Origin: Halanaerobiales bacterium
GTDB lineage: Bacteria > Bacillota > Halanaerobiia > Halanaerobiales > DTU029
Assembly: GCA_022360715.1 (NCBI GenBank)
Contig: JAKSCG010000145.1
Coordinates: forward strand, 1 to 64,000
Direction of reading: 5' to 3'
Length of the DNA stretch: 64,000 nt
The translations under genes and the position numbers were made by a program. The notes under the pieces were generated by a model. The model saw nothing but the letters and a program-made list of their open reading frames with translations, was not told where the DNA came from and did no database searches. This document shows positions 1-64,000 of the stretch, piece by piece; within the stretch, counting starts at the first letter, position 1, and every line of letters starts with the position of its first letter.

Positions 1-2
1 CT

Positions 3-569
3 GTCGCCCGTAGGGAAGGGACTTTATTAAAGGCTTATCCGCCGATAAGTTTTACGATTAATGTCACTGGAGGTGAAAGTATGCGATATCGGGTTGAGAG
101 AAAAGATCCGATTAGAATTGCCGGGGTTAGAGTTGCCCTAAAAGAAGATCAAGAACATAATTTCCAAATGGTTCCTAAATTTTGGAAGGAAGCTTTCAGC
201 AGTAATTTGGTTTCAAAAATCAGTAAATTAAGAAACCAAAAGCCTCCTGGTATTTTAGGTGTTACCGTATATAAAAATCCTGAAGAAATCTATTACTATA
301 TTGCAGTTTCAACTGATCAAGCTGTTTCTGAGAATCTGTATGAATATGAAATCCCTGCAGCAACCTGGGTAATCTTTGAAGGCAATGGACGTTTTCCAGA
401 TTCCATTCAAACCATCTTTAGGCGGTTTCTCACAGAATGGCTTCCCTTCTCTGGCTATGAATATGCTCATTTACCTGATATCGAAGTTTATCCCAGCAAC
501 CAACAAATAGCCCAAAGTGGATATTCGGAAGTTTGGATTGCAGTTAAGAAGCCAAAACAAGCTAAGTAA
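3..569 (+). CDS. AraC-type regulator, C-terminal GyrI-like effector domain (5' truncated by window start)
   Basis: The frame is open from base 3, so the ATG at 81 is internal and not the start. The visible 188 residues are the end of an AraC-family activator: a linker that in this family follows the second helix-turn-helix (LLKAYPPISFTINVTGGESM), then a GyrI/AraE-like ligand-binding domain running to the stop, with the family-typical ends LPDIEVYP and EVWIAVKK. The DNA-binding half lies upstream of the window. In this family the C-terminal domain binds small, often hydrophobic or drug-like molecules. A separate GyrI-like remnant and a drug-type ABC transporter follow directly, so a role in regulating that exporter is plausible but inferred. 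Confidence 0.85.
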   Translation, partial: VARREGTLLKAYPPISFTINVTGGESMRYRVERKDPIRIAGVRVALKEDQEHNFQMVPKFWKEAFSSNLVSKISKLRNQKPPGILGVTVYKNPEEIYYYIAVSTDQAVSENLYEYEIPAATWVIFEGNGRFPDSIQTIFRRFLTEWLPFSGYEYAHLPDIEVYPSNQQIAQSGYSEVWIAVKKPKQAK

Positions 570-587
570 ATATGGAGGTGTAGAGAA

Positions 588-722
588 ATGAATTATCAGA
601 TTGAAATCAAAGCGATCGAACCTGTTACAGTAGCTACCATGCGTTACAACGGTAATCCCTATAAATATATTACGGAAATCCTCTTTCCACTGAAAGCAGG
701 GCACGATAATGCCGGCTATTGA
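588..722 (+). pseudogene. truncated GyrI-like small-molecule-binding domain protein
   Basis: A good ribosome site (GGAGG at 574-578) precedes ATG 588. The 44-residue product begins like stand-alone GyrI-like domain proteins (MNYQIEIKAIEPVTVATMRY) but loses homology after about residue 32 and stops at 720-722. Full proteins of this family are about 150 residues. The truncated tail overlaps the ABC ATPase start at 709 in another frame, so a deletion apparently fused this gene's 5' part to the region just upstream of the transporter. It may now act only as a translated leader that delivers ribosomes to the ATPase start. Function as a binding protein is unlikely. Confidence 0.7.
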
Positions 723-1659
723 AATTGAAAATCTGGTTAAAGAGTACAAAAATGGGGTCAAAGCTCTGGATGAATTTAGTCTGCAAGTGAATAGTGGGGA
801 GATCTTCTCGTTATTAGGACCAAATGGGGCGGGAAAATCGTCTCTGATCAACATACTGACTACCTATTACAAGCCTACATCTGGGAAAGTGACGATGCTG
901 GGAAGAGATTTATCTAAGAATTCGGCCTGGATCCGCCAACAGATTGCCTGTGTTGCTCAGCATATTTCTATCGATCTGCACCTTTCCCTACTGGAAAATA
1001 TGATCTTTCAGAGCAGGCTGTACAAAGTAGATTCAAAGATAGCAAAAGAAAGAATCAACTCTTTGATTGACAGTTTTGAACTTTCTAGATATCTAAAATA
1101 TCCTGTAGCATCCTATTCTGGCGGGGTGAAACGCCGACTGGATATCGCTATGAATATGGTTTCTCTGCCGAAGATTTTATTTTTGGATGAACCTACAGTA
1201 GGGATGGATGCCATATCTCGGAGAGCTATGTGGAAAATGCTGCTGAAAATTCGGGAAGAATTTAACACAACTATTTTTCTGACAACTCATTATCTGGCCG
1301 AAGCCGATCAGTTGAGTGATCAGATTTGTATCATGCGCGACGGAAAGGAGCTGGTTCAAGGAACTCCGGGTAGTTTACGCCAATATACCAGGCAAAATAT
1401 TTTACGGATCACCTTTTCTAATGCTGAGCAGACAAAAAAAATTAGCGATGAGCTTGATAAGATGGAGTTGATTAAGTTCACCGATCTGCGAGCTAATTCG
1501 ATATCTGCTGGGGTAGATGACAGCAGAAGAGCTTTTACAGCTGTGAATAAGTGGCTCTTGGATCATCATGTGGAGTTTGACGCGATCGAAATCGTCGAAC
1601 CGGATCTCGAGGATGTCTTTATAGGATTAATTGGTTCAGGAAAGACAGAGGAGGAATAG
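709..1659 (+). CDS. ABC transporter ATP-binding protein (drug-efflux type)
   Basis: This 316-residue protein is the nucleotide-binding subunit of an ABC-2 type exporter of the DrrA/CcmA kind. Walker A is GPNGAGKSS (about residues 37-45), the signature region is YSGGVKRRLDIA, Walker B is ILFLDEPTVGMD, and the switch histidine lies in TTHYLAEAD. The roughly 90-residue C-terminal extension ending in EPDLEDVFIGL is typical of exporters of hydrophobic compounds. The ATG at 709 lies inside the truncated GyrI-like gene with only a weak ribosome site, so translation may be coupled to that gene. The permease starts 3 bases after its stop, but that permease is frameshifted, so the system may not work. 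Confidence 0.93.
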   Translation: MPAIEIENLVKEYKNGVKALDEFSLQVNSGEIFSLLGPNGAGKSSLINILTTYYKPTSGKVTMLGRDLSKNSAWIRQQIACVAQHISIDLHLSLLENMIFQSRLYKVDSKIAKERINSLIDSFELSRYLKYPVASYSGGVKRRLDIAMNMVSLPKILFLDEPTVGMDAISRRAMWKMLLKIREEFNTTIFLTTHYLAEADQLSDQICIMRDGKELVQGTPGSLRQYTRQNILRITFSNAEQTKKISDELDKMELIKFTDLRANSISAGVDDSRRAFTAVNKWLLDHHVEFDAIEIVEPDLEDVFIGLIGSGKTEEE

Positions 1660-1661
1660 CT

Positions 1662-2410
1662 GTGCTCAATATCTTATGGCGTAATATCAAGTGGCGTATT
1701 CAGACCCCCCTTGCGGTGATCATTCCCTTATTGCAACCGCTGATTTGGCTGGTGTTATATAGTGCTGTCGCCATCAGACGATGCAAAATACCGGGATCAG
1801 TAATTATACCGCTTTCATTCTGCCCGGTCTCATCGTGCTGGTTATCTTTGGGGCTTCCAGCAGCGGCGGCATCATCAACTTTATAATGAAGTCCAGTGGT
1901 AGCTTTTATAGAATCCTGATCGCACCTGTAAGTCGAAGCTCTATTGTGCTCGGCCAGATGCTGGAAGCAATACTGCTTTCCTTTGTAGAAGTAGCAATCT
2001 TATTTATCGTCAGCATTTTTTTCTCAGTAACAGTAGCATCGGGTATTACCGGCATCATGCTGATGATATTGTTGATCTTTCTCACTGCGTTTTTTATGTC
2101 CAGTCTGGCTTATGCTATCAGTCTTTTATTACCCAATGAAGTGATCTATGAGACGATAATGACTGCGATTGTCTTACCCATCTTTTTTTTAAGTTCAGCG
2201 CTTTTTCCAACAGAGAATTTATCTCCAGGATTGGCGATAGCTGTCAAGCTAAACCCCTTTACTCATATGATTGATGCTCTGCGCAGCTTGATTTTACGAG
2301 AGAAAATCATCTTCGGGCATATCTTTTTTGTCACCGTGCTCTTTTTAGTGATGTGTTCTGTTAGCTTTGCCTGGGCAATGTGGAGACTTAATCAGGAAAC
2401 CACCAACTGA
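1662..2410 (+). pseudogene. ABC-2 type permease, frameshifted
   Basis: A GTG start at 1662 opens a reading frame coding for the normal N-terminus of an ABC-2 exporter permease (about 36 residues, first membrane helix). Homology then jumps into the +1 frame near 1765-1775, where it continues from MQNTGISNYTAFILPG through five further hydrophobic segments to the stop at 2408-2410. One missing base between the GCC and CAG codons accounts for the shift. The original frame ends at 1886. The rest of the gene is well preserved, so the mutation is recent, or it is a sequencing or assembly error. A real shift would leave the ATPase at 709 without its channel. Confidence 0.82.
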
Positions 2411-2441
2411 TTCGCACCGTATTGAGGAGATGAGCGGAAAG

Positions 2442-2471
2442 AAGGTATAGCAAAGGAAAATGCTATACCTT
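2442..2471. terminator. hairpin between convergent genes
   Basis: Perfect 11-bp inverted repeat (AAGGTATAGCA / TGCTATACCTT) with an 8-base loop lies between the permease pseudogene and the end of the SDR gene. Neither side has a long T run, so it is probably a weak bidirectional terminator or an mRNA 3'-end hairpin. Confidence 0.5.
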
Positions 2472-3272
2472 AATCTGATTACCGGAAGCTTTCTGTAACC
2501 AGTTTTTAAACTTAAAAACTTCTACTTTTTGATAAATCAAAGTAATAAACGGAAAAATTTTGCTTAAACAATAGATTGCTTGAAAAATTTTGGAGGGATA
2601 AATCTGCTCTTTATTTTTGGCAATCCCCCTAATGATCGCTCTGGCCACATCTTCCGGTTGTTGAGCAGGCCAGGGAATCGGAGTCTGGGAACCGGCATGT
2701 TCAAAAAACTTTGTTTTCGTAGCAATTGGATAGACTAAAGCCAAACGCCCTAAAGCATTTTTTTCAAATCGGTACCCTTCTGCGAAGCGATCTAAAGCCC
2801 CTTTAGTGGCTGAGTATAGAGTGTAGCCGGGAATGGCAATCTTACTCATACCAGATGCTGTCATTACTACATAATGTTTTCGTTGATGATTAAGTTGAGC
2901 CATTTTTTCCAAGGCATAAATTGCGGAAAAGACATTGACTTGAAAAATTTTCTCAATATGTTGCCAATCAGCCCCTTCTATTTTTTCATAATAGGCAAAT
3001 CCGGCATTGGCTAAAAATATATCGACTTGCCCCATTGTATTAATGGCTTGCTGGAACATTTCATCAACCGCCTGGTGTTGGGCTAAATCACAGATAAAGG
3101 AAGCTATCTTAGCCGAACCAGTGGGCAGAGAGCTTATAGTCTCAGCCAACTGTTCACGGTTTTTATCAACTGCCAGAATCTGGACATCATAATTATTTAA
3201 TTGTGCTAATAGTGCCCGCCCAATGCCTGATGCCGCTCCGGTCAAGATAATCTTACATTGATTAATCTCCAC
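2463..3272 (-). CDS. SDR family NAD(P)-dependent oxidoreductase
   Basis: Short-chain dehydrogenase of 269 residues. It shows the cofactor motif TGAASGIG (residues 11-18), the NAG motif (89-91) and the catalytic set Ser140, Tyr153 and Lys157 (YSATK). The C-terminal 60 residues carry a hydrophobic stretch (IFPFITLIYQK), as in membrane-associated SDRs acting on lipid or polyketide-like substrates. Its start overlaps the end of the upstream acetoacetate-decarboxylase-like gene by 11 bases, so the two are co-translated. Substrate is unknown; a keto group produced or bound by the partner is a reasonable guess but only inference. Confidence 0.9.
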   Translation of the reverse strand: MEINQCKIILTGAASGIGRALLAQLNNYDVQILAVDKNREQLAETISSLPTGSAKIASFICDLAQHQAVDEMFQQAINTMGQVDIFLANAGFAYYEKIEGADWQHIEKIFQVNVFSAIYALEKMAQLNHQRKHYVVMTASGMSKIAIPGYTLYSATKGALDRFAEGYRFEKNALGRLALVYPIATKTKFFEHAGSQTPIPWPAQQPEDVARAIIRGIAKNKEQIYPSKIFQAIYCLSKIFPFITLIYQKVEVFKFKNWLQKASGNQIKV

Positions 3273-3927
3273 TGGTCATCTTCTCCTCAACAATCCTTGC
3301 TACCGGAAAGGTGATCTTAAAGTTGGATATTTTCAGCACAGCCAGGGGTTTGACTGCACCAATATCAGGAAAATATTTTTGATTAACATCAATATCTACT
3401 ATTTTGGCCAATCTACCGGTCCCTTTACCAATAAACTTTGTATAATAGATTTTCTGGTCCAGATTTTGGACTAAAGGAAAAGGTAAAAGAGCCGTATGAA
3501 CCGGAAAACTTAACCATCCGGACTTTAAATGAATCTTCATTGCGGGATTACCATTAACTGTAACGGAAATTTTTTCGTTGTGTTGGTCCAGTGGAGTAAA
3601 ATTAAAAGTAGCTAGTTCTTTGGGAATGCCCCAATTGTTACGACCATTGATAACACTTGTCACTGTAGAGACATAGATTTTAGTAATGGTATGTAGATGT
3701 TGACCCTGATATAAAAACTTGCCGGGAATAAAGAGTAATTCTTGGTACGGTCCGGCGTCAGAAGAATGATAGTCAACCAGCATAATGCTTCCTAAGCCGT
3801 GTTGAAAGCTATCCTTGAAACAAGGTGGGACAAAACCGCGGGTATTGACAAATTTCTCAGAAAATTTGAATAATAATATATACCCATTGCCAGTTAAATT
3901 CCATGGTGCCGGAATTGGTTTTTCCAT
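3262..3927 (-). CDS. acetoacetate decarboxylase family protein
   Basis: The 221-residue protein resembles the acetoacetate decarboxylase (ADC) superfamily: a central NNWGIPKELATF stretch matches the family's G-x-P-K segment that carries the Schiff-base lysine, followed by beta-rich sequence. True ADCs are about 245-265 residues, so this belongs to a shorter, divergent group whose members may catalyse aldol, dehydration or other reactions. It is the first gene of a two-gene unit with the SDR gene (11-base overlap). The ribosome site GGAGATGATG precedes the ATG. Family membership is fairly safe; the reaction is not known. Confidence 0.72.
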   Translation of the reverse strand: MEKPIPAPWNLTGNGYILLFKFSEKFVNTRGFVPPCFKDSFQHGLGSIMLVDYHSSDAGPYQELLFIPGKFLYQGQHLHTITKIYVSTVTSVINGRNNWGIPKELATFNFTPLDQHNEKISVTVNGNPAMKIHLKSGWLSFPVHTALLPFPLVQNLDQKIYYTKFIGKGTGRLAKIVDIDVNQKYFPDIGAVKPLAVLKISNFKITFPVARIVEEKMTSGD

Positions 3928-4174
3928 ATCATCATCTCCTTAGTTTGATCGAGATCCAAATCTATCATAGCATATTTTTGGTATTAAAAACAATAGTTAC
4001 TTAAGGGGATATTTTAACTAATAAAAAAAAGTCATAAATTAAAGTAGCAATAATAAATCGTTTATAGTATAATAATTAATTGTTGAGTAAGAGCAAGTAA
4101 AGGAAAATCTGCCGGAATAAGGGATAATGTAATTGTTATAATAAATTTATGCTACGGTTATAGCAGGGGGTAAG

Positions 4175-4945
4175 ATGATTAATCAAACGAGAAAAAGACG
4201 AACGGGTTTAATTTTTATGGCAATTGTGTTGATAGTTGTGGTTTTACAGTCTTTGCCTATTTTTGTTTTAAAGAATGTCGGTATGAAGAAAATAGAGGGA
4301 GACTATATTGAATTATATTATGATGCTGTTGATGACCATGGCGGGAGAATGGTTTTTGAACAACTCGAAAACAGCGTAAAAGAAATTAGCGATAAATTAA
4401 ACCTGAGATCGGAAAAAAAAACCGAGGTATATGTTTATAAAAAACAGTCGAGCTTACATGTTAGAAAATACGGACTTGCTACATTGATTATAGCACCAGA
4501 TTGGTATATAGGTGATAATAAAGGCCCTATCGTCTTAATGGTTTCACCTAATGCTGATGTAAAGGGACATAATATGGCAAGTATAATCAGCGCTGCTACC
4601 CATGAACTGGTCCATACAATTAATTACCGGATTAATCCTGAATTGTCATATTTTGTTGATAACGGAGTAGCAACATATTTAGCTGAGCAAAGCCCTTACC
4701 AGGGATTTACCCAAGATAGGCCAATACCTCCACTTGAATTTTTCGATATTAAAAATGAAATTAAATTTGGTAATCAAGGGGGCTATCAGTATTCATACGC
4801 ATTTATTGAATTTTTGGATCAAGAATATGGCTGGAAAAGTGTTGTCGAGTTAATCAAAGGTAATAAATCCTATCAACAGATATTTTCTAAAAATAAACAG
4901 GAAATATATAATGAGTGGCTTAAGTATTTAAAAACATACTATTAA
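4175..4945 (+). CDS. membrane-anchored HExxH zinc peptidase-like protein
   Basis: A 256-residue protein with a basic N-terminus and one hydrophobic segment (about residues 12-33), so it is probably anchored outside the membrane. HELVH (143-147) is the zinc motif of peptidase MA-like gluzincins. The place where such proteins usually carry a third ligand in W-x-x-EG-x-A reads YFVDNGVATY, so the usual Glu is Asn, with Asp just before it; zinc binding or activity may be altered. The GCAGGGGG ribosome site lies 6 bases before ATG. Flanked by independent genes; role unknown. A second HExxH protein lies at 9,785. Confidence 0.65.
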   Translation: MINQTRKRRTGLIFMAIVLIVVVLQSLPIFVLKNVGMKKIEGDYIELYYDAVDDHGGRMVFEQLENSVKEISDKLNLRSEKKTEVYVYKKQSSLHVRKYGLATLIIAPDWYIGDNKGPIVLMVSPNADVKGHNMASIISAATHELVHTINYRINPELSYFVDNGVATYLAEQSPYQGFTQDRPIPPLEFFDIKNEIKFGNQGGYQYSYAFIEFLDQEYGWKSVVELIKGNKSYQQIFSKNKQEIYNEWLKYLKTYY

Positions 4946-4974
4946 CTGGTTGAACTTCTTGGTAAAAAAATCAA

Positions 4975-5003
4975 TTGACAAAACCAGACAAATTAGATAA
5001 AAT
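4975..5003 (+). promoter_or_regulatory. sigma-A-type promoter of the TetR gene
   Basis: Perfect -35 TTGACA (4975-4980), 17-base spacer and -10 TAAAAT (4998-5003). The operator at 5010-5027 sits on the expected transcription start. Confidence 0.8.
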
Positions 5004-5009
5004 AATATT

Positions 5010-5027
5010 ATACCAACTGGTCGGTTT
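5010..5027 (+). promoter_or_regulatory. TetR operator 1
   Basis: ATACCAACTGGTCGGTTT is a degenerate palindrome over the transcription start of the TetR gene at 5040. A closely related element, in inverse orientation, lies at 5677-5694 before the next gene, so the regulator probably controls itself and its neighbour. Confidence 0.65.
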
Positions 5028-5039
5028 GGAGGAAATCTT

Positions 5040-5639
5040 ATGAGTACACGGGATATGATCTTAGAAATTGCTTTTCGCGGATTCCTGGAAGAAGGATTTG
5101 AAAAGATATCATTAAATGAATTAATTAAAAGAACAGGTTTAACTAAAGGTGCCTTTTACTACCATTTTGAAAGTAAAGATGAACTGTTAAGAGAGATCTT
5201 GCAGAAATACTTTCATGCTTATATTGAGCAAAATATCAATATGTTGATTGATTTTGAAGGCAGTGTAGCCGAAAAAGTGAATTTCTCAATAAAATCTATT
5301 ACCAATGTTCAAGAGAGAATTAAAGAGCTCTGTTCTCAAAATATTGATCCCAAAGCTTTTTTAATGCTGTTTTATGAAGGGCTTAAGAGAGATGAGCAAT
5401 TGCGTGAGCATAATCAACATTATCAAAAGAAAGCTTTGGCTTCAATAACGGATTTAATGGAACAAGGTCAAGCGAGTGGAGAAATTCGTCAAGATATTTC
5501 AGCTAAGCAATTAGCCAATCTTTTCCAAGCTTGCATCAGAGGTTCTATGTTTGATTGGGTGATAATGGATAAGGATAGATCAAAAAAGGTTTTGAGAGAG
5601 AACTTGCAAACCCTTTTGAAGACCATAATGGTTGAGTAG
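5040..5639 (+). CDS. TetR/AcrR family transcriptional regulator
   Basis: A 199-residue repressor. The N-terminal 50 residues hold the TetR helix-turn-helix ending in the diagnostic TKGAFYYHFESKDELL. The rest is an all-helical ligand and dimerisation domain of unknown specificity. GGAGG lies 6 bases before ATG. Two matching operators, one on its own promoter and one between it and the 4Fe-4S protein gene at 5712, indicate autoregulation and control of that gene. The inducer is not evident. Confidence 0.93.
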   Translation: MSTRDMILEIAFRGFLEEGFEKISLNELIKRTGLTKGAFYYHFESKDELLREILQKYFHAYIEQNINMLIDFEGSVAEKVNFSIKSITNVQERIKELCSQNIDPKAFLMLFYEGLKRDEQLREHNQHYQKKALASITDLMEQGQASGEIRQDISAKQLANLFQACIRGSMFDWVIMDKDRSKKVLRENLQTLLKTIMVE

Positions 5640-5676
5640 TATGATTATATATTTTCCGGGATTTTTTGTTTATCAC

Positions 5677-5694
5677 ATACCGACTAGATGGTAT
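5677..5694 (+). promoter_or_regulatory. TetR operator 2
   Basis: ATACCGACTAGATGGTAT; its reverse complement matches operator 1 at most positions (ATACC..CT.GTCGGT). It lies 18 bases before the GTG start of the 4Fe-4S protein gene, where binding would block transcription or its start. Confidence 0.65.
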
Positions 5695-5711
5695 AAAAGG
5701 GAGGGATTTGT

Positions 5712-6779
5712 GTGACTAAGTTTGTTGCTGGAAGTAAAGGTGAACTGGAATACCTAAAAAGGATAGTGCCATATCGGGATCAGATGGTCAAAGATCATCC
5801 CGATTCACCTCAAGAAGGTTTTGAATATTTTACATCTGAGGATTATCGATATTCTCATGGTGGTGGTCATAATTTAATGGTAGAAAAGTTTGTTTCCGGT
5901 GGATTAAAGATGGCATTTGACATGATTAAGTTATTCGCAAAGCAGATGCCTAAAATGATCAAGGGACGGAGGGAATGTTTTACTGATTTAAAACCATATT
6001 TAGATGAAATTGAGACCACAGGAACACTCTTAAAAAAAGAACATCCATTATTAGCTACTCAACCTAATTTTGATATTTGGGAAAAATTATCTAAATATGC
6101 TTGGGATAAGTGGCAGATCAGGATTGGGTTTACCGAAATGCCGGAACAATTTGTCTTCAAAGGAAAAACTATTCTCTTTAGATACGCCATAGTATGCATT
6201 CAAGAGATGAAAAAATCAGAAATTGATCAAGCTCCTGAGATTTCGGCTGGAACAGAAGTAATTAGAGTTTATAAGGAGTTAGGGCTAGCAGTAAATGATC
6301 TTGCCCGGTGGTTAAGAGAAAAATACAATGTTCACTGTCAATCCAATCATCCTCTCGGTGGTCTGACCAATACTACACCCCTTGCCGGTAAAGCCGGCCT
6401 TGGTTGGCAGGGGCGAAATGGCCTTTTAATTACCCCTTGGTATGGTCAGCGGCAACGGATAGCTCCGATCTTTATCGAAGAGAAGCTGTTTGAGTTTACC
6501 GATAGTGCTCAGCATAAATGGATTGAAGATTTTTGCCAAAATTGTGGTAGATGTGAACGTTCTTGTCCGACAGGCGCCATTTATTCAGAAAAAAGAGTAT
6601 CTGCTGAGAATGTACCAGGAATTGGGGTGACCCGCACTTGTATTGACAGAATCAAATGTTTTCCCCAATTTAATGCCACCATGGGCTGCAGTATCTGTGT
6701 TAAAGTATGTCCATTTTCGCAAGGAGATGGAATATATGATCAACTAAAGGCCGCTCACTTAAAAAGGTTGCAGAATTGA
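5712..6779 (+). CDS. 4Fe-4S double-cluster protein, QueG / reductive-dehalogenase-like
   Basis: The 355-residue protein ends in a two-cluster ferredoxin domain: CQNCGRCERSCP around residue 280 and a second set C-x5-C plus CSICVKVCPF near 325-335. The preceding NTTPLAGKAGLGWQGRNGLLITPWYGQR segment is shared with epoxyqueuosine reductase (QueG) and reductive-dehalogenase-like proteins, where it helps hold a cobalamin. The N-terminal 150 residues do not look like QueG, so a role in tRNA modification is doubtful; this is more like the cytosolic RdhA-like proteins. GTG start with GGGAGG 7 bases upstream. TetR regulation (operator at 5677) suggests induction by a xenobiotic or metabolite. Confidence 0.82.
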   Translation: MTKFVAGSKGELEYLKRIVPYRDQMVKDHPDSPQEGFEYFTSEDYRYSHGGGHNLMVEKFVSGGLKMAFDMIKLFAKQMPKMIKGRRECFTDLKPYLDEIETTGTLLKKEHPLLATQPNFDIWEKLSKYAWDKWQIRIGFTEMPEQFVFKGKTILFRYAIVCIQEMKKSEIDQAPEISAGTEVIRVYKELGLAVNDLARWLREKYNVHCQSNHPLGGLTNTTPLAGKAGLGWQGRNGLLITPWYGQRQRIAPIFIEEKLFEFTDSAQHKWIEDFCQNCGRCERSCPTGAIYSEKRVSAENVPGIGVTRTCIDRIKCFPQFNATMGCSICVKVCPFSQGDGIYDQLKAAHLKRLQN

Positions 6780-6866
6780 TTAGATAATAATGATGTATAA
6801 TATTAATGAGATAGCCCAGTCGTTTATGGTGATACGATGGAAAAGTATATTTTATGAGGATACCTA

Positions 6867-6895
6867 TTGCATTATTTAAGCTATTGGTGTAAAAT
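6867..6895 (+). promoter_or_regulatory. promoter of the leader-peptide RNA
   Basis: TTGCAT (6867-6872), 17-base spacer, TAAAAT (6890-6895). Transcription would begin near 6902, just before the ribosome site of the seven-codon leader ORF. Confidence 0.65.
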
Positions 6896-6925
6896 ATAAA
6901 AGATATATAAAAGGGAGGTCGTTTG

Positions 6926-6949
6926 ATGAGTGAGGTTGTTCTTAACTAA
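6926..6949 (+). CDS. seven-residue leader peptide (MSEVVLN)
   Basis: ATG 6926 follows AAGGGAGG with a spacing of 7 bases, better than most genes nearby. The ORF is seven codons long and its codons 5-7 plus stop form one arm of the long stem described for the surrounding RNA. The peptide itself is probably only a sensor of ribosome behaviour. Confidence 0.5.
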   Translation: MSEVVLN

Positions 6950-7085
6950 TTAAATTAATAAGATCTTAGAAGTTCGAAAAACCCTGTCTATCTGGGCTTA
7001 TTTGTCGTGCATTTAAGATCCTCTCTAGTTAAGAACACGGATGACCAATCTTTAAAGCGTTCTAGATCTATTATTTGCTGTTACG

Positions 7086-7107
7086 CCGTGCTTTGCACGG
7101 TTTTTTT
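7086..7107 (+). terminator. intrinsic terminator of the leader RNA
   Basis: Perfect 6-bp stem CCGTGC / GCACGG with a TTT loop, followed by seven T. Confidence 0.88.
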
Positions 7108-7160
7108 ATGCGTCAATCCTTGAAGGGCATAAGATAGCAGATATATAGATAAAATGAAAG

Positions 7161-7193
7161 CTACAGGTGTATTCTGTTCACCGGTAGTTTTTT
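7161..7193 (+). terminator. second intrinsic terminator
   Basis: Stem CTACAGGTG / CACCGGTAG (one mismatch), 9-base loop, then a run of six T and a further T-rich tract. It lies 54 bases after the first terminator with no gene between. The remaining stretch to 7315 shows only a possible 19-codon TTG ORF (7235-7294) with nothing to support it. Confidence 0.8.
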
Positions 7194-7315
7194 GTTTTTT
7201 GCTGTATTAATAAATTTACCTGAAGGGGGGCTTATTGATCACGATTAAAATGAATCTAAAACAAAGGGTATTAAGAAAAAGTTGGCTTATCTAGAAAAAA
7301 TGGAGGTAATTTAAA

Positions 7316-7828
7316 TTGATCGAAATAAGAGAAGAAAGAAGAGAAGATTATCAGGCAGTCAGAGATGTGAATAATCAAGCATTTAATCAACCACAGGAAG
7401 GAATGATAATCGAAAAAATAAGGGAATCCGGAGTTGAGATTTTATCTTTAGTTGCTATTATTGATAATAAAATAGTTGGACACATCTTTTTTAGTCCGGT
7501 CAGGATGGAAGAGCAAGCAACTTTAAAAGATGGAATGGGGTTAGCACCCATGGCCGTTCTTCCTGATTATCAGCAGCAAGGAATTGGTTCAAAATTAATC
7601 AAAGAAGGAATACAAAGATTAAAGCTCAAGTCTGTACCCTATATCATTGTCCTCGGCCATAAGGACTATTACCCTAAATTTGGATTTGAGACTGCTTCAA
7701 AATATGGTCTGAAATGTCAGTGGGACGGTGTTCCGGATGAGGCTTTTATGGTAATGATTTTAGATGATAAGATGAAGCCAAAGATTCATGGTGTTGCTAA
7801 ATACAGAGATGAATTTGATGAAGAGTAA
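7316..7828 (+). CDS. GNAT family N-acetyltransferase (YhbS-like)
   Basis: A 170-residue acetyl-CoA-dependent transferase. The core motif for acetyl-CoA binding is GLAPMAVLPDYQQQGIGSKLI (residues about 81-101), preceded by beta strands with VGHIFFSPV and followed by the YYPKFGFETA segment typical of the YhbS group. Substrate is unknown. The start is TTG with TGGAGGT 8 bases upstream; no in-frame ATG fits. It stands alone, downstream of two terminators and upstream of the riboswitch promoter. Confidence 0.9.
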   Translation: MIEIREERREDYQAVRDVNNQAFNQPQEGMIIEKIRESGVEILSLVAIIDNKIVGHIFFSPVRMEEQATLKDGMGLAPMAVLPDYQQQGIGSKLIKEGIQRLKLKSVPYIIVLGHKDYYPKFGFETASKYGLKCQWDGVPDEAFMVMILDDKMKPKIHGVAKYRDEFDEE

Positions 7829-7882
7829 ATTTTCCCAGTTTACTTAATCAAAAATATTACGTTTGTAAGGTATATTAACATA

Positions 7883-7911
7883 TTGACAAAAGGCAAGATT
7901 TAGAGTAAAAT
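7883..7911 (+). promoter_or_regulatory. promoter of the riboswitch transcript
   Basis: TTGACA (7883-7888), 17-base spacer, TAAAAT (7906-7911), 15 bases before the riboswitch P1 arm. Confidence 0.85.
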
Positions 7912-7926
7912 TTAATTAAACGGTAA

Positions 7927-8018
7927 AATAAAGGGGAGTAACTTGCCGATTGGTGTGCCATTCGTCATCTCGGTGCTAGGATAAGCATCCGGATGGTACT
8001 AAAAGTGAGACCTTTATT
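7927..8018 (+). promoter_or_regulatory. yybP-ykoY (manganese) riboswitch
   Basis: The element shows the class hallmarks: P1 arms AATAAAGG (7927-7934) and CCTTTATT (8011-8018), the conserved GGGGAGTA after the first arm, the CTCGGTGCTA segment (7969-7978) and GAGACC before the closing arm. Riboswitches of this class bind Mn2+ and usually control Mn2+ exporters or related membrane proteins. The right P1 arm is also the left arm of a terminator (8010-8045), so ligand binding should prevent termination: an ON switch. The only gene behind it is the small membrane protein at 8082. Confidence 0.88.
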
Positions 8019-8045
8019 CATGATTTTCATGAGTAAAGGTTTTTT
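8010..8045 (+). terminator. riboswitch-controlled terminator
   Basis: ACCTTTATTCATGA (8010-8023) pairs over 14 positions (one G-T) with 8027-8040, followed by a run of T. Its left arm overlaps the P1 closing arm of the riboswitch, so the two folds are mutually exclusive. Confidence 0.9.
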
Positions 8046-8081
8046 ATTTTATGGGAGGTTTGGAGAAAGGGGGTGTATAAT

Positions 8082-8327
8082 ATGTACTACCTAGTAGTCA
8101 TTGTGATTGCGTTAATAATGGCCTGGTTACTTCAGGTATTATTTAGTGGTAAAGAGATGCCTGGTGGTTACTGGAATCGATTAGTAGGTGCTTTAATCGG
8201 TGCCTGGATCGGTGATCTTATTTTAGGTGATTGGGGTTGGATGCTGGCTGGTTATAATGTAATTGCTGGTATCATTGGTTCGTTTATTGTCGGTTGGCTT
8301 TATATCTTAATATTTGCTAAGAAATAA
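8082..8327 (+). CDS. GlsB/YeaQ/YmgE family small membrane protein
   Basis: An 81-residue protein with three hydrophobic helices separated by glycine-rich turns (GGYWNRLVGALIGAWIGDL, then GYNVIAGIIGSFIVGWLY), the layout of the transglycosylase-associated / GlsB-YeaQ stress family; the name is historical and no enzymatic activity is established. ATG 8082 fits the GGGGG ribosome site at 8069-8073 better than the GTG at 8073. Expression is expected to depend on Mn2+ through the upstream riboswitch. A role in Mn2+ or envelope stress is an inference from that control. Confidence 0.85.
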   Translation: MYYLVVIVIALIMAWLLQVLFSGKEMPGGYWNRLVGALIGAWIGDLILGDWGWMLAGYNVIAGIIGSFIVGWLYILIFAKK

Positions 8328-8415
8328 CCAACCGGTTTTTACTTAGTTGGATGATTAGCCATAACAAATATAAGCCTCCCATTAATTTTATTAAAATAGA
8401 TAAAAATTAGCAATG

Positions 8416-8455
8416 TAACCAATAACCAGCTTGATGTTATTGGTTATGTTTTTTT
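8416..8455 (+). terminator. intrinsic terminator
   Basis: Perfect 11-bp stem TAACCAATAAC / GTTATTGGTTA, 9-base loop, then a T-rich tail with seven T. It ends the riboswitch transcript and separates it from cas6. Confidence 0.9.
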
Positions 8456-8601
8456 AGAAAGCAGTATATATTTTTAAACATAGCAAATAAATTAAACAAA
8501 TTTAGGATTTATTTTGATATTTTTGTTTTTTTATAAAGGAAAAATAGGAAAACCGTAGAATATCTATTATTGATAATGGTAAAAAAGGAGGAGGTAACTT
8601 T

Positions 8602-9294
8602 ATGAAAGTATTTGAGATAGCTATTTTAGTTTTTTTAAAAAACGATATAGATTCAAAAGAAGCATTTTCAAAGATTAGTGGATTTATTGATAGTGGATTG
8701 GCAAAAAAGTCAAAATTATTAGAACTCCATAATAAGAACACATATAAAAACTATTGTTTTTGTTCATTTTACCCATTAGAAAAAAACAAAATTTACGGGG
8801 TCGGAAAAAACTATACAATTAGAATAAGAACGGTTGATTACGAACTGGCGCAATTTTTCTGTGAGGAATTAGTCAACCATTTTAATGACAATTTAAAAGC
8901 TTTAACATCGACAATAAGAATCTTGCCGAAAAACCATATAGAGAAAATTTATTCGATAACTCCTTTAGTATTGAAAACTAATGAAGGGTATTGGAAGGGC
9001 CATATTTCGTTAAATGACTTCGAAAGGAGGTTGAAAGATAATTTAATAAAAAAATATAATCTCTTAATGAATACAAAAATAAATGAAGACTTTCCGCTTT
9101 ACACATCGATAGAATTTAAAAACAAAAAGCCGGTCGCGATTAATTATAAAGGAAAAAAGATTCTTGGAGACAAACTATCTATCCATATTAGTAATGATAA
9201 AATGGCACAAGAACTGGCATATATGAGCTTAGGAACAGGAGTTTTAGAGATGAATGCCCGAGGTGCTGGGTATATGAATGTCAAGTGGTTATAA
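8602..9294 (+). CDS. cas6: CRISPR-associated endoribonuclease Cas6 (orphan)
   Basis: The 230-residue protein follows the Cas6 plan of clostridial type I systems: an N-terminal RRM-like half with LLELHNKNTYKNYCFCSFYP, where His43 is the candidate catalytic residue, followed by YTIRIRTVDYELAQFF, and a C-terminal half ending in the glycine-rich loop LGTGVLEMNARGAGYMNV. Cas6 cuts CRISPR precursor RNA within the repeat. No other cas gene and no array lie in the window; one repeat-like element stands 99 bases downstream (9393-9422). AAGGAGGAGG precedes ATG 8602. The gene is strongly AT-rich compared with the core region, consistent with transfer. Confidence 0.72.
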   Translation: MKVFEIAILVFLKNDIDSKEAFSKISGFIDSGLAKKSKLLELHNKNTYKNYCFCSFYPLEKNKIYGVGKNYTIRIRTVDYELAQFFCEELVNHFNDNLKALTSTIRILPKNHIEKIYSITPLVLKTNEGYWKGHISLNDFERRLKDNLIKKYNLLMNTKINEDFPLYTSIEFKNKKPVAINYKGKKILGDKLSIHISNDKMAQELAYMSLGTGVLEMNARGAGYMNVKWL

Positions 9295-9784
9295 AAGGGG
9301 AATCTTATATTTTTAGATTCATATATCCCAGCTGACGGAACATATGTAATTGTTATGCTCTTTTTTTATACCCGGGGAAAGGACTTGATGCAAGATTAAC
9401 TTAACATGAGATGTATTTAAACAAAACAAATATGACCCTCCTATAAACAATATAAGGTTTGCAGAGTTTAAGTATATTTTTTTAATAATTGCAGGCCGGG
9501 TCATGTTTATTACAGGAATTTTTTTAAGAGCAAAACCGAGCTCTAAATATGATTGGTCCTGTTTCTAGGTGCTAGAATATTAATATATTTTATAGTATAA
9601 TAACAATTAATGTCGGATCATTTACAAGATAATTAATTTTTAATTTATAAGGTTTTTTGTTCTTTATGATGGAGAAGATAGTAGCTGCTTAATAATAAAA
9701 TTAATGGTAAGCATAAACAATTATATTAACTGAAATTAATTATTAATTAATGAGAGAATATTAGTAGAAAAAGGATGTGAGTTA
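9295..9784. other. 490-base gene-free stretch after cas6
   Basis: No coding frame with a ribosome site was found. Contents: the repeat-like element at 9393-9422, a short hairpin just after cas6 (AATCT / AGATT near 9300-9318), and an 11-base near-perfect inverted pair around ATGACCC (about 9430) and GGGTCAT (about 9500) enclosing about 60 bases. The second half is very AT-rich and probably holds the promoter of the 9785 gene. Confidence 0.5.
9393..9422 (+). CRISPR. solitary CRISPR-repeat-like element
   Basis: A 30-base segment ending ATGAGATGTATTTAAAC resembles, from memory, clostridial type I-B repeats (TTAACATNAGATGTATTTAAAT type), including the ATTTAAAC-like 3' handle. It lies just downstream of the orphan cas6. 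No second copy was seen, so this is not an array but perhaps the last repeat of a lost one. Based on recollection of repeat families, not on a search. Confidence 0.35.
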
Positions 9785-10543
9785 ATGATTAATAACAAAA
9801 ATAAGAAAACGGTAGGAAACGTAACAGTTTACTTTAAAACCTCTCAATTTGATACATTTGAAATAATAAATAGCACGGCAGATCAAGTAGCTAAATTTGT
9901 AAAGGATAGGTGGGATTTGGATATTCCTTATAATAGTAGGATATATGTTATGGATAGCTGGCTGAAGTTTCTTTTTCAATCAGCACCAGTTTATTATTGG
10001 CCGTTATTATCTCTAAATCTTGCTTTTACATTACCAGCCATGAAAAGAAACTGGAAATCAGTAGGTGGTTGGGCTAAAAGATATGGAAGGCGCTATGTTA
10101 TCGGAATAAAAGAAAAGAATTTAATTACTATTAAGGGAAGTGAATTAGGCAAAAAAATTTTTATATCTGAAAAAGCAGTTGAAGATAAAATAAAACATAT
10201 AATAATTCATGAGCTTACCCATTTATGTTTAGCTAACCATAAAAAACCTGCATGGTTTAATGAGGGTATGGCGATGTTAGCTGTTGATAAAGTACTAAAT
10301 AAACAAACAGTTAGAAAGGATACTTTAGATTTATTAGAAGAATATAATAATGATACAGCTAAAAAGAATTTATTAGCTAATTATATTATTGGGTATTGGT
10401 TCGTAAAATATTTGGATGAAAAGGAGGTAGGAAGATTAAATAGAATACTTAGCAGACAAAATATCTATGAAGATGTATTTATTAAAGAAATATCACTATC
10501 ATTTATTAAATATAGGGATCAAGTTATTAAATATTTTAGATAA
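9785..10543 (+). CDS. HExxH zinc metallopeptidase-like protein (peptidase MA type)
   Basis: A 252-residue protein without a clear signal peptide. HELTH (residues 142-146) and the downstream WFNEGMAML, with Glu160 as third zinc ligand, form the complete gluzincin site, unlike the protein at 4,175 whose equivalent Glu is missing. The hydrophobic stretch at about 65-85 (APVYYWPLLSLNLAFTLPA) may insert into or lie along the membrane. Substrate unknown. The ribosome site is only AGGATGTGAG. It stands alone in an AT-rich setting, suggesting accessory origin. Confidence 0.72.
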   Translation: MINNKNKKTVGNVTVYFKTSQFDTFEIINSTADQVAKFVKDRWDLDIPYNSRIYVMDSWLKFLFQSAPVYYWPLLSLNLAFTLPAMKRNWKSVGGWAKRYGRRYVIGIKEKNLITIKGSELGKKIFISEKAVEDKIKHIIIHELTHLCLANHKKPAWFNEGMAMLAVDKVLNKQTVRKDTLDLLEEYNNDTAKKNLLANYIIGYWFVKYLDEKEVGRLNRILSRQNIYEDVFIKEISLSFIKYRDQVIKYFR

Positions 10544-10688
10544 TAAAGATAATAAATTATAGATCCTTTTTTATATATTAAGTAAAGGTATTAACAAAAG
10601 CAATTAACCTTAAAACAATTTTATCTCAGGTAGATAATTTGACTCTCCAAATGTGCAAGCAATAACATCTAAAAAAGGGGTTGACGAT

Positions 10689-11546
10689 ATGCCCAAAGCA
10701 ATAGTAATCACAATTAGTATTTTGGGTGGTATAGTTTTACTGGTGCTGCTAGTATCAGTTGTGTCGAATAGCTTTTTCAATCAAAAAGTAACCAAAGAAA
10801 TCAGTCAATTGTTTGCCAATAATACCGTAAATAATGATCAACTAATTGTAAAATCAGATTTGAAGGGATTACCGCTCCCTGTTCAAAAATGGTTGGAATA
10901 CTCACAGGTTATTGGAAAAGAAAGAATCAGTACAGTACGCTTAAAGCAAAAGGCAATGATGAGGATGAATGAAAATCAGGGGTGGATGCCTGTTCAAGCT
11001 GAACAGTACTTTACAACAGCTCAGCCCGGTTTTGTCTGGAAGGCTAGAATTAAAGCCGCTCCACTTTTTTATATTGTGGGAAGGGATAAGTATGAAGACG
11101 GAAAAGGTAATATGCTGATAAAGCTTCTTTCATTGATAACGGTAGCTGATAGTAAAGGAAAGGAAATCGATCAGGGGACACTGTTGCGATATCTTGCAGA
11201 AACGGTGTGGTTTCCGACTGCCGTGTTAAGTAATTACATAAAATGGGAAGAAATTGATTCCAGGTCAGCTAAGGCAACGATGAGCTTCGGTGGGACTTCA
11301 GCATCAGGGGTATTTACGTTTAACGAACAGGGTGAGGTAATTAACTTTGTTGCAGAGAGATATCGGGAATTTGAGGGTCAATATGAACTGAATATCTGGA
11401 CAATTTTAATGAGAGAATATCAGGAGTTTAATGGAATCAGGATTCCTACTGAAGGTGACGTTATCTGGAAATTAGAAACAGGAGATTTTAATTGGTTTCA
11501 GTTTGAGATTACTGAACTTGAATATAACAAACCACTGCTTTATTAG
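10689..11546 (+). CDS. DUF6544-like conserved protein with N-terminal membrane anchor
   Basis: The 285-residue protein starts best at ATG 10689, which has AAAAAGGGG 8 bases upstream; a longer frame from 10653 has no ribosome site. One transmembrane helix (about residues 4-28) is followed by a soluble domain with LPLPVQKWLEYSQVIGKE and a string of aromatic-rich beta segments ending in FNWFQFEITELEYNK. This matches a family of uncharacterised bacterial proteins known as DUF6544, as I recall it. Function unknown. A TetR-type promoter and operator begin right after its stop. Confidence 0.62.
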   Translation: MPKAIVITISILGGIVLLVLLVSVVSNSFFNQKVTKEISQLFANNTVNNDQLIVKSDLKGLPLPVQKWLEYSQVIGKERISTVRLKQKAMMRMNENQGWMPVQAEQYFTTAQPGFVWKARIKAAPLFYIVGRDKYEDGKGNMLIKLLSLITVADSKGKEIDQGTLLRYLAETVWFPTAVLSNYIKWEEIDSRSAKATMSFGGTSASGVFTFNEQGEVINFVAERYREFEGQYELNIWTILMREYQEFNGIRIPTEGDVIWKLETGDFNWFQFEITELEYNKPLLY

Positions 11547-11548
11547 TA

Positions 11549-11602
11549 TTGACAATAACAGTAAAAAATGATATTAAAAACATACCGACCGTCGGTATGT
11601 TT
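11549..11602 (+). promoter_or_regulatory. promoter with perfect TetR-type operator before a decayed gene
   Basis: TTGACA (11549-11554), 17-base spacer, TATTAA (11572-11577), immediately followed by a perfect 25-base palindrome at 11578-11602 whose core is ATACCGACCGTCGGTAT. The related operator at 12000-12018 shares ACCGTCGGT. The control region is intact although the genes behind it are fragments. Confidence 0.75.
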
Positions 11603-11651
11603 TTAATATACCAGTTGTAATTCATTAGTCTGAAGGATATAAAAAAAGATA

Positions 11652-11968
11652 AAAGGAGCATTTTATCACTATTTTAAATCTAAAGAAGAAGTTTTAGATA
11701 GTATTACCCAGCAGTATATTAATTTACTTCATCTGGCTGATATTAAACAATTAGCGGGAGCAAAGGCTTATCAATTAGGATTGCTGAAACAACTTAATGT
11801 TAATGTTCCACTTTATGTGGATTTTAATACATTCGCAAGGTGTTAAAGAACCGATGACACCAATTGGACAGGAAACGCATAATTACTATTAAAAGCAGAA
11901 AAGATCCTGATCGAGCTGTGGTAACAGCCAGAGGATATGGTGCTAAAACTTTTGAGCAATTTACTTGA
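11652..11968 (+). pseudogene. decayed TetR regulator and PEP-synthase-like dikinase fragments
   Basis: Frame 11652-11846 reads KGAFYHYFKSKEEVLDS, the end of a TetR helix-turn-helix, and then passes directly into LAGAKAYQLGLLKQLNVNVP, the start of a PEP-synthase/dikinase ATP-grasp domain. A second piece (11842-11892) reads VKEPMTPIGQE, matching the MKEPFSPLGFE region of the intact dikinase at 12765. A third open piece to 11968 (DPDRAVVTARGYGAKTFEQF) was not recognised. Large internal deletions thus collapsed a TetR plus dikinase pair, homologous to the intact pair that follows, into about 300 bases. Confidence 0.7.
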
Positions 11969-11993
11969 CTGAATATTAACTATAGTATATAAT
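11965..11993 (+). promoter_or_regulatory. promoter of the TetR/dikinase unit
   Basis: TTGACT (11965-11970), 17-base spacer, TATAAT (11988-11993). The operator follows at 12000. Confidence 0.85.
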
Positions 11994-11999
11994 AAGTTA

Positions 12000-12018
12000 C
12001 AGACCAACCGTCGGTCTG
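12000..12018 (+). promoter_or_regulatory. TetR operator over the transcription start
   Basis: CAGACCAACCGTCGGTCTG, palindromic with one mismatched pair, placed on the expected start site and 16 bases before the TetR ATG. Autoregulation is the simplest reading. Confidence 0.7.
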
Positions 12019-12034
12019 GGGAGGAGATAATAAT

Positions 12035-12706
12035 ATGGACTTAAAAGAAAAAATTATTAGAACGGCTTATGAGTTGTTTTCTGAAAAAGGATATGAAAAA
12101 ACTACAGTTGCAGAAATTATTAATATAAGTGAGACATCAAAAGGTGGTTTTTATCATCACTTTAAATCAAAAGACGATCTGCTGGAAGCAATTACAATGA
12201 CTTATTTTGATGATTTATTAGAAGCTTATCAAGAGATACTCCAAAAAAATGATCGTTCAATTATCGACATACTTAATAGTGTCCTCGTTACAATTAATCA
12301 ATATAAAATTGATCAAGTAGAGGAATGGCCAAAAATGAGAAAAGTCTTTTCATTTAGTGGCAATAATACTATTTTGAGAAAAATATCAGACCAATTTCAA
12401 TTAATGACTACTGAATTATATAAAAAATTAATTGAAAAGGGTATAAATGAAGGAATATTCAAGGTCGAATATCCGGAGATGGTGGCCGGTTTATGGACCA
12501 GAGAAATAATATGGATTTATAGCCTTGCCGGAAAGCTTATCTATGAAATGGATACTGAGAAGTATGAAATATTTAATAACCAGCTGAATTTTACTGAAAA
12601 GCTAATTAATGCTATTCTAGGGTTTGGAGATAATAAGATTCGAATAAAAGATATTGCTTTGGCATATGTGGAAAAGTCCAGAAAGCTGCTTACTCTTTTA
12701 AGATAA
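12035..12706 (+). CDS. TetR/AcrR family transcriptional regulator
   Basis: A 223-residue repressor with an N-terminal helix-turn-helix closing in SKGGFYHHFKSKDDLLEA, and an all-helical C-terminal domain of unknown ligand. GGGGAGGAG lies 8 bases before ATG 12035. The operator at 12000-12018 overlaps its promoter, and the dikinase gene starts 58 bases downstream with no terminator between, so the regulator probably controls an operon of itself and the dikinase. The fragment at 11652 is a broken relative. Confidence 0.93.
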   Translation: MDLKEKIIRTAYELFSEKGYEKTTVAEIINISETSKGGFYHHFKSKDDLLEAITMTYFDDLLEAYQEILQKNDRSIIDILNSVLVTINQYKIDQVEEWPKMRKVFSFSGNNTILRKISDQFQLMTTELYKKLIEKGINEGIFKVEYPEMVAGLWTREIIWIYSLAGKLIYEMDTEKYEIFNNQLNFTEKLINAILGFGDNKIRIKDIALAYVEKSRKLLTLLR

Positions 12707-12764
12707 AAATATTACCAAATTGTTTTTTCAATACTTTTAAACATATTAAAGGAGGAGGGAGCAA

Positions 12765-15326
12765 ATGATTAAATGGTTTAATCAGATCAGAAATGAGGAT
12801 TTCAATTTGGTAGGAGGTAAGGGGTACAATCTGAGTAAGATGTACAATTTAGGTGTGAAAGTCCCTAATGGTTTTGTTATTACTTCAGAAGCTTATGATG
12901 CCTATGTAATTAATCATCAAATACAAGAAAAAATTATTAATATTGTTAATAGTGAGTATTCCGGTAATGAGAAATCCAGATTAATTAAAGATTTATTTAT
13001 AAAAGATTTAATTTCTACTGAGTTGGAGGAACAAATTTTATTTGAATTTAAAAGAATGTCCAGTGGCCGAGTTGCTGTTAGAAGTAGTTCTACAGTAGAG
13101 GATTTACCTGAAATGAGTTTTGCCGGTCAGTATAGTACTTATTTAAATGTGGGAGAAAAAGATTTAATAGAAACAATAATATTATGCTGGCAATCCCTCT
13201 GGAATGAGAGGGGTATTGAATATAGGAACAGGAATAATATTAAATCAAATTTCTCACATGCTGTTGTTGTTCAAGAGATGATTAACTCAAAATTAGCCGG
13301 TGTTATTTTTACGGCCAATCCTCTAACAGGAGTAAGAAATGAATTGCTTGTAAACGCCTCTTATGGACTTGGTGAAGCTATAGTCAGCGGAAAGGTGAAT
13401 CCTGATCAATATACGATAGAAAAAGCCAGTGGAAAAATTATAAAAAAAGAACTTGCTGTAAAAGAAATTTTATGCCGGAATGCTGGCAATGGTATCGAAT
13501 ATGTTCCGGTCAATGCAGAAAAGAAAGCAACTAGTTCCTTAAAACAGATTCATATTCAAACCATTGTTAATGAGTCAACTAAAGTCCAGGATTACTTTGG
13601 AGCACCGCAAGATATTGAATTTGCTATTGATGATGATGATCAGCTTTATATAGTTCAATCAAGAGAGATCACATCACTATTTCCAATCGGAAATTTTATT
13701 CAAGATAATAAGCTCAGGGCTTATCTTTCTTTTAATACTGTGATGCTTGGCATGAAAGAACCTTTTTCCCCATTAGGGTTTGAGTTGTTTAGCCAGATGA
13801 TTCCAACGATAATAAATGTGATGACCAAACGCAAAAAACCATTGGATAACAGTTTTGTTAAGGAAGCTGGGGGAAGGATTTTTCCTGAGATTACCTATTT
13901 GTTGTCGAAGAAGTTTGTAGCGAAACAATTTGCTAAAGCATTTTCCGGTAATGATTTGCCACTGGAGGGTACAATGAATCTTCTGATTGAACAACACGGC
14001 AAACAGTTTACCAACCAGGGTATTAAATTTAAAATACCCTGGGGGATCTTTAAATATGGTTTTAGTGTAATGGGGGATATCCTTAAGGCCAATAGGATAC
14101 CATCTGAAGAACTGTTTGATAATGTAAAAGCTATCGGAGATACCGTTATTGAAAATCATAAAAAACAGGCAGAAAAACTTGGGACAATTGAAGAAAGACT
14201 TCAGTTTTTAAAACTAACGATGAACAAAGCTTTTAAATTATCACAAAAACAAGGATGTTATTGTACAGCTTTTATTAATATATCAAAAATTAATAAAATA
14301 CTTGCGAAAATGTATGGCGATCGGTTTAATACAGACCCTTTAACACAATCATTTCCAGGTTGTATAACTGTTGAACTAGGTATAAAGCTCAATCATTTGG
14401 CAAAATACTTTGATGCCGAGCAGATAGAACCTACTAAAGATCACCCAAAAGTAAGAGAGTTATTAAGTAAATTTGGTCACCGAAGCACAATCGAACTAGA
14501 CATCGGTGTGAAACGGTGGTCGGAGGAACCTGACTATATAATAAACTTGATTAAGTCCTATATGGTGGGCCAGATGTATGACAGAAACCTGGCGGATATC
14601 CAGAAAAAAGCCCAAAAAGCTGACAATTTAATTGAAAAAATATATCAAAGGGTAAAAGCTGATAAAGGGGAAAAAAGGGCTAGAAAGATCAAGAAAATGA
14701 TTATCGATTATCGGATTGCAGCAGGGATCAGAGAATATCCGAAATTTGATATTGTAAGAATGCTGGCTATTGCAAGAAAAGTTATGCTTGATGTAGGCAA
14801 GTCCTACCAAGCAGAAGGTTTAATTGATCAGGCAGAGGATATTTTTTATTTAAAAATTGATGACATCAGGAGCAAGCAAGGGTTAAAACAAATTGTATCA
14901 GACAATAGAGCAGCTTATCAACGGGAATTACTTAGAACTACGATCCCCAGGATCGTCCTAAACACGGGTGAGACATATTATTCAGCCCAAAATATTAGTT
15001 CTAAAAGTAAAATATTACAGGGACTGCCTCTTTCGGCAGGTATCTATGAAGGAAAAGTCAGGGTTGTTTTTGACCCAAATACCTCTAAATTGCAGGAAGG
15101 AGAAATTTTGGTAACTGAAAGTACCAATCCTGCATGGACACCATTATTTATAACAGCGAAAGGATTGATTATGGAGTATGGCGGTCCTGTCAGTCACGGT
15201 GGAATTGTGGCAAGAGAGTATGGAATACCGGCTGTTGTAGGTATTCCTTCTGCGACAGATTTGTTAAAGGATGGACAAATGGTAAGGGTTAATGGGGAGA
15301 CAGGAACTGTTGAAATATTGGATTGA
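12765..15326 (+). CDS. PEP-synthase-like dikinase, similar to rifampicin phosphotransferase
   Basis: An 853-residue protein. The N-terminal ATP-grasp domain shows LVGGKGYNLSKM, RVAVRSSSTVEDLPEMSFAGQY and the AGVIFTANPLTG stretch. A long middle domain (about 315-750) is unlike PEP synthase, and the C-terminal swivelling domain has YGGPVSHGGIVAREYGIPAVV with phosphohistidine His811. There is no PEP/pyruvate-binding TIM barrel. Domain order and size match rifampicin phosphotransferases and related antibiotic- or metabolite-phosphorylating dikinases, which transfer the beta-phosphate of ATP. The true substrate is unknown. Ribosome site AGGAGGGAGC. Likely co-transcribed with and controlled by the TetR protein at 12035. 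Confidence 0.85.
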   Translation: MIKWFNQIRNEDFNLVGGKGYNLSKMYNLGVKVPNGFVITSEAYDAYVINHQIQEKIINIVNSEYSGNEKSRLIKDLFIKDLISTELEEQILFEFKRMSSGRVAVRSSSTVEDLPEMSFAGQYSTYLNVGEKDLIETIILCWQSLWNERGIEYRNRNNIKSNFSHAVVVQEMINSKLAGVIFTANPLTGVRNELLVNASYGLGEAIVSGKVNPDQYTIEKASGKIIKKELAVKEILCRNAGNGIEYVPVNAEKKATSSLKQIHIQTIVNESTKVQDYFGAPQDIEFAIDDDDQLYIVQSREITSLFPIGNFIQDNKLRAYLSFNTVMLGMKEPFSPLGFELFSQMIPTIINVMTKRKKPLDNSFVKEAGGRIFPEITYLLSKKFVAKQFAKAFSGNDLPLEGTMNLLIEQHGKQFTNQGIKFKIPWGIFKYGFSVMGDILKANRIPSEELFDNVKAIGDTVIENHKKQAEKLGTIEERLQFLKLTMNKAFKLSQKQGCYCTAFINISKINKILAKMYGDRFNTDPLTQSFPGCITVELGIKLNHLAKYFDAEQIEPTKDHPKVRELLSKFGHRSTIELDIGVKRWSEEPDYIINLIKSYMVGQMYDRNLADIQKKAQKADNLIEKIYQRVKADKGEKRARKIKKMIIDYRIAAGIREYPKFDIVRMLAIARKVMLDVGKSYQAEGLIDQAEDIFYLKIDDIRSKQGLKQIVSDNRAAYQRELLRTTIPRIVLNTGETYYSAQNISSKSKILQGLPLSAGIYEGKVRVVFDPNTSKLQEGEILVTESTNPAWTPLFITAKGLIMEYGGPVSHGGIVAREYGIPAVVGIPSATDLLKDGQMVRVNGETGTVEILD

Positions 15327-15381
15327 TGTTAAGATATAAACCTTGCTATTGATTTTTATGTCAAGGAATAAATCAATCACT

Positions 15382-16173
15382 TTATTTTACAATTATTTCT
15401 ACCGAGATATCTTTATCAATAAGCTGCATAAATTTTTCCGCACTATTCTTTTCAATTTCATAATGCATTGGAATTGCTATCTTTGGTTTTATAGTATTGA
15501 TTAAATTAGCTGCTTCTTCGGTTTTCATTGTAAGATTATCACCATCAATAGGAACCATAGCTATTGTAATATCTTTGATATTTTTTAATTCAGGAATTAA
15601 ATCGGTATCTCCAGCGTGGTAAATCCGCTCACCATTTATTGTCAGAATGTAGCCGACATTGTGATTCCATTTGGGATGAGACGGAAACCCTAAACTATAT
15701 GCCGCTATAGCTTCACATTTGATTTTTCCGAGATTAAGTAAATCACCAGGTTTAACTACTTTAGTTTGATAAGCTGAAAGCCTATTGTCAACTTGCTTCG
15801 GGCATATAATAATAGTATCTTTTGTTGCTAATTTCTCTATGTCAGATAGCGAAAAATGATCAGGGTGGGCATGAGTGATCAAAATATAGTCGGCTGATCT
15901 AGGGTCGTCGATCAGGAGAGGATCGATACAGATTACCTTCCCCTGTGCTTCTAGCATGAAACTTGCCGGAAAAAAATCTGAACTACCAAAGGCAGATTTA
16001 ATAAAAACAGCCCCCCAAGTTGTCAAAGTAATATTATGGGGCAACTGCACTTTATAGGGAAGAGGGTTTCTTTTATTACTCCTGGTAATATTTACATTGG
16101 TAAACTTTTTAAAAAAGAGCGCTAGTAACGCTAAAATTATAATCACTAAGACAACTATGATACTTATTCCCAT
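15382..16173 (-). CDS. MBL-fold metallo-hydrolase, membrane-anchored
   Basis: The 263-residue protein has one N-terminal transmembrane helix (about 3-22) and a metallo-beta-lactamase fold with THAHPDHFS as main metal motif (about residue 99), HNVGYIL, YHAGDTDLIPEL and a final PMHYE. This matches the UlaG/YtnP-like group of MBL hydrolases, which cleave phosphodiesters, lactones or other small molecules; which one is not evident. It is convergent with the dikinase gene, 55 bases away, with no clear terminator between. Ribosome site GAGGTGTATTGGG before the ATG. Confidence 0.88.
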   Translation of the reverse strand: MGISIIVVLVIIILALLALFFKKFTNVNITRSNKRNPLPYKVQLPHNITLTTWGAVFIKSAFGSSDFFPASFMLEAQGKVICIDPLLIDDPRSADYILITHAHPDHFSLSDIEKLATKDTIIICPKQVDNRLSAYQTKVVKPGDLLNLGKIKCEAIAAYSLGFPSHPKWNHNVGYILTINGERIYHAGDTDLIPELKNIKDITIAMVPIDGDNLTMKTEEAANLINTIKPKIAIPMHYEIEKNSAEKFMQLIDKDISVEIIVK

Positions 16174-16264
16174 CCCAATACACCTCTTGTCAAGTCTTAT
16201 CTTAATTATATGACATTAGGTTAGTGATTTCAACCAGATCTCTGTTATACCGGAAAAGTGATTG

Positions 16265-16293
16265 TTGACACAGAAAAAAAGGCTTGATATAAT
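16265..16293 (+). promoter_or_regulatory. promoter of the DUF116 gene
   Basis: Perfect TTGACA (16265-16270), 17-base spacer, perfect TATAAT (16288-16293). The leader to the TTG start is about 115 bases, AT-rich, with no clear structure. Confidence 0.85.
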
Positions 16294-16413
16294 GAGTTAG
16301 TAAACTAGTACACTATAATAAAATCAATATAATGGAAATGTTAGAAATATCATTAGTTATCGATAATTTTTGTGTATATTTATAGTATATAACAGCAAAA
16401 GGTGGAGAGATGA

Positions 16414-17577
16414 TTGAAGGCTGAAACTTATCTGCTTACTAATGAACAAGGGGATTCAGCACAATATTATAGAATAGTTAATGAATTGAGCAAAGAAGTA
16501 TTAGCTAGAGCCAAGACGATTTTTGAGCCTGAGATGATCAATTTTATTCAATATTTAAAAACGAATAAGGTTGCTCAGGAATATTCATATGAAGAATGTA
16601 CGGTCGAGCTGTTGGCACTAGGCGTTTTATGGAATAGTTATCTTGCAGATGCCGTTAAATTGAAACAATTCAGTTTTTGGATATTAGCTAGGATAGCTGC
16701 GCTGCGCCAAAGTTTTTCTTATTTAAAGAAATATATTGACAGTATTAAAGGGGTTTTGTTAACTCTTTTTTTGCCAATGAACAACTCAAAAAAATTACTT
16801 TCCAGGGACTTTTCTCAAGACAGACTTAAAAAGTTATTTAATTGGTTAAGCGCTAGCGGTGAATATACTTATTATCAAAAACGACTTAGTTACTGGCAAT
16901 CTTTTTTTGAAACTATGGCCAGAGACGATGTAAATCGGCTTTTTAGTGATATAATTGATTTTGCTGATTGGTTTGAGCACAGGAGCAGGATTATCTTAGG
17001 TCAATATACAACTAATCTTGCAGGATTTTTAAGCGAAAAGCTAGTACAGCATCGCTGGAAAGAAGATATCGTTTTTTGTAGTCGGAGACGTGTAGAATAC
17101 CATCTGAATATGGTTGGAGCCGAGTTAATGAATCAAGGATTTCGGGAAAGATTTCTCGACACGGATAGAAAGGTGATACTGCTGCCGATATGTATGCGAG
17201 AAAAAAAAGAAGAATGCCGGGCAACAGAAACAAATGATGGTATTATCTGTACTAACTGTTCGTCAACATGCAGAGTTTGCCAGCTAAGCCGGTTGGGGGA
17301 AGAAAATCATTTTACCGTATATATTATTCCTCATGAATCATCAGATTTTCCCAGGAGTAGGTATAAAAATGAATTGGGCATCATCGGAGTTGCTTGTGTC
17401 CCTAATTTACTTTCCGGAGGGTGGAAAGCCACATCTTTAGGGATGGAAGCTCAATGTGTGCTATTAAACTACTGTGGGTGTAAAAATCATTGGCATGATT
17501 CAGGTATTGTTACAGATATAGATATGGCCCGATTAAAACAATTATTAGCCCTCCAGGTAGGGAACAACTTGAAATAA
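16414..17577 (+). CDS. DUF116 domain protein
   Basis: A 387-residue protein. The helical N-terminal half is unassigned. The C-terminal part (about 240-380) has the DUF116 pattern: VILLPICMREKKEECRA, a cysteine cluster CTNCSSTCRVCQLSRLG, the IIPHESSDF stretch and a final GVACVPNLLSGG and LNYCGCKNHW. These cysteines probably bind a metal or Fe-S cluster, but no function is established. The start is TTG at 16414 with GGTGGAG 6 bases upstream; the ATG at 16410 is out of frame and stops after four codons. The glycosylase-like gene follows with its own ribosome site. Confidence 0.78.
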   Translation: MKAETYLLTNEQGDSAQYYRIVNELSKEVLARAKTIFEPEMINFIQYLKTNKVAQEYSYEECTVELLALGVLWNSYLADAVKLKQFSFWILARIAALRQSFSYLKKYIDSIKGVLLTLFLPMNNSKKLLSRDFSQDRLKKLFNWLSASGEYTYYQKRLSYWQSFFETMARDDVNRLFSDIIDFADWFEHRSRIILGQYTTNLAGFLSEKLVQHRWKEDIVFCSRRRVEYHLNMVGAELMNQGFRERFLDTDRKVILLPICMREKKEECRATETNDGIICTNCSSTCRVCQLSRLGEENHFTVYIIPHESSDFPRSRYKNELGIIGVACVPNLLSGGWKATSLGMEAQCVLLNYCGCKNHWHDSGIVTDIDMARLKQLLALQVGNNLK

Positions 17578-17637
17578 TATGACATACAGATGTCATATTT
17601 ATTTTTTTATAATAAAGAGAAAAATGGAGGTAGAAAA

Positions 17638-18465
17638 ATGATTGAAATACCGGAAGCTGCGGTTCTCGTTGACCAGATCAATAAAACATTAGTCGGCAAG
17701 GTAATTCATAGTGTTATTGCTAATCATTCACCACATAAATTTGCCTGGTTTGCCGGAGATCCGACAAATTATGAGGCTTTGCTGGCGGGAACAGTAGTCG
17801 AGCAAGCGGTTACATACGGCGGTATGGTAGAAATTCAGGTAGAGCATGCCCGGATAATGGTTCATGAAGGTATTATATTGCGGTATTACGAAATGAATGA
17901 AAAGTTACCCAAAAAGCATCAGTTGCTGATTGAATTTGAAGATGCTTCAGTAATTACGGCATCTGTTCAGATGTATGGTGGTATTTGTTGTTTTAAGGAG
18001 GGGGAATATGATAACAAATATTATTTAATTGCCCAGGAAAAACCGTCTCCTTTAAGTGAACAGTTTGATGATCAGTATTTTCAGCGGATCATAGCTGATG
18101 ATATGCTCCAGAAGAAAAGTGTTAAGGCCTTGTTAGCAACGGAACAACGGATACCTGGTCTTGGTAATGGTGTTTTACAGGATATTTTGTATAATGCCAA
18201 AATACACCCGAAACGGAAAGTAGAAACACTCACTACTACGGAAAAAGATCTGCTTTTTGAATCAATTAAAAGAACATTATTGGAGATGATGTTACATGGG
18301 GGAAGGGATACTGAGAAAGACTTATTTGGTCATTACGGGGGTTACAAAACACAAGTAAGCAAAAAAACTGTCAATTTACCATGTGAAATTTGTGGGGGTA
18401 AGATTGTAAAAAAGGCCTATATGGGTGGTAGCATTTATTATTGTGAGGGTTGTCAGCCGGAATAA
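17638..18465 (+). CDS. Fpg/Nei family DNA glycosylase-like protein
   Basis: A 275-residue homologue of formamidopyrimidine-DNA glycosylase / endonuclease VIII. It shows the helix-two-turns-helix segment IPGLGNGVLQDILYNAKIHP, and a zinc finger CEICGGK...YYCEGCQ at the end. Canonical members begin MPELPE and use Pro2 as nucleophile; here the start is MIEIPEA, so Pro2 is Ile while Glu3 remains. The catalytic mechanism must therefore differ or activity may be lost, as in a clostridial subgroup usually named endonuclease VIII. ATG 17638 has TGGAGGT 6 bases upstream; earlier in-frame codons from 17590 lack a ribosome site. Confidence 0.85.
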   Translation: MIEIPEAAVLVDQINKTLVGKVIHSVIANHSPHKFAWFAGDPTNYEALLAGTVVEQAVTYGGMVEIQVEHARIMVHEGIILRYYEMNEKLPKKHQLLIEFEDASVITASVQMYGGICCFKEGEYDNKYYLIAQEKPSPLSEQFDDQYFQRIIADDMLQKKSVKALLATEQRIPGLGNGVLQDILYNAKIHPKRKVETLTTTEKDLLFESIKRTLLEMMLHGGRDTEKDLFGHYGGYKTQVSKKTVNLPCEICGGKIVKKAYMGGSIYYCEGCQPE

Positions 18466-18520
18466 TATTATTAAAGGTTGTACGCCATAAGGGGTTTTGT
18501 CATGCTTACAATAGATTTTT

Positions 18521-18561
18521 TCTATAGATTGTTCTGCGATATCTTTTTTCCAGTTAAACAT
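18521..18561 (-). repeat. 41-bp direct repeat, copy A (fragment of methyltransferase 5' end)
   Basis: Identical at 40 of 41 positions to 19775-19815, the first codons of the methyltransferase gene. On the minus strand it reads MFNWKKDIAEQSIEK and then diverges into a non-coding tail. It is the stub of a second copy of that gene or a trace of a recombination event. Confidence 0.85.
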
Positions 18562-18596
18562 AATAAGGAGCAAGTGTTTGCGATATCTGCTTATTT

Positions 18597-19061
18597 CTAC
18601 TTATCCCAATTATCAAGAATTTCTTTTACTATGGTCTGCACTTGCCTTTCAAGTTCCTTATTCACTCTCAATGTATTTGCCAAATCACGCCGAAGCTCCA
18701 TATTCCAAACCGGCTTCGAACTCCTGTTGAAAACAGATGACGTTTTCTCATATGGGATTATGTTGATCATATTATCCAGCATCATTTTATATAAATTTGC
18801 CGATTTTTTTAATTTTGCTTTGTTGTTCCCCGCAAGATAATCCGCACTTTTATCCAGAAACAGATAAGCGGCTCTGCGTGCATCCTGTAAGGAACCGATA
18901 TGATATTGATCGTTTGTACACTGTTTTTGATATTGCTCATCATCCATCTCAAACCCTGCAATCAAAACATCATACGCATCATATCCGTATTTATAGTGGG
19001 ACGGAGACTGCTCAAAGTTACAATTTCTTTTTCCAATATTTACGCTTATACCCACTTCCAA
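18597..19061 (-). pseudogene. unassigned open frame, probably a C-terminal gene fragment
   Basis: The open frame gives 154 residues, but its first 15 or so overlap the end of the methyltransferase gene in another frame and no ribosome site is visible. Protein-like sequence begins around NFEQSPSHYKYGYDAYDV and continues as a helical, charged domain (LQDARRAAYLFLDKSADYL) to the end. The pattern loosely recalls the C-terminal part of BtrH/DUF4872-type proteins, a weak impression. It is probably the tail of a longer gene joined to the methyltransferase by rearrangement, since a 41-bp duplicate of the methyltransferase start lies just beyond it. Confidence 0.45.
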
Positions 19062-19815
19062 TAGAATCTCCTGGCTCTAAAAAGCGTGACCATTTAAACT
19101 CATTTTTTGTAAGGAAGTCATGACATTCATTGTCTTTATCAATATTACCCGGGCATAAAATAATTAATCCATTTTTTTTTGTAATTCTTTCAAGTTCAGA
19201 AAGTTCAGCCTCAAACATATCACCGAAAACATGCCCGCACATTGTAACATCTGCAAATTCATCATTAAATGGTATTTCTTCAAGCAAGCCATCTACTACA
19301 TAAATATTCGGTGCGCCTTCTATTTTTGCCCGGTTTCTTAGATACTTCCTTAGGTTGGAAACAGGCTCTACACAATATACATATTTTGCTAATGGCGCCA
19401 CAGCAAATGCTTGCTTTCCAGTTCCAGAGCCAATATCAACTACAGTCTTACCTGAATAGTTAGTCAATCTTGTTAACTCACTCTCATCCCAGTCCATAAA
19501 AGGTTGGTTATGGTAATCATCAGGTGTTGTAACATAGATTACCCAATCTTCCATGGAACAAATAAGTGATTTTTCAATAGACTCCATATCTGACGGTATT
19601 GGTTCATGTTTATACTCATCCAATAAAGAATCAATCCAGTTACAGATTTCAGGTGCTTTGTTTTTAATATACCATAAAATGTATGGACGTGTTTTTAATA
19701 TAAGTGCCAACTCTCTGCGTTTAGCGTGTTTTGGAAAGTATAGTAATTGCCGTTCATCCAATAATAATAGTGTGTCTATAGATTGCTCTGCGATATCTTT
19801 TTTCCAGTTAAACAT
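19018..19815 (-). CDS. class I SAM-dependent methyltransferase
   Basis: A 265-residue protein with a helical N-terminal 90 residues and a Rossmann methyltransferase domain. Motif I is VVDIGSGTGKQAFAV, the acidic strand-2 end is YCVEPVSN, followed by DGLLEEIPFNDEFADVTMCGH (motif II/III region) and ITKKNGLIILCPG. Substrate is unknown. Of two tandem ATGs the second (19815) has the better spacing from GGGAGGTT and is the one shared with the repeat copy. The ribosome site can pair with CCTCC just upstream, so translation may be controlled. The gene lies among fragments and is AT-rich, which suggests acquisition. Confidence 0.87.
   Translation of the reverse strand: MFNWKKDIAEQSIDTLLLLDERQLLYFPKHAKRRELALILKTRPYILWYIKNKAPEICNWIDSLLDEYKHEPIPSDMESIEKSLICSMEDWVIYVTTPDDYHNQPFMDWDESELTRLTNYSGKTVVDIGSGTGKQAFAVAPLAKYVYCVEPVSNLRKYLRNRAKIEGAPNIYVVDGLLEEIPFNDEFADVTMCGHVFGDMFEAELSELERITKKNGLIILCPGNIDKDNECHDFLTKNEFKWSRFLEPGDSIGSGYKRKYWKKKL
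19775..19815 (-). repeat. 41-bp direct repeat, copy B (start of methyltransferase)
   Basis: Partner of 18521-18561; one mismatch. The two copies bracket 1.2 kb holding the methyltransferase body and the 154-residue fragment. Confidence 0.85.
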
Positions 19816-20215
19816 CATAACCTCCCATTTTTCAGGAGGGTTAAAGTATAATCACCCTCCGATTACTTTGTGAATGAACTATTTATTATTCTTTATAAGA
19901 TATCACCCTCTCTCTTTTTACTTCAATACTAAGTACTATAATAATTCTACAGTATGAATTATCAATAATTCAAGAGAAAAAACATTTATAATAAATAACT
20001 ACTAGCAGTTAATAGTCTTAAAAGCAAAAGACCTTTGTTAGACTTAAATTATGAGATTGTTACGAAAAAAGTGCTTTGTGGAGTTGTGAAGAAAATGATA
20101 GTTCTTAAGTAGGAAGACTTTATTATATAGATTGCTACAGAACTTTTTTCTCTTCCTTATCCGAACGGGAGCTAAAAAGAACCATATCCGCTTTAACTAT
20201 GAAAATAAACAGGAC
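19816..20215. other. 400-base gene-free stretch
   Basis: No coding frame was recognised. On the minus strand the first part is the leader of the methyltransferase: two GAGGGTGAT-like motifs (near 19850 and 19905) and a hairpin between CCTCC and the GGAGG ribosome site. The remainder (19,960-20,215) is AT-rich with nothing identifiable; it may be eroded coding DNA belonging to the truncated acetyltransferase that follows. Confidence 0.45.
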
Positions 20216-20500
20216 TCACTGAAATTGAATTTTTCGTGAAGGCTCCCAACTAAGTATGGGTCTGACAAACCCAACCTTTTCATACAACCGCAAGGGACCG
20301 GCGCTGTCCCATTCATATCGTTCATCGCGCACAACGGGAAAACCCTCAACAGCAGTGTAATCTTCGGTTATAGCATCATCAATCACACGTCGCAAAAGTG
20401 CAGTGGCAACGCCTTTTCTGCGATATTCGGGAGCAATCTCAAAACAGACCACGGCTTTTTCTCGATTTTCGACCGCTACCTTTACTTGTTCCTTGGTCAT
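20216..20500 (-). pseudogene. GNAT acetyltransferase, N-terminal half missing
   Basis: The frame encodes only the C-terminal half of a GNAT: VVCFEIAPEYRRKGVATALLRRVIDDA is the acetyl-CoA pyrophosphate loop motif, followed by the AGPLRLYEKVGFVRP strand-helix of the family. Related proteins are about 180-200 residues; the part before residue 15 (substrate-binding strands) is absent upstream, where no homologous frame could be found. Most likely a truncated, inactive gene. Confidence 0.7.
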
Positions 20501-20612
20501 TTGATAGACCTGACAATAACAGCGATATAGCGAATCGTCTGTAAATGCCGTTTTTTAACCTGTGTATTTTGCGGGAGCTCTGAATAACACAGGAAGTTTG
20601 CTTAGTCAAATC

Positions 20613-20641
20613 TTGACAATAATCAAAAACTAACTTATAAT
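20613..20641 (+). promoter_or_regulatory. promoter of MBL-hydrolase gene
   Basis: Perfect TTGACA (20613-20618), 17-base spacer and perfect TATAAT (20636-20641). Confidence 0.88.
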
Positions 20642-20643
20642 TA

Positions 20644-20659
20644 TACTGAACGATCAGTA
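20644..20659 (+). promoter_or_regulatory. palindromic operator, TetR-like
   Basis: TACTGAACGATCAGTA is palindromic with arms TACTGA and TCAGTA and lies on the transcription start of the MBL-hydrolase gene. It resembles operators of TetR-family repressors. No matching site was seen before the TetR genes in this window, so the regulator is probably elsewhere. Confidence 0.55.
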
Positions 20660-20683
20660 AAAAACGCAAGTGAGGTATGAGCC

Positions 20684-21472
20684 GTGAAAATTAAATTCTA
20701 TTTGTTCAATAGTTTTATTATTGAATCAGGAGATAAAAAAATAGCGATCGATCCAGGTGGAGATTTCTCCTTTAGTTTCAAAACTTTAATTCCCAAATCC
20801 GAATGGGAGGGTGTTACACATATACTTGTCACCCATGGAGATCCCGACCACCACTGGCATACAGATCGAATCGCCATGGTTTCAAATGCGCCGGTTATCT
20901 GTAAGCAGACAATGGTCAAGGAAATATCAGGAAAAAAGCTGATGCTTGGCCCGCGGAAAAGAGGACTTGCTTTTACAACCATGATCAATAAAATTTACCC
21001 GCTTTCAGTTGATCAGACAATAGAAGTTGATGGAATCAGTATTACCGGGATCAAAACAACTCACGGATGTCTTGTTGTGAAAATTGGACCTTTTTCTAAG
21101 ACTTTGTATCCCGGCACAGCAGAAAGAGTTGGCTATGGTGCTCTGGGTTTCAAGATCGAGCTTGCCGGAAAGTCGATAGTAAATCTGGGGGATACAATCC
21201 TTCATGAAGCTGAATGGCAAAAAATCAAGAATCCTGATGTTTTAATGTTACCAATCGGCGGGAGGATTCCTCAAAATACGATGGATGAAAGAGAAGCACT
21301 AAAAGCAGTCGAGATAATCGAGCCAAAACTTGTCATTCCCACTCACTATAACTGTCGAATTTTTTTTAGTCAAAACTACAATCCTGCTGATGATCAGATG
21401 TTTAAAGCAGAGGTGGAAAAAATGGGAGTTAAGTGTGTTATCATGAAAAAGGGTGCTCTCCTGGAATACTAA
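20684..21472 (+). CDS. MBL-fold metal-dependent hydrolase
   Basis: A soluble 262-residue metallo-beta-lactamase-fold protein. Motifs: ILVTHGDPDHHWH (main metal site, with Gly in the usual Ala/His position), NLGDTILHE, and IPTHYNC near the end. A cluster-specific insertion (GPFSKTLYPGTAERVGYGALGF) replaces the usual His region. Substrate unknown. GTG start with GTGAGGTATGAGCC upstream. Expressed from a strong promoter with an operator on its start site, so conditionally induced; a terminator follows. Confidence 0.86.
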   Translation: MKIKFYLFNSFIIESGDKKIAIDPGGDFSFSFKTLIPKSEWEGVTHILVTHGDPDHHWHTDRIAMVSNAPVICKQTMVKEISGKKLMLGPRKRGLAFTTMINKIYPLSVDQTIEVDGISITGIKTTHGCLVVKIGPFSKTLYPGTAERVGYGALGFKIELAGKSIVNLGDTILHEAEWQKIKNPDVLMLPIGGRIPQNTMDEREALKAVEIIEPKLVIPTHYNCRIFFSQNYNPADDQMFKAEVEKMGVKCVIMKKGALLEY

Positions 21473-21507
21473 ATAGTATCTGATTCGGAAGCGCAAAATA
21501 TATTGTG

Positions 21508-21541
21508 AAAAAATCGAATGATCTCGTTCATTCGATTTTTT
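21508..21541 (+). terminator. intrinsic terminator
   Basis: AAAAAATCGAATGA / TCATTCGATTTTTT, perfect 14-bp stem with a 6-base loop; symmetric, so it can act on both strands. Confidence 0.9.
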
Positions 21542-21666
21542 CCTGCAACTATTGATTATCTAAAAATCTTTTATACCTTAATTATACCATCAAAATTATA
21601 AGCAGTTAAATTAATAGAGATAGTTTTTGTTAATTGAACAGTTTGGGTTGATATGGTATAGTGGAG

Positions 21667-21789
21667 ATGATCAACAATGATTCACCAAAGCAAACAGACC
21701 TTGATTTATTAAACAGAGAGATTGACCGAATGTTACCTTTGTGCAAACTTAAATATTCCAAAAAGAACAGGAGTAGTGACAAGATTTAA
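21667..21789 (+). CDS. possible small protein of 40 residues
   Basis: ATG 21667 opens 40 codons (begins MINNDSPKQTDLDLLNREID, basic C-terminus). The codon pattern looks protein-like, but the GTGGAG motif directly abuts the ATG, too close to serve as a ribosome site. It may be a gene fragment upstream of the TetR gene. The rest of 21,542-21,837 is AT-rich without recognisable features. Confidence 0.25.
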   Translation: MINNDSPKQTDLDLLNREIDRMLPLCKLKYSKKNRSSDKI

Positions 21790-21837
21790 GAATCTTAATT
21801 TAATTGACATAGTAATTAATGATAAGGTGGGGTGATA

Positions 21838-22479
21838 ATGAGTAAAGAGAAGGAAAACCTTGATAATAACTCATTGAAGGCTGAAGAAAGAATCCTTAAA
21901 GCAGCAACCGAGGTTTTTGCCGAGAAAGGTTATGATGCTGCGGGAATAGATGAAATCGCCAAAAGGGCTAATGTTACGAAACCGTTGATTTATTATTATT
22001 TTAAAGGAAAAAGAACGATTTTGGAAGAAGTAATAAATAGATATTTAAAAAAGGTTGTTGAAGAGAAAGAAGAATACATTAATAGTATGTTAACTTTTGA
22101 TAAAGAGATGTTGTATCAACGTTTTGACCAGCGAGTGGGAATTTTTAGGGAAAACAAAAAGGTTTTGCAGGTCATTGCGATGGAAATGCTCAAGGAAAAT
22201 GCGATTGATGATTCGATCATCAGTAATTTTTATCAAATGTACGATCTTGCCCTGCCGCGCATAGAAAAAATGGGGTTTGAGCTGGAGGATCAGCTCGATA
22301 TTATTATAACAAGTTTTTTCTTCGGAACATTACCAACAATGCTAGTAACACTTTTAGGTGATAAATTTTGTCAATTTTATAATCTGGAGCGAGAGGAATT
22401 AGATCAAAGATTTTTTAAGGCAATGAAAGCTATCTATATTGATTATATTATCGAATACTTTCAGAAAAAGATAAAATGA
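21838..22479 (+). CDS. TetR/AcrR family transcriptional regulator
   Basis: A 213-residue repressor. After a 12-residue charged tail comes the helix-turn-helix with EVFAEKGYDAAGIDEIAKRANVTKPLIYYYFKGKRTIL, then an all-helical ligand domain. ATG 21838 follows GGTGGGGTG; a GTG six bases earlier is the alternative. No operator-like palindrome stands out at its promoter. The two-component system starts 99 bases downstream, but an independent transcript is likely. Target and ligand unknown. Confidence 0.92.
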   Translation: MSKEKENLDNNSLKAEERILKAATEVFAEKGYDAAGIDEIAKRANVTKPLIYYYFKGKRTILEEVINRYLKKVVEEKEEYINSMLTFDKEMLYQRFDQRVGIFRENKKVLQVIAMEMLKENAIDDSIISNFYQMYDLALPRIEKMGFELEDQLDIIITSFFFGTLPTMLVTLLGDKFCQFYNLEREELDQRFFKAMKAIYIDYIIEYFQKKIK

Positions 22480-22578
22480 TCTTTTTTTAAAACATTGGTT
22501 TAGTTTTAACTATTAAAGGTTTTAACCGTTTGTTTTGCTCGCTCAGCAAAATTTATTCAGTTGTTAAGAGGTGATCTA

Positions 22579-23271
22579 ATGCCCTATACAATTTTGGTGG
22601 TAGAAGATGAAACTGCGATGCGCGAGATCATAACAAGTTATTTGCAGAAGAGTGGTTTTGCGGTAATTGAGGCTGAAGATGGTCTGGCCGGACTTGCTGT
22701 CTTAAAAACCCAGCAGCTTGATTTAATGATTTTAGATATCATGATCCCGCATCTTGATGGTTTTACATTATGCCGATATGCCCGGGAAAGTTCAATGCTA
22801 CCGATTATAATGCTTACGGCCAGGAGTGATGAGGATGATAAATTAAGAGGCTTTGAATTAGGGGCGGACGACTACATCACCAAACCTTTCAGTCCTAAAG
22901 TATTGGTAGCAAAAGTTAAAGCCCTCCTTAAGAGAACAGTCCATCCTGGCGATATCCAGGAGTTGAAAGGTGGAGAGATTCGCCTGAATACAATAACCCA
23001 TACTGTGGTAGTATCCGGAAACAGAGTGGAGCTAACCAACAAGGAGTATCAACTCTTACGTACACTGATGGCAAATCAAGGTAAGGTCTTTTCCCGTGAA
23101 GAACTTTTATCAACGATCTGGGGTTATGAGTATGCCGGGGATACCAGAACGATTGACACTCATATTAAGCGCCTCCGGGCCAAATTAGGAGATGAGGCCC
23201 GCCACATTATCACTCTGATTCGGGCGGGTTATAAATTTGAGGTGAGGAAATGGACCTGCTCTCCAAAATAA
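22579..23271 (+). CDS. OmpR/PhoB-family response regulator
   Basis: A 230-residue two-component regulator: receiver domain (about 1-120) with acidic pocket Glu9-Asp10, phosphoacceptor Asp53 (LMILDIMIP), Thr/Lys switch residues in MLTAR and YITKPF; winged-helix DNA-binding domain (about 130-225) ending in DTRTIDTHIKRLRAKLGD and IRAGYKFE. ATG 22579 follows AAGAGGTGAT. It overlaps the kinase gene by 22 bases. It most likely controls the microprotein/ABC operon at 24516-27524. Confidence 0.95.
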   Translation: MPYTILVVEDETAMREIITSYLQKSGFAVIEAEDGLAGLAVLKTQQLDLMILDIMIPHLDGFTLCRYARESSMLPIIMLTARSDEDDKLRGFELGADDYITKPFSPKVLVAKVKALLKRTVHPGDIQELKGGEIRLNTITHTVVVSGNRVELTNKEYQLLRTLMANQGKVFSREELLSTIWGYEYAGDTRTIDTHIKRLRAKLGDEARHIITLIRAGYKFEVRKWTCSPK

Positions 23272-24320
23272 AACAAAGATACTTTTCCGGGATTTCAGTC
23301 AAGATGTTTTTAATCGCTAAAACCGCAATCGCCCTTTTTTTACTCTTTAATGTTTTTCCCCAGATTCTGACTTTTTCTATTTCCGGTCAGCAAGTAGACT
23401 TTATACCGGTGGTCGGAATTATTTTAGTTCTGATTATCTCCTCGAGTTACCATAAAATGTTAGCCCAACCGCTGATTGAAATCAATAAGACGGCAGCTAA
23501 AATTGCCCGACTGGATTTTTCAACCAAATGTGATGTAAAGTCAAATGATGAGTTAGGAGAAATGTCCAGGAATCTTAACCTCATTTCCCGGAAACTTAAT
23601 AGCACTATTACCAAGCTAGAAAGAGAGCTGGATAAAAAGGAGATATTATTAAAGTCACAACGAGAGCTGTCTGATGTTCTTTCACACGAAATGAAAACCC
23701 CGTTGGGAATAATCAAAGCTTATGCCGAGGGTATAAAAGACAATATATCACCCGCTAGACAGGAACAATACATTGATACTATTATCCGGGAGTCCGATCG
23801 AATGAATAATTTGATTGTTGAACTGCTGAATTTATCGGCAATGGAGACCGGGGCGATTCCGCTCAAAATAACTAGTTTTGATCTGGTCGAGCTAATCGAA
23901 GAAGTTGCCGGGCGTTTACTGATTGACTCAGCTGAGCGACAGTTTAAACTGAGCTGCCATTTGGGAAATAAACGAGTCGAGCTTAAGGCTGACCGGGATA
24001 AAATGGAACAGGCACTGAGCAACCTGATTACTAATGCTTACAAATATGTCGCCGATAACGGGGAGATCAAATTAACGATGAAAAAGGAGCCGGACAGCAT
24101 CAGAATTGAAATTTATAATAGTGGTGGGTTGATCCCGGAAGATAAAATCCCTTGCCTCTGGAAAAGGTTTTATCGATTAGATCGCTCCCGTGATAAAAAA
24201 ACAGGGGGAAGTGGGTTAGGATTGGCGACAGTGGCTCAAATATTGTCAATGCATGGTTTTATTTATGGGGTGAAGAACGAAAAGCAGGGGGTTACTTTTT
24301 ATATCTTAATCAGGGAGTAA
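23250..24320 (+). CDS. sensor histidine kinase, intramembrane-sensing type
   Basis: A 356-residue kinase. Two transmembrane helices (about 20-42 and 51-66) are joined by only about eight residues, so there is no extracellular sensor domain. A HAMP-like linker (70-125) precedes the HisKA domain with phosphoacceptor His146 (LSHEMKTPLG) and the ATPase domain with N box LSNLITNAYKY and G boxes GSGLGLATV. Such loop-free kinases in Firmicutes often sense the state of a partner ABC transporter or membrane stress. The ABC operon starts about 200 bases downstream beyond a terminator. Confidence 0.94.
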   Translation: MDLLSKIKQRYFSGISVKMFLIAKTAIALFLLFNVFPQILTFSISGQQVDFIPVVGIILVLIISSSYHKMLAQPLIEINKTAAKIARLDFSTKCDVKSNDELGEMSRNLNLISRKLNSTITKLERELDKKEILLKSQRELSDVLSHEMKTPLGIIKAYAEGIKDNISPARQEQYIDTIIRESDRMNNLIVELLNLSAMETGAIPLKITSFDLVELIEEVAGRLLIDSAERQFKLSCHLGNKRVELKADRDKMEQALSNLITNAYKYVADNGEIKLTMKKEPDSIRIEIYNSGGLIPEDKIPCLWKRFYRLDRSRDKKTGGSGLGLATVAQILSMHGFIYGVKNEKQGVTFYILIRE

Positions 24321-24387
24321 TTAATTCCCGAGCTAGTGAGCGAAAAGTCACAGCCGACCGGGATCGGTTAAATAAGAAGACAGGAGT

Positions 24388-24417
24388 AAGTATACCCTTA
24401 TTGGGTATACTTTTTTT
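24388..24417 (+). terminator. intrinsic terminator after the two-component genes
   Basis: Perfect 10-bp stem AAGTATACCC / GGGTATACTT, loop TTATT, then a run of T. The next transcript starts between here and 24516, where two GTTCAC motifs (near 24,425 and 24,459) could be response-regulator sites. Confidence 0.92.
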
Positions 24418-24515
24418 ATCAATAGTTCACAGCGGTGACACAACAATGACATGATCAGTTCACTGGAAACTGGGATAATATTAGTTGAGAAGAAGAAAAA
24501 AGGAGGTGGTTTAGT

Positions 24516-24656
24516 ATGTTTTTGGGTTTAGCATGGTACTGGTGGTTAGTTGTAGTGATCGTATTTATCGTGACACTACCCCTTAAATTGAAGTTATTAA
24601 AAAAAGCCACTAAAAAAGAGGAGAGGGGAGAGGATGAACAGGATGATCGAAGTTGA
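24516..24656 (+). CDS. 46-residue single-span membrane microprotein
   Basis: ATG 24516 follows an ideal AAAGGAGGTGG ribosome site. The product starts MFLGLAWYWWLVVVIVFIVT, a tryptophan-rich transmembrane helix, then a basic stretch (KLKLLKKATKK) and an acidic tail (EERGEDEQDD). Its stop lies 23 bases inside the ABC ATPase gene, so translation of the two is coupled. It is the first gene of the ABC operon next to an intramembrane-sensing kinase, and could link transporter and kinase, or modulate the permeases. Function is inference; the gene call itself is well supported by the ribosome site and the coupling. Confidence 0.72.
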   Translation: MFLGLAWYWWLVVVIVFIVTLPLKLKLLKKATKKEERGEDEQDDRS

Positions 24657-25488
24657 GGGATTAAATTTCAGCTATAAAAAAGGGACAGCTGTATTAAAAG
24701 ATATTAGCTTTCAGATTAAAAAAGGAGAAATTTTTGGTTTTTTGGGTCCGAATGGTTCCGGTAAATCAACTACCCAAAAGATCCTGACCGGCTTGCTAAG
24801 TAATTATAACGGGGAAGTAAAAATCGACGGGAGAGATATCAGGGAACAGGGACTGGAGTTATATCGGCAGATTGGAGTTTTGTTCGAATACCCCTATTTA
24901 TATAGTTCTTTAAGTGCAATCGATAATTTACAATATTTTGCCAGCTTTTACCCGGAAGAACAACGGCGGGATATCGATGAGATCCTCCAATTAGTTGATT
25001 TGAAGAAAGAATACCGGAGAAAAGTTGTCAAAAGCTATTCGAAAGGAATGCGACAAAGGACCAGCTTTGCCCGGGTCTTGCTAAGTAATCCTAAAATTCT
25101 CTTTTTAGATGAGCCAATTAGCGGGCTGGACCCGGCCGGGGCTATTCTCTTTAAAAAAATTATTAAACAGGAACAGCTTAAGGGGACTACGATTTTCATT
25201 ACCACCCATAATATGTATGTAGCCGAAGAACTTTGTAATCGTATTGCCTTTATTAGTGCGGGAGAGATCAAAGCACTCGATACCCCCCAAGGGTTAAAAA
25301 GAAATATTGAACAAGATCTGGTGGAAATAGAATACCGCTTAAAAGGCCTTGATCAGCATCTTACCTTACCGACCAGGGAGATATTAACCGGATTTTGCTT
25401 TGAATATGACGAGATTAAAAGTGTTCATACTAAAGAACTATCGATGGAAGATGTTTTTATTAAAGTTACCGGTAAGGGGTTGGAGTAA
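24634..25488 (+). CDS. ABC transporter ATP-binding protein
   Basis: A 284-residue ATPase of the ABC-2 exporter class. Walker A GPNGSGKST (about 38-46), signature YSKGMRQRTSFA, Walker B ILFLDEPISGLDP, switch His in TTHNMYVAEE. The roughly 70-residue C-terminal extension ends in TKELSMEDVFIKVTG, common in antibiotic-resistance and NatA/Ecs-like exporters. Starts at ATG 24634 (a second ATG at 24643 is possible) inside the microprotein gene. It is followed after one base by the first permease. Confidence 0.94.
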   Translation: MNRMIEVEGLNFSYKKGTAVLKDISFQIKKGEIFGFLGPNGSGKSTTQKILTGLLSNYNGEVKIDGRDIREQGLELYRQIGVLFEYPYLYSSLSAIDNLQYFASFYPEEQRRDIDEILQLVDLKKEYRRKVVKSYSKGMRQRTSFARVLLSNPKILFLDEPISGLDPAGAILFKKIIKQEQLKGTTIFITTHNMYVAEELCNRIAFISAGEIKALDTPQGLKRNIEQDLVEIEYRLKGLDQHLTLPTREILTGFCFEYDEIKSVHTKELSMEDVFIKVTGKGLE

Positions 25489-25489
25489 G

Positions 25490-26506
25490 ATGCTAAAACA
25501 CTTTGCCGCCCTACTAAAAAAGGATATTAAACTGATTATTCATCATAAATTTATTTTGATTATGCTGGGCTCGTTGCTGGTCTATAGCCTCTACATCAAT
25601 TTTGTTTATCTCGTTGAAGGGACAAAAACAGTAGAGACGAATCTCTATCTATTGTTTGCCGGCCAACAGCAGCAGTCGTTCGCAACGGATCAAAGGATCA
25701 AAATTGTGGGTAGTGCAGAGGAATTATACCAGGCCCTGGCCGCCGATCAAGATGGGGTTGGGATTCGGCTGGACCAAGACGGTCATCCCGATCGTATTCT
25801 CTTGTATCAGGTCAGCCCCAAAATAGATCGAAGCAAGGCTTTGGCCGGGTTAAATTTATTACTGGATGACGAACATCTCGGGGAAGTCCCGCTCACCTAT
25901 TTAGGGAAAGGGGACCTGGAACAAAAACAACGAGTGAACATGACCGCAGTGATCATCTTTTTTGAAATAGCCGCGATCAGTTTCCTGGGGATAGCCGCTA
26001 TATTTTTTAAAGAAAAGGCAATGGGAGTGATTAAAGTTTATGGGGTCTTGCCCGGGTCTAAATTTTTATATCTGGCTTCAAAGGTATTATTATTTCTTGG
26101 TCTGGAGATCATCTTTGCAGTAGGCATGTGTTTAATAAACCTTGGTGTCGAATATACACGGAGTATTCTAGCACAGGTAATCTTACAGGTGGTATTGCTC
26201 TCGCCGATTATGGTTTTATTAGGGTTTTTGTTCTCGCTGGTCTATCATGATCTTAAGCAATTTATTTTAGCCTATACAATCATTGTTGTGCTGGGAACCT
26301 CCCCTGTTTTTTTATTTGTTACGTCACCGCTGGAATGGACCGGTCTTTATTTATTACCAAGCTATTATGCCTTTTCAGCCCTGTACAATGCCATGCTAAA
26401 GCAACCCTATCCGGTTGTAATCTACGGTCTTGCTTGTATTGTCGTTATACTGGGGTTAAGCAGGGCAAATTATTATTTGATGAAACGAGAAATTGAGAGG
26501 GGGTAA
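25490..26506 (+). CDS. ABC-2 type permease subunit 1
   Basis: A 338-residue membrane protein: one N-terminal helix (about 20-38), a roughly 120-residue extracytoplasmic domain, then five to six hydrophobic segments from about residue 150 on, the usual ABC-2 (fluoroquinolone/bacitracin-exporter-like) layout. ATG 25490 is used because the ATPase stops at 25488; the longer frame from 25400 overlaps it without a ribosome site. Works with the ATPase and the second permease as a heterodimeric channel. Cargo unknown. Confidence 0.85.
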   Translation: MLKHFAALLKKDIKLIIHHKFILIMLGSLLVYSLYINFVYLVEGTKTVETNLYLLFAGQQQQSFATDQRIKIVGSAEELYQALAADQDGVGIRLDQDGHPDRILLYQVSPKIDRSKALAGLNLLLDDEHLGEVPLTYLGKGDLEQKQRVNMTAVIIFFEIAAISFLGIAAIFFKEKAMGVIKVYGVLPGSKFLYLASKVLLFLGLEIIFAVGMCLINLGVEYTRSILAQVILQVVLLSPIMVLLGFLFSLVYHDLKQFILAYTIIVVLGTSPVFLFVTSPLEWTGLYLLPSYYAFSALYNAMLKQPYPVVIYGLACIVVILGLSRANYYLMKREIERG

Positions 26507-26510
26507 AGTG

Positions 26511-27524
26511 ATGTTGCAGGGTATAAAATTGCAATTTAAAAGTCTGCGCCGGGATAAAATGGTGTGGGTCTCCGGTCTCTTTATCATCATACTGGCAGTA
26601 ATTATTCGGTTTTATGGCGATGGAGTGGTCATTGAGCAATCGATCGGGTATTTGGAGAATCAGTTATCTTCAGAACAAATAAACGCCCTGGAGCAGGTGG
26701 CTGAGCTACAAGCTTTTAAAGAACAGGCCATGTTGGAAAGGTATGTATTAGACCACCGCACTGATCTGATCGGGATTTTATATCATGCCCCGAGTGATCA
26801 ATTCCGTTTTTTGTTACAGGGGAATGAGTTATCAACGGGAGCTGAACAGGTAGCTGTACTGAATAATTATTTAAACAAGCGGATAGATGTTGAGCAGGTC
26901 ACAGTTGAAGTGCTGGAAAATGAAGAGGACTATGTAAAGAGATTGCTGGTCACATTGACGATATTAATGGCCTTATTCTTGGGAGCAGTATTTAATGCCT
27001 TCAATATTGTGGCCGAAAAAGAAGACAGGATTGATCTGGTCAATCAGATCTTGCCGATGAGCCGGTGGAAATATATCATCCAAAAAAGTTTGATTGGATT
27101 GCTCGCTTCTTTTGTGCTCAGTATAATTACCCTGTTAATCGTAACCGGGAGGGGAAGTCTATTGGGTCAAGCGATCCTCTTACTATTGCCGGGTAGTATC
27201 ATGTCAGCACTGCTCGGGCTGTATTTAGGCCGTCTATCCGGTGAACAAATGGAAGCAATTGTTATGACTAAAGTGGTTTTATTAGTCTTTACCTTTGTCC
27301 CGCTGATCGGTTTTTTAATCCCGGAGCAGACAGGTTGGGTCAAAAACCTTTTTTACATCTTTCCGAGCTATGCCGTATTTAATGGGATCTGGGTCTTAAC
27401 GGAAAGCCGGGCCGGTGGGGGAGTTATCCTCAATAGTCTGATCATCCTGCTACACAGCATGGTCGGCTTGCGGATTTATTATGGCTTGAGCAAAGGGACA
27501 AGATTTTCTGATAAATCTTTTTGA
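26511..27524 (+). CDS. ABC-2 type permease subunit 2
   Basis: A 337-residue protein with the same layout as its neighbour: one N-terminal helix (about 20-38), an extracytoplasmic part (40-145) and six hydrophobic segments ending in a LLHSMVGLRIYYGLSK tail. GAGAGGGGG lies 7 bases before ATG 26511; the upstream permease stops 4 bases earlier. Forms the second half of the exporter channel. Confidence 0.85.
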   Translation: MLQGIKLQFKSLRRDKMVWVSGLFIIILAVIIRFYGDGVVIEQSIGYLENQLSSEQINALEQVAELQAFKEQAMLERYVLDHRTDLIGILYHAPSDQFRFLLQGNELSTGAEQVAVLNNYLNKRIDVEQVTVEVLENEEDYVKRLLVTLTILMALFLGAVFNAFNIVAEKEDRIDLVNQILPMSRWKYIIQKSLIGLLASFVLSIITLLIVTGRGSLLGQAILLLLPGSIMSALLGLYLGRLSGEQMEAIVMTKVVLLVFTFVPLIGFLIPEQTGWVKNLFYIFPSYAVFNGIWVLTESRAGGGVILNSLIILLHSMVGLRIYYGLSKGTRFSDKSF

Positions 27525-27632
27525 GCCAATTAAGTATTGACAACTAGATATTAATCCCATATGATACCTTATATAAAGGTTATTTTTCAGGGGATGCGAA
27601 ATAAGCAAAAACAGCCAGGGAGGGGGAATGGT

Positions 27633-27923
27633 ATGACTATTTTTTTGCTTATTTTTTTTGGCTTGCTGGGAGTTAGCGGATTGATTTTCAAAGTGGATGT
27701 AGGTGTTTTTACCGGTCTGGGCTTACTTCCCTGGCAGGTGATCAAATTGAAAAAGGGTAAAAATCTTACGCTACTGATGCTCATTTTAAGTGGTGGATTG
27801 GGTAGTATTCATTTTCTTAGGGCCGGAGAATGGAAATGGTTAGTTGGTTTTATCTTAATTATCCTATATAATTACTGGGGTTATTCACAAACACAGAGAA
27901 AACAGCAAGCGGATCAGGAATAG
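27633..27923 (+). CDS. small hydrophobic membrane protein
   Basis: A 96-residue protein with three to four hydrophobic segments (IFLLIFFGLLGVSGLIF, TLLMLILSGGLGSIHFL, WLVGFILIILYNYWGY) and a charged tail. ATG 27633 has GGGAGGGGG 7 bases upstream; the longer in-frame start at 27561 lacks one. It could belong to the ABC operon as an accessory protein. No family recognised. Confidence 0.6.
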   Translation: MTIFLLIFFGLLGVSGLIFKVDVGVFTGLGLLPWQVIKLKKGKNLTLLMLILSGGLGSIHFLRAGEWKWLVGFILIILYNYWGYSQTQRKQQADQE

Positions 27924-27927
27924 GTTC

Positions 27928-27955
27928 TTGACAATAAATTACTGCTTAATATAAA
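27928..27955 (+). promoter_or_regulatory. promoter of the fmdB-like gene
   Basis: TTGACA (27928-27933), 16-base spacer, TATAAA (27950-27955). Confidence 0.7.
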
Positions 27956-28008
27956 ATATATATATTGATTTCAGTGGAATAAATCTAGAAAGAAAGGAAT
28001 GAAAAAAT

Positions 28009-28299
28009 ATGCCAACATATTTATATGAATGTGAGAAGTGTGGTCGTTTTGAAATTGTGCAAAAAATTACGGAAGACCCACTGGAAGAATGTCAGACCTG
28101 TAAATCGCCGGTTAAAAGGATTATTGGAGCACCGGGAATTATTTTTAAGGGGTCCGGTTTTTATTCAACTGATAATAGATCGAGCAGTAAGGTCGTAAAT
28201 GGTAAAGAGAAGAAAGACCAGCCAAAAGAGAGTAAAGTTGATAGCAAGAAAGAAAGCAGTAAAGAAGCTGCTCCCAGTAAAAAAGAAAAGGTATCTTAA
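28009..28299 (+). CDS. FmdB family zinc-ribbon protein
   Basis: A 96-residue protein. The first 60 residues form the FmdB zinc ribbon: YECEKCGRFE, then ECQTCKSPVKRIIGAPGIIFKGSGFYSTD. The C-terminal 40 residues are a low-complexity Lys/Ser/Glu tail, typical for the family and probably disordered. Its role (regulatory, RNA or protein binding) is not settled. AGAAAGGAATG precedes ATG. Followed by the DUF523 gene within 3 bases, so they are co-transcribed. Confidence 0.92.
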   Translation: MPTYLYECEKCGRFEIVQKITEDPLEECQTCKSPVKRIIGAPGIIFKGSGFYSTDNRSSSKVVNGKEKKDQPKESKVDSKKESSKEAAPSKKEKVS

Positions 28300-28301
28300 A
28301 G

Positions 28302-28775
28302 TTGATCCTGGTCAGTGCCTGTTTGTTAGGCAGAAAATGCCGATATGACGGGAATAACCATCAAGATCAATCCTTAAAGGAATTATTGCGGGGACAAAAA
28401 ATTCACCCGATCTGTCCGGAACTGGCGGGAGGTTTACCTATTCCCCGGCCGCCTGCTGAAATAAAAGGTGGGGACGGGGATGATGTCCTGACCGGTCAAG
28501 CCAGGGTAGTCAATCGTGATAACGAGGATGTTACCGTTTATTTTATTGAAGGAAGCAGGAAAACATTGCAGGGGATTGATCCGGAGCAGATTGAAATGGC
28601 CATTTTAAAAGCGCGGAGTCCTTCCTGTGGAGTGGGTGAGATTTATTCCGGTGCTTTTAATGGTCAATTAAAAGCTGGTTCCGGAGTTACTGCCGCTTAT
28701 TTTAAAAGAAAGGGCATCGCTGTTTATACAGAAGAAGAACTGGATAAAATTAAACAAATACTGCGTGACAAATAA
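28302..28775 (+). CDS. DUF523 family protein
   Basis: A 157-residue protein of the widespread DUF523 family, recognised by VSACLLGRKCRYDGNN at the start, the PICPELAGGLPIPRPPAEI segment and AILKARSPSCGVGEIYSG. Conserved cysteines in CLLG..C, ICPE and PSCG suggest a metal or catalytic site; the function is not established here. TTG start at 28302 directly after fmdB; the ribosome site (AAAGG) lies within the fmdB end, so translation is coupled. Confidence 0.92.
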   Translation: MILVSACLLGRKCRYDGNNHQDQSLKELLRGQKIHPICPELAGGLPIPRPPAEIKGGDGDDVLTGQARVVNRDNEDVTVYFIEGSRKTLQGIDPEQIEMAILKARSPSCGVGEIYSGAFNGQLKAGSGVTAAYFKRKGIAVYTEEELDKIKQILRDK

Positions 28776-28809
28776 CCGGACTTTTACGGTAAAAAAGTTC
28801 GGTTATTTT
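28771..28809 (+). terminator. intrinsic terminator
   Basis: AATAACCGGACTTTT pairs with AAAAGTTCGGTTATT (one G-T), overlapping the DUF523 stop codon, followed by TTTTG. Confidence 0.85.
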
Positions 28810-28905
28810 GTTCTTACAGATTTCTCCAGTATTTATTCAGTATAAAAACCGGGTAAAATGAGGCAAGATATTAAAAAGAAAAGCCTTTTAGAAAGGGGTA
28901 AGCAG

Positions 28906-29619
28906 ATGTTAAAAAACAGGGGTATTTTGAAGGTTATCGCGATCAATCTGACACTTATGATCTTGATCCTATCGGTTTTCTATATTACCCGGATTAATGC
29001 TGCTCAGCCTACTTTAACCTGGGGGAGCAGAGGGAGCAGCGTCAGGATTTTACAGAGGAGATTGCGACAATGGGGCTATTATGATGGTAGTGTTGACGGT
29101 ATTTATGGGAGTGAGTCCTATCGGGCAGTCTTAAATTTTCAACGGAAAAATCGGCTGAGGGTTGATGGGATAGTTGGCCCACAAACCTGGCGTGCCCTTG
29201 GTTATCGGGGTTCAACCAGATTGGCCCGGACCGCGAGAACAGTTTCGGGTGGGGCCGGGATCAGCCGCAGTAATGATATAGAGATGCTGGCCCGATTAGT
29301 TCATGCTGAGGCGCGGGGAGAGCCTTTTGAAGGGCAGGTAGCGGTAGCCGCAGTTTTACTGAACCGGGTTGATAGTGCTTCTTTTCCCAATAGTATTAGT
29401 GGGGTTATTTACCAACCGTTGGCGTTCGAGTCGGTGGCTAACGGCCAGTTCTATTTACCGGCTGATTCGGAAAATGTTCGAGCAGCCCGTTCGGCATTAA
29501 ATGGTTGGGATCCCACTCATGGGGCGGTATTTTTCTGGAATCCGGCTAAACCTGTTAACAGATGGATCTGGTCCAGGAGTATTATCAGGCGGATTGGCAG
29601 ACATGTCTTTGCCCGTTAA
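28906..29619 (+). CDS. sleB: spore cortex-lytic enzyme SleB
   Basis: A 237-residue secreted amidase/transglycosylase. Signal peptide (about 1-31, ending INAA), a peptidoglycan-binding repeat (SRGSSVRILQRRLRQWGYYDG...VDGIVGPQTWRALGY, about 38-100) and the Hydrolase_2 catalytic domain (DIEMLARLVHAEARGEPFEGQVAVAAVLLNR to the end, with Glu in HAEARGE as the likely catalytic residue). SleB degrades the spore cortex at germination. ATG 28906 follows GAAAGGGG; an ATG at 28858 has no ribosome site. It is followed by ypeB, its stabilising partner. Shows that the organism forms spores. Confidence 0.95.
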   Translation: MLKNRGILKVIAINLTLMILILSVFYITRINAAQPTLTWGSRGSSVRILQRRLRQWGYYDGSVDGIYGSESYRAVLNFQRKNRLRVDGIVGPQTWRALGYRGSTRLARTARTVSGGAGISRSNDIEMLARLVHAEARGEPFEGQVAVAAVLLNRVDSASFPNSISGVIYQPLAFESVANGQFYLPADSENVRAARSALNGWDPTHGAVFFWNPAKPVNRWIWSRSIIRRIGRHVFAR

Positions 29620-29648
29620 GAAGCGGGATCATAAAGGAGGTTTTAACA

Positions 29649-31013
29649 ATTAAACGGGGTTGGATTATACCGGTTATTATCGCGGTTATTGTAGCCGGAG
29701 TATTTGGCTACTGGGGTTATGGACAGTATCGAGCCAAACGAGAATTAGAGATGTTCATGGGCAATAAATATCAGCAATCTTTCTATGGGATGGTAGATCA
29801 TATTGAACAGGTTCAAGTCTTACTGGGGAAAGCCTTGGTTTCTAGTTCACCACGGCATAGCATTATGATTTTGACTGATGTCTGGAGTCATGCCAACACA
29901 GCCCAGGCCGAATTGAACAAATTGCCGCTGGCGGCCCAGACCGTCTACCAGACAGCTAAGTTTTTAAGTCAGACCGGGGATTATGCTCATGTGATGGCTA
30001 ATCAGCAGGCCGAAGGAAAGGTAATGACTACCGAAAATCGTCAGAAGTTGCAGGAACTACGCCAGCATGCGATTAAAGTGGCCGAGTCCTTGCAAGATGT
30101 CGAGAGAAGGGTCTTTGCCGGAGATATCAACTGGGTTAATCTGGTTAAACAGGCCGGTGAAAATGTCCGAGAACAACAAAAAGAAGGGGAACCGGACCCC
30201 CTAAATGGTCTGGAGGATGTGCGGGAAGAGATGGGGAAAGTACCGGTTTTAATTTATGACGGACCGTTCTCTGACCATGTAGTTGATCGCAAACCAAGGG
30301 GGCTGACCGGAGAAGAGATTGATAAGGAACAAGCCCGGACCCGGGCCAGAAAAATGGTCGATTTTAAGGAAGAGGGAGAACTTAATATCTCCGAAGGGAC
30401 TTCGGTCAACGGCAGGATAACTTCTTATAATTTCCAGGTTAAAAATGGTGACAATGAGGTCTATTCAGTCGATATTTCAAAAAAAGGGGGCCATCTGGTC
30501 AGTCTGTTAAATAACCGGGAGCCAGCCAGTTCGAAAATATCCCTGGAGGAAGCAGTTGATAAGGCGCGGGATTATCTGGCGATTAACGGTTATCCAAATA
30601 TGGAATCTACATATTCTGAGGTTAAAGATAATATTGCCTATATTTCTTTTGCCTATCAACAGGATGATACCATTTTTTACACCGATATTATTAATGTGCA
30701 GGTAGCATTAGATCAAGGCCAGATTCTGGCGGTAGAAGCCCTGGGTTATCTAATGTCACACCAGAGTAGAGAATTAGAGAGTCCCGAAATCGCGGAAGAG
30801 GAAGCCAAAGAAATGGCTCAAAATACCCTGGATGAAATTGAAAATGTCCGACTGGCGGTTATACCCCAACCGAGCCTGAAGGAGGTTTTAACCTATGAAG
30901 TAAGGGGAACTGCGGCCGGGGAGACATATCTGATTTATTATAATGCGATTACCGGTGACGAAGAGCAGATCCTGAAAGTGATTCTGGGTCAAGAAGGGAC
31001 TTTTGCCCTGTAA
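29649..31013 (+). CDS. ypeB: germination protein YpeB, apparent ATT start
   Basis: A 455-residue protein with one N-terminal membrane helix (GWIIPVIIAVIVAGVFGYWGYG), a helical domain and repeated PepSY-like domains in the C-terminal half (for example KISLEEAVDKARDYLAINGYPNMESTYSEV). YpeB keeps SleB stable and inactive in the dormant spore. An ideal AAAGGAGG lies at 29633-29640, and the codon 8 bases on is ATT; no ATG, GTG or TTG is in frame before the membrane helix, and the next ATG (29752) would remove it. ATT is a rare but known initiation codon. Expressed with sleB, 29 bases downstream. Confidence 0.9.
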   Translation: MKRGWIIPVIIAVIVAGVFGYWGYGQYRAKRELEMFMGNKYQQSFYGMVDHIEQVQVLLGKALVSSSPRHSIMILTDVWSHANTAQAELNKLPLAAQTVYQTAKFLSQTGDYAHVMANQQAEGKVMTTENRQKLQELRQHAIKVAESLQDVERRVFAGDINWVNLVKQAGENVREQQKEGEPDPLNGLEDVREEMGKVPVLIYDGPFSDHVVDRKPRGLTGEEIDKEQARTRARKMVDFKEEGELNISEGTSVNGRITSYNFQVKNGDNEVYSVDISKKGGHLVSLLNNREPASSKISLEEAVDKARDYLAINGYPNMESTYSEVKDNIAYISFAYQQDDTIFYTDIINVQVALDQGQILAVEALGYLMSHQSRELESPEIAEEEAKEMAQNTLDEIENVRLAVIPQPSLKEVLTYEVRGTAAGETYLIYYNAITGDEEQILKVILGQEGTFAL

Positions 31014-31095
31014 TAAAAACCCCTTTTTTCCTGACTGCCTTTATGTTATAATTTTACCATAAGTAATGATCAAAGGATTCAGGTAGGGGATAATT

Positions 31096-32238
31096 ATGGA
31101 GAAAGTAGCAGTAGCTCGCTGTAATAGTTATGACGAAGCGATTATTTACGATCAATTAATTGAGTTGTTGAAACCGTTTAATGGGATTAAGTCTTTTATT
31201 AAACCGGGCCAGCGTGTCTTGCTAAAAGTAAATCTGCTGATGGGCAAACCACCCGAGGCTGCCGTTACTTCCCATCCGGTGCTGGTAAAGGCGGTGGCTA
31301 AACTGGTGAAGGAAGCAGGGGGAGAGGTTATTATCGGGGACAGTCCCGGTGGACCTTTTACTACCGCCAGATTAAAAAAAATTTATCAGAAAACCGGACT
31401 GACCCGGGTGGCCGAGGAAAGCGGTGCTCAGCTCAATTATAATATTGCCGAACAGAAATTGAGTTTTCCGGACGGGAAACTGCAAAAATCATTTATGGTA
31501 GGTAAGTATATCACCGAGGCCGATTTTATTATTAATATCCCTAAGTTGAAGACCCATGGGATGACGATGTTTACCGGTGCGGTAAAAAATATCTTTGGGG
31601 CTATTCCGGGCATGATCAAGGCAGAATATCACTTAAAAACACCCAGTGTCGACCTTTTTTCACAGATGTTGTTGGAACTGGCCCTATTTATTAATCCCGG
31701 ATTAAATATAATGGACGCGATTGTAGGAATGGACGGGGAGGGTCCTTCCGGGGGGAATCCGAAAGATTTTGGTTACCTGCTGCTCAGCCCGTCTCCTCTG
31801 GCCCTCGATCTGGCGGCAGTATATCTGCTGGGGATTAAACCGCCGGAACAAGCCCCCTTAATTAAAGCGGCTAAAGAAATGGGACTGCCATCAGCTTTAG
31901 AGCAGCTCGAGTTTTTTGGTGATGAATTGAGACCGGTTGCTCAGGTGAGGGTACCGGTGATTGAGCAGGCATCGAATTTACTGGATCAGAAGCTACCTGA
32001 ACCGATTGCCCGGGTCGTGGAGTACTTACTCAGGCCAAGACCATTTTTTCGGCTAGCGAAGTGTACCGGGTGTGCGGAATGTTACCGTGCATGTCCGGCC
32101 GGGGTAATCGAGATGATCGAGCAAAAACCGCAGGTAGACCTTGCCGGTTGTATTCGATGTTTTTGTTGTCAGGAATTATGTCAGTACAGGGCTGTGGAGA
32201 TTAAAAGGCCTTTACTGGGCAAATTGCTTTTTAGCTAA
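31096..32238 (+). CDS. DUF362 domain protein with C-terminal 4Fe-4S ferredoxin domain
   Basis: A 380-residue protein: DUF362 domain (about 1-300; motifs KPGQRVLLKVNLLMGKPPEAAVTSHP, GDSPGG, NIPKLKTHGMTMFTGAVKNIFG) and two ferredoxin cluster motifs near the C-terminus, CTGCAECYRACPAGVIEM and CIRCFCCQELCQYRAVEI. DUF362 proteins are common in anaerobes; their reaction is unknown, though a redox role is implied by the clusters. GGTAGGGGA precedes ATG. It is followed after 14 bases by the phosphodiesterase gene and then ylbF, probably one operon. Confidence 0.92.
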   Translation: MEKVAVARCNSYDEAIIYDQLIELLKPFNGIKSFIKPGQRVLLKVNLLMGKPPEAAVTSHPVLVKAVAKLVKEAGGEVIIGDSPGGPFTTARLKKIYQKTGLTRVAEESGAQLNYNIAEQKLSFPDGKLQKSFMVGKYITEADFIINIPKLKTHGMTMFTGAVKNIFGAIPGMIKAEYHLKTPSVDLFSQMLLELALFINPGLNIMDAIVGMDGEGPSGGNPKDFGYLLLSPSPLALDLAAVYLLGIKPPEQAPLIKAAKEMGLPSALEQLEFFGDELRPVAQVRVPVIEQASNLLDQKLPEPIARVVEYLLRPRPFFRLAKCTGCAECYRACPAGVIEMIEQKPQVDLAGCIRCFCCQELCQYRAVEIKRPLLGKLLFS

Positions 32239-32252
32239 TGAGGTGAGTGCTG

Positions 32253-32735
32253 ATGAAGATAGGTGTGGTCTCTGATACCCATATGGCAGGTAAGAACTGG
32301 GAGCTGCCCGGAAGAATGCTTGATCAATTCAATAAGGTCGATTTAATTATCCATGCCGGTGATCTGGTTTCCCCCGGGGTGATCGAGCAGCTGTCAGTAC
32401 TGGCTCCAGTTAAAGCTGTTCATGGCAATGCCGATCCACTTGAACTACAAAGTACTCTGCCGGCCCGTTTAAATTTAGAACTGCTCGGTTATAAGATCGG
32501 GGTGGCTCATGGGCATAAACTGCGGGGACATATTATGGATAAGTTATCGTATTTATTTCCGGAAGAGGATATTATTATTTTTGGTCATACCCATAAAGCA
32601 CTTAATCAAAAGATTAACGGCCAGTTGTATTTTAACCCCGGTTCACCAACCGATCGGCGTTTGCAAGCACAGTATTCTTTTGGTATTATTGAATTAAGTC
32701 AAACCATTGTCAGTGATATTATTTATTTTAAATAA
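32253..32735 (+). CDS. YfcE/MJ0936-family metallophosphoesterase
   Basis: A 160-residue calcineurin-like phosphoesterase. Metal-binding motifs in order: VVSDTHMAG (Asp, His), HAGDLVSP, HGNADP (the usual Asn ligand is present; the family C is A), AHGH and FGHTHK. Proteins of this size hydrolyse small phosphodiesters in vitro; the natural substrate is not known. ATG 32253 has GAGGTGAG just upstream; a GTG six bases earlier is the alternative. Confidence 0.93.
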   Translation: MKIGVVSDTHMAGKNWELPGRMLDQFNKVDLIIHAGDLVSPGVIEQLSVLAPVKAVHGNADPLELQSTLPARLNLELLGYKIGVAHGHKLRGHIMDKLSYLFPEEDIIIFGHTHKALNQKINGQLYFNPGSPTDRRLQAQYSFGIIELSQTIVSDIIYFK

Positions 32736-32751
32736 AAAGGAGTGAGATTAA

Positions 32752-33114
32752 ATGGTAGTTTATGATTTGGCCCACCGGTTAGCCCGGAATATCAAGGAAT
32801 CAACCGAGTACCAAGACTTTCTGGTCGTACGAAAGGAGCTCCTGGACGACGGAAAGGCCAGCGAAATGTTGCAGGATTTCCGGAAAGAAGAGATGAATCT
32901 TCAGGCTAAAGTATTCTCCGGTCAGGAAATCAGCGAGGAAGAAAAAACAAAACTTAATAATTTAAGGGAGATTATTAATCTTAACCAGAAGGTAAAAAAA
33001 TATATTGAAGCTGAATATAGAATGGGTATTGTCATTAATGACCTGCAGGAAATAATATTTTCTGATCTGGAACTGGGTTTACCACAGGAAGAAAAAAAGC
33101 ACCCGGAAGAATAG
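32752..33114 (+). CDS. YlbF/YmcA family protein
   Basis: A 120-residue helical protein of the YlbF family: DLAHRLARNIKESTEYQDFLVVRKELL, then a long amphipathic helix and a C-terminal LQEIIFSDLELGL. In Bacillus YlbF, YmcA and YaaT act on RNase Y and on sporulation, competence and biofilm decisions; whether this single paralogue does so is unknown. AAAAGGAGTGAG precedes ATG. Its stop codon lies inside the hairpin shared with the convergent nfu-like gene. Confidence 0.88.
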   Translation: MVVYDLAHRLARNIKESTEYQDFLVVRKELLDDGKASEMLQDFRKEEMNLQAKVFSGQEISEEEKTKLNNLREIINLNQKVKKYIEAEYRMGIVINDLQEIIFSDLELGLPQEEKKHPEE

Positions 33115-33121
33115 GGTGCTT
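33097..33121 (-). terminator. terminator between ylbF and the nfu-like gene
   Basis: AAGCACCC / GGGTGCTT, 8-bp perfect stem. On the minus strand it is followed by a run of T, so it chiefly ends the nfu-like transcript; on the plus strand the T run is poor. Confidence 0.82.
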
Positions 33122-33126
33122 GACTT

Positions 33127-33348
33127 TTAAACCGAAACCACTTCTTTAACTCCGGGTACATGTTGTTTCAGGGTTTTTTCAATCCCATTTTTAAGGGTGA
33201 GGGTTGACATGGGACAACCATGACAAGCCCCCAGTAGTTTTACTTTAACTACCCCATCTTCAGAGACACTTACCAGTTCACAGTCTCCACCGTCTGCCTG
33301 GAGGCTGGGTCGTATTTTATTTAAAATTTTCTTTACTTCGTTTTCCAT
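33127..33348 (-). CDS. NifU-like (Nfu) Fe-S scaffold domain protein
   Basis: A 73-residue stand-alone Nfu domain: IRPSLQADGGDCELVSV followed by LLGACHGCPMSTLTLKNGIEKTLKQHVPGV. The CxxC of CHGCP binds a transferable Fe-S cluster used to mature Fe-S proteins. The length is typical of minimal Nfu proteins in clostridia. GGGGTG upstream of the ATG. It is transcribed alone, convergent to ylbF. Confidence 0.94.
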   Translation of the reverse strand: MENEVKKILNKIRPSLQADGGDCELVSVSEDGVVKVKLLGACHGCPMSTLTLKNGIEKTLKQHVPGVKEVVSV

Positions 33349-33427
33349 CTGGATAACACCCCTCTATTGAACTTTTCCTTAATTATAACATTATTATTAC
33401 CAAAAATAAAGTAATCTATTGATCTTT

Positions 33428-33931
33428 TTACTCTTCTTCTTGGCGCTGGGGAAGGCTTACTTTAAAATATAATTCCAGTTCATTAGTGATCACCATAAAG
33501 AGCAATTCAAGATGATATGTTTCACCGCCCACCTCGATCAGCCGGTCATTGATCACATCTCTAAGCAAGAGCGGATCAATTTGCCGGGTATCTCGGCCCA
33601 GTAATCCGGCTAGTAGTTGGCGGATTTTTTTGCTGATCTCCTGTTCAGTGTGTTTATTGACTTCTGTCTGGAGTTTAACCGTAATCTTACTGATCGAATG
33701 ATGTTTATATTGTTCGATATTTTTTTCCAACTCTTTGATCTGTTTATCCTGTTCTTCCACCCGGCTAGTTAATTCATTTTTTTCAAAAATTAGGCGGTCG
33801 ATCTGAATACCGGCATAAACGTTTAAAAGGGTTGCCCCCAGGATTACCCCCAGGGTAAAAACAACAACCAACAAGGTTAACTCTTTTCTGGTAAAAGCAA
33901 TAATCGGGCCGGCCAAGTTATTTGCCCCCAC
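33428..33931 (-). CDS. ytrI: YtrI-like sporulation membrane protein
   Basis: A 167-residue protein with one membrane helix (about 18-39), a coiled coil (about 45-75, EKNELTSRVEEQDKQIKELEKNIEQ) and a small globular C-terminus. Sequence similarity alone is weak; the assignment rests on its position: it follows ytrH with a 14-base overlap, and both lie divergent to dnaE, as in Bacillus subtilis, where ytrI-ytrH are sigma-E sporulation genes. Role: assembly of spore cortex or related envelope steps, by analogy. Confidence 0.68.
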   Translation of the reverse strand: MGANNLAGPIIAFTRKELTLLVVVFTLGVILGATLLNVYAGIQIDRLIFEKNELTSRVEEQDKQIKELEKNIEQYKHHSISKITVKLQTEVNKHTEQEISKKIRQLLAGLLGRDTRQIDPLLLRDVINDRLIEVGGETYHLELLFMVITNELELYFKVSLPQRQEEE

Positions 33932-34226
33932 AGAAGATAATGATCAGCCAGTACCCTAACTGGGCCCCCAGGAAAGCAGTCAGCAAGATAATAAACTGTT
34001 GGACCAGGATGATCAGCTCTCCCTGAAATAATCCCTCTAACAGGCGGAGGTTGGTAAAGGTCCCGCCGATTGCACTAATAATCGCATATAGTTTGATATC
34101 ATCAGCAATATCGGTCATTAATTTCAGAGGGGGTTGTTGAGTTAAAATACCGCTGATACTGCCAATAAAGGACCCCCCTAGTACAACCCCCAGGGCAATA
34201 AAGAAGACGGGAATAATCCTGTTCAT
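33918..34226 (-). CDS. ytrH: YtrH family sporulation protein
   Basis: A 102-residue integral membrane protein of the YtrH family: VFFIALGVVLGGSFIGSISGILTQQPPLKLMTDIADDIKLYAIISAIGGTF is characteristic, followed by a second hydrophobic half. In Bacillus it is needed for efficient sporulation. GAGGTGAGA precedes the ATG. First gene of a two-gene unit with ytrI, divergent from dnaE. Confidence 0.9.
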   Translation of the reverse strand: MNRIIPVFFIALGVVLGGSFIGSISGILTQQPPLKLMTDIADDIKLYAIISAIGGTFTNLRLLEGLFQGELIILVQQFIILLTAFLGAQLGYWLIIIFCGGK

Positions 34227-34404
34227 AATATCTCACCTCTTTATATTATAATTAGTAAAAAAGCTATTTATGACAATAGGCTTTACCCCATAATTATTTC
34301 CGACCCGACTGGATATATTAAAAGAAGGATTTAGGTAATTAAAGAGGAAATAGTAAAGTGATGACTAAAGGCGGTTTAGAAAAGCAGGGGAGGAATGATT
34401 ACCG

Positions 34405-37400
34405 ATGGCTCCGGGAAAAAACAATAAGCCGGTTAAAGGCTTTGTCCATCTGCATAATCATACTGAATACAGTTTGCTGGACGGAGCCCTCCGGATTAAA
34501 GACCTGGTCAGGAAGACCCAGGAACTGGCAATGCCGGCCGCAGCAATAACTGACCACGGAGTATTATATGGATTAGTAAACTTTTATCAACAGGCACTTA
34601 AGGCCGGCATAAAGCCGATCCTTGGCTGTGAAGTCTATCTGAGTCCGGTCTCCCGTCATGATAAAAAAAACCGGGAAAGGTATCATCTCATCCTATTAGC
34701 TGCCGATAATCAGGGGTATCACAATTTAATTAAAATAGTTTCCAGTAGCTGGTTGGAGGGGTTTTACTATAAACCCCGTGTCGATAAAGAGTTACTCTAT
34801 CAATTCAGACAGGGATTAATTGCCCTGTCGGCCTGTTTAAAGGGAGAGATACCTCAACTGCTTTTGCGGGGTGAGCACAAAGCAGCGGAAAAGGTGATCG
34901 GTGATTATCAGGCTATTTTTGGCCGGGATAATTTTTTCCTGGAATTACAGGACCATTTCCTGCCGGAACAAAAACAGGTCAATAGCCAGTTAATTAAATT
35001 AGGTGCCTCCTTGAATATCCCTTTAGTAATTACTAATGATGTTCATTATTTGGAGCAGTCTTCGGCCGATTGCCATGATATTTTACTGGCCCTTCAGACC
35101 GGGAAAAGGGTTGCTGACCAAGACCGTCTGACCTTTCCGAATGATCAGTTTTATTTTAAGACCGAAGAAGAGATTACGGCTTTGTTTCCCCGTTTAACCG
35201 AAGCCCGTTTAAATACGCTTAGCATAGCGGAACGTTGTGAAGTAAAGCTGGATTTTCACACCTTTTATCTCCCCGAATTCCCGGAAGATAAAGCACCAAA
35301 ACCCCTGGCCGGGCTTTTGCGCGAAAAGTGTGAAGAGGGATTAAAAAAACGAGGGCTTACCGGGCAGCAACAGGTCCGGGACAGACTGGACTATGAGCTG
35401 AAAATTATTGAAGAGAAGGGTTATGTCTCATCTTTCCTGATCGTGTGGGATTTTATTGATTTTGCCGAGCGAAAAGGGATCAGGGTTGGCCCTGGCCGCG
35501 GTTCGGCTGCGGGAAGTCTGGTTTCCTATCTGATTGGGATAACCAAGATTAATCCCTTAGATTATAATTTAATTTTTGAGAGATTTTTAAACCCGGAGCG
35601 GGTAAAACTGCCTGATATTGATATTGATTTTGATGAACAGCGGGACGATATTATTGAATATGTCAAGGAAAGACATGGCCGTAACCGGGTGGCACAGATC
35701 GGTACTTTTGGGACTATGGCGGCTAGAGCTGCCATTAGAGATGTGGGTAGGGTAATAGATCTACCGATTAAAAAGGTTGACCGGATCGCCAAAATGGTCC
35801 CGGGTCGGCCGGGGATTACCCTGGATGAAGCAATTGAAAGCAATACCAATTTAAAGCAGCTCTACCAAGAAGACCAGGAGACGAGAAAGTTGCTGGATTA
35901 TGCCCGGGGGATTGAAGGGTTACCCCGGCATATATCTACTCACGCCGCCGGGGTGATTATCGGTCCTGATGATCTTAGTGAGATTATTCCGCTACAGAGC
36001 CAGGATCAGACCATTATTACCCAATATCCGATGGATGACCTGGAAAAATTAGGCTTACTAAAGATGGATTTTTTGGGATTGCGAAATTTAACCGTAATCG
36101 GCAACACCCTAGAGTTAATTAAGGAAAAACATGGTGTTGAACTGGCTATTGATAACCTGGACCTGGCTCTTCCTGAAGTTTATCAGTTGTTACAGGAAGG
36201 GAAGACACTGGGTGTTTTCCAGATGGAATCATATCTCTTTCGTGATTTAAACCAACGGTTGCGGCCAGACTGTTTTTCCGATTTGATTGCTATCCTGTCC
36301 CTGGGGAGACCGGGGCCGTTGGGAAGCGGTTTAGTTGATCATTACATTGAAAGCCGCCACGGTTTGCGCCAACCGGATTACTTACACCCAACTCTGGAAC
36401 CGATCCTGGCGGAGACTTTTGGCTTAATTCTCTACCAGGAACAGGTGATCGAGATAGCCAGTAAACTGGCTGGCTATTCAATGGGTGAGGCTGATTTGTT
36501 GAGAGAGGGAATGGGTAAAAAGAAAAAAGAACTGATTGCTAATGAAAGGGAACGGTTTATCCGGGGGGCACAAGCAAACGGAATTGAAAAAGAGATAGCT
36601 GAGCACATATTTAATCAGATGGAGTATTTTGCCGGGTATGGTTTTAATAAGTCCCATAGTACAGCTTATGCTATGCTGGCTTACCAGACCGCCTATCTTA
36701 AAGTAAAGTACCCGGCGGAATTTATGGCCGCCTTATTATCTTCAGTAATGAATAATTTGGATAAAGTCGGTCAATATATCCGGGAGTGTCAAGAGATGGG
36801 CCTGGCGGTCCTTCCGCCCGATATTAATCAAAGCGGATATAAGTTCAAGACCGGTCGGCAGGGAGAGATCCTTTTTGGCTTAAAGGCAATTAAAAATGTC
36901 GGTACGAGTGCCATTAGGGCAATTATTGAGGAAAGAACGACCGAGCCGTTCGGTTCGTTCGAGGATTTTATTAAGCGGGTCAATTTGAGTAAAATTAATA
37001 TTCCGGTGATTGAGGCATTGATTAAAGCCGGGGCCTTTGCTGTTTTTCCGCAGAACCGCTCACAACTGTTGGTCAAGTTTGAAGAGATCTATGAGAAAGC
37101 TAATTCCGGCAGGCGGCAACGTACTGCCGGACAGACCTCTTTCTTTGACCTGGTCGAAGAACGAGAGGAGTTTTTTCAGGATGTAATTGAGTATCCTGCT
37201 TTAGAAGAATTAGACCTGGCAGTAAGGCTTGAACAGGAAAAAGAGTATCTGGGTATTTACTTATCAGCCCATCCCCTGGACTGTTACCGCGAGAAGATCA
37301 ACCATTTCACCACAGGAGATCGTCATACGCTGTCCGAGCGAACCGAAGGGGAAGTAACTATTGCCGGAACGGTAATCGAGAGCAAAGAACATCTAACCAA

Positions 37401-37800
37401 AAGAAATAGTTTGATGACTTTCTTGACAATTGAGGACTGGTCGGGTAAAATCGAGGTGGTTGTCTTTCCCGATTTATATCACGGGGTCAAAACGATAATT
37501 AAACCGACAAATAGGCTCTTAATTAAAGGGAGGATTGATGAAGATAAGGTTTTAGCTGAAAGGATCATTTCACTCGATTGGCCTTTTCTAGAGATTAAAC
37601 CGGAAAACAGTCAGCAGTTTGCGCTGCTGGAGCAACTCTTTAAACAACATCAGGGAGGGGTACCCGTTTTTTTCCAGATAAACAGTGTAGACTCCGCTGC
37701 GATTATCTTAATTGATCAAACATACTGGATCACAAGCAGTAATCAATTTGAAAAAAAGCTGAAAGAGATTGTTGGTGCTAAAGGTTATAATATTTACTAA
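34405..37800 (+). CDS. dnaE: DNA polymerase III subunit alpha (DnaE)
   Basis: A 1131-residue replicative polymerase of the DnaE1/DnaE3 type. N-terminal PHP domain (HLHNHTEYSLLDGALRI, residues about 12-30), the catalytic palm with GRGSAAGSLVSYLIGIT and the metal-binding PDIDIDFDEQRDDIIEY (about 400), the finger region with SLGRPGPLGSG, tandem HhH segment near 840, and an OB-fold (TIAGTVIESKEH...) near 985-1070. In Firmicutes with PolC it extends primers and supports lagging-strand and repair synthesis; whether PolC exists here cannot be told from the window. ATG 34405 is preceded by GGGGAGGAATGATTACCG, a rather distant ribosome site. Confidence 0.97.
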   Translation: MAPGKNNKPVKGFVHLHNHTEYSLLDGALRIKDLVRKTQELAMPAAAITDHGVLYGLVNFYQQALKAGIKPILGCEVYLSPVSRHDKKNRERYHLILLAADNQGYHNLIKIVSSSWLEGFYYKPRVDKELLYQFRQGLIALSACLKGEIPQLLLRGEHKAAEKVIGDYQAIFGRDNFFLELQDHFLPEQKQVNSQLIKLGASLNIPLVITNDVHYLEQSSADCHDILLALQTGKRVADQDRLTFPNDQFYFKTEEEITALFPRLTEARLNTLSIAERCEVKLDFHTFYLPEFPEDKAPKPLAGLLREKCEEGLKKRGLTGQQQVRDRLDYELKIIEEKGYVSSFLIVWDFIDFAERKGIRVGPGRGSAAGSLVSYLIGITKINPLDYNLIFERFLNPERVKLPDIDIDFDEQRDDIIEYVKERHGRNRVAQIGTFGTMAARAAIRDVGRVIDLPIKKVDRIAKMVPGRPGITLDEAIESNTNLKQLYQEDQETRKLLDYARGIEGLPRHISTHAAGVIIGPDDLSEIIPLQSQDQTIITQYPMDDLEKLGLLKMDFLGLRNLTVIGNTLELIKEKHGVELAIDNLDLALPEVYQLLQEGKTLGVFQMESYLFRDLNQRLRPDCFSDLIAILSLGRPGPLGSGLVDHYIESRHGLRQPDYLHPTLEPILAETFGLILYQEQVIEIASKLAGYSMGEADLLREGMGKKKKELIANERERFIRGAQANGIEKEIAEHIFNQMEYFAGYGFNKSHSTAYAMLAYQTAYLKVKYPAEFMAALLSSVMNNLDKVGQYIRECQEMGLAVLPPDINQSGYKFKTGRQGEILFGLKAIKNVGTSAIRAIIEERTTEPFGSFEDFIKRVNLSKINIPVIEALIKAGAFAVFPQNRSQLLVKFEEIYEKANSGRRQRTAGQTSFFDLVEEREEFFQDVIEYPALEELDLAVRLEQEKEYLGIYLSAHPLDCYREKINHFTTGDRHTLSERTEGEVTIAGTVIESKEHLTKRNSLMTFLTIEDWSGKIEVVVFPDLYHGVKTIIKPTNRLLIKGRIDEDKVLAERIISLDWPFLEIKPENSQQFALLEQLFKQHQGGVPVFFQINSVDSAAIILIDQTYWITSSNQFEKKLKEIVGAKGYNIY

Positions 37801-37855
37801 TCGTTGCCAGCATTAACATACCAATAAACTGACGAACAAATGGGGGGCTAATAAA

Positions 37856-38344
37856 ATGGATAACTCTATTTTTCAATGGTTTAATCAATTTTTTTCTAAG
37901 GAATGGGCCGTATTTTTCACGGCAGGGTTACCGATAGTTGAACTGAGGGGGGCAATCCCTTTAGCGATATCGTTAGGAATAGAACCGGGTAAGGCCTACT
38001 GGTTAGCCGTTTTCGGCAATGTTGTTCCGGTTATCCCGTTATTACTTTTGCTGCAACCGGTTCGTGACCTTTTAATCAGGTATTCTGCACTGATGGAACG
38101 ATTTTTTAACTGGCTGGATCAAAGGACACTTAGGAAGAGTAAACAGATCAATAAGTATGGGGCCTTGGGATTGATTTTATTTACGGCGATTCCCCTGCCT
38201 ACAACCGGGGCCTGGACCGCTTCAATGGCTGCTATCTTGTTTAAAATCCGCTTCCGTTACGCCTTTCCGGCTATTGTGGCCGGAATCCTCCTGGCCGGGG
38301 TGATTGTACTGATTTTGAGCCTGACCGGCCAAGCTATTTTATAG
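37856..38344 (+). CDS. small multidrug export family protein (COG2426)
   Basis: A 162-residue membrane protein with four to five hydrophobic segments. ELRGAIPLAISLGIEPGKAYWLAVFGN near the start and FTAIPLPTTGAWTASMAAILF are the family's conserved re-entrant-like motifs, as in the DedA-related COG2426 group called putative small multidrug export proteins. Transport activity is not proven. GGGGGG lies 8 bases before ATG. Confidence 0.88.
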   Translation: MDNSIFQWFNQFFSKEWAVFFTAGLPIVELRGAIPLAISLGIEPGKAYWLAVFGNVVPVIPLLLLLQPVRDLLIRYSALMERFFNWLDQRTLRKSKQINKYGALGLILFTAIPLPTTGAWTASMAAILFKIRFRYAFPAIVAGILLAGVIVLILSLTGQAIL

Positions 38345-38380
38345 CTAAAAACGAAGTGGGGGAAGGCTTATCTCAATATC

Positions 38381-38409
38381 TTGACATTAAAATGAAAAAA
38401 GTGTATGAT
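38381..38409 (+). promoter_or_regulatory. promoter of mtrB
   Basis: TTGACA (38381-38386), 17-base spacer, TATGAT (38404-38409), 24 bases before the ATG of mtrB. Confidence 0.85.
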
Positions 38410-38433
38410 AAAAAAAATAAAGGGGGTATCAGC

Positions 38434-38652
38434 ATGGATATTCAGGCTGAATATATTTTAATTAAAGCCCTAGAGGATGGAGTTACTATTATTGGTTTAA
38501 CCAGAGGTAAAGAAACCAGATTTAACCATACAGAAAAGCTGGATAAGGGAGAGGTGCTGGTGGCACAGTTTACTGAACATACTTCAGCGATTAAAGTTCG
38601 GGGAAAGGCTGAATTATTGACTAAGCACGGGTCAATAGGTTCAGGATATTAA
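38434..38652 (+). CDS. mtrB: trp RNA-binding attenuation protein TRAP (MtrB)
   Basis: A 72-residue protein matching Bacillus TRAP over its whole length: EYILIKALEDGVTIIGLTRGKETRFNHTEKLDKGEVLVAQFTEHTSAIKVRGKAELLT. TRAP forms an 11-subunit ring that, when loaded with tryptophan, binds (G/U)AG repeats in trp leader RNAs and causes termination or blocks translation. The residues for tryptophan binding (the Gly-Leu-Thr-Arg-Gly and Thr-Glu-His-Thr-Ser segments) and the RNA-binding Lys-Lys-Arg surface (E-K-L-D-K, K-V-R) are present. AAAGGGGG precedes ATG 38434; longer frames from 38356 lack support. It has its own promoter and terminator; no trp gene is in the window. Confidence 0.95.
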   Translation: MDIQAEYILIKALEDGVTIIGLTRGKETRFNHTEKLDKGEVLVAQFTEHTSAIKVRGKAELLTKHGSIGSGY

Positions 38653-38675
38653 ACCAGACTAATCAGCTGGTTTTT
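38651..38675 (+). terminator. intrinsic terminator of mtrB
   Basis: AAACCAG / CTGGTTT stem overlapping the mtrB stop codon, 9-base loop, followed by further T. Confidence 0.82.
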
Positions 38676-38736
38676 ATTTTCAAGGCTTCAGCTCAACTAG
38701 AAAATATATACACTATTAAGAATGTGAGGGGTTAAT

Positions 38737-38910
38737 ATGTGGCAGGTAGTATATATAGCTACTAAAAAAGAAGCCCAGGAGTTAAAAGAGAAATTAACCA
38801 ACGAAGGTTTTCTGGTCAAGATTGAATTAACAGATGGAGGAAACTATCAAATAAAAGTACCTGCTTCTGAAGCTGAAGATGTTTACCAGTATTTGAATGA
38901 GACTTATTAA
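38737..38910 (+). CDS. conserved 57-residue small protein upstream of accD
   Basis: ATG 38737 follows TGAGGGGTT. The product starts MWQVVYIATKKEAQELKEKL and has a small alpha/beta composition with a helix-strand-strand-helix pattern (LTNEGFLVKIELTDGGNYQIKVPASEAEDVYQYL). Similar small proteins are recalled in front of accD/pfkA in other clostridia, sometimes misnamed glutamate decarboxylase; they resemble DUF2007-like signal-transducing domains. It probably starts the acc-pfk-pyk operon. Function unknown. Confidence 0.78.
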   Translation: MWQVVYIATKKEAQELKEKLTNEGFLVKIELTDGGNYQIKVPASEAEDVYQYLNETY

Positions 38911-38941
38911 ATTAAGCTGAGGTTAAAGGTTAGGTGAAATT

Positions 38942-39823
38942 ATGCTAAAAGATCTCTTTGGTAAAAACTATGTAACGGTGAAGACCAGAGATAAAAAGGA
39001 AAAGCAGGTTAAAAAGGATGTAATGCCTGACAACCGTCTTTGGACTAAATGTAAAAGCTGTAATGAAATAATTTTTAACAAAAAGCTGACAGAGAATTTA
39101 ATGGTCTGCCCTAAATGTGATTACCATTTCAGGTTACCCGCAGGGGAGAGAATTAAGATTACCCTTGATGAGGGAAGTTTTAAAGAATTTGCCACAAATA
39201 TCTATAGTGTTGATCCCTTACAGTTTCCTGATTATCAAGAAAAGCTGCATAAAGCTAGAGAAAAAACCGGCTTAAATGAAGCAATAGTTACTGGAGAAGG
39301 AACGGTGGGGGGATTTCCGGTAATTGTAGGGGTGATGGATTTTTATTTTATGGGGGGGAGTATGGGTTCGGTGGTAGGAGAGAAGATCTTCCTGGCGATT
39401 GAGCGATCGATTGAAAGCAAAAAACCCCTCCTGTTGTTTAGTACGGCCGGTGGTGCCCGGATGCAGGAAGGGATGTTTTCCTTGATGCAAATGGCTAAGA
39501 CCAGTGCTGCGGTTAAGCGCCTCCATCAGCAAGGGGTATTATTTATTTCAATCATGACTGATCCTACTTCCGGCGGAGTAACAGCTAGTTTTGCTTCTTT
39601 AGCTGATCTTATCCTGGCCGAAAAAGGGGCCCTGATTGCTTTTGCCGGTCCCAGAGTAATTAAGCAGACAATTAGTGCCGATCTGCCGAAATTCTTCCAG
39701 CGAGCTGAGTTTTTATTGGAACACGGGATGCTCGATCGAGTAGTTAATCGTCGTCATCTCAGAGATGAATTGGTTAAAATTTTAAGTATTCACCAGACCG
39801 GGGTGAAAAGTAATGTTAAATAA
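38942..39823 (+). CDS. accD: acetyl-CoA carboxylase carboxyltransferase subunit beta
   Basis: A 293-residue subunit of the carboxyltransferase that makes malonyl-CoA for fatty acid synthesis. N-terminal zinc ribbon [12 protein letters not shown]...[11 protein letters not shown] (about 33-62), then the crotonase-like carboxyltransferase domain with [22 protein letters not shown] and [21 protein letters not shown] upstream of ATG 38942. Its end overlaps accA by 11 bases, giving coupled synthesis of the alpha2-beta2 complex. Confidence 0.97.
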
Positions 39824-40817
39824 TATTCTTGACTTTGAGCGACCACTGCTGGAGTTGGCGGGAAAGATAAAAGAACTACAGTCATTTATGGATGAGAAGG
39901 GGATCGATTTAAGTGAGGAGATTAATCGACTGAAAGAACGGACTGAGAATTTGCAAAAAGAGATCTATGCCGGGTTGAATACAAAACAGGTTATGCAAAT
40001 TGCCCGTCATCAAAATCGACCTACCGCTGAGGATTATGTCCAACATATTTTTGACGATTTTATCGAACTGCATGGAGATCGTAGATTCGGTGATGACCCG
40101 GCTATTCTGGGTGGGATTGGTTTGATTGATCATACTGCGGTGACTTTTTTAGGACATAATAAAGGAAAATCGACCAAGGAGAACCTGAAAAGGAATTTTG
40201 GAATGGCCCATCCGGAAGGATACCGGAAAGCGTTGCGTTTAATGAAACAGGCTGAAAAATTTAATCGGCCGGTTGTTAGTTTCGTTAACACCCCCGGGGC
40301 TTACCCCGGTATTGGTGCAGAGGAAAGAGGGCAAGCTGAGGCTATTGCCCTAAATTTGATGGAGATGTCTGATTTAAGAGTACCGATTATCGTTATTGTA
40401 ACTGGTGAAGGTGGGAGTGGCGGTGCCCTGGGTATCGGCCTGGGTGATAAAATAATGATGCTGGAGTATTGTTATTACTCGGTCTCATCACCGGAAGCCT
40501 GTGCGGCTATTTTGTGGAAGAATTCAGAAAAATCTTCTGAGGCGGCAGAAGCCCTAAAGATAACTGCGGCTCCATTGCAGGAACTGGGCCTAATCGATCA
40601 GATTATTAAGGAACCAGCCGGTGGGGCCCATAAGGACCCTGCCGAGATGGCCCGGACTATTAAAGCGGTTATTCTATCCTCAATCAAAGATTTATCCCAA
40701 TGTTCTACTGCTGAATTATTAGAAAGGCGCTACCAAAAGTACAGAAATATCGGCAGATTTAGCTATGATGATCAATTAATCAAACCACAAGACATCCTTA
40801 AGGAGGAAGTAGATTGA
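39813..40817 (+). CDS. accA: acetyl-CoA carboxylase carboxyltransferase subunit alpha
   Basis: A 334-residue subunit, slightly longer than the usual 315-325. Family motifs: [77 protein letters not shown] and [15 protein letters not shown]. It pairs with AccD; the biotin carrier and carboxylase (accB, accC) are not in the window. Overlaps pfkA by 4 bases. Confidence 0.97.
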
Positions 40818-41809
40818 ATCGAATAGCAGTACTAAGCAGTGGGGGCGATGCCCCTGGCATGAATGCCGCAATTAGATCAGTCGTCAGGACTGGTCTTTAT
40901 CATGACCTGGAAGTAGTCGGTGTAATGAGGGGTTATGCCGGCTTAATTGAGGCAGATTTCCGAACGATGGACCGTAATTCAGTCTCTGATATTATCCAGC
41001 GGGGAGGGACGGTCCTTCTTTCGGCCCGTTGTGATGAGTTTATGACCGTTGAAGGACGGCAAAAGGCCTTGCGGAATATGCAGGAAAACGGCATCGAAGG
41101 ATTGGTTGTGATCGGTGGGGACGGGTCTTTCCGTGGGGCTGAAAAGATTAACCTGGAACTAGGGATACCGGCGATCGGAATCCCCGGGACAATTGATAAT
41201 GATCTGGCCGGTACTGATTATACGATCGGGTATGACACCGCCATGAATACAATCCTGGATGCGATCAATAAAATTAGAGATACGGCTACCTCGCATGAAC
41301 GTACTTTCGTAATTGAAACGATGGGTAGAGATAATGGATTCCTGACGGTGATGACCGGCCTGGCCAGTGGGGCTGAGGCAATATTGATTCCGGAGATGGA
41401 GTTTGATTTACAGGAGATTTGTGATAAGTTGATTGCCAGACAGCAAAGGGGGAAGCAACACAATTTGATTCTGGTGGCGGAAGGGATTGCGGCTGATTTT
41501 CAAACAAACCCCGATGCAAAAGAAAGTGTCGCCTATTCGATCGGTCGGATTATTGCCGAAAGAACCGGGCAAGAAACCAGAGTAATAATTTTAGGACACC
41601 TCCAGCGGGGGGGTTCTCCTACTGCCCTGGACAGAATAATTGCCAGTCGGATGGGAGCAAGGGCGGTTGAACTGCTTTTAGCCGGTCAGAAAAATAAGAT
41701 GGTTGGGTTCTGTGATAATGAGATTGTAACCCATGACCTCAGTGAAATACTTAATACTAGAAAAGATATTAATATGGAATTATACAGTCTGGGACACATT
41801 CTTTCTTGA
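40814..41809 (+). CDS. pfkA: ATP-dependent 6-phosphofructokinase
   Basis: A 331-residue glycolytic enzyme. Motifs: SSGGDAPGMNAAIRS (ATP-binding loop), VIGGDGSFRGA (with Gly-Asp-Gly, the ATP-type signature), GTIDNDLAGTDYTIGYDTA (catalytic Asp), MGRDNGFL and LGHLQRGGSPTALDR. TTG start overlapping the accA stop, with AAGGAGGAAG upstream. Precedes pyk by 25 bases. Confidence 0.97.
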   Translation: MNRIAVLSSGGDAPGMNAAIRSVVRTGLYHDLEVVGVMRGYAGLIEADFRTMDRNSVSDIIQRGGTVLLSARCDEFMTVEGRQKALRNMQENGIEGLVVIGGDGSFRGAEKINLELGIPAIGIPGTIDNDLAGTDYTIGYDTAMNTILDAINKIRDTATSHERTFVIETMGRDNGFLTVMTGLASGAEAILIPEMEFDLQEICDKLIARQQRGKQHNLILVAEGIAADFQTNPDAKESVAYSIGRIIAERTGQETRVIILGHLQRGGSPTALDRIIASRMGARAVELLLAGQKNKMVGFCDNEIVTHDLSEILNTRKDINMELYSLGHILS

Positions 41810-41834
41810 TAAAAACCGCGGGGGGTTTAGAGCG

Positions 41835-43250
41835 ATGAGAAAAACTAAAATTATTTGTACGCTTGGTCCTGCTAGTGAGAGCAAGGAATTAGTAAGTAAA
41901 CTCGTCAAAGCAGGACTAAATGTCGTCCGTTTGAATTTTTCCCACGGCAGCCATGAACATCACGGCAAGTTGATCGATCTGGTCAGAGAGGTCGAGGCTG
42001 AACTGGGAAGTACTATTGGCATCATGTTAGATACAAAAGGGCCGGAGATTAGAACAGGGGAAGTAGCCGGGGGTGAAGTCTTATTAGAGAAAGGCGAAGA
42101 AATAACCCTGACCACCGATCAGCTACTCGGGGATGGTTCCTGTATTTCTGTTTCTTATGATCACTTACCCTTAGACGTCAATCCGGGTTCCCGGATTCTG
42201 ATTGATGACGGTTTGATTGAATTAAAAGTCAAGGGGGTTAATAGTAAGCAGATTACTTGCCAGATCATTAACGGAGGAATCCTTTGTTCACATAAAGGGG
42301 TTAATCTGCCCGGAGTATCGCTGCAATTACCGGCTTTAACCGAAAAAGATGTTGAAGATATTAAATTTGGTATAAAAAAAGGGATTCATTTTATTGCCGC
42401 TTCTTTTGTCCGAAAAGCGGGAGATGTGAATGAAATAAGGCAGCTTCTTCAGTCCGAAAAGGTCGAAAAGATCAAAATAATCGCCAAGATTGAGAATCAA
42501 GAGGGCGTAGATAATATTGATGATATCATTGAGGTAGCTGACGGGATTATGCTGGCCCGGGGAGATCTTGGGGTAGAGATTCCCCCGGAAAAGGTACCGC
42601 TGATTCAAAAATCGATTATCCATAAGTGCAATCAAGCGGCTATACCGGTTATTACTGCCACCCAGATGCTGGACTCAATGATTCGCAACCCCAGACCAAC
42701 CAGAGCCGAAGCATCTGATGTGGCTAATGCGATCTTTGATGGAACCGATGGGATTATGCTATCAGGCGAATCGGCAATTGGTGATTATCCGGTGGAAGCA
42801 GTTCAGACTATGGATAATATTGCCAGAGAGATCGAAAACTCCAAATCATATCAGGATGAAATATTTAAATATAAAACACCTTCTTCAACTACGGTGACTG
42901 AAGCAATTAGTTTTGCTTCCTGTAAAACGGCTATTGATCTTAAGGCAAAATCGATTATCAGTTCTACCAGTTCTGGTTTTACGGCCAGAATGGTCTCCAA
43001 ACATCGTCCATTATTGCCGATCATAGCGGTAACTCCTGATGATATGGTACGACACACCCTGACGATCAGTTGGGGGGTTTACCCTTTACTGGTGGCTAAA
43101 AGTAGAACTACCGATGAGATGATCGAGATAGCAATTACTTCAGTCTTAAGAAATAACTTACTGGACAAGGGAGATCTGGTCGTAATTACAGCCGGTGTAC
43201 CGATCAATAAAAGTGGAGCGACCAATTTGATTGAAGTTTTATATATTTAA
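41835..43250 (+). CDS. pyk: pyruvate kinase
   Basis: A 471-residue enzyme of the short form, without the extra C-terminal PEP-utiliser domain found in many Bacilli. Motifs: RTKIICTLGPASES-like start (MRKTKIICTLGPAS), VVRLNFSHGSHEHH, LDTKGPEIRTG, the catalytic IAKIENQEGVDNIDDIIEVADGIMLARGDLG and ATQMLDSMIRNPRPTRAEASDVANA. ATG 41835 follows GCGGGGGG; the longer frame from 41733 overlaps pfkA and is not used. Converts PEP and ADP to pyruvate and ATP; ppdK downstream performs the reverse direction. Confidence 0.97.
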   Translation: MRKTKIICTLGPASESKELVSKLVKAGLNVVRLNFSHGSHEHHGKLIDLVREVEAELGSTIGIMLDTKGPEIRTGEVAGGEVLLEKGEEITLTTDQLLGDGSCISVSYDHLPLDVNPGSRILIDDGLIELKVKGVNSKQITCQIINGGILCSHKGVNLPGVSLQLPALTEKDVEDIKFGIKKGIHFIAASFVRKAGDVNEIRQLLQSEKVEKIKIIAKIENQEGVDNIDDIIEVADGIMLARGDLGVEIPPEKVPLIQKSIIHKCNQAAIPVITATQMLDSMIRNPRPTRAEASDVANAIFDGTDGIMLSGESAIGDYPVEAVQTMDNIAREIENSKSYQDEIFKYKTPSSTTVTEAISFASCKTAIDLKAKSIISSTSSGFTARMVSKHRPLLPIIAVTPDDMVRHTLTISWGVYPLLVAKSRTTDEMIEIAITSVLRNNLLDKGDLVVITAGVPINKSGATNLIEVLYI

Positions 43251-43447
43251 GAAATATATTAAAATTTAAAAAAGCAGGGACAAGCAGGATTTTGATTGTA
43301 TTTTGTTGAATCTTTATTCTTGTAACATTAGAAAAGATTATTTATTTTGGGGGTGAGCAAAGGGATTTAATTGGCTGATTACATATTTATTTTTTATGTA
43401 AAGAATAATAGATCAGAGGGTAGCTATCTTTAAGGAGGTATTGATTA

Positions 43448-46114
43448 ATGGCGCAAGAAAAATTTGTTTATGTATTTGGTGGAGGCACAGCTGACGGTAC
43501 GCAAGAATTGAAAAATCTAATTGGTGGTAAAGGGGCAAACCTGGCTGAGATGACTAATTTGGGGATTAATGTCCCGCCAGGATACACGATTACTACCAAT
43601 GTTTGCACACTTTTCTATGAGAATAACCGAAATTATCCGGAAGGATTAGTGGAGCAGGTAAATGAAGCAGTGGCAAAGATGGAAGAATATATGGGCCAGA
43701 AATTTGGCGATGTAGATAATCCCCTCCTTTTTTCGGTTCGTTCCGGGGCCCGCATTTCCATGCCGGGAATGATGGACACGGTGTTGAATCTTGGCTTAAA
43801 TGATCAAACAATCGAAGGTCTGATCAAGCAGACTAAAAATGAGCGTTTTGCATATGATTCATACCGACGCTTTGTTCAGATGTATGGTAATGTGGTTCTT
43901 GATATGAATGGTGCCGATTTTGAACACATGATTGAGGAAAAGAAAGAGGAACGGGGCGTAAAATTTGACAATGAACTAGATGTAGCTGCATTGAAAGAGT
44001 TGGTCGCCCAATTTAAAGCCCATATTAAGCAAGAAAAAGGGATTAAATTTCCGGAGAAACCGGAAGAACAGTTATGGGGATCAATTGGTGCCGTTTTTGG
44101 TTCCTGGAATAATGAACGGGCGATCAATTATCGAAATATCAACGAAATTCCTCATCACTGGGGAACGGCAGTTAATGTCCAAACAATGGTTTACGGCAAC
44201 ATGGGTGAAAACTCCGGTACAGGGGTGGCCTTTACCCGTAATCCCTCTACCGGTGAAAATGAATACTATGGTGAATATCTGAAAAATGCGCAGGGGGAAG
44301 ATGTTGTAGCCGGGATCAGGACACCGAAACCGATTGCCCAACTGGAAGAAGAGATGCCGGAAATTTATCGCGAGTTAACCGCTATTTTTGATAAACTGGA
44401 AAGACATTATACCGATGTACAGGATGTTGAGTTTACGATTCAAGAGGGTGAGCTCTTTATGTTGCAGACCCGTACCGGTAAGAGGACGGCCAAAGCAGCA
44501 GTGAAAATTGCCGTTGACCTGGAAACAGAAGGTTTAATTGATCAAAAGACTGCCCTTCTTCGGGTCGAACCCCAGAAACTGGATGAATTACTTCATAAAA
44601 GAATTGATCCTGATGCTGATCTGAAAGCGCTGGCCAAAGGTCTGGATGCTTCTCCCGGTGCTGCTACAGGGAAAGTAATCTTTGATTCTGACGAAGCGGC
44701 TGAAATGGGTAAGGAAGGTGAACAGGTTATCCTGGTCAGAATAGAAACCTCACCGGAGGATATTCATGGTATGGCTGCCGCCCAGGGGATACTGACATCC
44801 CGTGGTGGGATGACCAGTCATGCAGCAGTGGTTGCCCGGGGAATGGGTAAACCGGCTGTATCCGGTTGTGAGGATATCAAAGTAGATTATTCGCGCGAAG
44901 AATTTACAGCACCTGATGGAACGGTAGTTAAAAAAGGTGATGCGATTACAATTGATGGTGGTACCGGAAACATCTATTTAGGTGAAGTTCCGACGATTGA
45001 ACCGGAAATGGATGAGAACTTTGAAAAACTGATGGAATGGGCTGATCAAATCAGGGCGATGCAAGTAAGGACTAATGCTGATACCCCTGAGGATGCCGAG
45101 GCGGCTGTTGAGTTTGGGGCTGAAGGAATTGGTCTCTGCCGTACTGAGCATATGTTCTTTGATGAAGAGCGCTTGCCGATTGTTCAAAAGATGATTCTGG
45201 CTGATAATAAAGAAGAGCGGGAAAAAGCCCTGGAGAAACTGCTGCCGATGCAAAAGGGTGACTTTAAAGGTATCTTTAAAGCAATGGCTGAGCGTCCGGT
45301 TACGATCCGCTTGCTTGACCCACCTTTACATGAGTTTCTACCAGATCATAGTGAATTGCTGGTTGAAATAACTAAAATGAAGGCTCAGGGCGGGGCAAAT
45401 AAAGAAATTGCCGAAAAAGAAGAACTGCTAAAGACGATTGAAAGATTACACGAAATGAATCCGATGCTCGGTCATCGAGGTTGCCGACTAGGTGTTACTT
45501 ATCCGGAGATCTATCGAATGCAAGCAACAGCAATCTTTGAGGCAGCCTGCGAACTGAAAAAAGAGGGACTGGATGTTCATCCCGAAGTGATGATTCCACT
45601 AGTCTCCCATATTAAAGAATACACGCTGATGAATGAGGTAGTTGTAGATGCTGCGCAAGATGTAATCGAAAAATATGGTGTAACACTCGATTATACGGTA
45701 GGGACGATGATTGAGTTGCCCCGGGCCTGCCTGGTTGCTGATGAGATTGCCCGGGAAGCGGACTTCTTCTCCTTTGGGACCAATGACTTGACCCAGACTA
45801 CCTTCGGCTTTAGTCGTGATGATGCCGAAGGAAAGTTTCTGGCTCATTACCTGGAAGAAGAGGTTTTTGAGACCAATCCTTTCCAGGTACTTGATCAGAC
45901 CGGAGTAGGACAACTAGTCGATATTGCCGTCACTAAAGGTCGTTCAACCAATCCCGACCTGAAGATCGGTATTTGCGGAGAACATGGCGGAGAACCGCGT
46001 TCGGTTGATTTCTGCCATCGGACCGGCTTAAATTATGTTTCTTGCTCACCCTTCCGTGTGCCGATCGCTCGTTTAGCTGCGGCGCAAGCCCAGATTGAAA
46101 ACCCCAGAAATTAA
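43448..46114 (+). CDS. ppdK: pyruvate, phosphate dikinase
   Basis: An 888-residue PPDK interconverting pyruvate, ATP and phosphate with PEP, AMP and pyrophosphate. Three domains are complete: ATP-grasp domain (LIGGKGANLAEM at the start, FSVRSGARISMPGMMDT, FTRNPSTGENEYYGEYL), swivelling phosphohistidine domain (GILTSRGGMTSHAAVVARGMGKPAVSG) and the C-terminal PEP/pyruvate barrel (GFGAEGIGLCRTEHMFF-type AEGIGLCRTEHMFF, CGEHGGEPRSVDF). AAGGAGGTATTG precedes ATG 43448. Followed by a strong terminator. In anaerobes it often works in a PPi-dependent glycolytic or gluconeogenic mode. Confidence 0.97.
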   Translation: MAQEKFVYVFGGGTADGTQELKNLIGGKGANLAEMTNLGINVPPGYTITTNVCTLFYENNRNYPEGLVEQVNEAVAKMEEYMGQKFGDVDNPLLFSVRSGARISMPGMMDTVLNLGLNDQTIEGLIKQTKNERFAYDSYRRFVQMYGNVVLDMNGADFEHMIEEKKEERGVKFDNELDVAALKELVAQFKAHIKQEKGIKFPEKPEEQLWGSIGAVFGSWNNERAINYRNINEIPHHWGTAVNVQTMVYGNMGENSGTGVAFTRNPSTGENEYYGEYLKNAQGEDVVAGIRTPKPIAQLEEEMPEIYRELTAIFDKLERHYTDVQDVEFTIQEGELFMLQTRTGKRTAKAAVKIAVDLETEGLIDQKTALLRVEPQKLDELLHKRIDPDADLKALAKGLDASPGAATGKVIFDSDEAAEMGKEGEQVILVRIETSPEDIHGMAAAQGILTSRGGMTSHAAVVARGMGKPAVSGCEDIKVDYSREEFTAPDGTVVKKGDAITIDGGTGNIYLGEVPTIEPEMDENFEKLMEWADQIRAMQVRTNADTPEDAEAAVEFGAEGIGLCRTEHMFFDEERLPIVQKMILADNKEEREKALEKLLPMQKGDFKGIFKAMAERPVTIRLLDPPLHEFLPDHSELLVEITKMKAQGGANKEIAEKEELLKTIERLHEMNPMLGHRGCRLGVTYPEIYRMQATAIFEAACELKKEGLDVHPEVMIPLVSHIKEYTLMNEVVVDAAQDVIEKYGVTLDYTVGTMIELPRACLVADEIAREADFFSFGTNDLTQTTFGFSRDDAEGKFLAHYLEEEVFETNPFQVLDQTGVGQLVDIAVTKGRSTNPDLKIGICGEHGGEPRSVDFCHRTGLNYVSCSPFRVPIARLAAAQAQIENPRN

Positions 46115-46137
46115 GGGGATTATAAAACGAAGCACAG

Positions 46138-46172
46138 AAAGGACCTATAAGCTGCTTATAGGTCCTTTTTTT
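46138..46172 (+). terminator. strong intrinsic terminator after ppdK
   Basis: AAAGGACCTATAAGC pairs perfectly with 46154-46168, then TTTTTTT; nearly no loop when fully paired, so the top pairs will open. Confidence 0.95.
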
Positions 46173-46248
46173 ATTTGCAATAAATAATCAAAAAAATTTT
46201 AATAATAAGGCAGGAATTTTACTGTTAATATCAAATATATATTATATA

Positions 46249-46290
46249 CTGGTAAAACCGCTTGACAGATAAATAGTAGAATTTTAAGAT
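46249..46290 (+). promoter_or_regulatory. promoter plus FadR/GntR operator, copy 1
   Basis: CTGGTAAAACCGCTTGACAG (46249-46268) contains a TGGT-N3-ACC half-palindrome of the FadR operator kind joined directly to the -35 TTGACA (46262-46267); -10 TAAGAT (46285-46290) follows at 17 bases. Two further copies lie at 47059 and 47098. Confidence 0.75.
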
Positions 46291-46322
46291 AAAAATAAAG
46301 AAAAGCAGTTGGAGTTGAAACC

Positions 46323-47036
46323 ATGAAATTAATGCCGATTCAAACAAAAAAAGCCTATATGGAAATTATCGATCAGTTTAAAATACTGATTAAAGAGGGG
46401 GTATTTAAACCTGGCGAAAAACTTCCATCGGAAAGGGAATTGGTGGAACAACTTAATGTCAGTCGTCCTACTTTAAGGGAGGCCTTGAGTGCGCTGGAAA
46501 TTATCGGACTGGTTGAGAGTAAACCAGGAGAAGGCCGTTTTGTGATGGATATTTCTAAATTTACGATTAGTGATCAATTGATTAAGCGTTTTCTGGATGA
46601 TAGTGAACCCTTTGAATTACTGGAAGCCCGGATTACGATTGAAACAGGTACGGCCAGCATTGCTGCCAAAAAAGCAGAAAATGACGAGATTATCGCCCTG
46701 GAGCAGGAAATAAAAAAAATGGAGGAGTTCTTGCAGAGGGGTGGGGCTAGCATTGAAGAGAGATTGGAAGTTGATGCTAAGTTCCACTTTATTATTGCCG
46801 AGATGTCCAGAAATAAATTCTTGATTAAGGTGATGGAACAGATTTCCTATCTGCTCAAAGATGAGTTTTGGAGCAACCAGAGACGTCATCTCAATTTGAA
46901 TAAAAAGGCTCAGGAAAGGTATCTACTGGAACATCGGAATATTTTCCGGGCGATAAAAGACGGCGATCCGGAAAAAGCCGGTAAATATATGCAGGAACAT
47001 CTTTTTACGGTCTGGCGGGATCTGCTAACCAGATAA
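46323..47036 (+). CDS. FadR-subfamily GntR transcriptional regulator
   Basis: A 237-residue regulator: winged helix-turn-helix (about 10-75) with GVFKPGEKLPSERELVEQLNVSRPTLREALSALEIIGLVESKPGEGRFV, then an all-helical FCD effector domain (about 95-225) with the metal-ligand pattern of the family (ARITIETGTASIAA, D-A-K-F-H-F at the His ligand, LLEHRNIF). FCD domains sense sugar acids, hydroxy acids or other carboxylates. ATG 46323 follows GTTGGAG. Operator copies before itself and before the catabolic operon at 47187 imply control of both. Confidence 0.94.
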   Translation: MKLMPIQTKKAYMEIIDQFKILIKEGVFKPGEKLPSERELVEQLNVSRPTLREALSALEIIGLVESKPGEGRFVMDISKFTISDQLIKRFLDDSEPFELLEARITIETGTASIAAKKAENDEIIALEQEIKKMEEFLQRGGASIEERLEVDAKFHFIIAEMSRNKFLIKVMEQISYLLKDEFWSNQRRHLNLNKKAQERYLLEHRNIFRAIKDGDPEKAGKYMQEHLFTVWRDLLTR

Positions 47037-47058
47037 AGGCGAGCTTTTTGTTCGTAAA

Positions 47059-47117
47059 CTGGTAAGACCGCTTGACAGCAAAATAAAAGGATTTTATTTG
47101 GTCAGACCGCTTGACAG
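47059..47117 (+). promoter_or_regulatory. tandem FadR/GntR operator-promoter units, copies 2 and 3
   Basis: CTGGTAAGACCGCTTGACAG (47059-47078) and TTGGTCAGACCGCTTGACAG (47098-47117), 39 bases apart, share TGGT-N3-ACCGCTTGACAG with copy 1. Each carries a TTGACA -35; possible -10 boxes are TATTTG (47095-47100) and TAAAAC (47134-47139). They control the operon starting at 47187. Confidence 0.75.
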
Positions 47118-47186
47118 GTAACAATAATTTGCTAAAACAGACTTTAAATTATGGAAAGAAATTATGGAAAGGAGTGGTAAGATTAG

Positions 47187-48137
47187 ATGGTAAAAGTCTT
47201 GATTGTTCAGCCAATAGCTGAAGAAGGAGTAAAATTGTTACAGGATCAGGGTTATACGGTTAAACAGCTTGCTGACGTCAGTATTGATAATCTAAAGAAA
47301 GAGGTAGTGGATAGTGATGCAATTTTAGTTAGAACTGGTGAATTATCCCGGGAAGTAATTGCAGCCGCTAAAAGCCTTAAGGTAATTGCTCGTCATGGCG
47401 CCGGGGTTGATAATATCGATCTAAAAGCAGCTACTGAACATGGTGTACAGGTAACCAATACACCTATTGCCAATAATATTTCTGTTGCCGAGCATACAAT
47501 CGGGTTGATGGTTGCGCTGGCCAAACAGATGCGAAAGGCTGATCTAGCTCTGCGCGAAGGCCGGTTTGAGGTCCGCAATATTTATATTGATGTAGAGTTG
47601 TCCGATAAAATTTTAGGAGTCATTGGTCTGGGCAAGATTGGCCAACAGGTTGCGATCAAGGCAGCCCGGGGGTTTGATATGAAGGTTCTCGGTTATGATC
47701 CCTTTGTAACCCAGACTGAGGTTAATACCTTGATTGAAGTTACTGATGATTGGGAAAGGGTATTTAAAGAAGCTGATTTTATTTCTCTGAACCTACCCTT
47801 GACTGAGCAGACCAGGGATATGATTGGTAAAAAAGAATTTGCGATGATGAAGCAAACGGCTTTTTTAATTAACTGTGCCCGCGGTCAGATCGTCAAAGAA
47901 GAAGATTTAATTGAGGCGCTGGAAAGGGGTGAAATTGCCGGAGCCGGATTGGATGTCTACGCTACAGAACCGCCGGCCAAGGATAATCTACTATTTCAGC
48001 TGGAGAACACAATTGTAACTCCACATATGGCTGCCCATAGCTATGAATCAATGGTTAAAATGGCCTGTCATGCTGCACAGGGAATTATTGAAGTGCTTAA
48101 TAAGCAGGAACCTACCTGGCCAGTTAATAGAATATAA
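47187..48137 (+). CDS. D-2-hydroxyacid dehydrogenase (SerA-like)
   Basis: A 316-residue NAD-dependent dehydrogenase of the D-isomer-specific family, without the ACT domains of SerA. Nucleotide motif GVIGLGKIGQQVAIKA (about 147-162), catalytic Arg in NCARGQIVKEEDLIEALE, Glu in DVYATEPP and His in TPHMAAHSYE. It oxidises a D-2-hydroxy acid or reduces a 2-oxo acid; candidates from context are glycerate-type acids released by the aldolases of the operon. GGAAAGGAGTGG precedes the ATG. First structural gene of the FadR-controlled operon. Confidence 0.93.
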   Translation: MVKVLIVQPIAEEGVKLLQDQGYTVKQLADVSIDNLKKEVVDSDAILVRTGELSREVIAAAKSLKVIARHGAGVDNIDLKAATEHGVQVTNTPIANNISVAEHTIGLMVALAKQMRKADLALREGRFEVRNIYIDVELSDKILGVIGLGKIGQQVAIKAARGFDMKVLGYDPFVTQTEVNTLIEVTDDWERVFKEADFISLNLPLTEQTRDMIGKKEFAMMKQTAFLINCARGQIVKEEDLIEALERGEIAGAGLDVYATEPPAKDNLLFQLENTIVTPHMAAHSYESMVKMACHAAQGIIEVLNKQEPTWPVNRI

Positions 48138-48161
48138 TAAAAAAATAAAAAGGGGTGTTTG

Positions 48162-49049
48162 ATGATGGTATTTGAAGCAAAAGGAATTATTCCCGCCATG
48201 GTTACTCCGCTCGATCAGCATGGCAATGTAAACAAAATGGCTTTACGTCAGTTAACCGATTATTTAATTGACGGTGGGGTACACGGTCTTTTCCCGGTAG
48301 GAAGCACCGGAGAGTGGTATGGCCTTACCCTGGCGCAAAAAAAAGATATTATGGAGACAGTGATTGAGCAAGCTAATGGGCGGGTACCGGTTTATGCTGG
48401 TACTGGTGCAATTACTACTAAAGAAACCGTTGCTTTAACACAGATGGCGGCATCAGTTGGGGTGGAGGCAGTATCGGTTCTAACTCCCGTTTTTATTAGT
48501 CCTAGTCAGGAGGAATTATATCAGCATTACAAGACTGTAGCCGAATCGGTCAGCATTCCGGTTCTTCTTTATAATAATCCCGGAAAGACCGGTATAACTA
48601 TTGAAGGTGCTTTGGTGGAAAGACTAAGCAAAATAGAAAACATCCTGGGGATTAAAGATAGTAGTGGCAACCTGACTTTAACCGGTGAATATATCAGGAG
48701 AACCGATGCCAGTTTCGCTGTATTGTGCGGAACCGATACTTTAATTCTAGGTACGCTTTGTTATGGTGGTAAGGGCTCAATTACGGCTACTGCTAACATT
48801 GTTCCTTCGATTCCAGTTAGGATTTATCAAGAATTTGTCAGAGGAAACCTGGAGCAGGCCCGGAAAGCCCAGTTTGAGCTGGCCCCTCTTCGTCTTGCTT
48901 TTAGCCTGGCTACCTTCCCGGTAGTGATGAAAGAAGGTCTAAGGCTTGTCGGGATTGATGTCGGAACAACTTTAAAACCGGTGGGGGAAATGACTGCCGA
49001 AAATAGGGCTAAGTTGAAAAAAGTTCTGGAAGATATGGGGGCAGTCTAA
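48162..49049 (+). CDS. DapA-family (NAL superfamily) aldolase/lyase
   Basis: A 295-residue class I lyase of the dihydrodipicolinate synthase / N-acetylneuraminate lyase superfamily. Motifs: GIIPAMVTPLDQHGNVN, the GSTGEWYGLT phosphate/carboxylate-binding loop, Tyr in VLLYNNPGKTG and Schiff-base Lys in LGIKDSSGNL. True DapA would sit with lysine genes; here it lies in a sugar-acid operon with LarA and TRAP genes, so cleavage or dehydration of a 2-keto-3-deoxy acid is more likely. ATG 48162 or 48165; AGGGG lies just upstream. Confidence 0.93.
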   Translation: MMVFEAKGIIPAMVTPLDQHGNVNKMALRQLTDYLIDGGVHGLFPVGSTGEWYGLTLAQKKDIMETVIEQANGRVPVYAGTGAITTKETVALTQMAASVGVEAVSVLTPVFISPSQEELYQHYKTVAESVSIPVLLYNNPGKTGITIEGALVERLSKIENILGIKDSSGNLTLTGEYIRRTDASFAVLCGTDTLILGTLCYGGKGSITATANIVPSIPVRIYQEFVRGNLEQARKAQFELAPLRLAFSLATFPVVMKEGLRLVGIDVGTTLKPVGEMTAENRAKLKKVLEDMGAV

Positions 49050-49070
49050 TCTTGGAAGGATGAGGATTTT

Positions 49071-50348
49071 ATGCAGAAATTTGCGGCCTCCGTTGGAAAA
49101 AAGCAAGTTAGTTTTTCAATTCCGACGGGAATAGAGAGTAAAGTAATCCGACCGAAAGATCTACCTGTGATCGGAGATGTAGATAATGCTATTCAGGAAG
49201 CAATAGCTCATCCGATTGGTCGGAAGAGATTGTTTGAGACAGTTCGACCCGATGATCGAGTAGCTATTATCGTTACCGATACAACCAGGAAACTACCGGA
49301 AGATATAATTGTACCGCTTCTGTTAGATCAACTGGCGCTAGCCGGGGTAAAGATGGATAATATTATCGTAGTGAATGCCCTGGGCAAGCATGAAGCAAAT
49401 ACAATCGAAGAATTGACCGAGATGCTGGGAGCAGGGGTAATGAAAAGGGTAAAGGTTATTAATCATGCCCCGTTGGACCCGACCAGGTTAAAATCTCTTG
49501 GTAATTCAGCATGCGGTTTTCCGATTGTAATTAATGATCTGGTGCTTGATGCTGATGTAAAGATAGCTACCGGGATTATTGAACCCCATCTCTTTGCCGG
49601 TTATAGCGGAGGGGTTAAGACCCTTTCCGTAGGGGTGGCCGGCCTGGAGACCCTGGCTGCTACCCATAATTATCAGATATTGGAACACCCTAAAACCAGA
49701 TTGGGAATTATTGAAGATAATATTTTTCGGCAATTTCTGACCGAGGCCGCGATGGCAGTTGGGATTGACTTCATCGTCAATGTAGTGCAGAATGGAAAAA
49801 AAGAATTACTAGCTGTATATGCCGGCCACCCGATTAAAGCCTTTGAAAAAGGTGTGAAAAAGGCCCGCGAGGTATTTGAAGTAGCAGTGGAACAAGAATA
49901 CGATATAGTGGTATCAATACCAGGATACCCAAAAAGTACTAACCTTTATCAGGCCACAAGGGCCTGGAACAATGTAGTTTTTGGAGCGAGACCCATTGTG
50001 AAAAAGGGCGGAACAATTATAATTCCCGCTCCTTGTGAGAAGGGGGTTGGTGAAAAGGCTTTTTACCAAGTATTAGCTGATGCTGCAACACCACAACAAG
50101 TAATCAAAGATGCCCAAAAATACGGTTTTATGCCGGGAGAACACAAAGCGTTTTTAGCGGCTAAGGTATTGAATTATTGTCAAGTAATTATGACTGATTG
50201 TCAAATAGCATCTGAAAAGCTGGAAGAGATGCATCTGGAAGTAGAAGCCACAATACAGGAGGCATTAGATCGCGTCATTGCTAAAAAGGGTAATCCTTCA
50301 GTATTGATCATGCCCGACGGGACTTTAACCTTGCCGATTTTTAAATAG
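49071..50348 (+). CDS. LarA-family nickel-pincer racemase/epimerase
   Basis: A 425-residue member of the LarA (DUF2088) family, which uses the nickel-pincer nucleotide cofactor to racemise or epimerise 2-hydroxy acids. Key sites fit lactate racemase: DTTR (70-73), His107 (GKHE), His173 and Lys183 in PHLFAGYSGGVKTLSVG; Lys183 is the pincer-binding residue by position. In LarA the motif is usually GTHR, so GKHE marks a different substrate group. The cofactor genes larB, larC and larE are not in the window. Context suggests epimerisation of a sugar acid or hydroxy acid imported by the adjacent TRAP system. Confidence 0.93.
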   Translation: MQKFAASVGKKQVSFSIPTGIESKVIRPKDLPVIGDVDNAIQEAIAHPIGRKRLFETVRPDDRVAIIVTDTTRKLPEDIIVPLLLDQLALAGVKMDNIIVVNALGKHEANTIEELTEMLGAGVMKRVKVINHAPLDPTRLKSLGNSACGFPIVINDLVLDADVKIATGIIEPHLFAGYSGGVKTLSVGVAGLETLAATHNYQILEHPKTRLGIIEDNIFRQFLTEAAMAVGIDFIVNVVQNGKKELLAVYAGHPIKAFEKGVKKAREVFEVAVEQEYDIVVSIPGYPKSTNLYQATRAWNNVVFGARPIVKKGGTIIIPAPCEKGVGEKAFYQVLADAATPQQVIKDAQKYGFMPGEHKAFLAAKVLNYCQVIMTDCQIASEKLEEMHLEVEATIQEALDRVIAKKGNPSVLIMPDGTLTLPIFK

Positions 50349-50476
50349 TTAAACAGGATTGGTTTCCTCATTTCTACGTTACTGAAGGGGGGTGAGTTTA
50401 ATCCGGAAAAATGGCGGTAAAATAGTTTAATATTTTACTTAAGTCAAAATATTCAACTTGAAAGGGGAGTATAAAA

Positions 50477-51472
50477 ATGAAAAAGGTGGTAGTCTTACTG
50501 TTAACGATCGGACTCGTTTTAGTTAGCGCAGTGGCAATGGCGAAAAATCCTATTGTAATGAGTCTGTCTTACGGTGGAGCTGATGGGTCGGAAGAAGATA
50601 TCGCTGCTAAAAAGTTTGAGCAATTATTGGAGGAAAGAACAAAGGGGAAAATTGATGTAGTCTTATTCGGCAATGAACAATTGGGTAAAGAAGTAGATGT
50701 AGTTACCTCGCTGGAATTAGGTACGGTTAATATGGCAATTATGGGGGCTACTGTTCATCAACAGGCTGCTCCCGAGTACAACATTTGGAGCGCTTACTAT
50801 ATTTTCAAGAATAGAGACGAAGTATTGCAAATAATGAATGGACCGGTTGGAGAAAAAGTTAGTGAGGCGATGTTGAAAAATAAAGGGATTAGAATGCTGG
50901 GGATCGGTTTGCGAGGTCCGCGTAACCTGACTTCCCATCGGCCGATCCGTACTCCTGAAGAAGTTAAAGGTCTAAAAATAAGGATTCCTTTACAGCCGAT
51001 CTATGTGAGGAGTTGGGAAGCTTTAGGGGCTAAACCCCAGGCTATTGCTTACGGTGAGTTGTATACCGCTTTAAAACAGGGAATTGTTGAAGCCCAGGAA
51101 AATCCATTAGCATATATCTATGCACCGGCTTTCTATGAAGTGCAGAAATATGTTAATGTAACTGAACATCAGCGCTCTTTCTTTACCTATGTTGTCAGTG
51201 AAAAGTTCTTCCAAAGACTTGATCAAGGATTACAGCAGATCCTATTAGAAGTGGCCCAAGAAACTTGCGACTTCCATAATAATTTACAAAAGGCAAAAGA
51301 AGCGGACTGGAAAAACAGACTGGAAGAAAAGGGGATGGTCTTTGTTCAAGCCGATCAGGCGGCCTTCAGAAAAGCCTTACAAGATATTCCGCAACAGTTC
51401 GCTGATAAATGGGCACCCGGATTCTATCAAGAGATCTTGAGCGAGCTAAGTAAAATTCGGAAGGGAAATTAA
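50477..51472 (+). CDS. TRAP transporter substrate-binding protein (DctP family)
   Basis: A 331-residue extracytoplasmic solute receptor. Signal peptide MKKVVVLLLTIGLVLVSAVAMA; the family's GMRMLG-like segment appears as KGIRMLGIGLRGPRNLTSHRPIRTPEEVKGLKIRIPLQPIYVRSWEALGAKPQAIAYGELYTALKQGIVEAQENP, containing the Arg that binds the substrate carboxylate. DctP receptors bind C4-dicarboxylates, sugar acids or other carboxylates. AAAGGGGAG precedes ATG. Followed by dctQ and dctM. Confidence 0.95.
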   Translation: MKKVVVLLLTIGLVLVSAVAMAKNPIVMSLSYGGADGSEEDIAAKKFEQLLEERTKGKIDVVLFGNEQLGKEVDVVTSLELGTVNMAIMGATVHQQAAPEYNIWSAYYIFKNRDEVLQIMNGPVGEKVSEAMLKNKGIRMLGIGLRGPRNLTSHRPIRTPEEVKGLKIRIPLQPIYVRSWEALGAKPQAIAYGELYTALKQGIVEAQENPLAYIYAPAFYEVQKYVNVTEHQRSFFTYVVSEKFFQRLDQGLQQILLEVAQETCDFHNNLQKAKEADWKNRLEEKGMVFVQADQAAFRKALQDIPQQFADKWAPGFYQEILSELSKIRKGN

Positions 51473-51564
51473 ATATTAGTTTTTACCGATTTACCTGGGG
51501 AATAGTGGTTGTTTTATGCCTTATTTCCCCAGGTATCTCTCGATAAACTAAAGGGGGTTAGGGG

Positions 51565-52020
51565 ATGGGTGCTATTCTGGAAAAACTGTTAGAAAAGCTA
51601 ATCGGCATATTAACGGGAGTAATGGTCTTGCTGTTGATTGCGCAGGTTACTACTCGTTATATTTTTCAGGGTTCAATGTACTGGGCCGGGGAGATGGCAA
51701 CCTGGGTATTTGTCTGGATTACCTTTTTGGGGACAGCCCTGCTTTATCGACAAAAGGGTCATACTATCGTTGACCTGGTTGATTATGTGTTTCCGGAACA
51801 GGTTAGAAAAGGATTGGAGGTTTTTGTTAATATTGTGGTGGCGGTATTTTTGGGGGTCCTTTTTTATTATGCTTTACCGGTAGTAAAATCATACTCCAAT
51901 CAGTATGCTACTTCGATCCATCTTTCGCGCGGCTTGATGTTTCTGCCTTTACCGGTATCGATCGTTTTTATATTTCTGTTCATGCTTGATTCGATCTTAC
52001 AGAAAATAGGAGTGAAGTAA
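51565..52020 (+). CDS. TRAP transporter small membrane subunit (DctQ family)
   Basis: A 151-residue protein with four transmembrane helices, and the family signatures WAGEMATWVFVWITFLGTALLYRQKGHTIVDLVDY and LSRGLMFLPLPVSIVFIFLFMLDS. It bridges receptor and the large channel subunit. GGGGGTTAGGGG precedes ATG; its stop is 2 bases before the dctM start region. Confidence 0.95.
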   Translation: MGAILEKLLEKLIGILTGVMVLLLIAQVTTRYIFQGSMYWAGEMATWVFVWITFLGTALLYRQKGHTIVDLVDYVFPEQVRKGLEVFVNIVVAVFLGVLFYYALPVVKSYSNQYATSIHLSRGLMFLPLPVSIVFIFLFMLDSILQKIGVK

Positions 52021-52022
52021 AG

Positions 52023-53297
52023 ATGCTTTCAATTGTATTTGGAATAATGCTAATGGGATTTTTAATCGGAATGCCGGTGGCCTTTATTATGGGAATAGCT
52101 GCACTATCTTATTTTATTGCCGAACCATTTATCCCTAATACGATGGTGCCATTAAGAATGGTAGTGGGGGCTGAGTCATATAGTCTGATGGCAATACCCC
52201 TTTATATGCTGGCTGGTAATATTATGAACAAGATGGGTCTTACCGACCGTATTTTCAAATTTACCAGATCACTGGTCGGGCATTTTACCGGTGGAACTGC
52301 CTATGTAAATATCCTGGCCAGTTTTATTTTTTCGGGTATGTCCGGTTCAGCATTGGCTGATGCCAGTGGGATAGGTGCTGTTTTGATTAAGGCGATGAAA
52401 AAAGAGGGTTATGATTCTGAATTTGCGGCGGCTGTTACCGGTGCTTCCGCTACGATTGGACCAATTTTCCCGCCCAGTATTCCGATGGTTTTAATCGGTT
52501 CGGTAGCTGGGATTTCAATTGGACGTTTGTTTATTGGTGGGGTTATTCCCGGTGTTTTACTGGCAGTTTACATGTCGGTAGTGGTTTATGTGCTTGCTAA
52601 GAGAAGAAATTACCCTAAAAGCGAACGAGCAACCTTTAATCAGTTTTGGAGTGATTTTCGGGAAGCTTTTCCGGCATTGACAACACCGGTAATAATTTTA
52701 ACGGGAATTTTGGGAGGGTTGTTTACACCAACCGAAGCTGGTGTGGTAGCCGTAGTTTATTCCCTGATCATTTCTACTTTTGTTTATAAAGAGACTAAAT
52801 TATCCGCTCTCTTTGCCATGTTAGTTAAGACCGGTAAAGATACGGCCCGGATTATGATTATCGTCAGCGGTGCTTATGCCCTGGCTTGGGTATTATCCCG
52901 CGAGCGGATTGGTCTTGTCCTGACTGATACGATTACTACAATTTCATCCGAACCGGCAGTAGTTTTGTTGCTAATCATCGCTGCCTTCTTGGTTGCCGGT
53001 TGTTTTATTAATCCTTCGGCTAATATCATTATCTTTGTTCCCCTGTTAATGCCGCTGGTTAATAGTGTCGGAATCGACCCGGTTCAATTTGGCGTGATCG
53101 CAGCTTTATCTTTAATGGTAGGGCTAGTCACGCCCCCCTTAGGGCTTTCGATGTTTATTGTCTGTGATATTGCCAATATATCTGTACTACAATTTTCCAA
53201 AGGGATGTTCTGGTTCTTTGTAGCTTTAGCTGCAGTAATATTGACAATGGTCTTTTTTCCGATACTCGTTACTTTTTTACCTAACCTGTTAATGTAG
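52023..53297 (+). CDS. TRAP transporter large permease subunit (DctM family)
   Basis: A 424-residue protein with 11-12 hydrophobic segments. Typical motifs: PLRMVVGAESYSLMAIPLYMLAGNIMNKMGLTDRI, GGTAYVNILASFIFSGMSGSALADASGIG, GASATIGPIFPPSIPMVLIG and VGLVTPPLGLSMFIVCDIA. Na+-driven uptake channel of the TRAP system. The ribosome site lies in the dctQ end (GGAGTGAAG), so translation is coupled. Confidence 0.96.
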   Translation: MLSIVFGIMLMGFLIGMPVAFIMGIAALSYFIAEPFIPNTMVPLRMVVGAESYSLMAIPLYMLAGNIMNKMGLTDRIFKFTRSLVGHFTGGTAYVNILASFIFSGMSGSALADASGIGAVLIKAMKKEGYDSEFAAAVTGASATIGPIFPPSIPMVLIGSVAGISIGRLFIGGVIPGVLLAVYMSVVVYVLAKRRNYPKSERATFNQFWSDFREAFPALTTPVIILTGILGGLFTPTEAGVVAVVYSLIISTFVYKETKLSALFAMLVKTGKDTARIMIIVSGAYALAWVLSRERIGLVLTDTITTISSEPAVVLLLIIAAFLVAGCFINPSANIIIFVPLLMPLVNSVGIDPVQFGVIAALSLMVGLVTPPLGLSMFIVCDIANISVLQFSKGMFWFFVALAAVILTMVFFPILVTFLPNLLM

Positions 53298-53330
53298 TTA
53301 AAATTCTTTTAGAGTGAAGGAGGTTTTAAA

Positions 53331-54107
53331 TTGCGTCAAAATCCGGTGAAAGAGAAACTAAAAAATGGTGAAATAGTTTTTGGGACAATGGTCAGCGATC
53401 TTCGTTCTCCCGGTATTTCTCAGATGTTGGCAACCGCCGGCTTTGAACTGTTAGTATTTGATAGCGAACACTCTTCCTTTAGTATCCAGACCGTAGCCGA
53501 TCATATCGTTGCCGCCCGGGCAGCAGACATTGTCTCTGTGGTCAGAGTCCCTAACCGGAAATATGACCATCTCTTATCAAGACCGTTAGATGCCGGCGCG
53601 CAGGGATTACTGGTGCCTAATATCCATACTGTTGAAGAAACCAAAAATGTAATTAAACATACCAAATATTATCCTGAGGGACAGCGGGGAACAGCTTTCA
53701 AACGGATTCATAGTGATTTTTTACCCCGAAGCGCTGCTGAAATAATAAAGGAATCCAATCAAAACGTCTTAATTATTATTCAGATTGAGAGTAAGCAAGC
53801 TGTAGACCAGATTGATCAAATTGTCTCTGTGCCGGGGGTTGATGCGGCTTTTATCGGTCCTAATGACCTTTCGCAATCACTGGGAGTACCGGGACTAACT
53901 AATCATCCTGTGGTAGAAGAGCAAATCGAAAAAGTAATTAAAGCCTGTCAAGAATATCATGTTACCCCCGGTATTCATGTCCACCGATGGGAGGATGCAA
54001 AAAAGTGGCTTAACAAGGGTATGCGTCTGCTCCTTTATTTAAGTGATATTAATATGATCATGAAAGCAGCTACCGAAGCGATGACCGAATTAAATAAGTT
54101 AATTTAA
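53331..54107 (+). CDS. HpcH/HpaI family class II aldolase
   Basis: A 258-residue metal-dependent aldolase. Motifs: ELLVFDSEHSSFS (His at the active site), GAQGLLVPNIHTVEE, YYPEGQRG (Arg), IIQIESKQAVDQID (metal-binding Glu) and AAFIGPNDLSQSLG (metal-binding Asp). Relatives cleave 2-keto-3-deoxy acids to pyruvate plus an aldehyde, or act as citramalyl-type lyases. TTG start after GAAGGAGG. Last gene of the FadR operon. Two aldolases in one operon suggest two successive or alternative cleavages. Confidence 0.93.
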   Translation: MRQNPVKEKLKNGEIVFGTMVSDLRSPGISQMLATAGFELLVFDSEHSSFSIQTVADHIVAARAADIVSVVRVPNRKYDHLLSRPLDAGAQGLLVPNIHTVEETKNVIKHTKYYPEGQRGTAFKRIHSDFLPRSAAEIIKESNQNVLIIIQIESKQAVDQIDQIVSVPGVDAAFIGPNDLSQSLGVPGLTNHPVVEEQIEKVIKACQEYHVTPGIHVHRWEDAKKWLNKGMRLLLYLSDINMIMKAATEAMTELNKLI

Positions 54108-54116
54108 TTATTTAAC

Positions 54117-54147
54117 GAGCTGTCCCAAATTGGGGCAGCTCTTTTTT
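54117..54147 (+). terminator. intrinsic terminator of the FadR operon
   Basis: GAGCTGTCCC / GGGGCAGCTC stem (one T-G), loop AAATT, then TTTTTT. Confidence 0.93.
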
Positions 54148-54168
54148 CTATCAAAGAATTCAGAAACC

Positions 54169-54197
54169 TTGAAATTTGGTAATTGTAATGATATAAT
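54169..54197 (+). promoter_or_regulatory. promoter of the decarboxylase operon
   Basis: TTGAAA (54169-54174), 17-base spacer, TATAAT (54192-54197). The leader of about 130 bases to oadG shows no clear structure. Confidence 0.82.
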
Positions 54198-54332
54198 GTG
54201 AGACGATTAATACAAATAATCCTCAATAAAATTTGAGCGTAATAGCTACATAAATAATAGGTTAACAGGGGGTGAGTGGGGGAAGGAATTATCAGAGCAA
54301 CAGTTTAGTAAAAAGGGGGTTAAGAAGCACAG

Positions 54333-54611
54333 ATGGAATTAATTGTGGAAGGCCTTCAGGTTATGGTAATCGGAATGGGAGTTGTTTTTGTTGTTTTGTA
54401 TTTTCTTTCTTTAATTTTGAGATTATTTAAATCTTTGTTTTATCAAGAGGATTTAAAGCCGACGATCCCTGCTTCCGTCTCACAGCAAATTAGTAAAACT
54501 CAGTTAATTGAAGAAGAAAACCTGGAGAATGATCTGCTAGTAATTAGTATTGTAATGGCCCAACTATTGACTGGAAATAAATACCATATTAATATAAAAC
54601 AGATTACTTAA
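54333..54611 (+). CDS. oadG: Na+-pumping decarboxylase gamma subunit (OadG family)
   Basis: A 92-residue protein with one N-terminal membrane helix (LQVMVIGMGVVFVVLYFLSLIL, the OadG signature) and a charged, variable C-terminal tail. OadG holds the membrane beta and the cytoplasmic alpha subunits together. GGGGGTTAAG lies upstream of ATG. A small terminator directly follows and may set a lower level for the genes behind it. Confidence 0.88.
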   Translation: MELIVEGLQVMVIGMGVVFVVLYFLSLILRLFKSLFYQEDLKPTIPASVSQQISKTQLIEEENLENDLLVISIVMAQLLTGNKYHINIKQIT

Positions 54612-54630
54612 TAGCCGGGGGCTATTTTTT
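54611..54630 (+). terminator. short intrinsic terminator inside the operon
   Basis: ATAGCC / GGCTAT with a GGG loop and five T follow the oadG stop codon. The next gene begins 46 bases on without an obvious promoter, so this is likely partial termination. Confidence 0.65.
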
Positions 54631-54675
54631 CTGTGTAAAAAATAAAATTATTATTAGTAGAAAGGGGTTCTTTTT

Positions 54676-55056
54676 ATGAAAAAATTTCGGATCAGTGTTA
54701 ATAATAAGGTTTTTGAAGTTGAAGTAGAGGAAATAAAAGAAGGAGCGACTACCCATTCAAAAGAACCGGTAATAGAGAATACCAAGCCAGGGGTAAAGAT
54801 TGAAAAACCAGCAGTTAAAGAAGCACCTTCCCCTGTTGATTTATCTGGTGAAAAAATAACGGCACCACTCCCAGGAACCGTCTCCGTAGAGGTCAGTGAA
54901 GGTAATGCCGTAGCTAAGGGTGACGTACTCTTTATTTTAGAGGCGATGAAGATGGAAAATGAAATCACCGCACCGGTTTCAGGAACGGTCAAGGCAATTT
55001 TTATCAATTCTGGCGATGCAGTAGATACTGGTGATACCTTAGCAATTATTGAATAA
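54676..55056 (+). CDS. biotin carboxyl carrier subunit of the decarboxylase
   Basis: A 126-residue protein: short N-terminal domain, a Pro/Lys/Glu linker (about 25-58) and a biotinyl domain (60-126) with the attachment site EAMKMEN (Lys92). It carries CO2 from the carboxyltransferase subunit (56224) to the membrane beta subunit (55086). In many decarboxylases this domain is fused to the alpha subunit; here it is separate, as in methylmalonyl-CoA decarboxylase-type systems. AGAAAGGGG precedes ATG. Confidence 0.94.
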
Positions 55057-55085
55057 TATCGGAGAAACGGGGGGAGGGGAAAGTC

Positions 55086-56198
55086 GTGTATGATAGTTTA
55101 TTAAAATTTGGTGCGGAAACAGGTTTTGCCAATATAACCATTGAACAGGTATTGATGCTGATAATCGCTTGTGTCCTTTTTTATTTGGCGATCAAGAAAA
55201 AATATGAACCGTTGTTATTATTACCAATCGGTTTTGGCGTTTTGCTAGCCAATTTACCGCTAACCGGCTTGATGGAAGAGGGCGGATTGCTGTACTGGCT
55301 ATACCAGGGTGTTAAACTGGGAATTTATCCACCGCTGATCTTTATGGGGGTGGGTGCTCTAACTGATTTTGGACCATTGATTGCTAATCCCAAAAGTATA
55401 CTACTGGGAGCAGCTGCCCAGTTTGGTATTTTCTTCACCTTTATCGGTGCTCTTTTCCTGGGATTTACTCTGCCGGAGGCAGGGGGGATCAGTATCATTG
55501 GCGGGGCTGACGGACCAACAGCTATTTTTTTGGCGACAAAGTTGTCCCCGCATCTTTTAGGGCCGATCGCAATTGCGGCCTATTCATATATGGCATTAGT
55601 ACCAATTATTCAGCCGCCAATTATGAAGGCTTTAACTACCGGGGAAGAGCGAAGGGTTAAAATGGAGCAATTAAGACCGGTATCCAGATTGGAAAAGATT
55701 ATTTTTCCGATTATAGTTACAATTTTGACGGTATTATTGTTGCCATCTGCTGCCGCCTTAATCGGTTCTCTGATGCTGGGTAACTTAATGCGAGAATCAG
55801 GAGTAGTCGATAGTTTAGTAAAAACTACCCGGACATCTTTAGTTAATATTGTTACAATTTTCCTGGGATTAACAGTTGGTGCCACAGCTAATGCGGAGAG
55901 TTTTTTAAGCGCTTCAACGATTAAGATTATTGTTTTAGGACTGATTGCCTTTACTGTTGGTACAGCTGCGGGAACATTGTTTGGAAAACTGCTTTATAAG
56001 ACAAGTGGGGGTAAGATTAATCCCTTAATCGGGGCTGCTGGAGTATCAGCGGTGCCGATGGCAGCCAGGGTTGTTCAGCGAGTAGGCCAGGAGGAAGACC
56101 CCAGCAATTTTTTGCTAATGCATGCCATGGGACCGAATGTGGCCGGTGTAATCGGTTCTGCGATTGCGGCGGGAACATTACTCTCCATGTTAGGGTAA
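55086..56198 (+). CDS. oadB: Na+-translocating decarboxylase beta subunit (OadB family)
   Basis: A 370-residue membrane protein with about nine to eleven hydrophobic segments. Diagnostic motifs: [19 protein letters not shown], the [18 protein letters not shown] region with the conserved Asp of the Na+ path, [15 protein letters not shown], and the C-terminal [41 protein letters not shown]. It decarboxylates carboxybiotin and exports Na+. GTG start with GGGGGGAGGGG upstream. Confidence 0.96.
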
Positions 56199-56223
56199 GC
56201 ATATTAATTAAAGGGGTGAAATT

Positions 56224-57564
56224 ATGGCAAAAAAAAGACTTAAAATAACCGAAACTATTTTAAGGGATGCTCACCAATCTTTATTAGCAACACGAATGTC
56301 TACTGCTGATATGTTACCGGTTGCTGAAAAGCTGGATCAGGTCGGTTATCACTCGGTTGAAATGTGGGGAGGGGCAACCTTTGATAGCTGTATGCGTTAT
56401 TTAAATGAAGATCCCTGGGAGCGGGTTCGTAAGTTAAAAGAAAAAATGCCCAATACACCTTTCCAGATGCTTTTAAGAGGCCAGAATATAGTTGGGTATA
56501 AACATTACCCTGATGATGTCCTCCGTGAATTTGTCAGGCTTTCCGTCCAAAACGGGATTAATATTTTCCGGATCTTTGACGCCCTTAATGACGTGAGGAA
56601 TATTAAAGTAGCGATTGAAGCTACTAAAGAGTTCGGTGGTCATGCCCAGGCAACAGTTGTTTACACTACCAGTCCCGTCCATGATGTCGACCATTATTTA
56701 AAGACCGCCCAAACTTTACAGGAAATGGGAGCTGACTCAATTTGTTTAAAAGATATGGCCGGTTTGTTAAAACCTTATGATGCTAGTAAATTGTTCCGTG
56801 CGCTAAAAAAAGAAGTAGATATTCCCCTACAGTGTCATACTCATTATACCAGTGGACTGGCGGCAATGACCTGCTTGAAGGCAGCCGAAGCAGGTGTTGA
56901 TGTAATTGATACTGCCCTCTCGGCCTTGGCTTTGGGGACATCGCAACCAGCAACTGAGACGATGGTTGCTAGCTTTGCCGGTACAGAACATGATACCGGA
57001 ATTGACCTGGAATATGTATCAGAGATTAACCGACATTTTAAAAAGGTCAGGGAAAGGTTACATGAGTTTAGAGCCCCCGGTGAAGTTGACCCTGAGGTCT
57101 TGATCTATCAAATTCCGGGGGGGATGTTATCCAACATGCGTAATCAGATGAAGAAGATGAACATGCTGGAGCGATTGGAAGAGACCTTGCTGGAAGTACC
57201 CAGGGTTAGAAAAGACCTGGGCTATCCGCCGCTGGTTACGCCGATGAGTCAGATTACCGGTACCCAGGCGGTTTTTAATGTAGCTACCGGTCAGCGCTAC
57301 AAGGTGGTGAGCAAAGAGGTTAAAAAATACCTGAAAGGGGAATACGGGAAGGCTCCCGGCCCGATCGATCCTGATTTTAGAGATAAAATACTCGGTAAAG
57401 ATGCTGAGGTGATCGAACATCGCCCGGCTGACGACCTGGAGCCAATGATCGAACAGGCTACCAAAGAACTAAAGAAAAAAGGGTATTATCAAAAAGAAGA
57501 AGATGTCCTTTCTTATATTATTTTCCCGTCTATTGCTGAGTCATTTTTTAAAAATCGCCATTAA
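56224..57564 (+). CDS. oadA: decarboxylase alpha subunit, carboxyltransferase (OadA-like)
   Basis: A 446-residue carboxyltransferase: TIM-barrel domain with TETILRDAHQSLLATRMS, FRIFDALNDVRN, the Lys of SICLKDMAGLL and the metal-binding His pair in QCHTHYTSGLA, then the PYC_OADA domain to the end. It lacks the C-terminal biotin domain, supplied by the separate carrier at 54676. Probable substrate is oxaloacetate, giving pyruvate and enzyme-carboxybiotin; a pyruvate-carboxylase-B-like role is an alternative. AAAGGGGTG precedes ATG. Confidence 0.94.
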   Translation: MAKKRLKITETILRDAHQSLLATRMSTADMLPVAEKLDQVGYHSVEMWGGATFDSCMRYLNEDPWERVRKLKEKMPNTPFQMLLRGQNIVGYKHYPDDVLREFVRLSVQNGINIFRIFDALNDVRNIKVAIEATKEFGGHAQATVVYTTSPVHDVDHYLKTAQTLQEMGADSICLKDMAGLLKPYDASKLFRALKKEVDIPLQCHTHYTSGLAAMTCLKAAEAGVDVIDTALSALALGTSQPATETMVASFAGTEHDTGIDLEYVSEINRHFKKVRERLHEFRAPGEVDPEVLIYQIPGGMLSNMRNQMKKMNMLERLEETLLEVPRVRKDLGYPPLVTPMSQITGTQAVFNVATGQRYKVVSKEVKKYLKGEYGKAPGPIDPDFRDKILGKDAEVIEHRPADDLEPMIEQATKELKKKGYYQKEEDVLSYIIFPSIAESFFKNRH

Positions 57565-57594
57565 GAGGATCGAAAAATAAGGAGATGAATTGAT

Positions 57595-59220
57595 TTGTCG
57601 ACTATTGGTTTTTTTAGATCTAAGGAGCTCATCTCACAGATTAGGACTACTGTTGAAACAGCCTTTTATCGGAATAATGTTGAAAGACTGGATACCCCGT
57701 CGGCCGCATACGAATTAGCGGCCCGGAGTCCGGGTACGGTTATTACTGATCTCCCTATTTACCAACCGGAACAACTAGGTCTTCCTAAAGATAGCAGGGT
57801 TTTACTTTTTAATGATGGTGCGGTCAAAGGTCGTTGTGCTGCTGCCCGCCGTATTGTCGGTGAACCGGAAGTAAACCTGGAAGATTATGCCGCTAAGATT
57901 AGAGAAGCTATTTATCATGTCAGGTACCGGAAGATGTATCATCTTCAGGCTTATGCAGGGCTGGATCATGATTTCATGGTTAAACTCCATCTGTTGCTTC
58001 CGGAAAACCACGAAAATATTGCCCTTTCCTGGCTCCTAAACTTTCAGTATATGAATCAGTATTATAATAAGATGTACCGAGACTCACGGGAGTTAGAGGA
58101 GGCTGATATCTATGTTTTCTCTGATCCTGATTGGACTCATCCGGGTCATCCCCTCGGATTGACTTTTTTTGATCCGGCAAGTAATGTCGCGGTATTACTG
58201 GGTATGCGTTATTTTGGCGAACATAAAAAAGGCACCTTGACCCTAAGCTGGGGTACAGCCAATCGAAATGGCTATGCTTGCTGTCATGGTGGGTTAAAGA
58301 GATATAATCTGGAAAATAAAAAATATGTGGCCGCTGTCTTTGGGTTGTCTGGTTCTGGGAAATCAACGATTACCCACGCTAAACATAGTGGGAAATATGA
58401 TGTCACTGTATTACATGACGATGCCTTTATTATCAATCTGGAAAATGGTTCTTCGATTGCGCTGGAACCGGCATATTTTGATAAAACACAGGATTATCCG
58501 ATGGGCTGTGCTGATAACAAATATATTTTAACTGCCCAAAACACCGGCGCTACCCTCGATCAAGAAGGAAAAATAGTCCTGGTAACCGAAGATATTAGGA
58601 ATGGAAACGGTCGGGCCGTAAAATCGAGACTCTGGTCACCGAACCGGGTCGATAAGATTGAAGAAAAAGTTGATGCGATCTTCTGGTTAATGAAAGACCC
58701 GACATTGCCTCCGGTAGTTAAGGTCAAGGGTCATTCCCTGGCAGCGACTTTAGGAGCAACTTTAGCAACTAAGCGGACATCAGCGGAAAGATTGTCGAAA
58801 GGGGTTGACCCCAATGCACTTGTGGTCGAACCTTATGCCAATCCTTTTCGAACCTACCCGCTGAAGGATGATTATACTAAATTTAAAACGATCTTTGCCC
58901 AAGGTACGGAGTGTTATATCCTTAATACCGGTGATTTTATGGGTAAAAATATTCCACCTTCCTTAACTCTCAGTATAATTGAGGCTATAATTGTCGGGCA
59001 AGGGGAGTTTAAAAAATGGGCTGACTTCTCAGAATTAGAAATAATGGAAATCAAAGATTATCGGCCCGACTTTTCTGATCAGCAATATCAAGAACAGTTT
59101 AAAGCCAGATTAAACGACCGGTTAGAATTTATTAAGACCAAAGCAATTGAAAGAGGGGGTTTTGATCAATTGCCGGCAGATTCTCTGGCAGCAGTTAAAC
59201 TAGTGCTAGCAGAAATATAA
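57595..59220 (+). CDS. pckA: ATP-type phosphoenolpyruvate carboxykinase
   Basis: A 541-residue enzyme converting oxaloacetate and ATP to PEP, CO2 and ADP, or the reverse. GEHKKGTLT (about 208-216) supplies metal-binding Lys211, GLSGSGKST (250-258) is the P-loop, and HDDAF (274-278) is the second metal site. The segment after it (IINLENGSSIALEP) differs from common bacterial PckA, so this is a divergent branch. TTG start with AAGGAGAT upstream, 30 bases after oadA. Together with OadA/B/G and pyk/ppdK it links oxaloacetate, PEP and pyruvate. Confidence 0.92.
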   Translation: MSTIGFFRSKELISQIRTTVETAFYRNNVERLDTPSAAYELAARSPGTVITDLPIYQPEQLGLPKDSRVLLFNDGAVKGRCAAARRIVGEPEVNLEDYAAKIREAIYHVRYRKMYHLQAYAGLDHDFMVKLHLLLPENHENIALSWLLNFQYMNQYYNKMYRDSRELEEADIYVFSDPDWTHPGHPLGLTFFDPASNVAVLLGMRYFGEHKKGTLTLSWGTANRNGYACCHGGLKRYNLENKKYVAAVFGLSGSGKSTITHAKHSGKYDVTVLHDDAFIINLENGSSIALEPAYFDKTQDYPMGCADNKYILTAQNTGATLDQEGKIVLVTEDIRNGNGRAVKSRLWSPNRVDKIEEKVDAIFWLMKDPTLPPVVKVKGHSLAATLGATLATKRTSAERLSKGVDPNALVVEPYANPFRTYPLKDDYTKFKTIFAQGTECYILNTGDFMGKNIPPSLTLSIIEAIIVGQGEFKKWADFSELEIMEIKDYRPDFSDQQYQEQFKARLNDRLEFIKTKAIERGGFDQLPADSLAAVKLVLAEI

Positions 59221-59227
59221 TAAAGAA

Positions 59228-59264
59228 AAAACTGTCTTCCGGTTCCGGGGAAGATAGTTTTCTT
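59228..59264 (+). terminator. intrinsic terminator of the decarboxylase-pckA operon
   Basis: AAAACTGTCTTCC / GGAAGATAGTTTT (one G-T) with an 8-base loop and a short T tail. Confidence 0.85.
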
Positions 59265-59300
59265 AAAATATCTAAAAATTCAGCAGCTTACGAAAATTAC

Positions 59301-59329
59301 TTGAAGTTTAATATAATTTTAAGTATAAT
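59301..59329 (+). promoter_or_regulatory. promoter of the chemoreceptor gene
   Basis: TTGAAG (59301-59306), 17-base spacer, TATAAT (59324-59329). Confidence 0.8.
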
Positions 59330-59361
59330 GAACTTATCAAAGACAAAGGGGGAGTTTATAT

Positions 59362-61335
59362 TTGAGGACAAACGGAATTAAAGTAAGTCTGATTATTTTA
59401 ATGTCTTTATTGACGGCGGTTGCTGTTGGTTGTGTCGGATTTTATTCATACATAACCCTAAAGAATTCTTTGCGTGAAGTTGCGCAAGCAGAGCTAACTG
59501 ATACAATAGAGCTTAATCAAGATAAAATAGATCGCTGGATTAAAAAGGCTCAAGTTGATCTTGAAGGGTTGACTAAAGATGCTCTGGTAAATGTATTAAC
59601 ATCGGAGGGACTAGTCAGGTCCAAAATTAACTATAGTTTAAACGAGATGACCCAATATCAATACATCCTGACTTGTAAAAAAGACGGCCTGCTTTTTTCC
59701 AGTAATTACAAAAATGAAGATGATAAAATAATAGATCTTTCTAAATATCCGTTTTTTGAAAGGGTTATTACTAATCAAGGAAATGCCAGTGGTATCTATC
59801 AATCCCCCTTTTCTAATCAATTAGCTTATATGGTAGTATATCCTTTGCTAAGCAGGAATCAGATAACCGGCTTGATCGCTAGTGTTACTGAATTGCCGGC
59901 CTTTTATCAGGAAATTAGCGAACTAAAATCGACCGATAAATATAAATTTATGCTTATTGAAGAATCGGGTCGTATAATCTATGCTCAGCAAGAGGAAAAT
60001 TTATTAAAAAATTATTTTGAACTCTTTACAACCCGGGAAAACATGGAAACTGAACAACTATTCTTTGATTATCCTAATAATAATGAAACCTTTATGGCGA
60101 CAAATAGACCTTTATTACAGGATGGTTGGTCCCTGCTTATGGCAAGAACAAAAACTGATATATTCATACCGGCCAATATTTTATTAAGGCAGTTGGGCCT
60201 TTTTGCTCTGCTAATAATTGTCGTAGTTATCGTTATTGCCTTTATTTACGGCAATTGGCTCGGGAAAAGGTTAGGTGAGGTTAAAGACAAGACTTTCCAG
60301 ATCAGTAAGGGGGATTTAACCACCAAGGTTGAGATCACCAGTAGGGATGAGTTGGGTAGTTTATCGGAATCGGTTAATTCAATGGTTAGTGACTTGAGAA
60401 AGATTGTAGCTAACATTAATACACAGTCCGAGCAGGTTAGCAGTGGAGCGAAAGATTTAAATAACCGGTTAAAACAAGGGGCAGAGATGGCTTCACAGGT
60501 TTCCCAGGCGATCGAACAAGTAGCATCGGGTGCGGACGAGCAGGCGGCCAGTTTTGCCGATGTTACCAAAACGATTAAAAAAATGTTTGATGATATTAAT
60601 ATCATGCTGAAAAATAACCAGGTTACAGTTGAAGATGCCGGCCAGTCCTTACTATTTGTTGAAGAAGGACGGAAATATATGGAGAAATTAACCGCCCAAA
60701 TGGATATAATTAATAATCGGGTTGAACAAGTCACTACGATCATGGTCGAGTTAGAAAAGACTTCATTGGAAATTGGTGATATTGTTGGCATAATCAACAA
60801 TATAGCTAGCCAGACCAATCTCCTGGCTTTAAATGCAGCGATCGAATCTGCCCGGGCCGGGCAATATGGTCGAGGGTTTTCGGTAGTTGCTGATGAAATA
60901 AGGGATCTGGCCGAAGACTCAATAGCTTCCGCCGAAAAAATAAACAGGTTGATCAGTCAAACTCAGGAAATTACCGGCCAAGCCCGTTCTTCGATGCTCG
61001 AGGAAAGAGAAGCTGTCGTAGATGGTCAGGAGTTAGTTGAAAAAACCGGCACCATGTTTGAGCAGATTCAGGAGGTGATTAAAGGTAGCCACCAGAATGC
61101 TTTATCTTCCAATCAGCTCTCTGATCAACTATCCCGGCGAGTAGATCAAGTAGAAAACCAGATTACGGTTACCGCTGATATTGCCCAGGAAATTTTAGCC
61201 AATAGCGAAGAAGTAACAGCTTCGGCGGAAGAACAAGAAGCCCTGCTGGGGGAGATGTATCATACGGCAGAAAGCCTTCGAATACTGGCTATTGATATGA
61301 ATAAAATGATTGCCAACTTTAAATTAAAGGGGTAA
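59362..61335 (+). CDS. methyl-accepting chemotaxis protein
   Basis: A 657-residue chemoreceptor: first membrane helix (about 8-31), a roughly 240-residue extracytoplasmic sensor domain of the double-Cache type (32-270), second helix (about 274-298), HAMP domain (300-350) and cytoplasmic signalling domain with the hairpin tip [37 protein letters not shown]. Ligand unknown; dCache domains often bind amino acids or carboxylates, which would fit the nearby carboxylate-uptake operon. TTG start after AAAGGGGGAG. No other chemotaxis gene is close. Confidence 0.95.
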
Positions 61336-61347
61336 ATGATTGAGGGC

Positions 61348-61383
61348 AAAAGGGGCTATCATAGATTCGATTTAGCCCCTTTT
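61348..61383. terminator. bidirectional terminator between convergent genes
   Basis: AAAAGGGGCTA / TAGCCCCTTTT perfect 11-bp stem, A and T tracts on both sides; serves the chemoreceptor and the hemerythrin gene. Confidence 0.9.
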
Positions 61384-61391
61384 ATCCTTTT

Positions 61392-61805
61392 TCATTCCCC
61401 TTTTTCAATTAATAAAATGCTATACTTTTGATCAGTTTTTAGAATATGGTCAATAATCCAATTGGAAATAAAGTCCAGTAATTCCAAAGTGGTTTTCTTT
61501 TGTTGCTCATCTACTTCTTCAATATCAAATTCCTCGATTTTTTTATTAAATATTTTATGCTGTAAACGATGACTGGCCAGGTCAATAAAATCATATTTTT
61601 CCATTAACCCTTCTTCATATTTAAAATGGTAAATTGAGTAGTCATACATTTCTTTGAGAGTATCCCTGATATGATCAAATTGGTCTATTCCTTCGGAAGT
61701 ATTTTCCAGAATATCGATCAGTTTACGACCTATCCCCAACAATTTTTTATGTTGCTGATCCAATTTTTCAATTCCAACCGAGTATTGATCCTTCCATTCA
61801 AACAT
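61392..61805 (-). CDS. bacteriohemerythrin
   Basis: A 137-residue non-haem di-iron oxygen-binding protein: MFEWKDQYSVGIEKLDQQHKKLL (His ligand and start motif), the HFKYEEGLM segment (His and Glu), HRLQHKIF (two His) and the final WIIDHILKTD (His and Asp). All expected ligands are present. Start chosen at 61805 because of GGGGAGGGG upstream and the family N-terminus; the longer frame is leader. In anaerobes it likely scavenges, stores or senses oxygen, and its place beside a chemoreceptor may link it to aerotaxis. Confidence 0.94.
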   Translation of the reverse strand: MFEWKDQYSVGIEKLDQQHKKLLGIGRKLIDILENTSEGIDQFDHIRDTLKEMYDYSIYHFKYEEGLMEKYDFIDLASHRLQHKIFNKKIEEFDIEEVDEQQKKTTLELLDFISNWIIDHILKTDQKYSILLIEKGE

Positions 61806-61961
61806 ATAAAACCCCTCCCCTTCGGCATAATTGTTAATTTTTATTAATTTTTTGACATTTAAATTATACCATAAAAAAAGCTGATAAATCAAATTAGGCA
61901 GGAATTATTGATTTATTGTAGAATAATATATTATTCGAAAAGATATCTAGGGGAGGCAAAT

Positions 61962-62378
61962 GTGAAGATTGCAGTCATTGATGGTCTGGGCGGGGGATTA
62001 GGCGGACAGATAATTGAGCATCTGAAAAAGGAATTAGGTAATAGAGCGGAGATTACTGCTCTGGGGACAAATTCGGCCGCAACTTCCCGGATGATTAATA
62101 ATGGTGCTGATCAAGGAGCCACCGGCGAAAATTCAATAAGGGTTACTACCAAAAAGGTCGATATAATTACCGGACCGTTGGGGATTATTATTCCGGACTC
62201 AATGTTCGGAGAAATAACTAATGTAATGGCCGAAGCCATTCTAAATAGTCCGGCCCGGGTTTTTTTAATTGGCAATAAGCAACCACATGTTGAACTGATT
62301 GGATTGAAAGAACAGTCGATTAGTCAATTAGTGGACGAATTAGCCCTTAGAATTAAGAGATACACTGCCAATGGTTAA
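61962..62378 (+). CDS. DUF3842 family protein
   Basis: A 138-residue protein with a Rossmann-like start MKIAVIDGLGGGLGGQIIEHLKK and a repeating pattern of glycine-rich turns and helices (GTNSAATSRMINNGADQGATGENSI, ITGPLGIIIPDSMFGEIT). It matches the DUF3842 family known from clostridia, without an established function. GTG 61962 follows AGGGGAGG; the longer frame from 61908 has no ribosome site. It stands alone before a terminator. Confidence 0.85.
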   Translation: MKIAVIDGLGGGLGGQIIEHLKKELGNRAEITALGTNSAATSRMINNGADQGATGENSIRVTTKKVDIITGPLGIIIPDSMFGEITNVMAEAILNSPARVFLIGNKQPHVELIGLKEQSISQLVDELALRIKRYTANG

Positions 62379-62413
62379 AAGGTAATGATCTAAAAATCAT
62401 ATAAGGAATAAAG

Positions 62414-62473
62414 ATCACGAAGATCAAAAAAGACTGGTTTGAGACCAGTCTGTCTTCGTGATTTTATTTTTTT
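62414..62473 (+). terminator. compound terminator hairpin
   Basis: Outer stem ATCACGAAGA / TCTTCGTGAT and inner stem AGACTGGT / ACCAGTCT, followed by a T-rich tract. The interrupted double stem would also suit a regulatory leader of the ECF gene, but no ligand-binding motif was seen. Confidence 0.85.
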
Positions 62474-62508
62474 AAAGCAAATTAAAATTAGCTAGGGGGA
62501 GTATTAAA

Positions 62509-63054
62509 ATGGGTACAAAGAGAATCAGTTACATCGCTTTTTTTATTGCACTGGGAATAGTTTTACCGCTCGCATTTCACATGTTTGGGACAGGGTTGGG
62601 CCGGATCTTTTTGCCGATGCATTTGCCGGTCTTGTTGGCCGGGGTATTAATGGGTCCGGCTGCAGGCGCTATCGTTGGGGTAATTACCCCTATTTTCAGT
62701 AGTTTATTAACCGGAATGCCACCGGTTTTTCCAATGCTACCGATTATGTTTATTGAATTGTTGGTTTATGGGTTGGCAATTGGTTATCTCTATAATATTA
62801 GAAAAAGTAATATTTTGCTTAGTTTATTTGTCAGTATGTTATTGGGTAGAATTGGTGCGGCTACGGTTGTGATGGTCTTGGTTTATCTTTTTAATATTAG
62901 TAATTTACCCGGCAATCCATTGCTTTATATCTGGGGAACGATTGCAACTGGTTTTCCGGGGATCATCATTCAACTGCTTCTGATCCCCTTATTAGCAAAA
63001 AATCTTGTTGTTTTTTTTCAAAAAAACAAAAACAAACAGGATTTTGACACATAA
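62509..63054 (+). CDS. ECF transporter S component (substrate-binding membrane protein)
   Basis: A 181-residue protein with about six hydrophobic segments. The motif GLGRIFLPMHLPVLLAGVLMGPAAGAIVG and the SSLLTGMPPVFPMLPIMFIELLVYGL stretch are typical of S components of energy-coupling-factor vitamin or micronutrient transporters. The energising module (EcfA/A'/T) is not in the window, so it would share one encoded elsewhere (group II). Substrate unknown. AGGGGGAG precedes ATG. Confidence 0.9.
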   Translation: MGTKRISYIAFFIALGIVLPLAFHMFGTGLGRIFLPMHLPVLLAGVLMGPAAGAIVGVITPIFSSLLTGMPPVFPMLPIMFIELLVYGLAIGYLYNIRKSNILLSLFVSMLLGRIGAATVVMVLVYLFNISNLPGNPLLYIWGTIATGFPGIIIQLLLIPLLAKNLVVFFQKNKNKQDFDT

Positions 63055-63121
63055 TGATGAATTAATAATATATACTAGGACAAAAGTCTTAATCAAATAA
63101 TGAATTACTCAGGAGGGTCAA

Positions 63122-64000
63122 ATGGCAAAGAAATATATAGTCATACATACACTATTAACTTTATTGTTGGCTGGTTCCTTTGCTATTTTTCCTTCTGCTA
63201 AAGCTGAAAATAATAAAGTTAATATAATAGGTGGATTGCTTGATATTTCGGATACCAACCTAGAAGATATTGGGCCTCTATATTTAGATGGAGAATGGGA
63301 GTTTTACTGGAATAAACTCCTTGATTATCAAGATTTTCAAGATATTGATCATCCAGAACCAAATGGTTATTTCAATGTCCCGATGGTCTGGAATAATTAT
63401 ATGGTGGACGGGAAGAAGTTACCTGGATATGGTTATGCGACCTACAGATTAAGAGTAAAACTTAATAACCATGAACAATTAATGGGTTTAAAGCTAAGTC
63501 ATATGTCTACATCTTATCGATTATTAATAAATGATCAGCTAGTTGCCCAAAATGGTAAAATTGGTAGAGTGGCGGCTGAAGCTGAAGCTGAATATAAACC
63601 AATAATAGTATTTTTTGAACCGCCGGCAGCAGATTTTGATATTATTGTGCAGGTGTCTAATTTTACTTATTCCCGAGGGGGATACTGGTATTCAGTTTTT
63701 TTTGGTACGGCTGGACAGATTATTACTTTAAATGAATACAAGGATTTAATCACTTTTTTTATGTTTGGAGTATTAATAAGTATGGCTTTGTATCATATAA
63801 TTATCTACACCCTTCATAAAAAAAAGAAAAGTATACTTTATCTGGCAATGAGTTTATTAATAGTAGGAATTAGGTTCACAGTTACTCACGAATACGCTAT
63901 TTTGATACTATTACCTTCATTAAGTACCAATCTTGACCTGCTTGTCAGGATCGAATACTTTACAATTTTTTGGGGTATGACATCATTTATCCTTTTTTGT
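63122..64000 (+). CDS. 7TMR-DISM sensor protein, 3' end beyond window
   Basis: 293 residues are visible and the frame is still open at the window end. Signal peptide (about 1-28, ending SAKA), an extracellular beta-sandwich (GPLYLDGEWEFYWNKL...FNVPMVWNNY...GYGYATYRLRVKL, about 45-205) of the DISMED2 type that binds carbohydrates or similar ligands, then the beginning of a seven-helix membrane domain (FMFGVLISMALYHIIIY and following). The missing cytoplasmic part is usually a kinase, cyclase or GGDEF domain. TCAGGAGG lies upstream of ATG 63122. Confidence 0.85.
   Translation, partial: MAKKYIVIHTLLTLLLAGSFAIFPSAKAENNKVNIIGGLLDISDTNLEDIGPLYLDGEWEFYWNKLLDYQDFQDIDHPEPNGYFNVPMVWNNYMVDGKKLPGYGYATYRLRVKLNNHEQLMGLKLSHMSTSYRLLINDQLVAQNGKIGRVAAEAEAEYKPIIVFFEPPAADFDIIVQVSNFTYSRGGYWYSVFFGTAGQIITLNEYKDLITFFMFGVLISMALYHIIIYTLHKKKKSILYLAMSLLIVGIRFTVTHEYAILILLPSLSTNLDLLVRIEYFTIFWGMTSFILFC

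Follow-up and report, generated by a model that had tools for sequence, protein, structure and literature searches.

Leader-peptide attenuation is a long-known kind of gene control, and its leaders mark genes that are switched on under translation inhibition; hence, an unlisted leader class points directly to unrecognised resistance and ribosome-rescue genes. Several described systems resemble the element reported here. The Listeria rli80/hflXr leader (PMC6310831) and the Bacillales uORFC-6-1 upstream of hflX (PMC8632094) likewise combine a uORF with alternative RNA structures, and Listeria hflXr, which is under uORF attenuation, is a duplicated ribosome-splitting factor (PMC6310831). The leaders of the ARE-ABC-F genes vmlR, cplR and lsaA (PMC10201436, PMC9226507) are similarly built, with a 5′ hairpin that covers a very short uORF and with a terminator/anti-terminator switch. 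E. coli toiL, upstream of topAI-yjhQP, is also a short uORF, and was proposed to be a stall sensor of several ribosome-targeting antibiotics (PMC12121999). With translation attenuators of the erm, cat and cfr types, the present leader would share a stall on the leader peptide that frees a downstream strand, and with those of the trp and his types it shares a leader peptide placed in terminator/anti-terminator geometry.

The element lies in a 64,000-nucleotide stretch of DNA from a Halanaerobiales bacterium (hereafter, the window), where a sequence-only reading had described it as a leader-peptide attenuator of the sort found ahead of inducible resistance genes. Conservation, covariation and competing pairings strongly support this proposal, and we estimate the probability at roughly 80% that the element works by ribosome-mediated attenuation of transcription and responds to translation stress, with a GNAT acetyltransferase gene as its likely target. 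Comparative sequence analysis shows its sequence, the seven-codon ORF, stem P1, the alternative pairings and the tandem terminators to be conserved traits of a Bacillota-wide RNA family. The features of the window, in its own coordinates, are the following.

6867-6895, + strand: weak promoter-like site TTGCAT-17-TAAAAT (TTGCAT 6867-6872, TAAAAT 6890-6895); from the sequence
6913-6918, + strand: Shine-Dalgarno (SD) sequence GGGAGG of the leader ORF; from the sequence, kept in the family alignment
6917-6925, + strand: 5′ strand of P0, a basal stem of 9 bp (partner 7038-7046); from folding
6926-6949, + strand: leader ORF ATG AGT GAG GTT GTT CTT AAC TAA, seven codons (MSEVVLN-stop); from the sequence
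6937-6948, + strand: 5′ arm of P1, overlapping the final codons of the leader, stop codon included; from the sequence and covariation
6953-6960, + strand: conserved box AATTAATA (AATTnCATA in the family); from the family alignment and folds
6962-6970, + strand: 5′ strand of the nested stem P2 (partner 7012-7020); from folding
6995-7005, + strand: conserved box GGCTTATTTGT (RGnTTATTT in the family); from the family alignment and model scores
7026-7037, + strand: 3′ arm of P1, TAGTTAAGAACA; from the sequence and covariation
7036-7040, + strand: putative anti-terminator strand CACGG (partner CCGTG, 7086-7090); from the family pairing test
7038-7046, + strand: 3′ strand of P0, CGGATGACC, overlapping the anti-terminator strand; from folding and the permutation test
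7085-7108, + strand: terminator T1, GCCGTGCTTTGCACGGT plus T run (hairpin 7085-7101); from the terminator scan
7156-7200, + strand: terminator T2 (hairpin 7156-7192 plus T run); from folding and family comparison
7175-7179, + strand: TGTTC within T2, with GAACA (7033-7037) as possible partner; from the pairing test
7316-7828, + strand: gene for a GNAT acetyltransferase, the probable target; begins with TTG, SD sequence GGAGGT about 9 bases upstream

Much of the earlier description is borne out by this anatomy: the ribosome site, the seven-codon ORF, the nested second stem and the two terminators are all in place. P1, which had been given as a perfect stem of 11 bp, is indeed perfect and measures 12 bp. 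The loop motif CGTGC (7006-7010), presented as the competitor of the terminator, is present but falls outside the strongly conserved columns, and it is the CACGG/CCGTG pairing (score of 14 in the window) that is backed instead. Stem P0 had been overlooked. The promoter, described as consensus, fared poorly, matching 8 of 12 consensus positions and lying under the scan threshold, with better sites equally common in shuffled sequence; 5 kb contained 24 promoter-like sites, and shuffles contained 23.7. Taken alone, the anatomy of the window is not compelling against chance and is only mildly unusual: the fold of the leader has a z-score of -2.4, and a shuffled window is expected to contain about 0.9 perfect inverted repeats whose arms measure at least 12 bp. 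It is conservation that raises the leader above chance, the window scoring 82.3 bits (E=5e-16) against a covariance model trained on 61 loci from other genomes, with the window left out, and its parts other than P1 surpassing all shuffles.

The loci behind this model were collected by a genome scan in which the P1 repeat had to be exact and its arms 70-100 bases apart, which recovered at least 117 loci compared with about one by chance (an expectation estimated from base counts); the named ones belong mostly to Paenibacillus, Brevibacillus, Bacillus and Halobacillus among the matches listed. Read in one or both orientations, 112 of the 117 loci listed have an in-frame leader ORF, preceded by an SD sequence, next to the repeat; the rule used found none in the other five, four without a leader and one cut by the end of the locus. 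In the forward orientation, the ORF nearly always starts exactly 12 bases 5′ of GTTCTTAACTA and encodes seven codons, M-x-x-x-V-L-N-stop. This seven-codon form is that of most loci, also among matches that were not chosen by the stem pattern, and the very peptide of the window, MSEVVLN, recurs in L063 (a Bacillota MAG), L074 and L226. 'Leaders' of the form MISxVLN were excluded because they are artefacts of reading the near-palindrome on the opposite strand. Four Elusimicrobia MAGs (L059, L079, L114 and L124) share the GTTCTTAACTA inverted repeat; in at least two of them it is embedded in a longer ggggac...gtcccc palindrome, with no leader ORF, and it has the look of an unrelated repeat or a REP-type element.

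Since P1 had served as the search key, the remaining parts of the window were scored separately. The 5′ part alone reached 14.2 bits and the loop alone 15.1 bits; with 2000 dinucleotide shuffles of each, neither score was attained. Matches to the covariance model occurred in at least 75 of 400 sampled Bacilli genomes and at least 20 of 399 Bacillota genomes, these counts being lower bounds because scoring was limited to 7 to 15 candidates per genome. The genome of the window carries a single copy, the window itself; a genome of the host family has one match (L176), as has a genome of the host order (L177; weak and AT-rich). With P1 fixed, the ATA of the first box was unpaired or partly paired in 62 of 62 folds.

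In agreement with the earlier statement that the RNA belongs to no recognised family, no match to the window exceeded the Rfam 15 gathering score, and the sub-threshold matches were chance ones. Searching 60 relatives with the region by blastn returned chance matches only, those inspected falling within coding sequence or at the start of a gene, and a single-sequence covariance model (R1) found among relatives only one terminator behind a glycogen-phosphorylase-like gene. Synteny via the upstream QueG-like gene or via the GNAT did not recover the leader, a protein search of genome contigs with the QueG-like gene found nothing, and no relative of the leader emerged from phage and plasmid collections (blastn) or from IMG/VR (exact stem pattern). 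A likeness of the T2 region to the start of a SpoVT gene was judged to be due to chance.

In the first 61 sequences P1 is fixed by the search pattern; the later model hits, in contrast, are not bound to the letters of P1, so that its covariation can be tested in these, and the evidence for covariation comes from them only. The leader peptide ends in VLN in most members, with VLK, VLS, VQI, VQN, VIN and FFN as variants, and the opposite arm of P1 often compensates for the variant codons, VLK, VIN and FFN included. Examples of such compensating arms are GTTCTGAAC/GTTCAGAAC (L226), GTTCTTAAA/TTTAAGAAC (L174-L176), GTGTTTTTTAACTA/TAGTTAAAAAACAC (L231) and AACTG/CAGTT, with a TGA stop (L240). Across 62 hits, in a P1-fitted alignment, a few rows of which are antisense matches to the near-palindrome, 98% of the P1 cells pair and both sides change in 7 of 11 base pairs, with neither measure matched by any of 500 shuffles; versions of P1 slid out of register pair at 28-49%. 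Thus, both the stem and the leader ORF, whose lack of conservation in relatives would have spoken against the sequence-only reading, are kept. RNAalifold detected no conserved pairs beyond P1 in the family, since members differ in the P2 region, which does not align; P2 nevertheless formed in every individual fold inspected.

Directly 3′ of P1 lies a strand of the type ACGGATA, and its pairings, assessed by permuting mates among members (a test that ignores kinship among them), would suit a switch element. Among 78 distinct T1-bearing members, the best helix with the left arm of T1 scored 12.67 on average, against 11.19 +/- 0.25 for permuted mates (maximum of 11.97 in 500), none of the 500 permutations being as good; ACGGATAA/TTATCCGT (L054), CGGC/GCCG (L080) and CATAGC/GCTGTG (L082) illustrate this pairing. 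The same strand also pairs with the region of the ORF start, as in P0, again better than all permuted mates (0/500). Pairing of the end of the P1 3′ arm with the loop of T2, GAACA/TGTTC in the window, is weaker (1/500). T1 was detected in 100 of 113 members, T2 in 80 and both in 69, which makes the T2 of the window part of the element; after P1, T1 and T2 stand at +48 and +119 in the window. T2, at about +110 after P1 in the family, has a conserved sequence of its own, ..GAATGA....GTTCATTC.., with GTTC in 57 of the 80; this conservation exceeds what an ordinary terminator would need.

Genes downstream of the relatives encode mostly an SMR-less MutS2 paralogue, with rarer BpsA-like, ABC-F, ABC, kinase-like and GNAT proteins. 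Clustering of the ORFs that follow the pattern loci put 84, among the matches listed, into one group, a MutS2 relative of about 640-720 aa, and 20 into another, which has a BpsA_C domain and follows about one-fifth of the classified loci. The short MutS2 relative matches TIGR01069 at about 1e-180 over core and ATPase, and B. subtilis MutS2 (7qv3, 8qpp) at 1e-117; in alignment with full-length MutS2 it retains the KOW-domain region, lacks most of the linker and ends ahead of SMR, and in Pfam it matches MutS_V only. The rarer classes, each seen once or a few times and several of them with lower RNA scores, comprise ABC-F (L229, with the leader MFIHVLN, and L231), a multidrug-type ABC half-transporter (L174, L175, L228 and L230), an APH-like kinase (L239), a GNAT at a distance similar to that in the window (L156 and L244), a serine hydrolase (L176) and a glycosyltransferase (L177), of which the half-transporters, the serine hydrolase, the glycosyltransferase and the ABC-F of L231 were named by eye from the sequence. 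The serine-hydrolase or beta-lactamase-like gene of L176 stands 345 bases 3′ of a leader with the variant peptide MIMLVLK, and the target gene thus seems to vary within the host's own lineage. The BpsA_C proteins, of about 390 aa, were found behind the leader in L216, L215, L245, L249, L248, L234 and L104; in those read, a TDPPYTLQG motif is present and the C-terminus carries a CxxC pair resembling a zinc ribbon. The protein could modify the ribosome as a methyltransferase or aminopropyltransferase.

The GNAT gene of the window (domains PF13527/PF13508; solved relatives 4zbg and 4rs2) is not of the main target type. It starts 279 bases past P1, and family targets start at about +100 to +400; because of this match in position, the GNAT is probably under the control of the leader, and the earlier statement that no gene stands behind the RNA is probably wrong. 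Two further features lie nearby. At 7926-8051, directly 5′ of the gene for an 84-aa membrane protein (8073-8327), there is a second leader, riboswitch- or attenuator-like, in which the P1 AAAGG/CCTTT overlaps a long terminator (fold z-score of -5.7); Rfam contains no match to it, and it is missing ahead of nine homologues, two of them in the same genome. Its ends resemble those of the yybP-ykoY (Mn) riboswitch, of which no match was found. A gene for a Cas6-type CRISPR endonuclease (PF01881) occupies 8602-9294, with no other cas gene noticed adjoining.

These elements suggest how the switch might operate. When the ORF is read freely and the ribosome leaves, P0 and P1 would re-form and sequester the strand after P1 (CACGGATGACC), T1 and T2 would fold, and transcription would end. 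A ribosome stalled at the last codons or the stop codon would mask the 5′ arms of P0 and P1, and the freed 3′ strand could then pair with the left arm of T1 (CACGG/CCGTG), while GAACA of the P1 arm would perhaps pair with TGTTC in T2. With the terminators blocked, RNA polymerase would continue into the downstream gene, in the window the GNAT. The inducing signal is likely to be translation inhibition, for example by ribosome-targeting antibiotics, given that the downstream genes are of ribosome-rescue, target-protection, efflux and modifying-enzyme types and that B. subtilis without MutS2 is hypersensitive to such drugs, namely chloramphenicol, tetracycline and erythromycin (PMC10897456).

Other explanations have to be weighed against attenuation of the GNAT. 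It is unlikely, although with an appreciable residual probability, that the leader belongs to the same family and is an orphan in this genome, its original target (e.g., a short MutS2) having been lost; in that case, the RNA would be a by-product or a small RNA that ends at T1/T2, and transcription of the GNAT would be independent. The genome of the window would fit such a loss, since the one MutS2 that it encodes is full-length (807-aa frame) and a short paralogue is lacking; between the leader and the GNAT there are T2 and about 120 bases, and this GNAT is of a family unlike that of L156 and L244. However, tandem terminators and a comparable gap are normal in target-bearing members, a GNAT does stand behind the leader in these two loci, and the promoter scan found no promoter-like site between T2 and the GNAT. 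Furthermore, all conserved parts are retained in the window, which implies that the element is not decaying. The stand-alone small RNA that the sequence-only reading had entertained is likewise disfavoured. As for the family as a whole, the leader being a chance structure, a MITE-like inverted-repeat mobile element or the mere terminator of the upstream gene is refuted and retains practically no probability. The frequency of 12-bp inverted repeats in shuffled windows, the single genomic copy and the failure of blastn to find relatives at the DNA level would all be in keeping with it, but ORF, boxes, terminators and gene association are conserved across Bacillota, with compensatory changes.

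Different signals can also be envisaged for the attenuator. A nascent-peptide sensor that stalls at the stop codon in response to a metabolite such as a polyamine, instead of antibiotics, is improbable. The gene with the domain of BpsA, a branched-chain polyamine synthase, behind part of the loci is suggestive in this respect, and the fixed length of the ORF and its conserved end would suit termination stalling; nonetheless, a BpsA_C domain alone does not demonstrate polyamine synthesis, and the main target, the MutS2 paralogue, as well as ABC-F and multidrug-type ABC proteins, fit translation stress better. We give a slightly smaller chance still to amino-acid starvation, whereby uncharged tRNA-Val, -Leu or -Asn would cause a stall at VLN. 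Most members do have the VLN end, and a stall there would free P1; against this, repeated cognate codons are absent, the endings vary as listed above, and none of the downstream genes classified is an amino-acid biosynthesis or aminoacyl-tRNA synthetase gene. The response to translation inhibition thus remains the preferred reading, and the fixed VLN-stop end may reveal a stalling context not previously described.

The leader family flags the SMR-less MutS2 paralogue in many Bacillota genomes. MutS2 splits stalled ribosomes, and for survival of erythromycin its ATPase weighs more than its SMR domain (PMC10897456). From the splitting activity and the drug sensitivity of B. subtilis that has lost MutS2, the paralogue is predicted to be an inducible ribosome-protection factor. 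We lean, if only slightly, towards the broader view that this is an undescribed and very widespread class of translation-stress attenuators controlling an uncharacterised class of inducible resistance proteins, namely SMR-less MutS2 paralogues as ribosome splitters, with BpsA-like, ABC-F, ABC-exporter and GNAT genes in a regulon of the same type; the window would contain the GNAT version, in a host outside Bacilli.

The leader, its VLN-stop peptide, the link to SMR-less MutS2 and the spread of the family were found neither in Rfam 15 nor in the open-licence full-text papers searched. Compared with the described systems, trp- and his-type attenuators have repeated cognate codons and a biosynthetic target, neither of which is seen in the present family. 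The leaders of erm, cat and cfr type expose the resistance gene's ribosome site, whereas the present switch would act on intrinsic terminators; toiL, of unrelated sequence, works by occluding the ribosome site of topAI and by way of Rho. The ARE-ABC-F leaders are paralleled in that two members of the family (L229 and L231) precede ABC-F genes, but their uORF consensuses are MR[I/M], MIN and MAGN, as opposed to MxxxVLN accompanied by two conserved loop boxes and T1 plus T2. The rli80 peptide has 14 aa and an RLR motif, which is absent from MSEVVLN and from the family leader peptides listed, the present ones having seven codons and the VLN-stop end; relative to rli80 and uORFC-6-1, the family also differs in its structure, its tandem terminators and its mostly MutS2-like targets. 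Nevertheless, the target of these two leaders is a duplicated ribosome-rescue factor, a copy of hflX, which closely parallels the short MutS2 copy found here. The balance also tips marginally in favour of MutS2 paralogues with ATPase and KOW-like region being to MutS2 what HflXr is to HflX.
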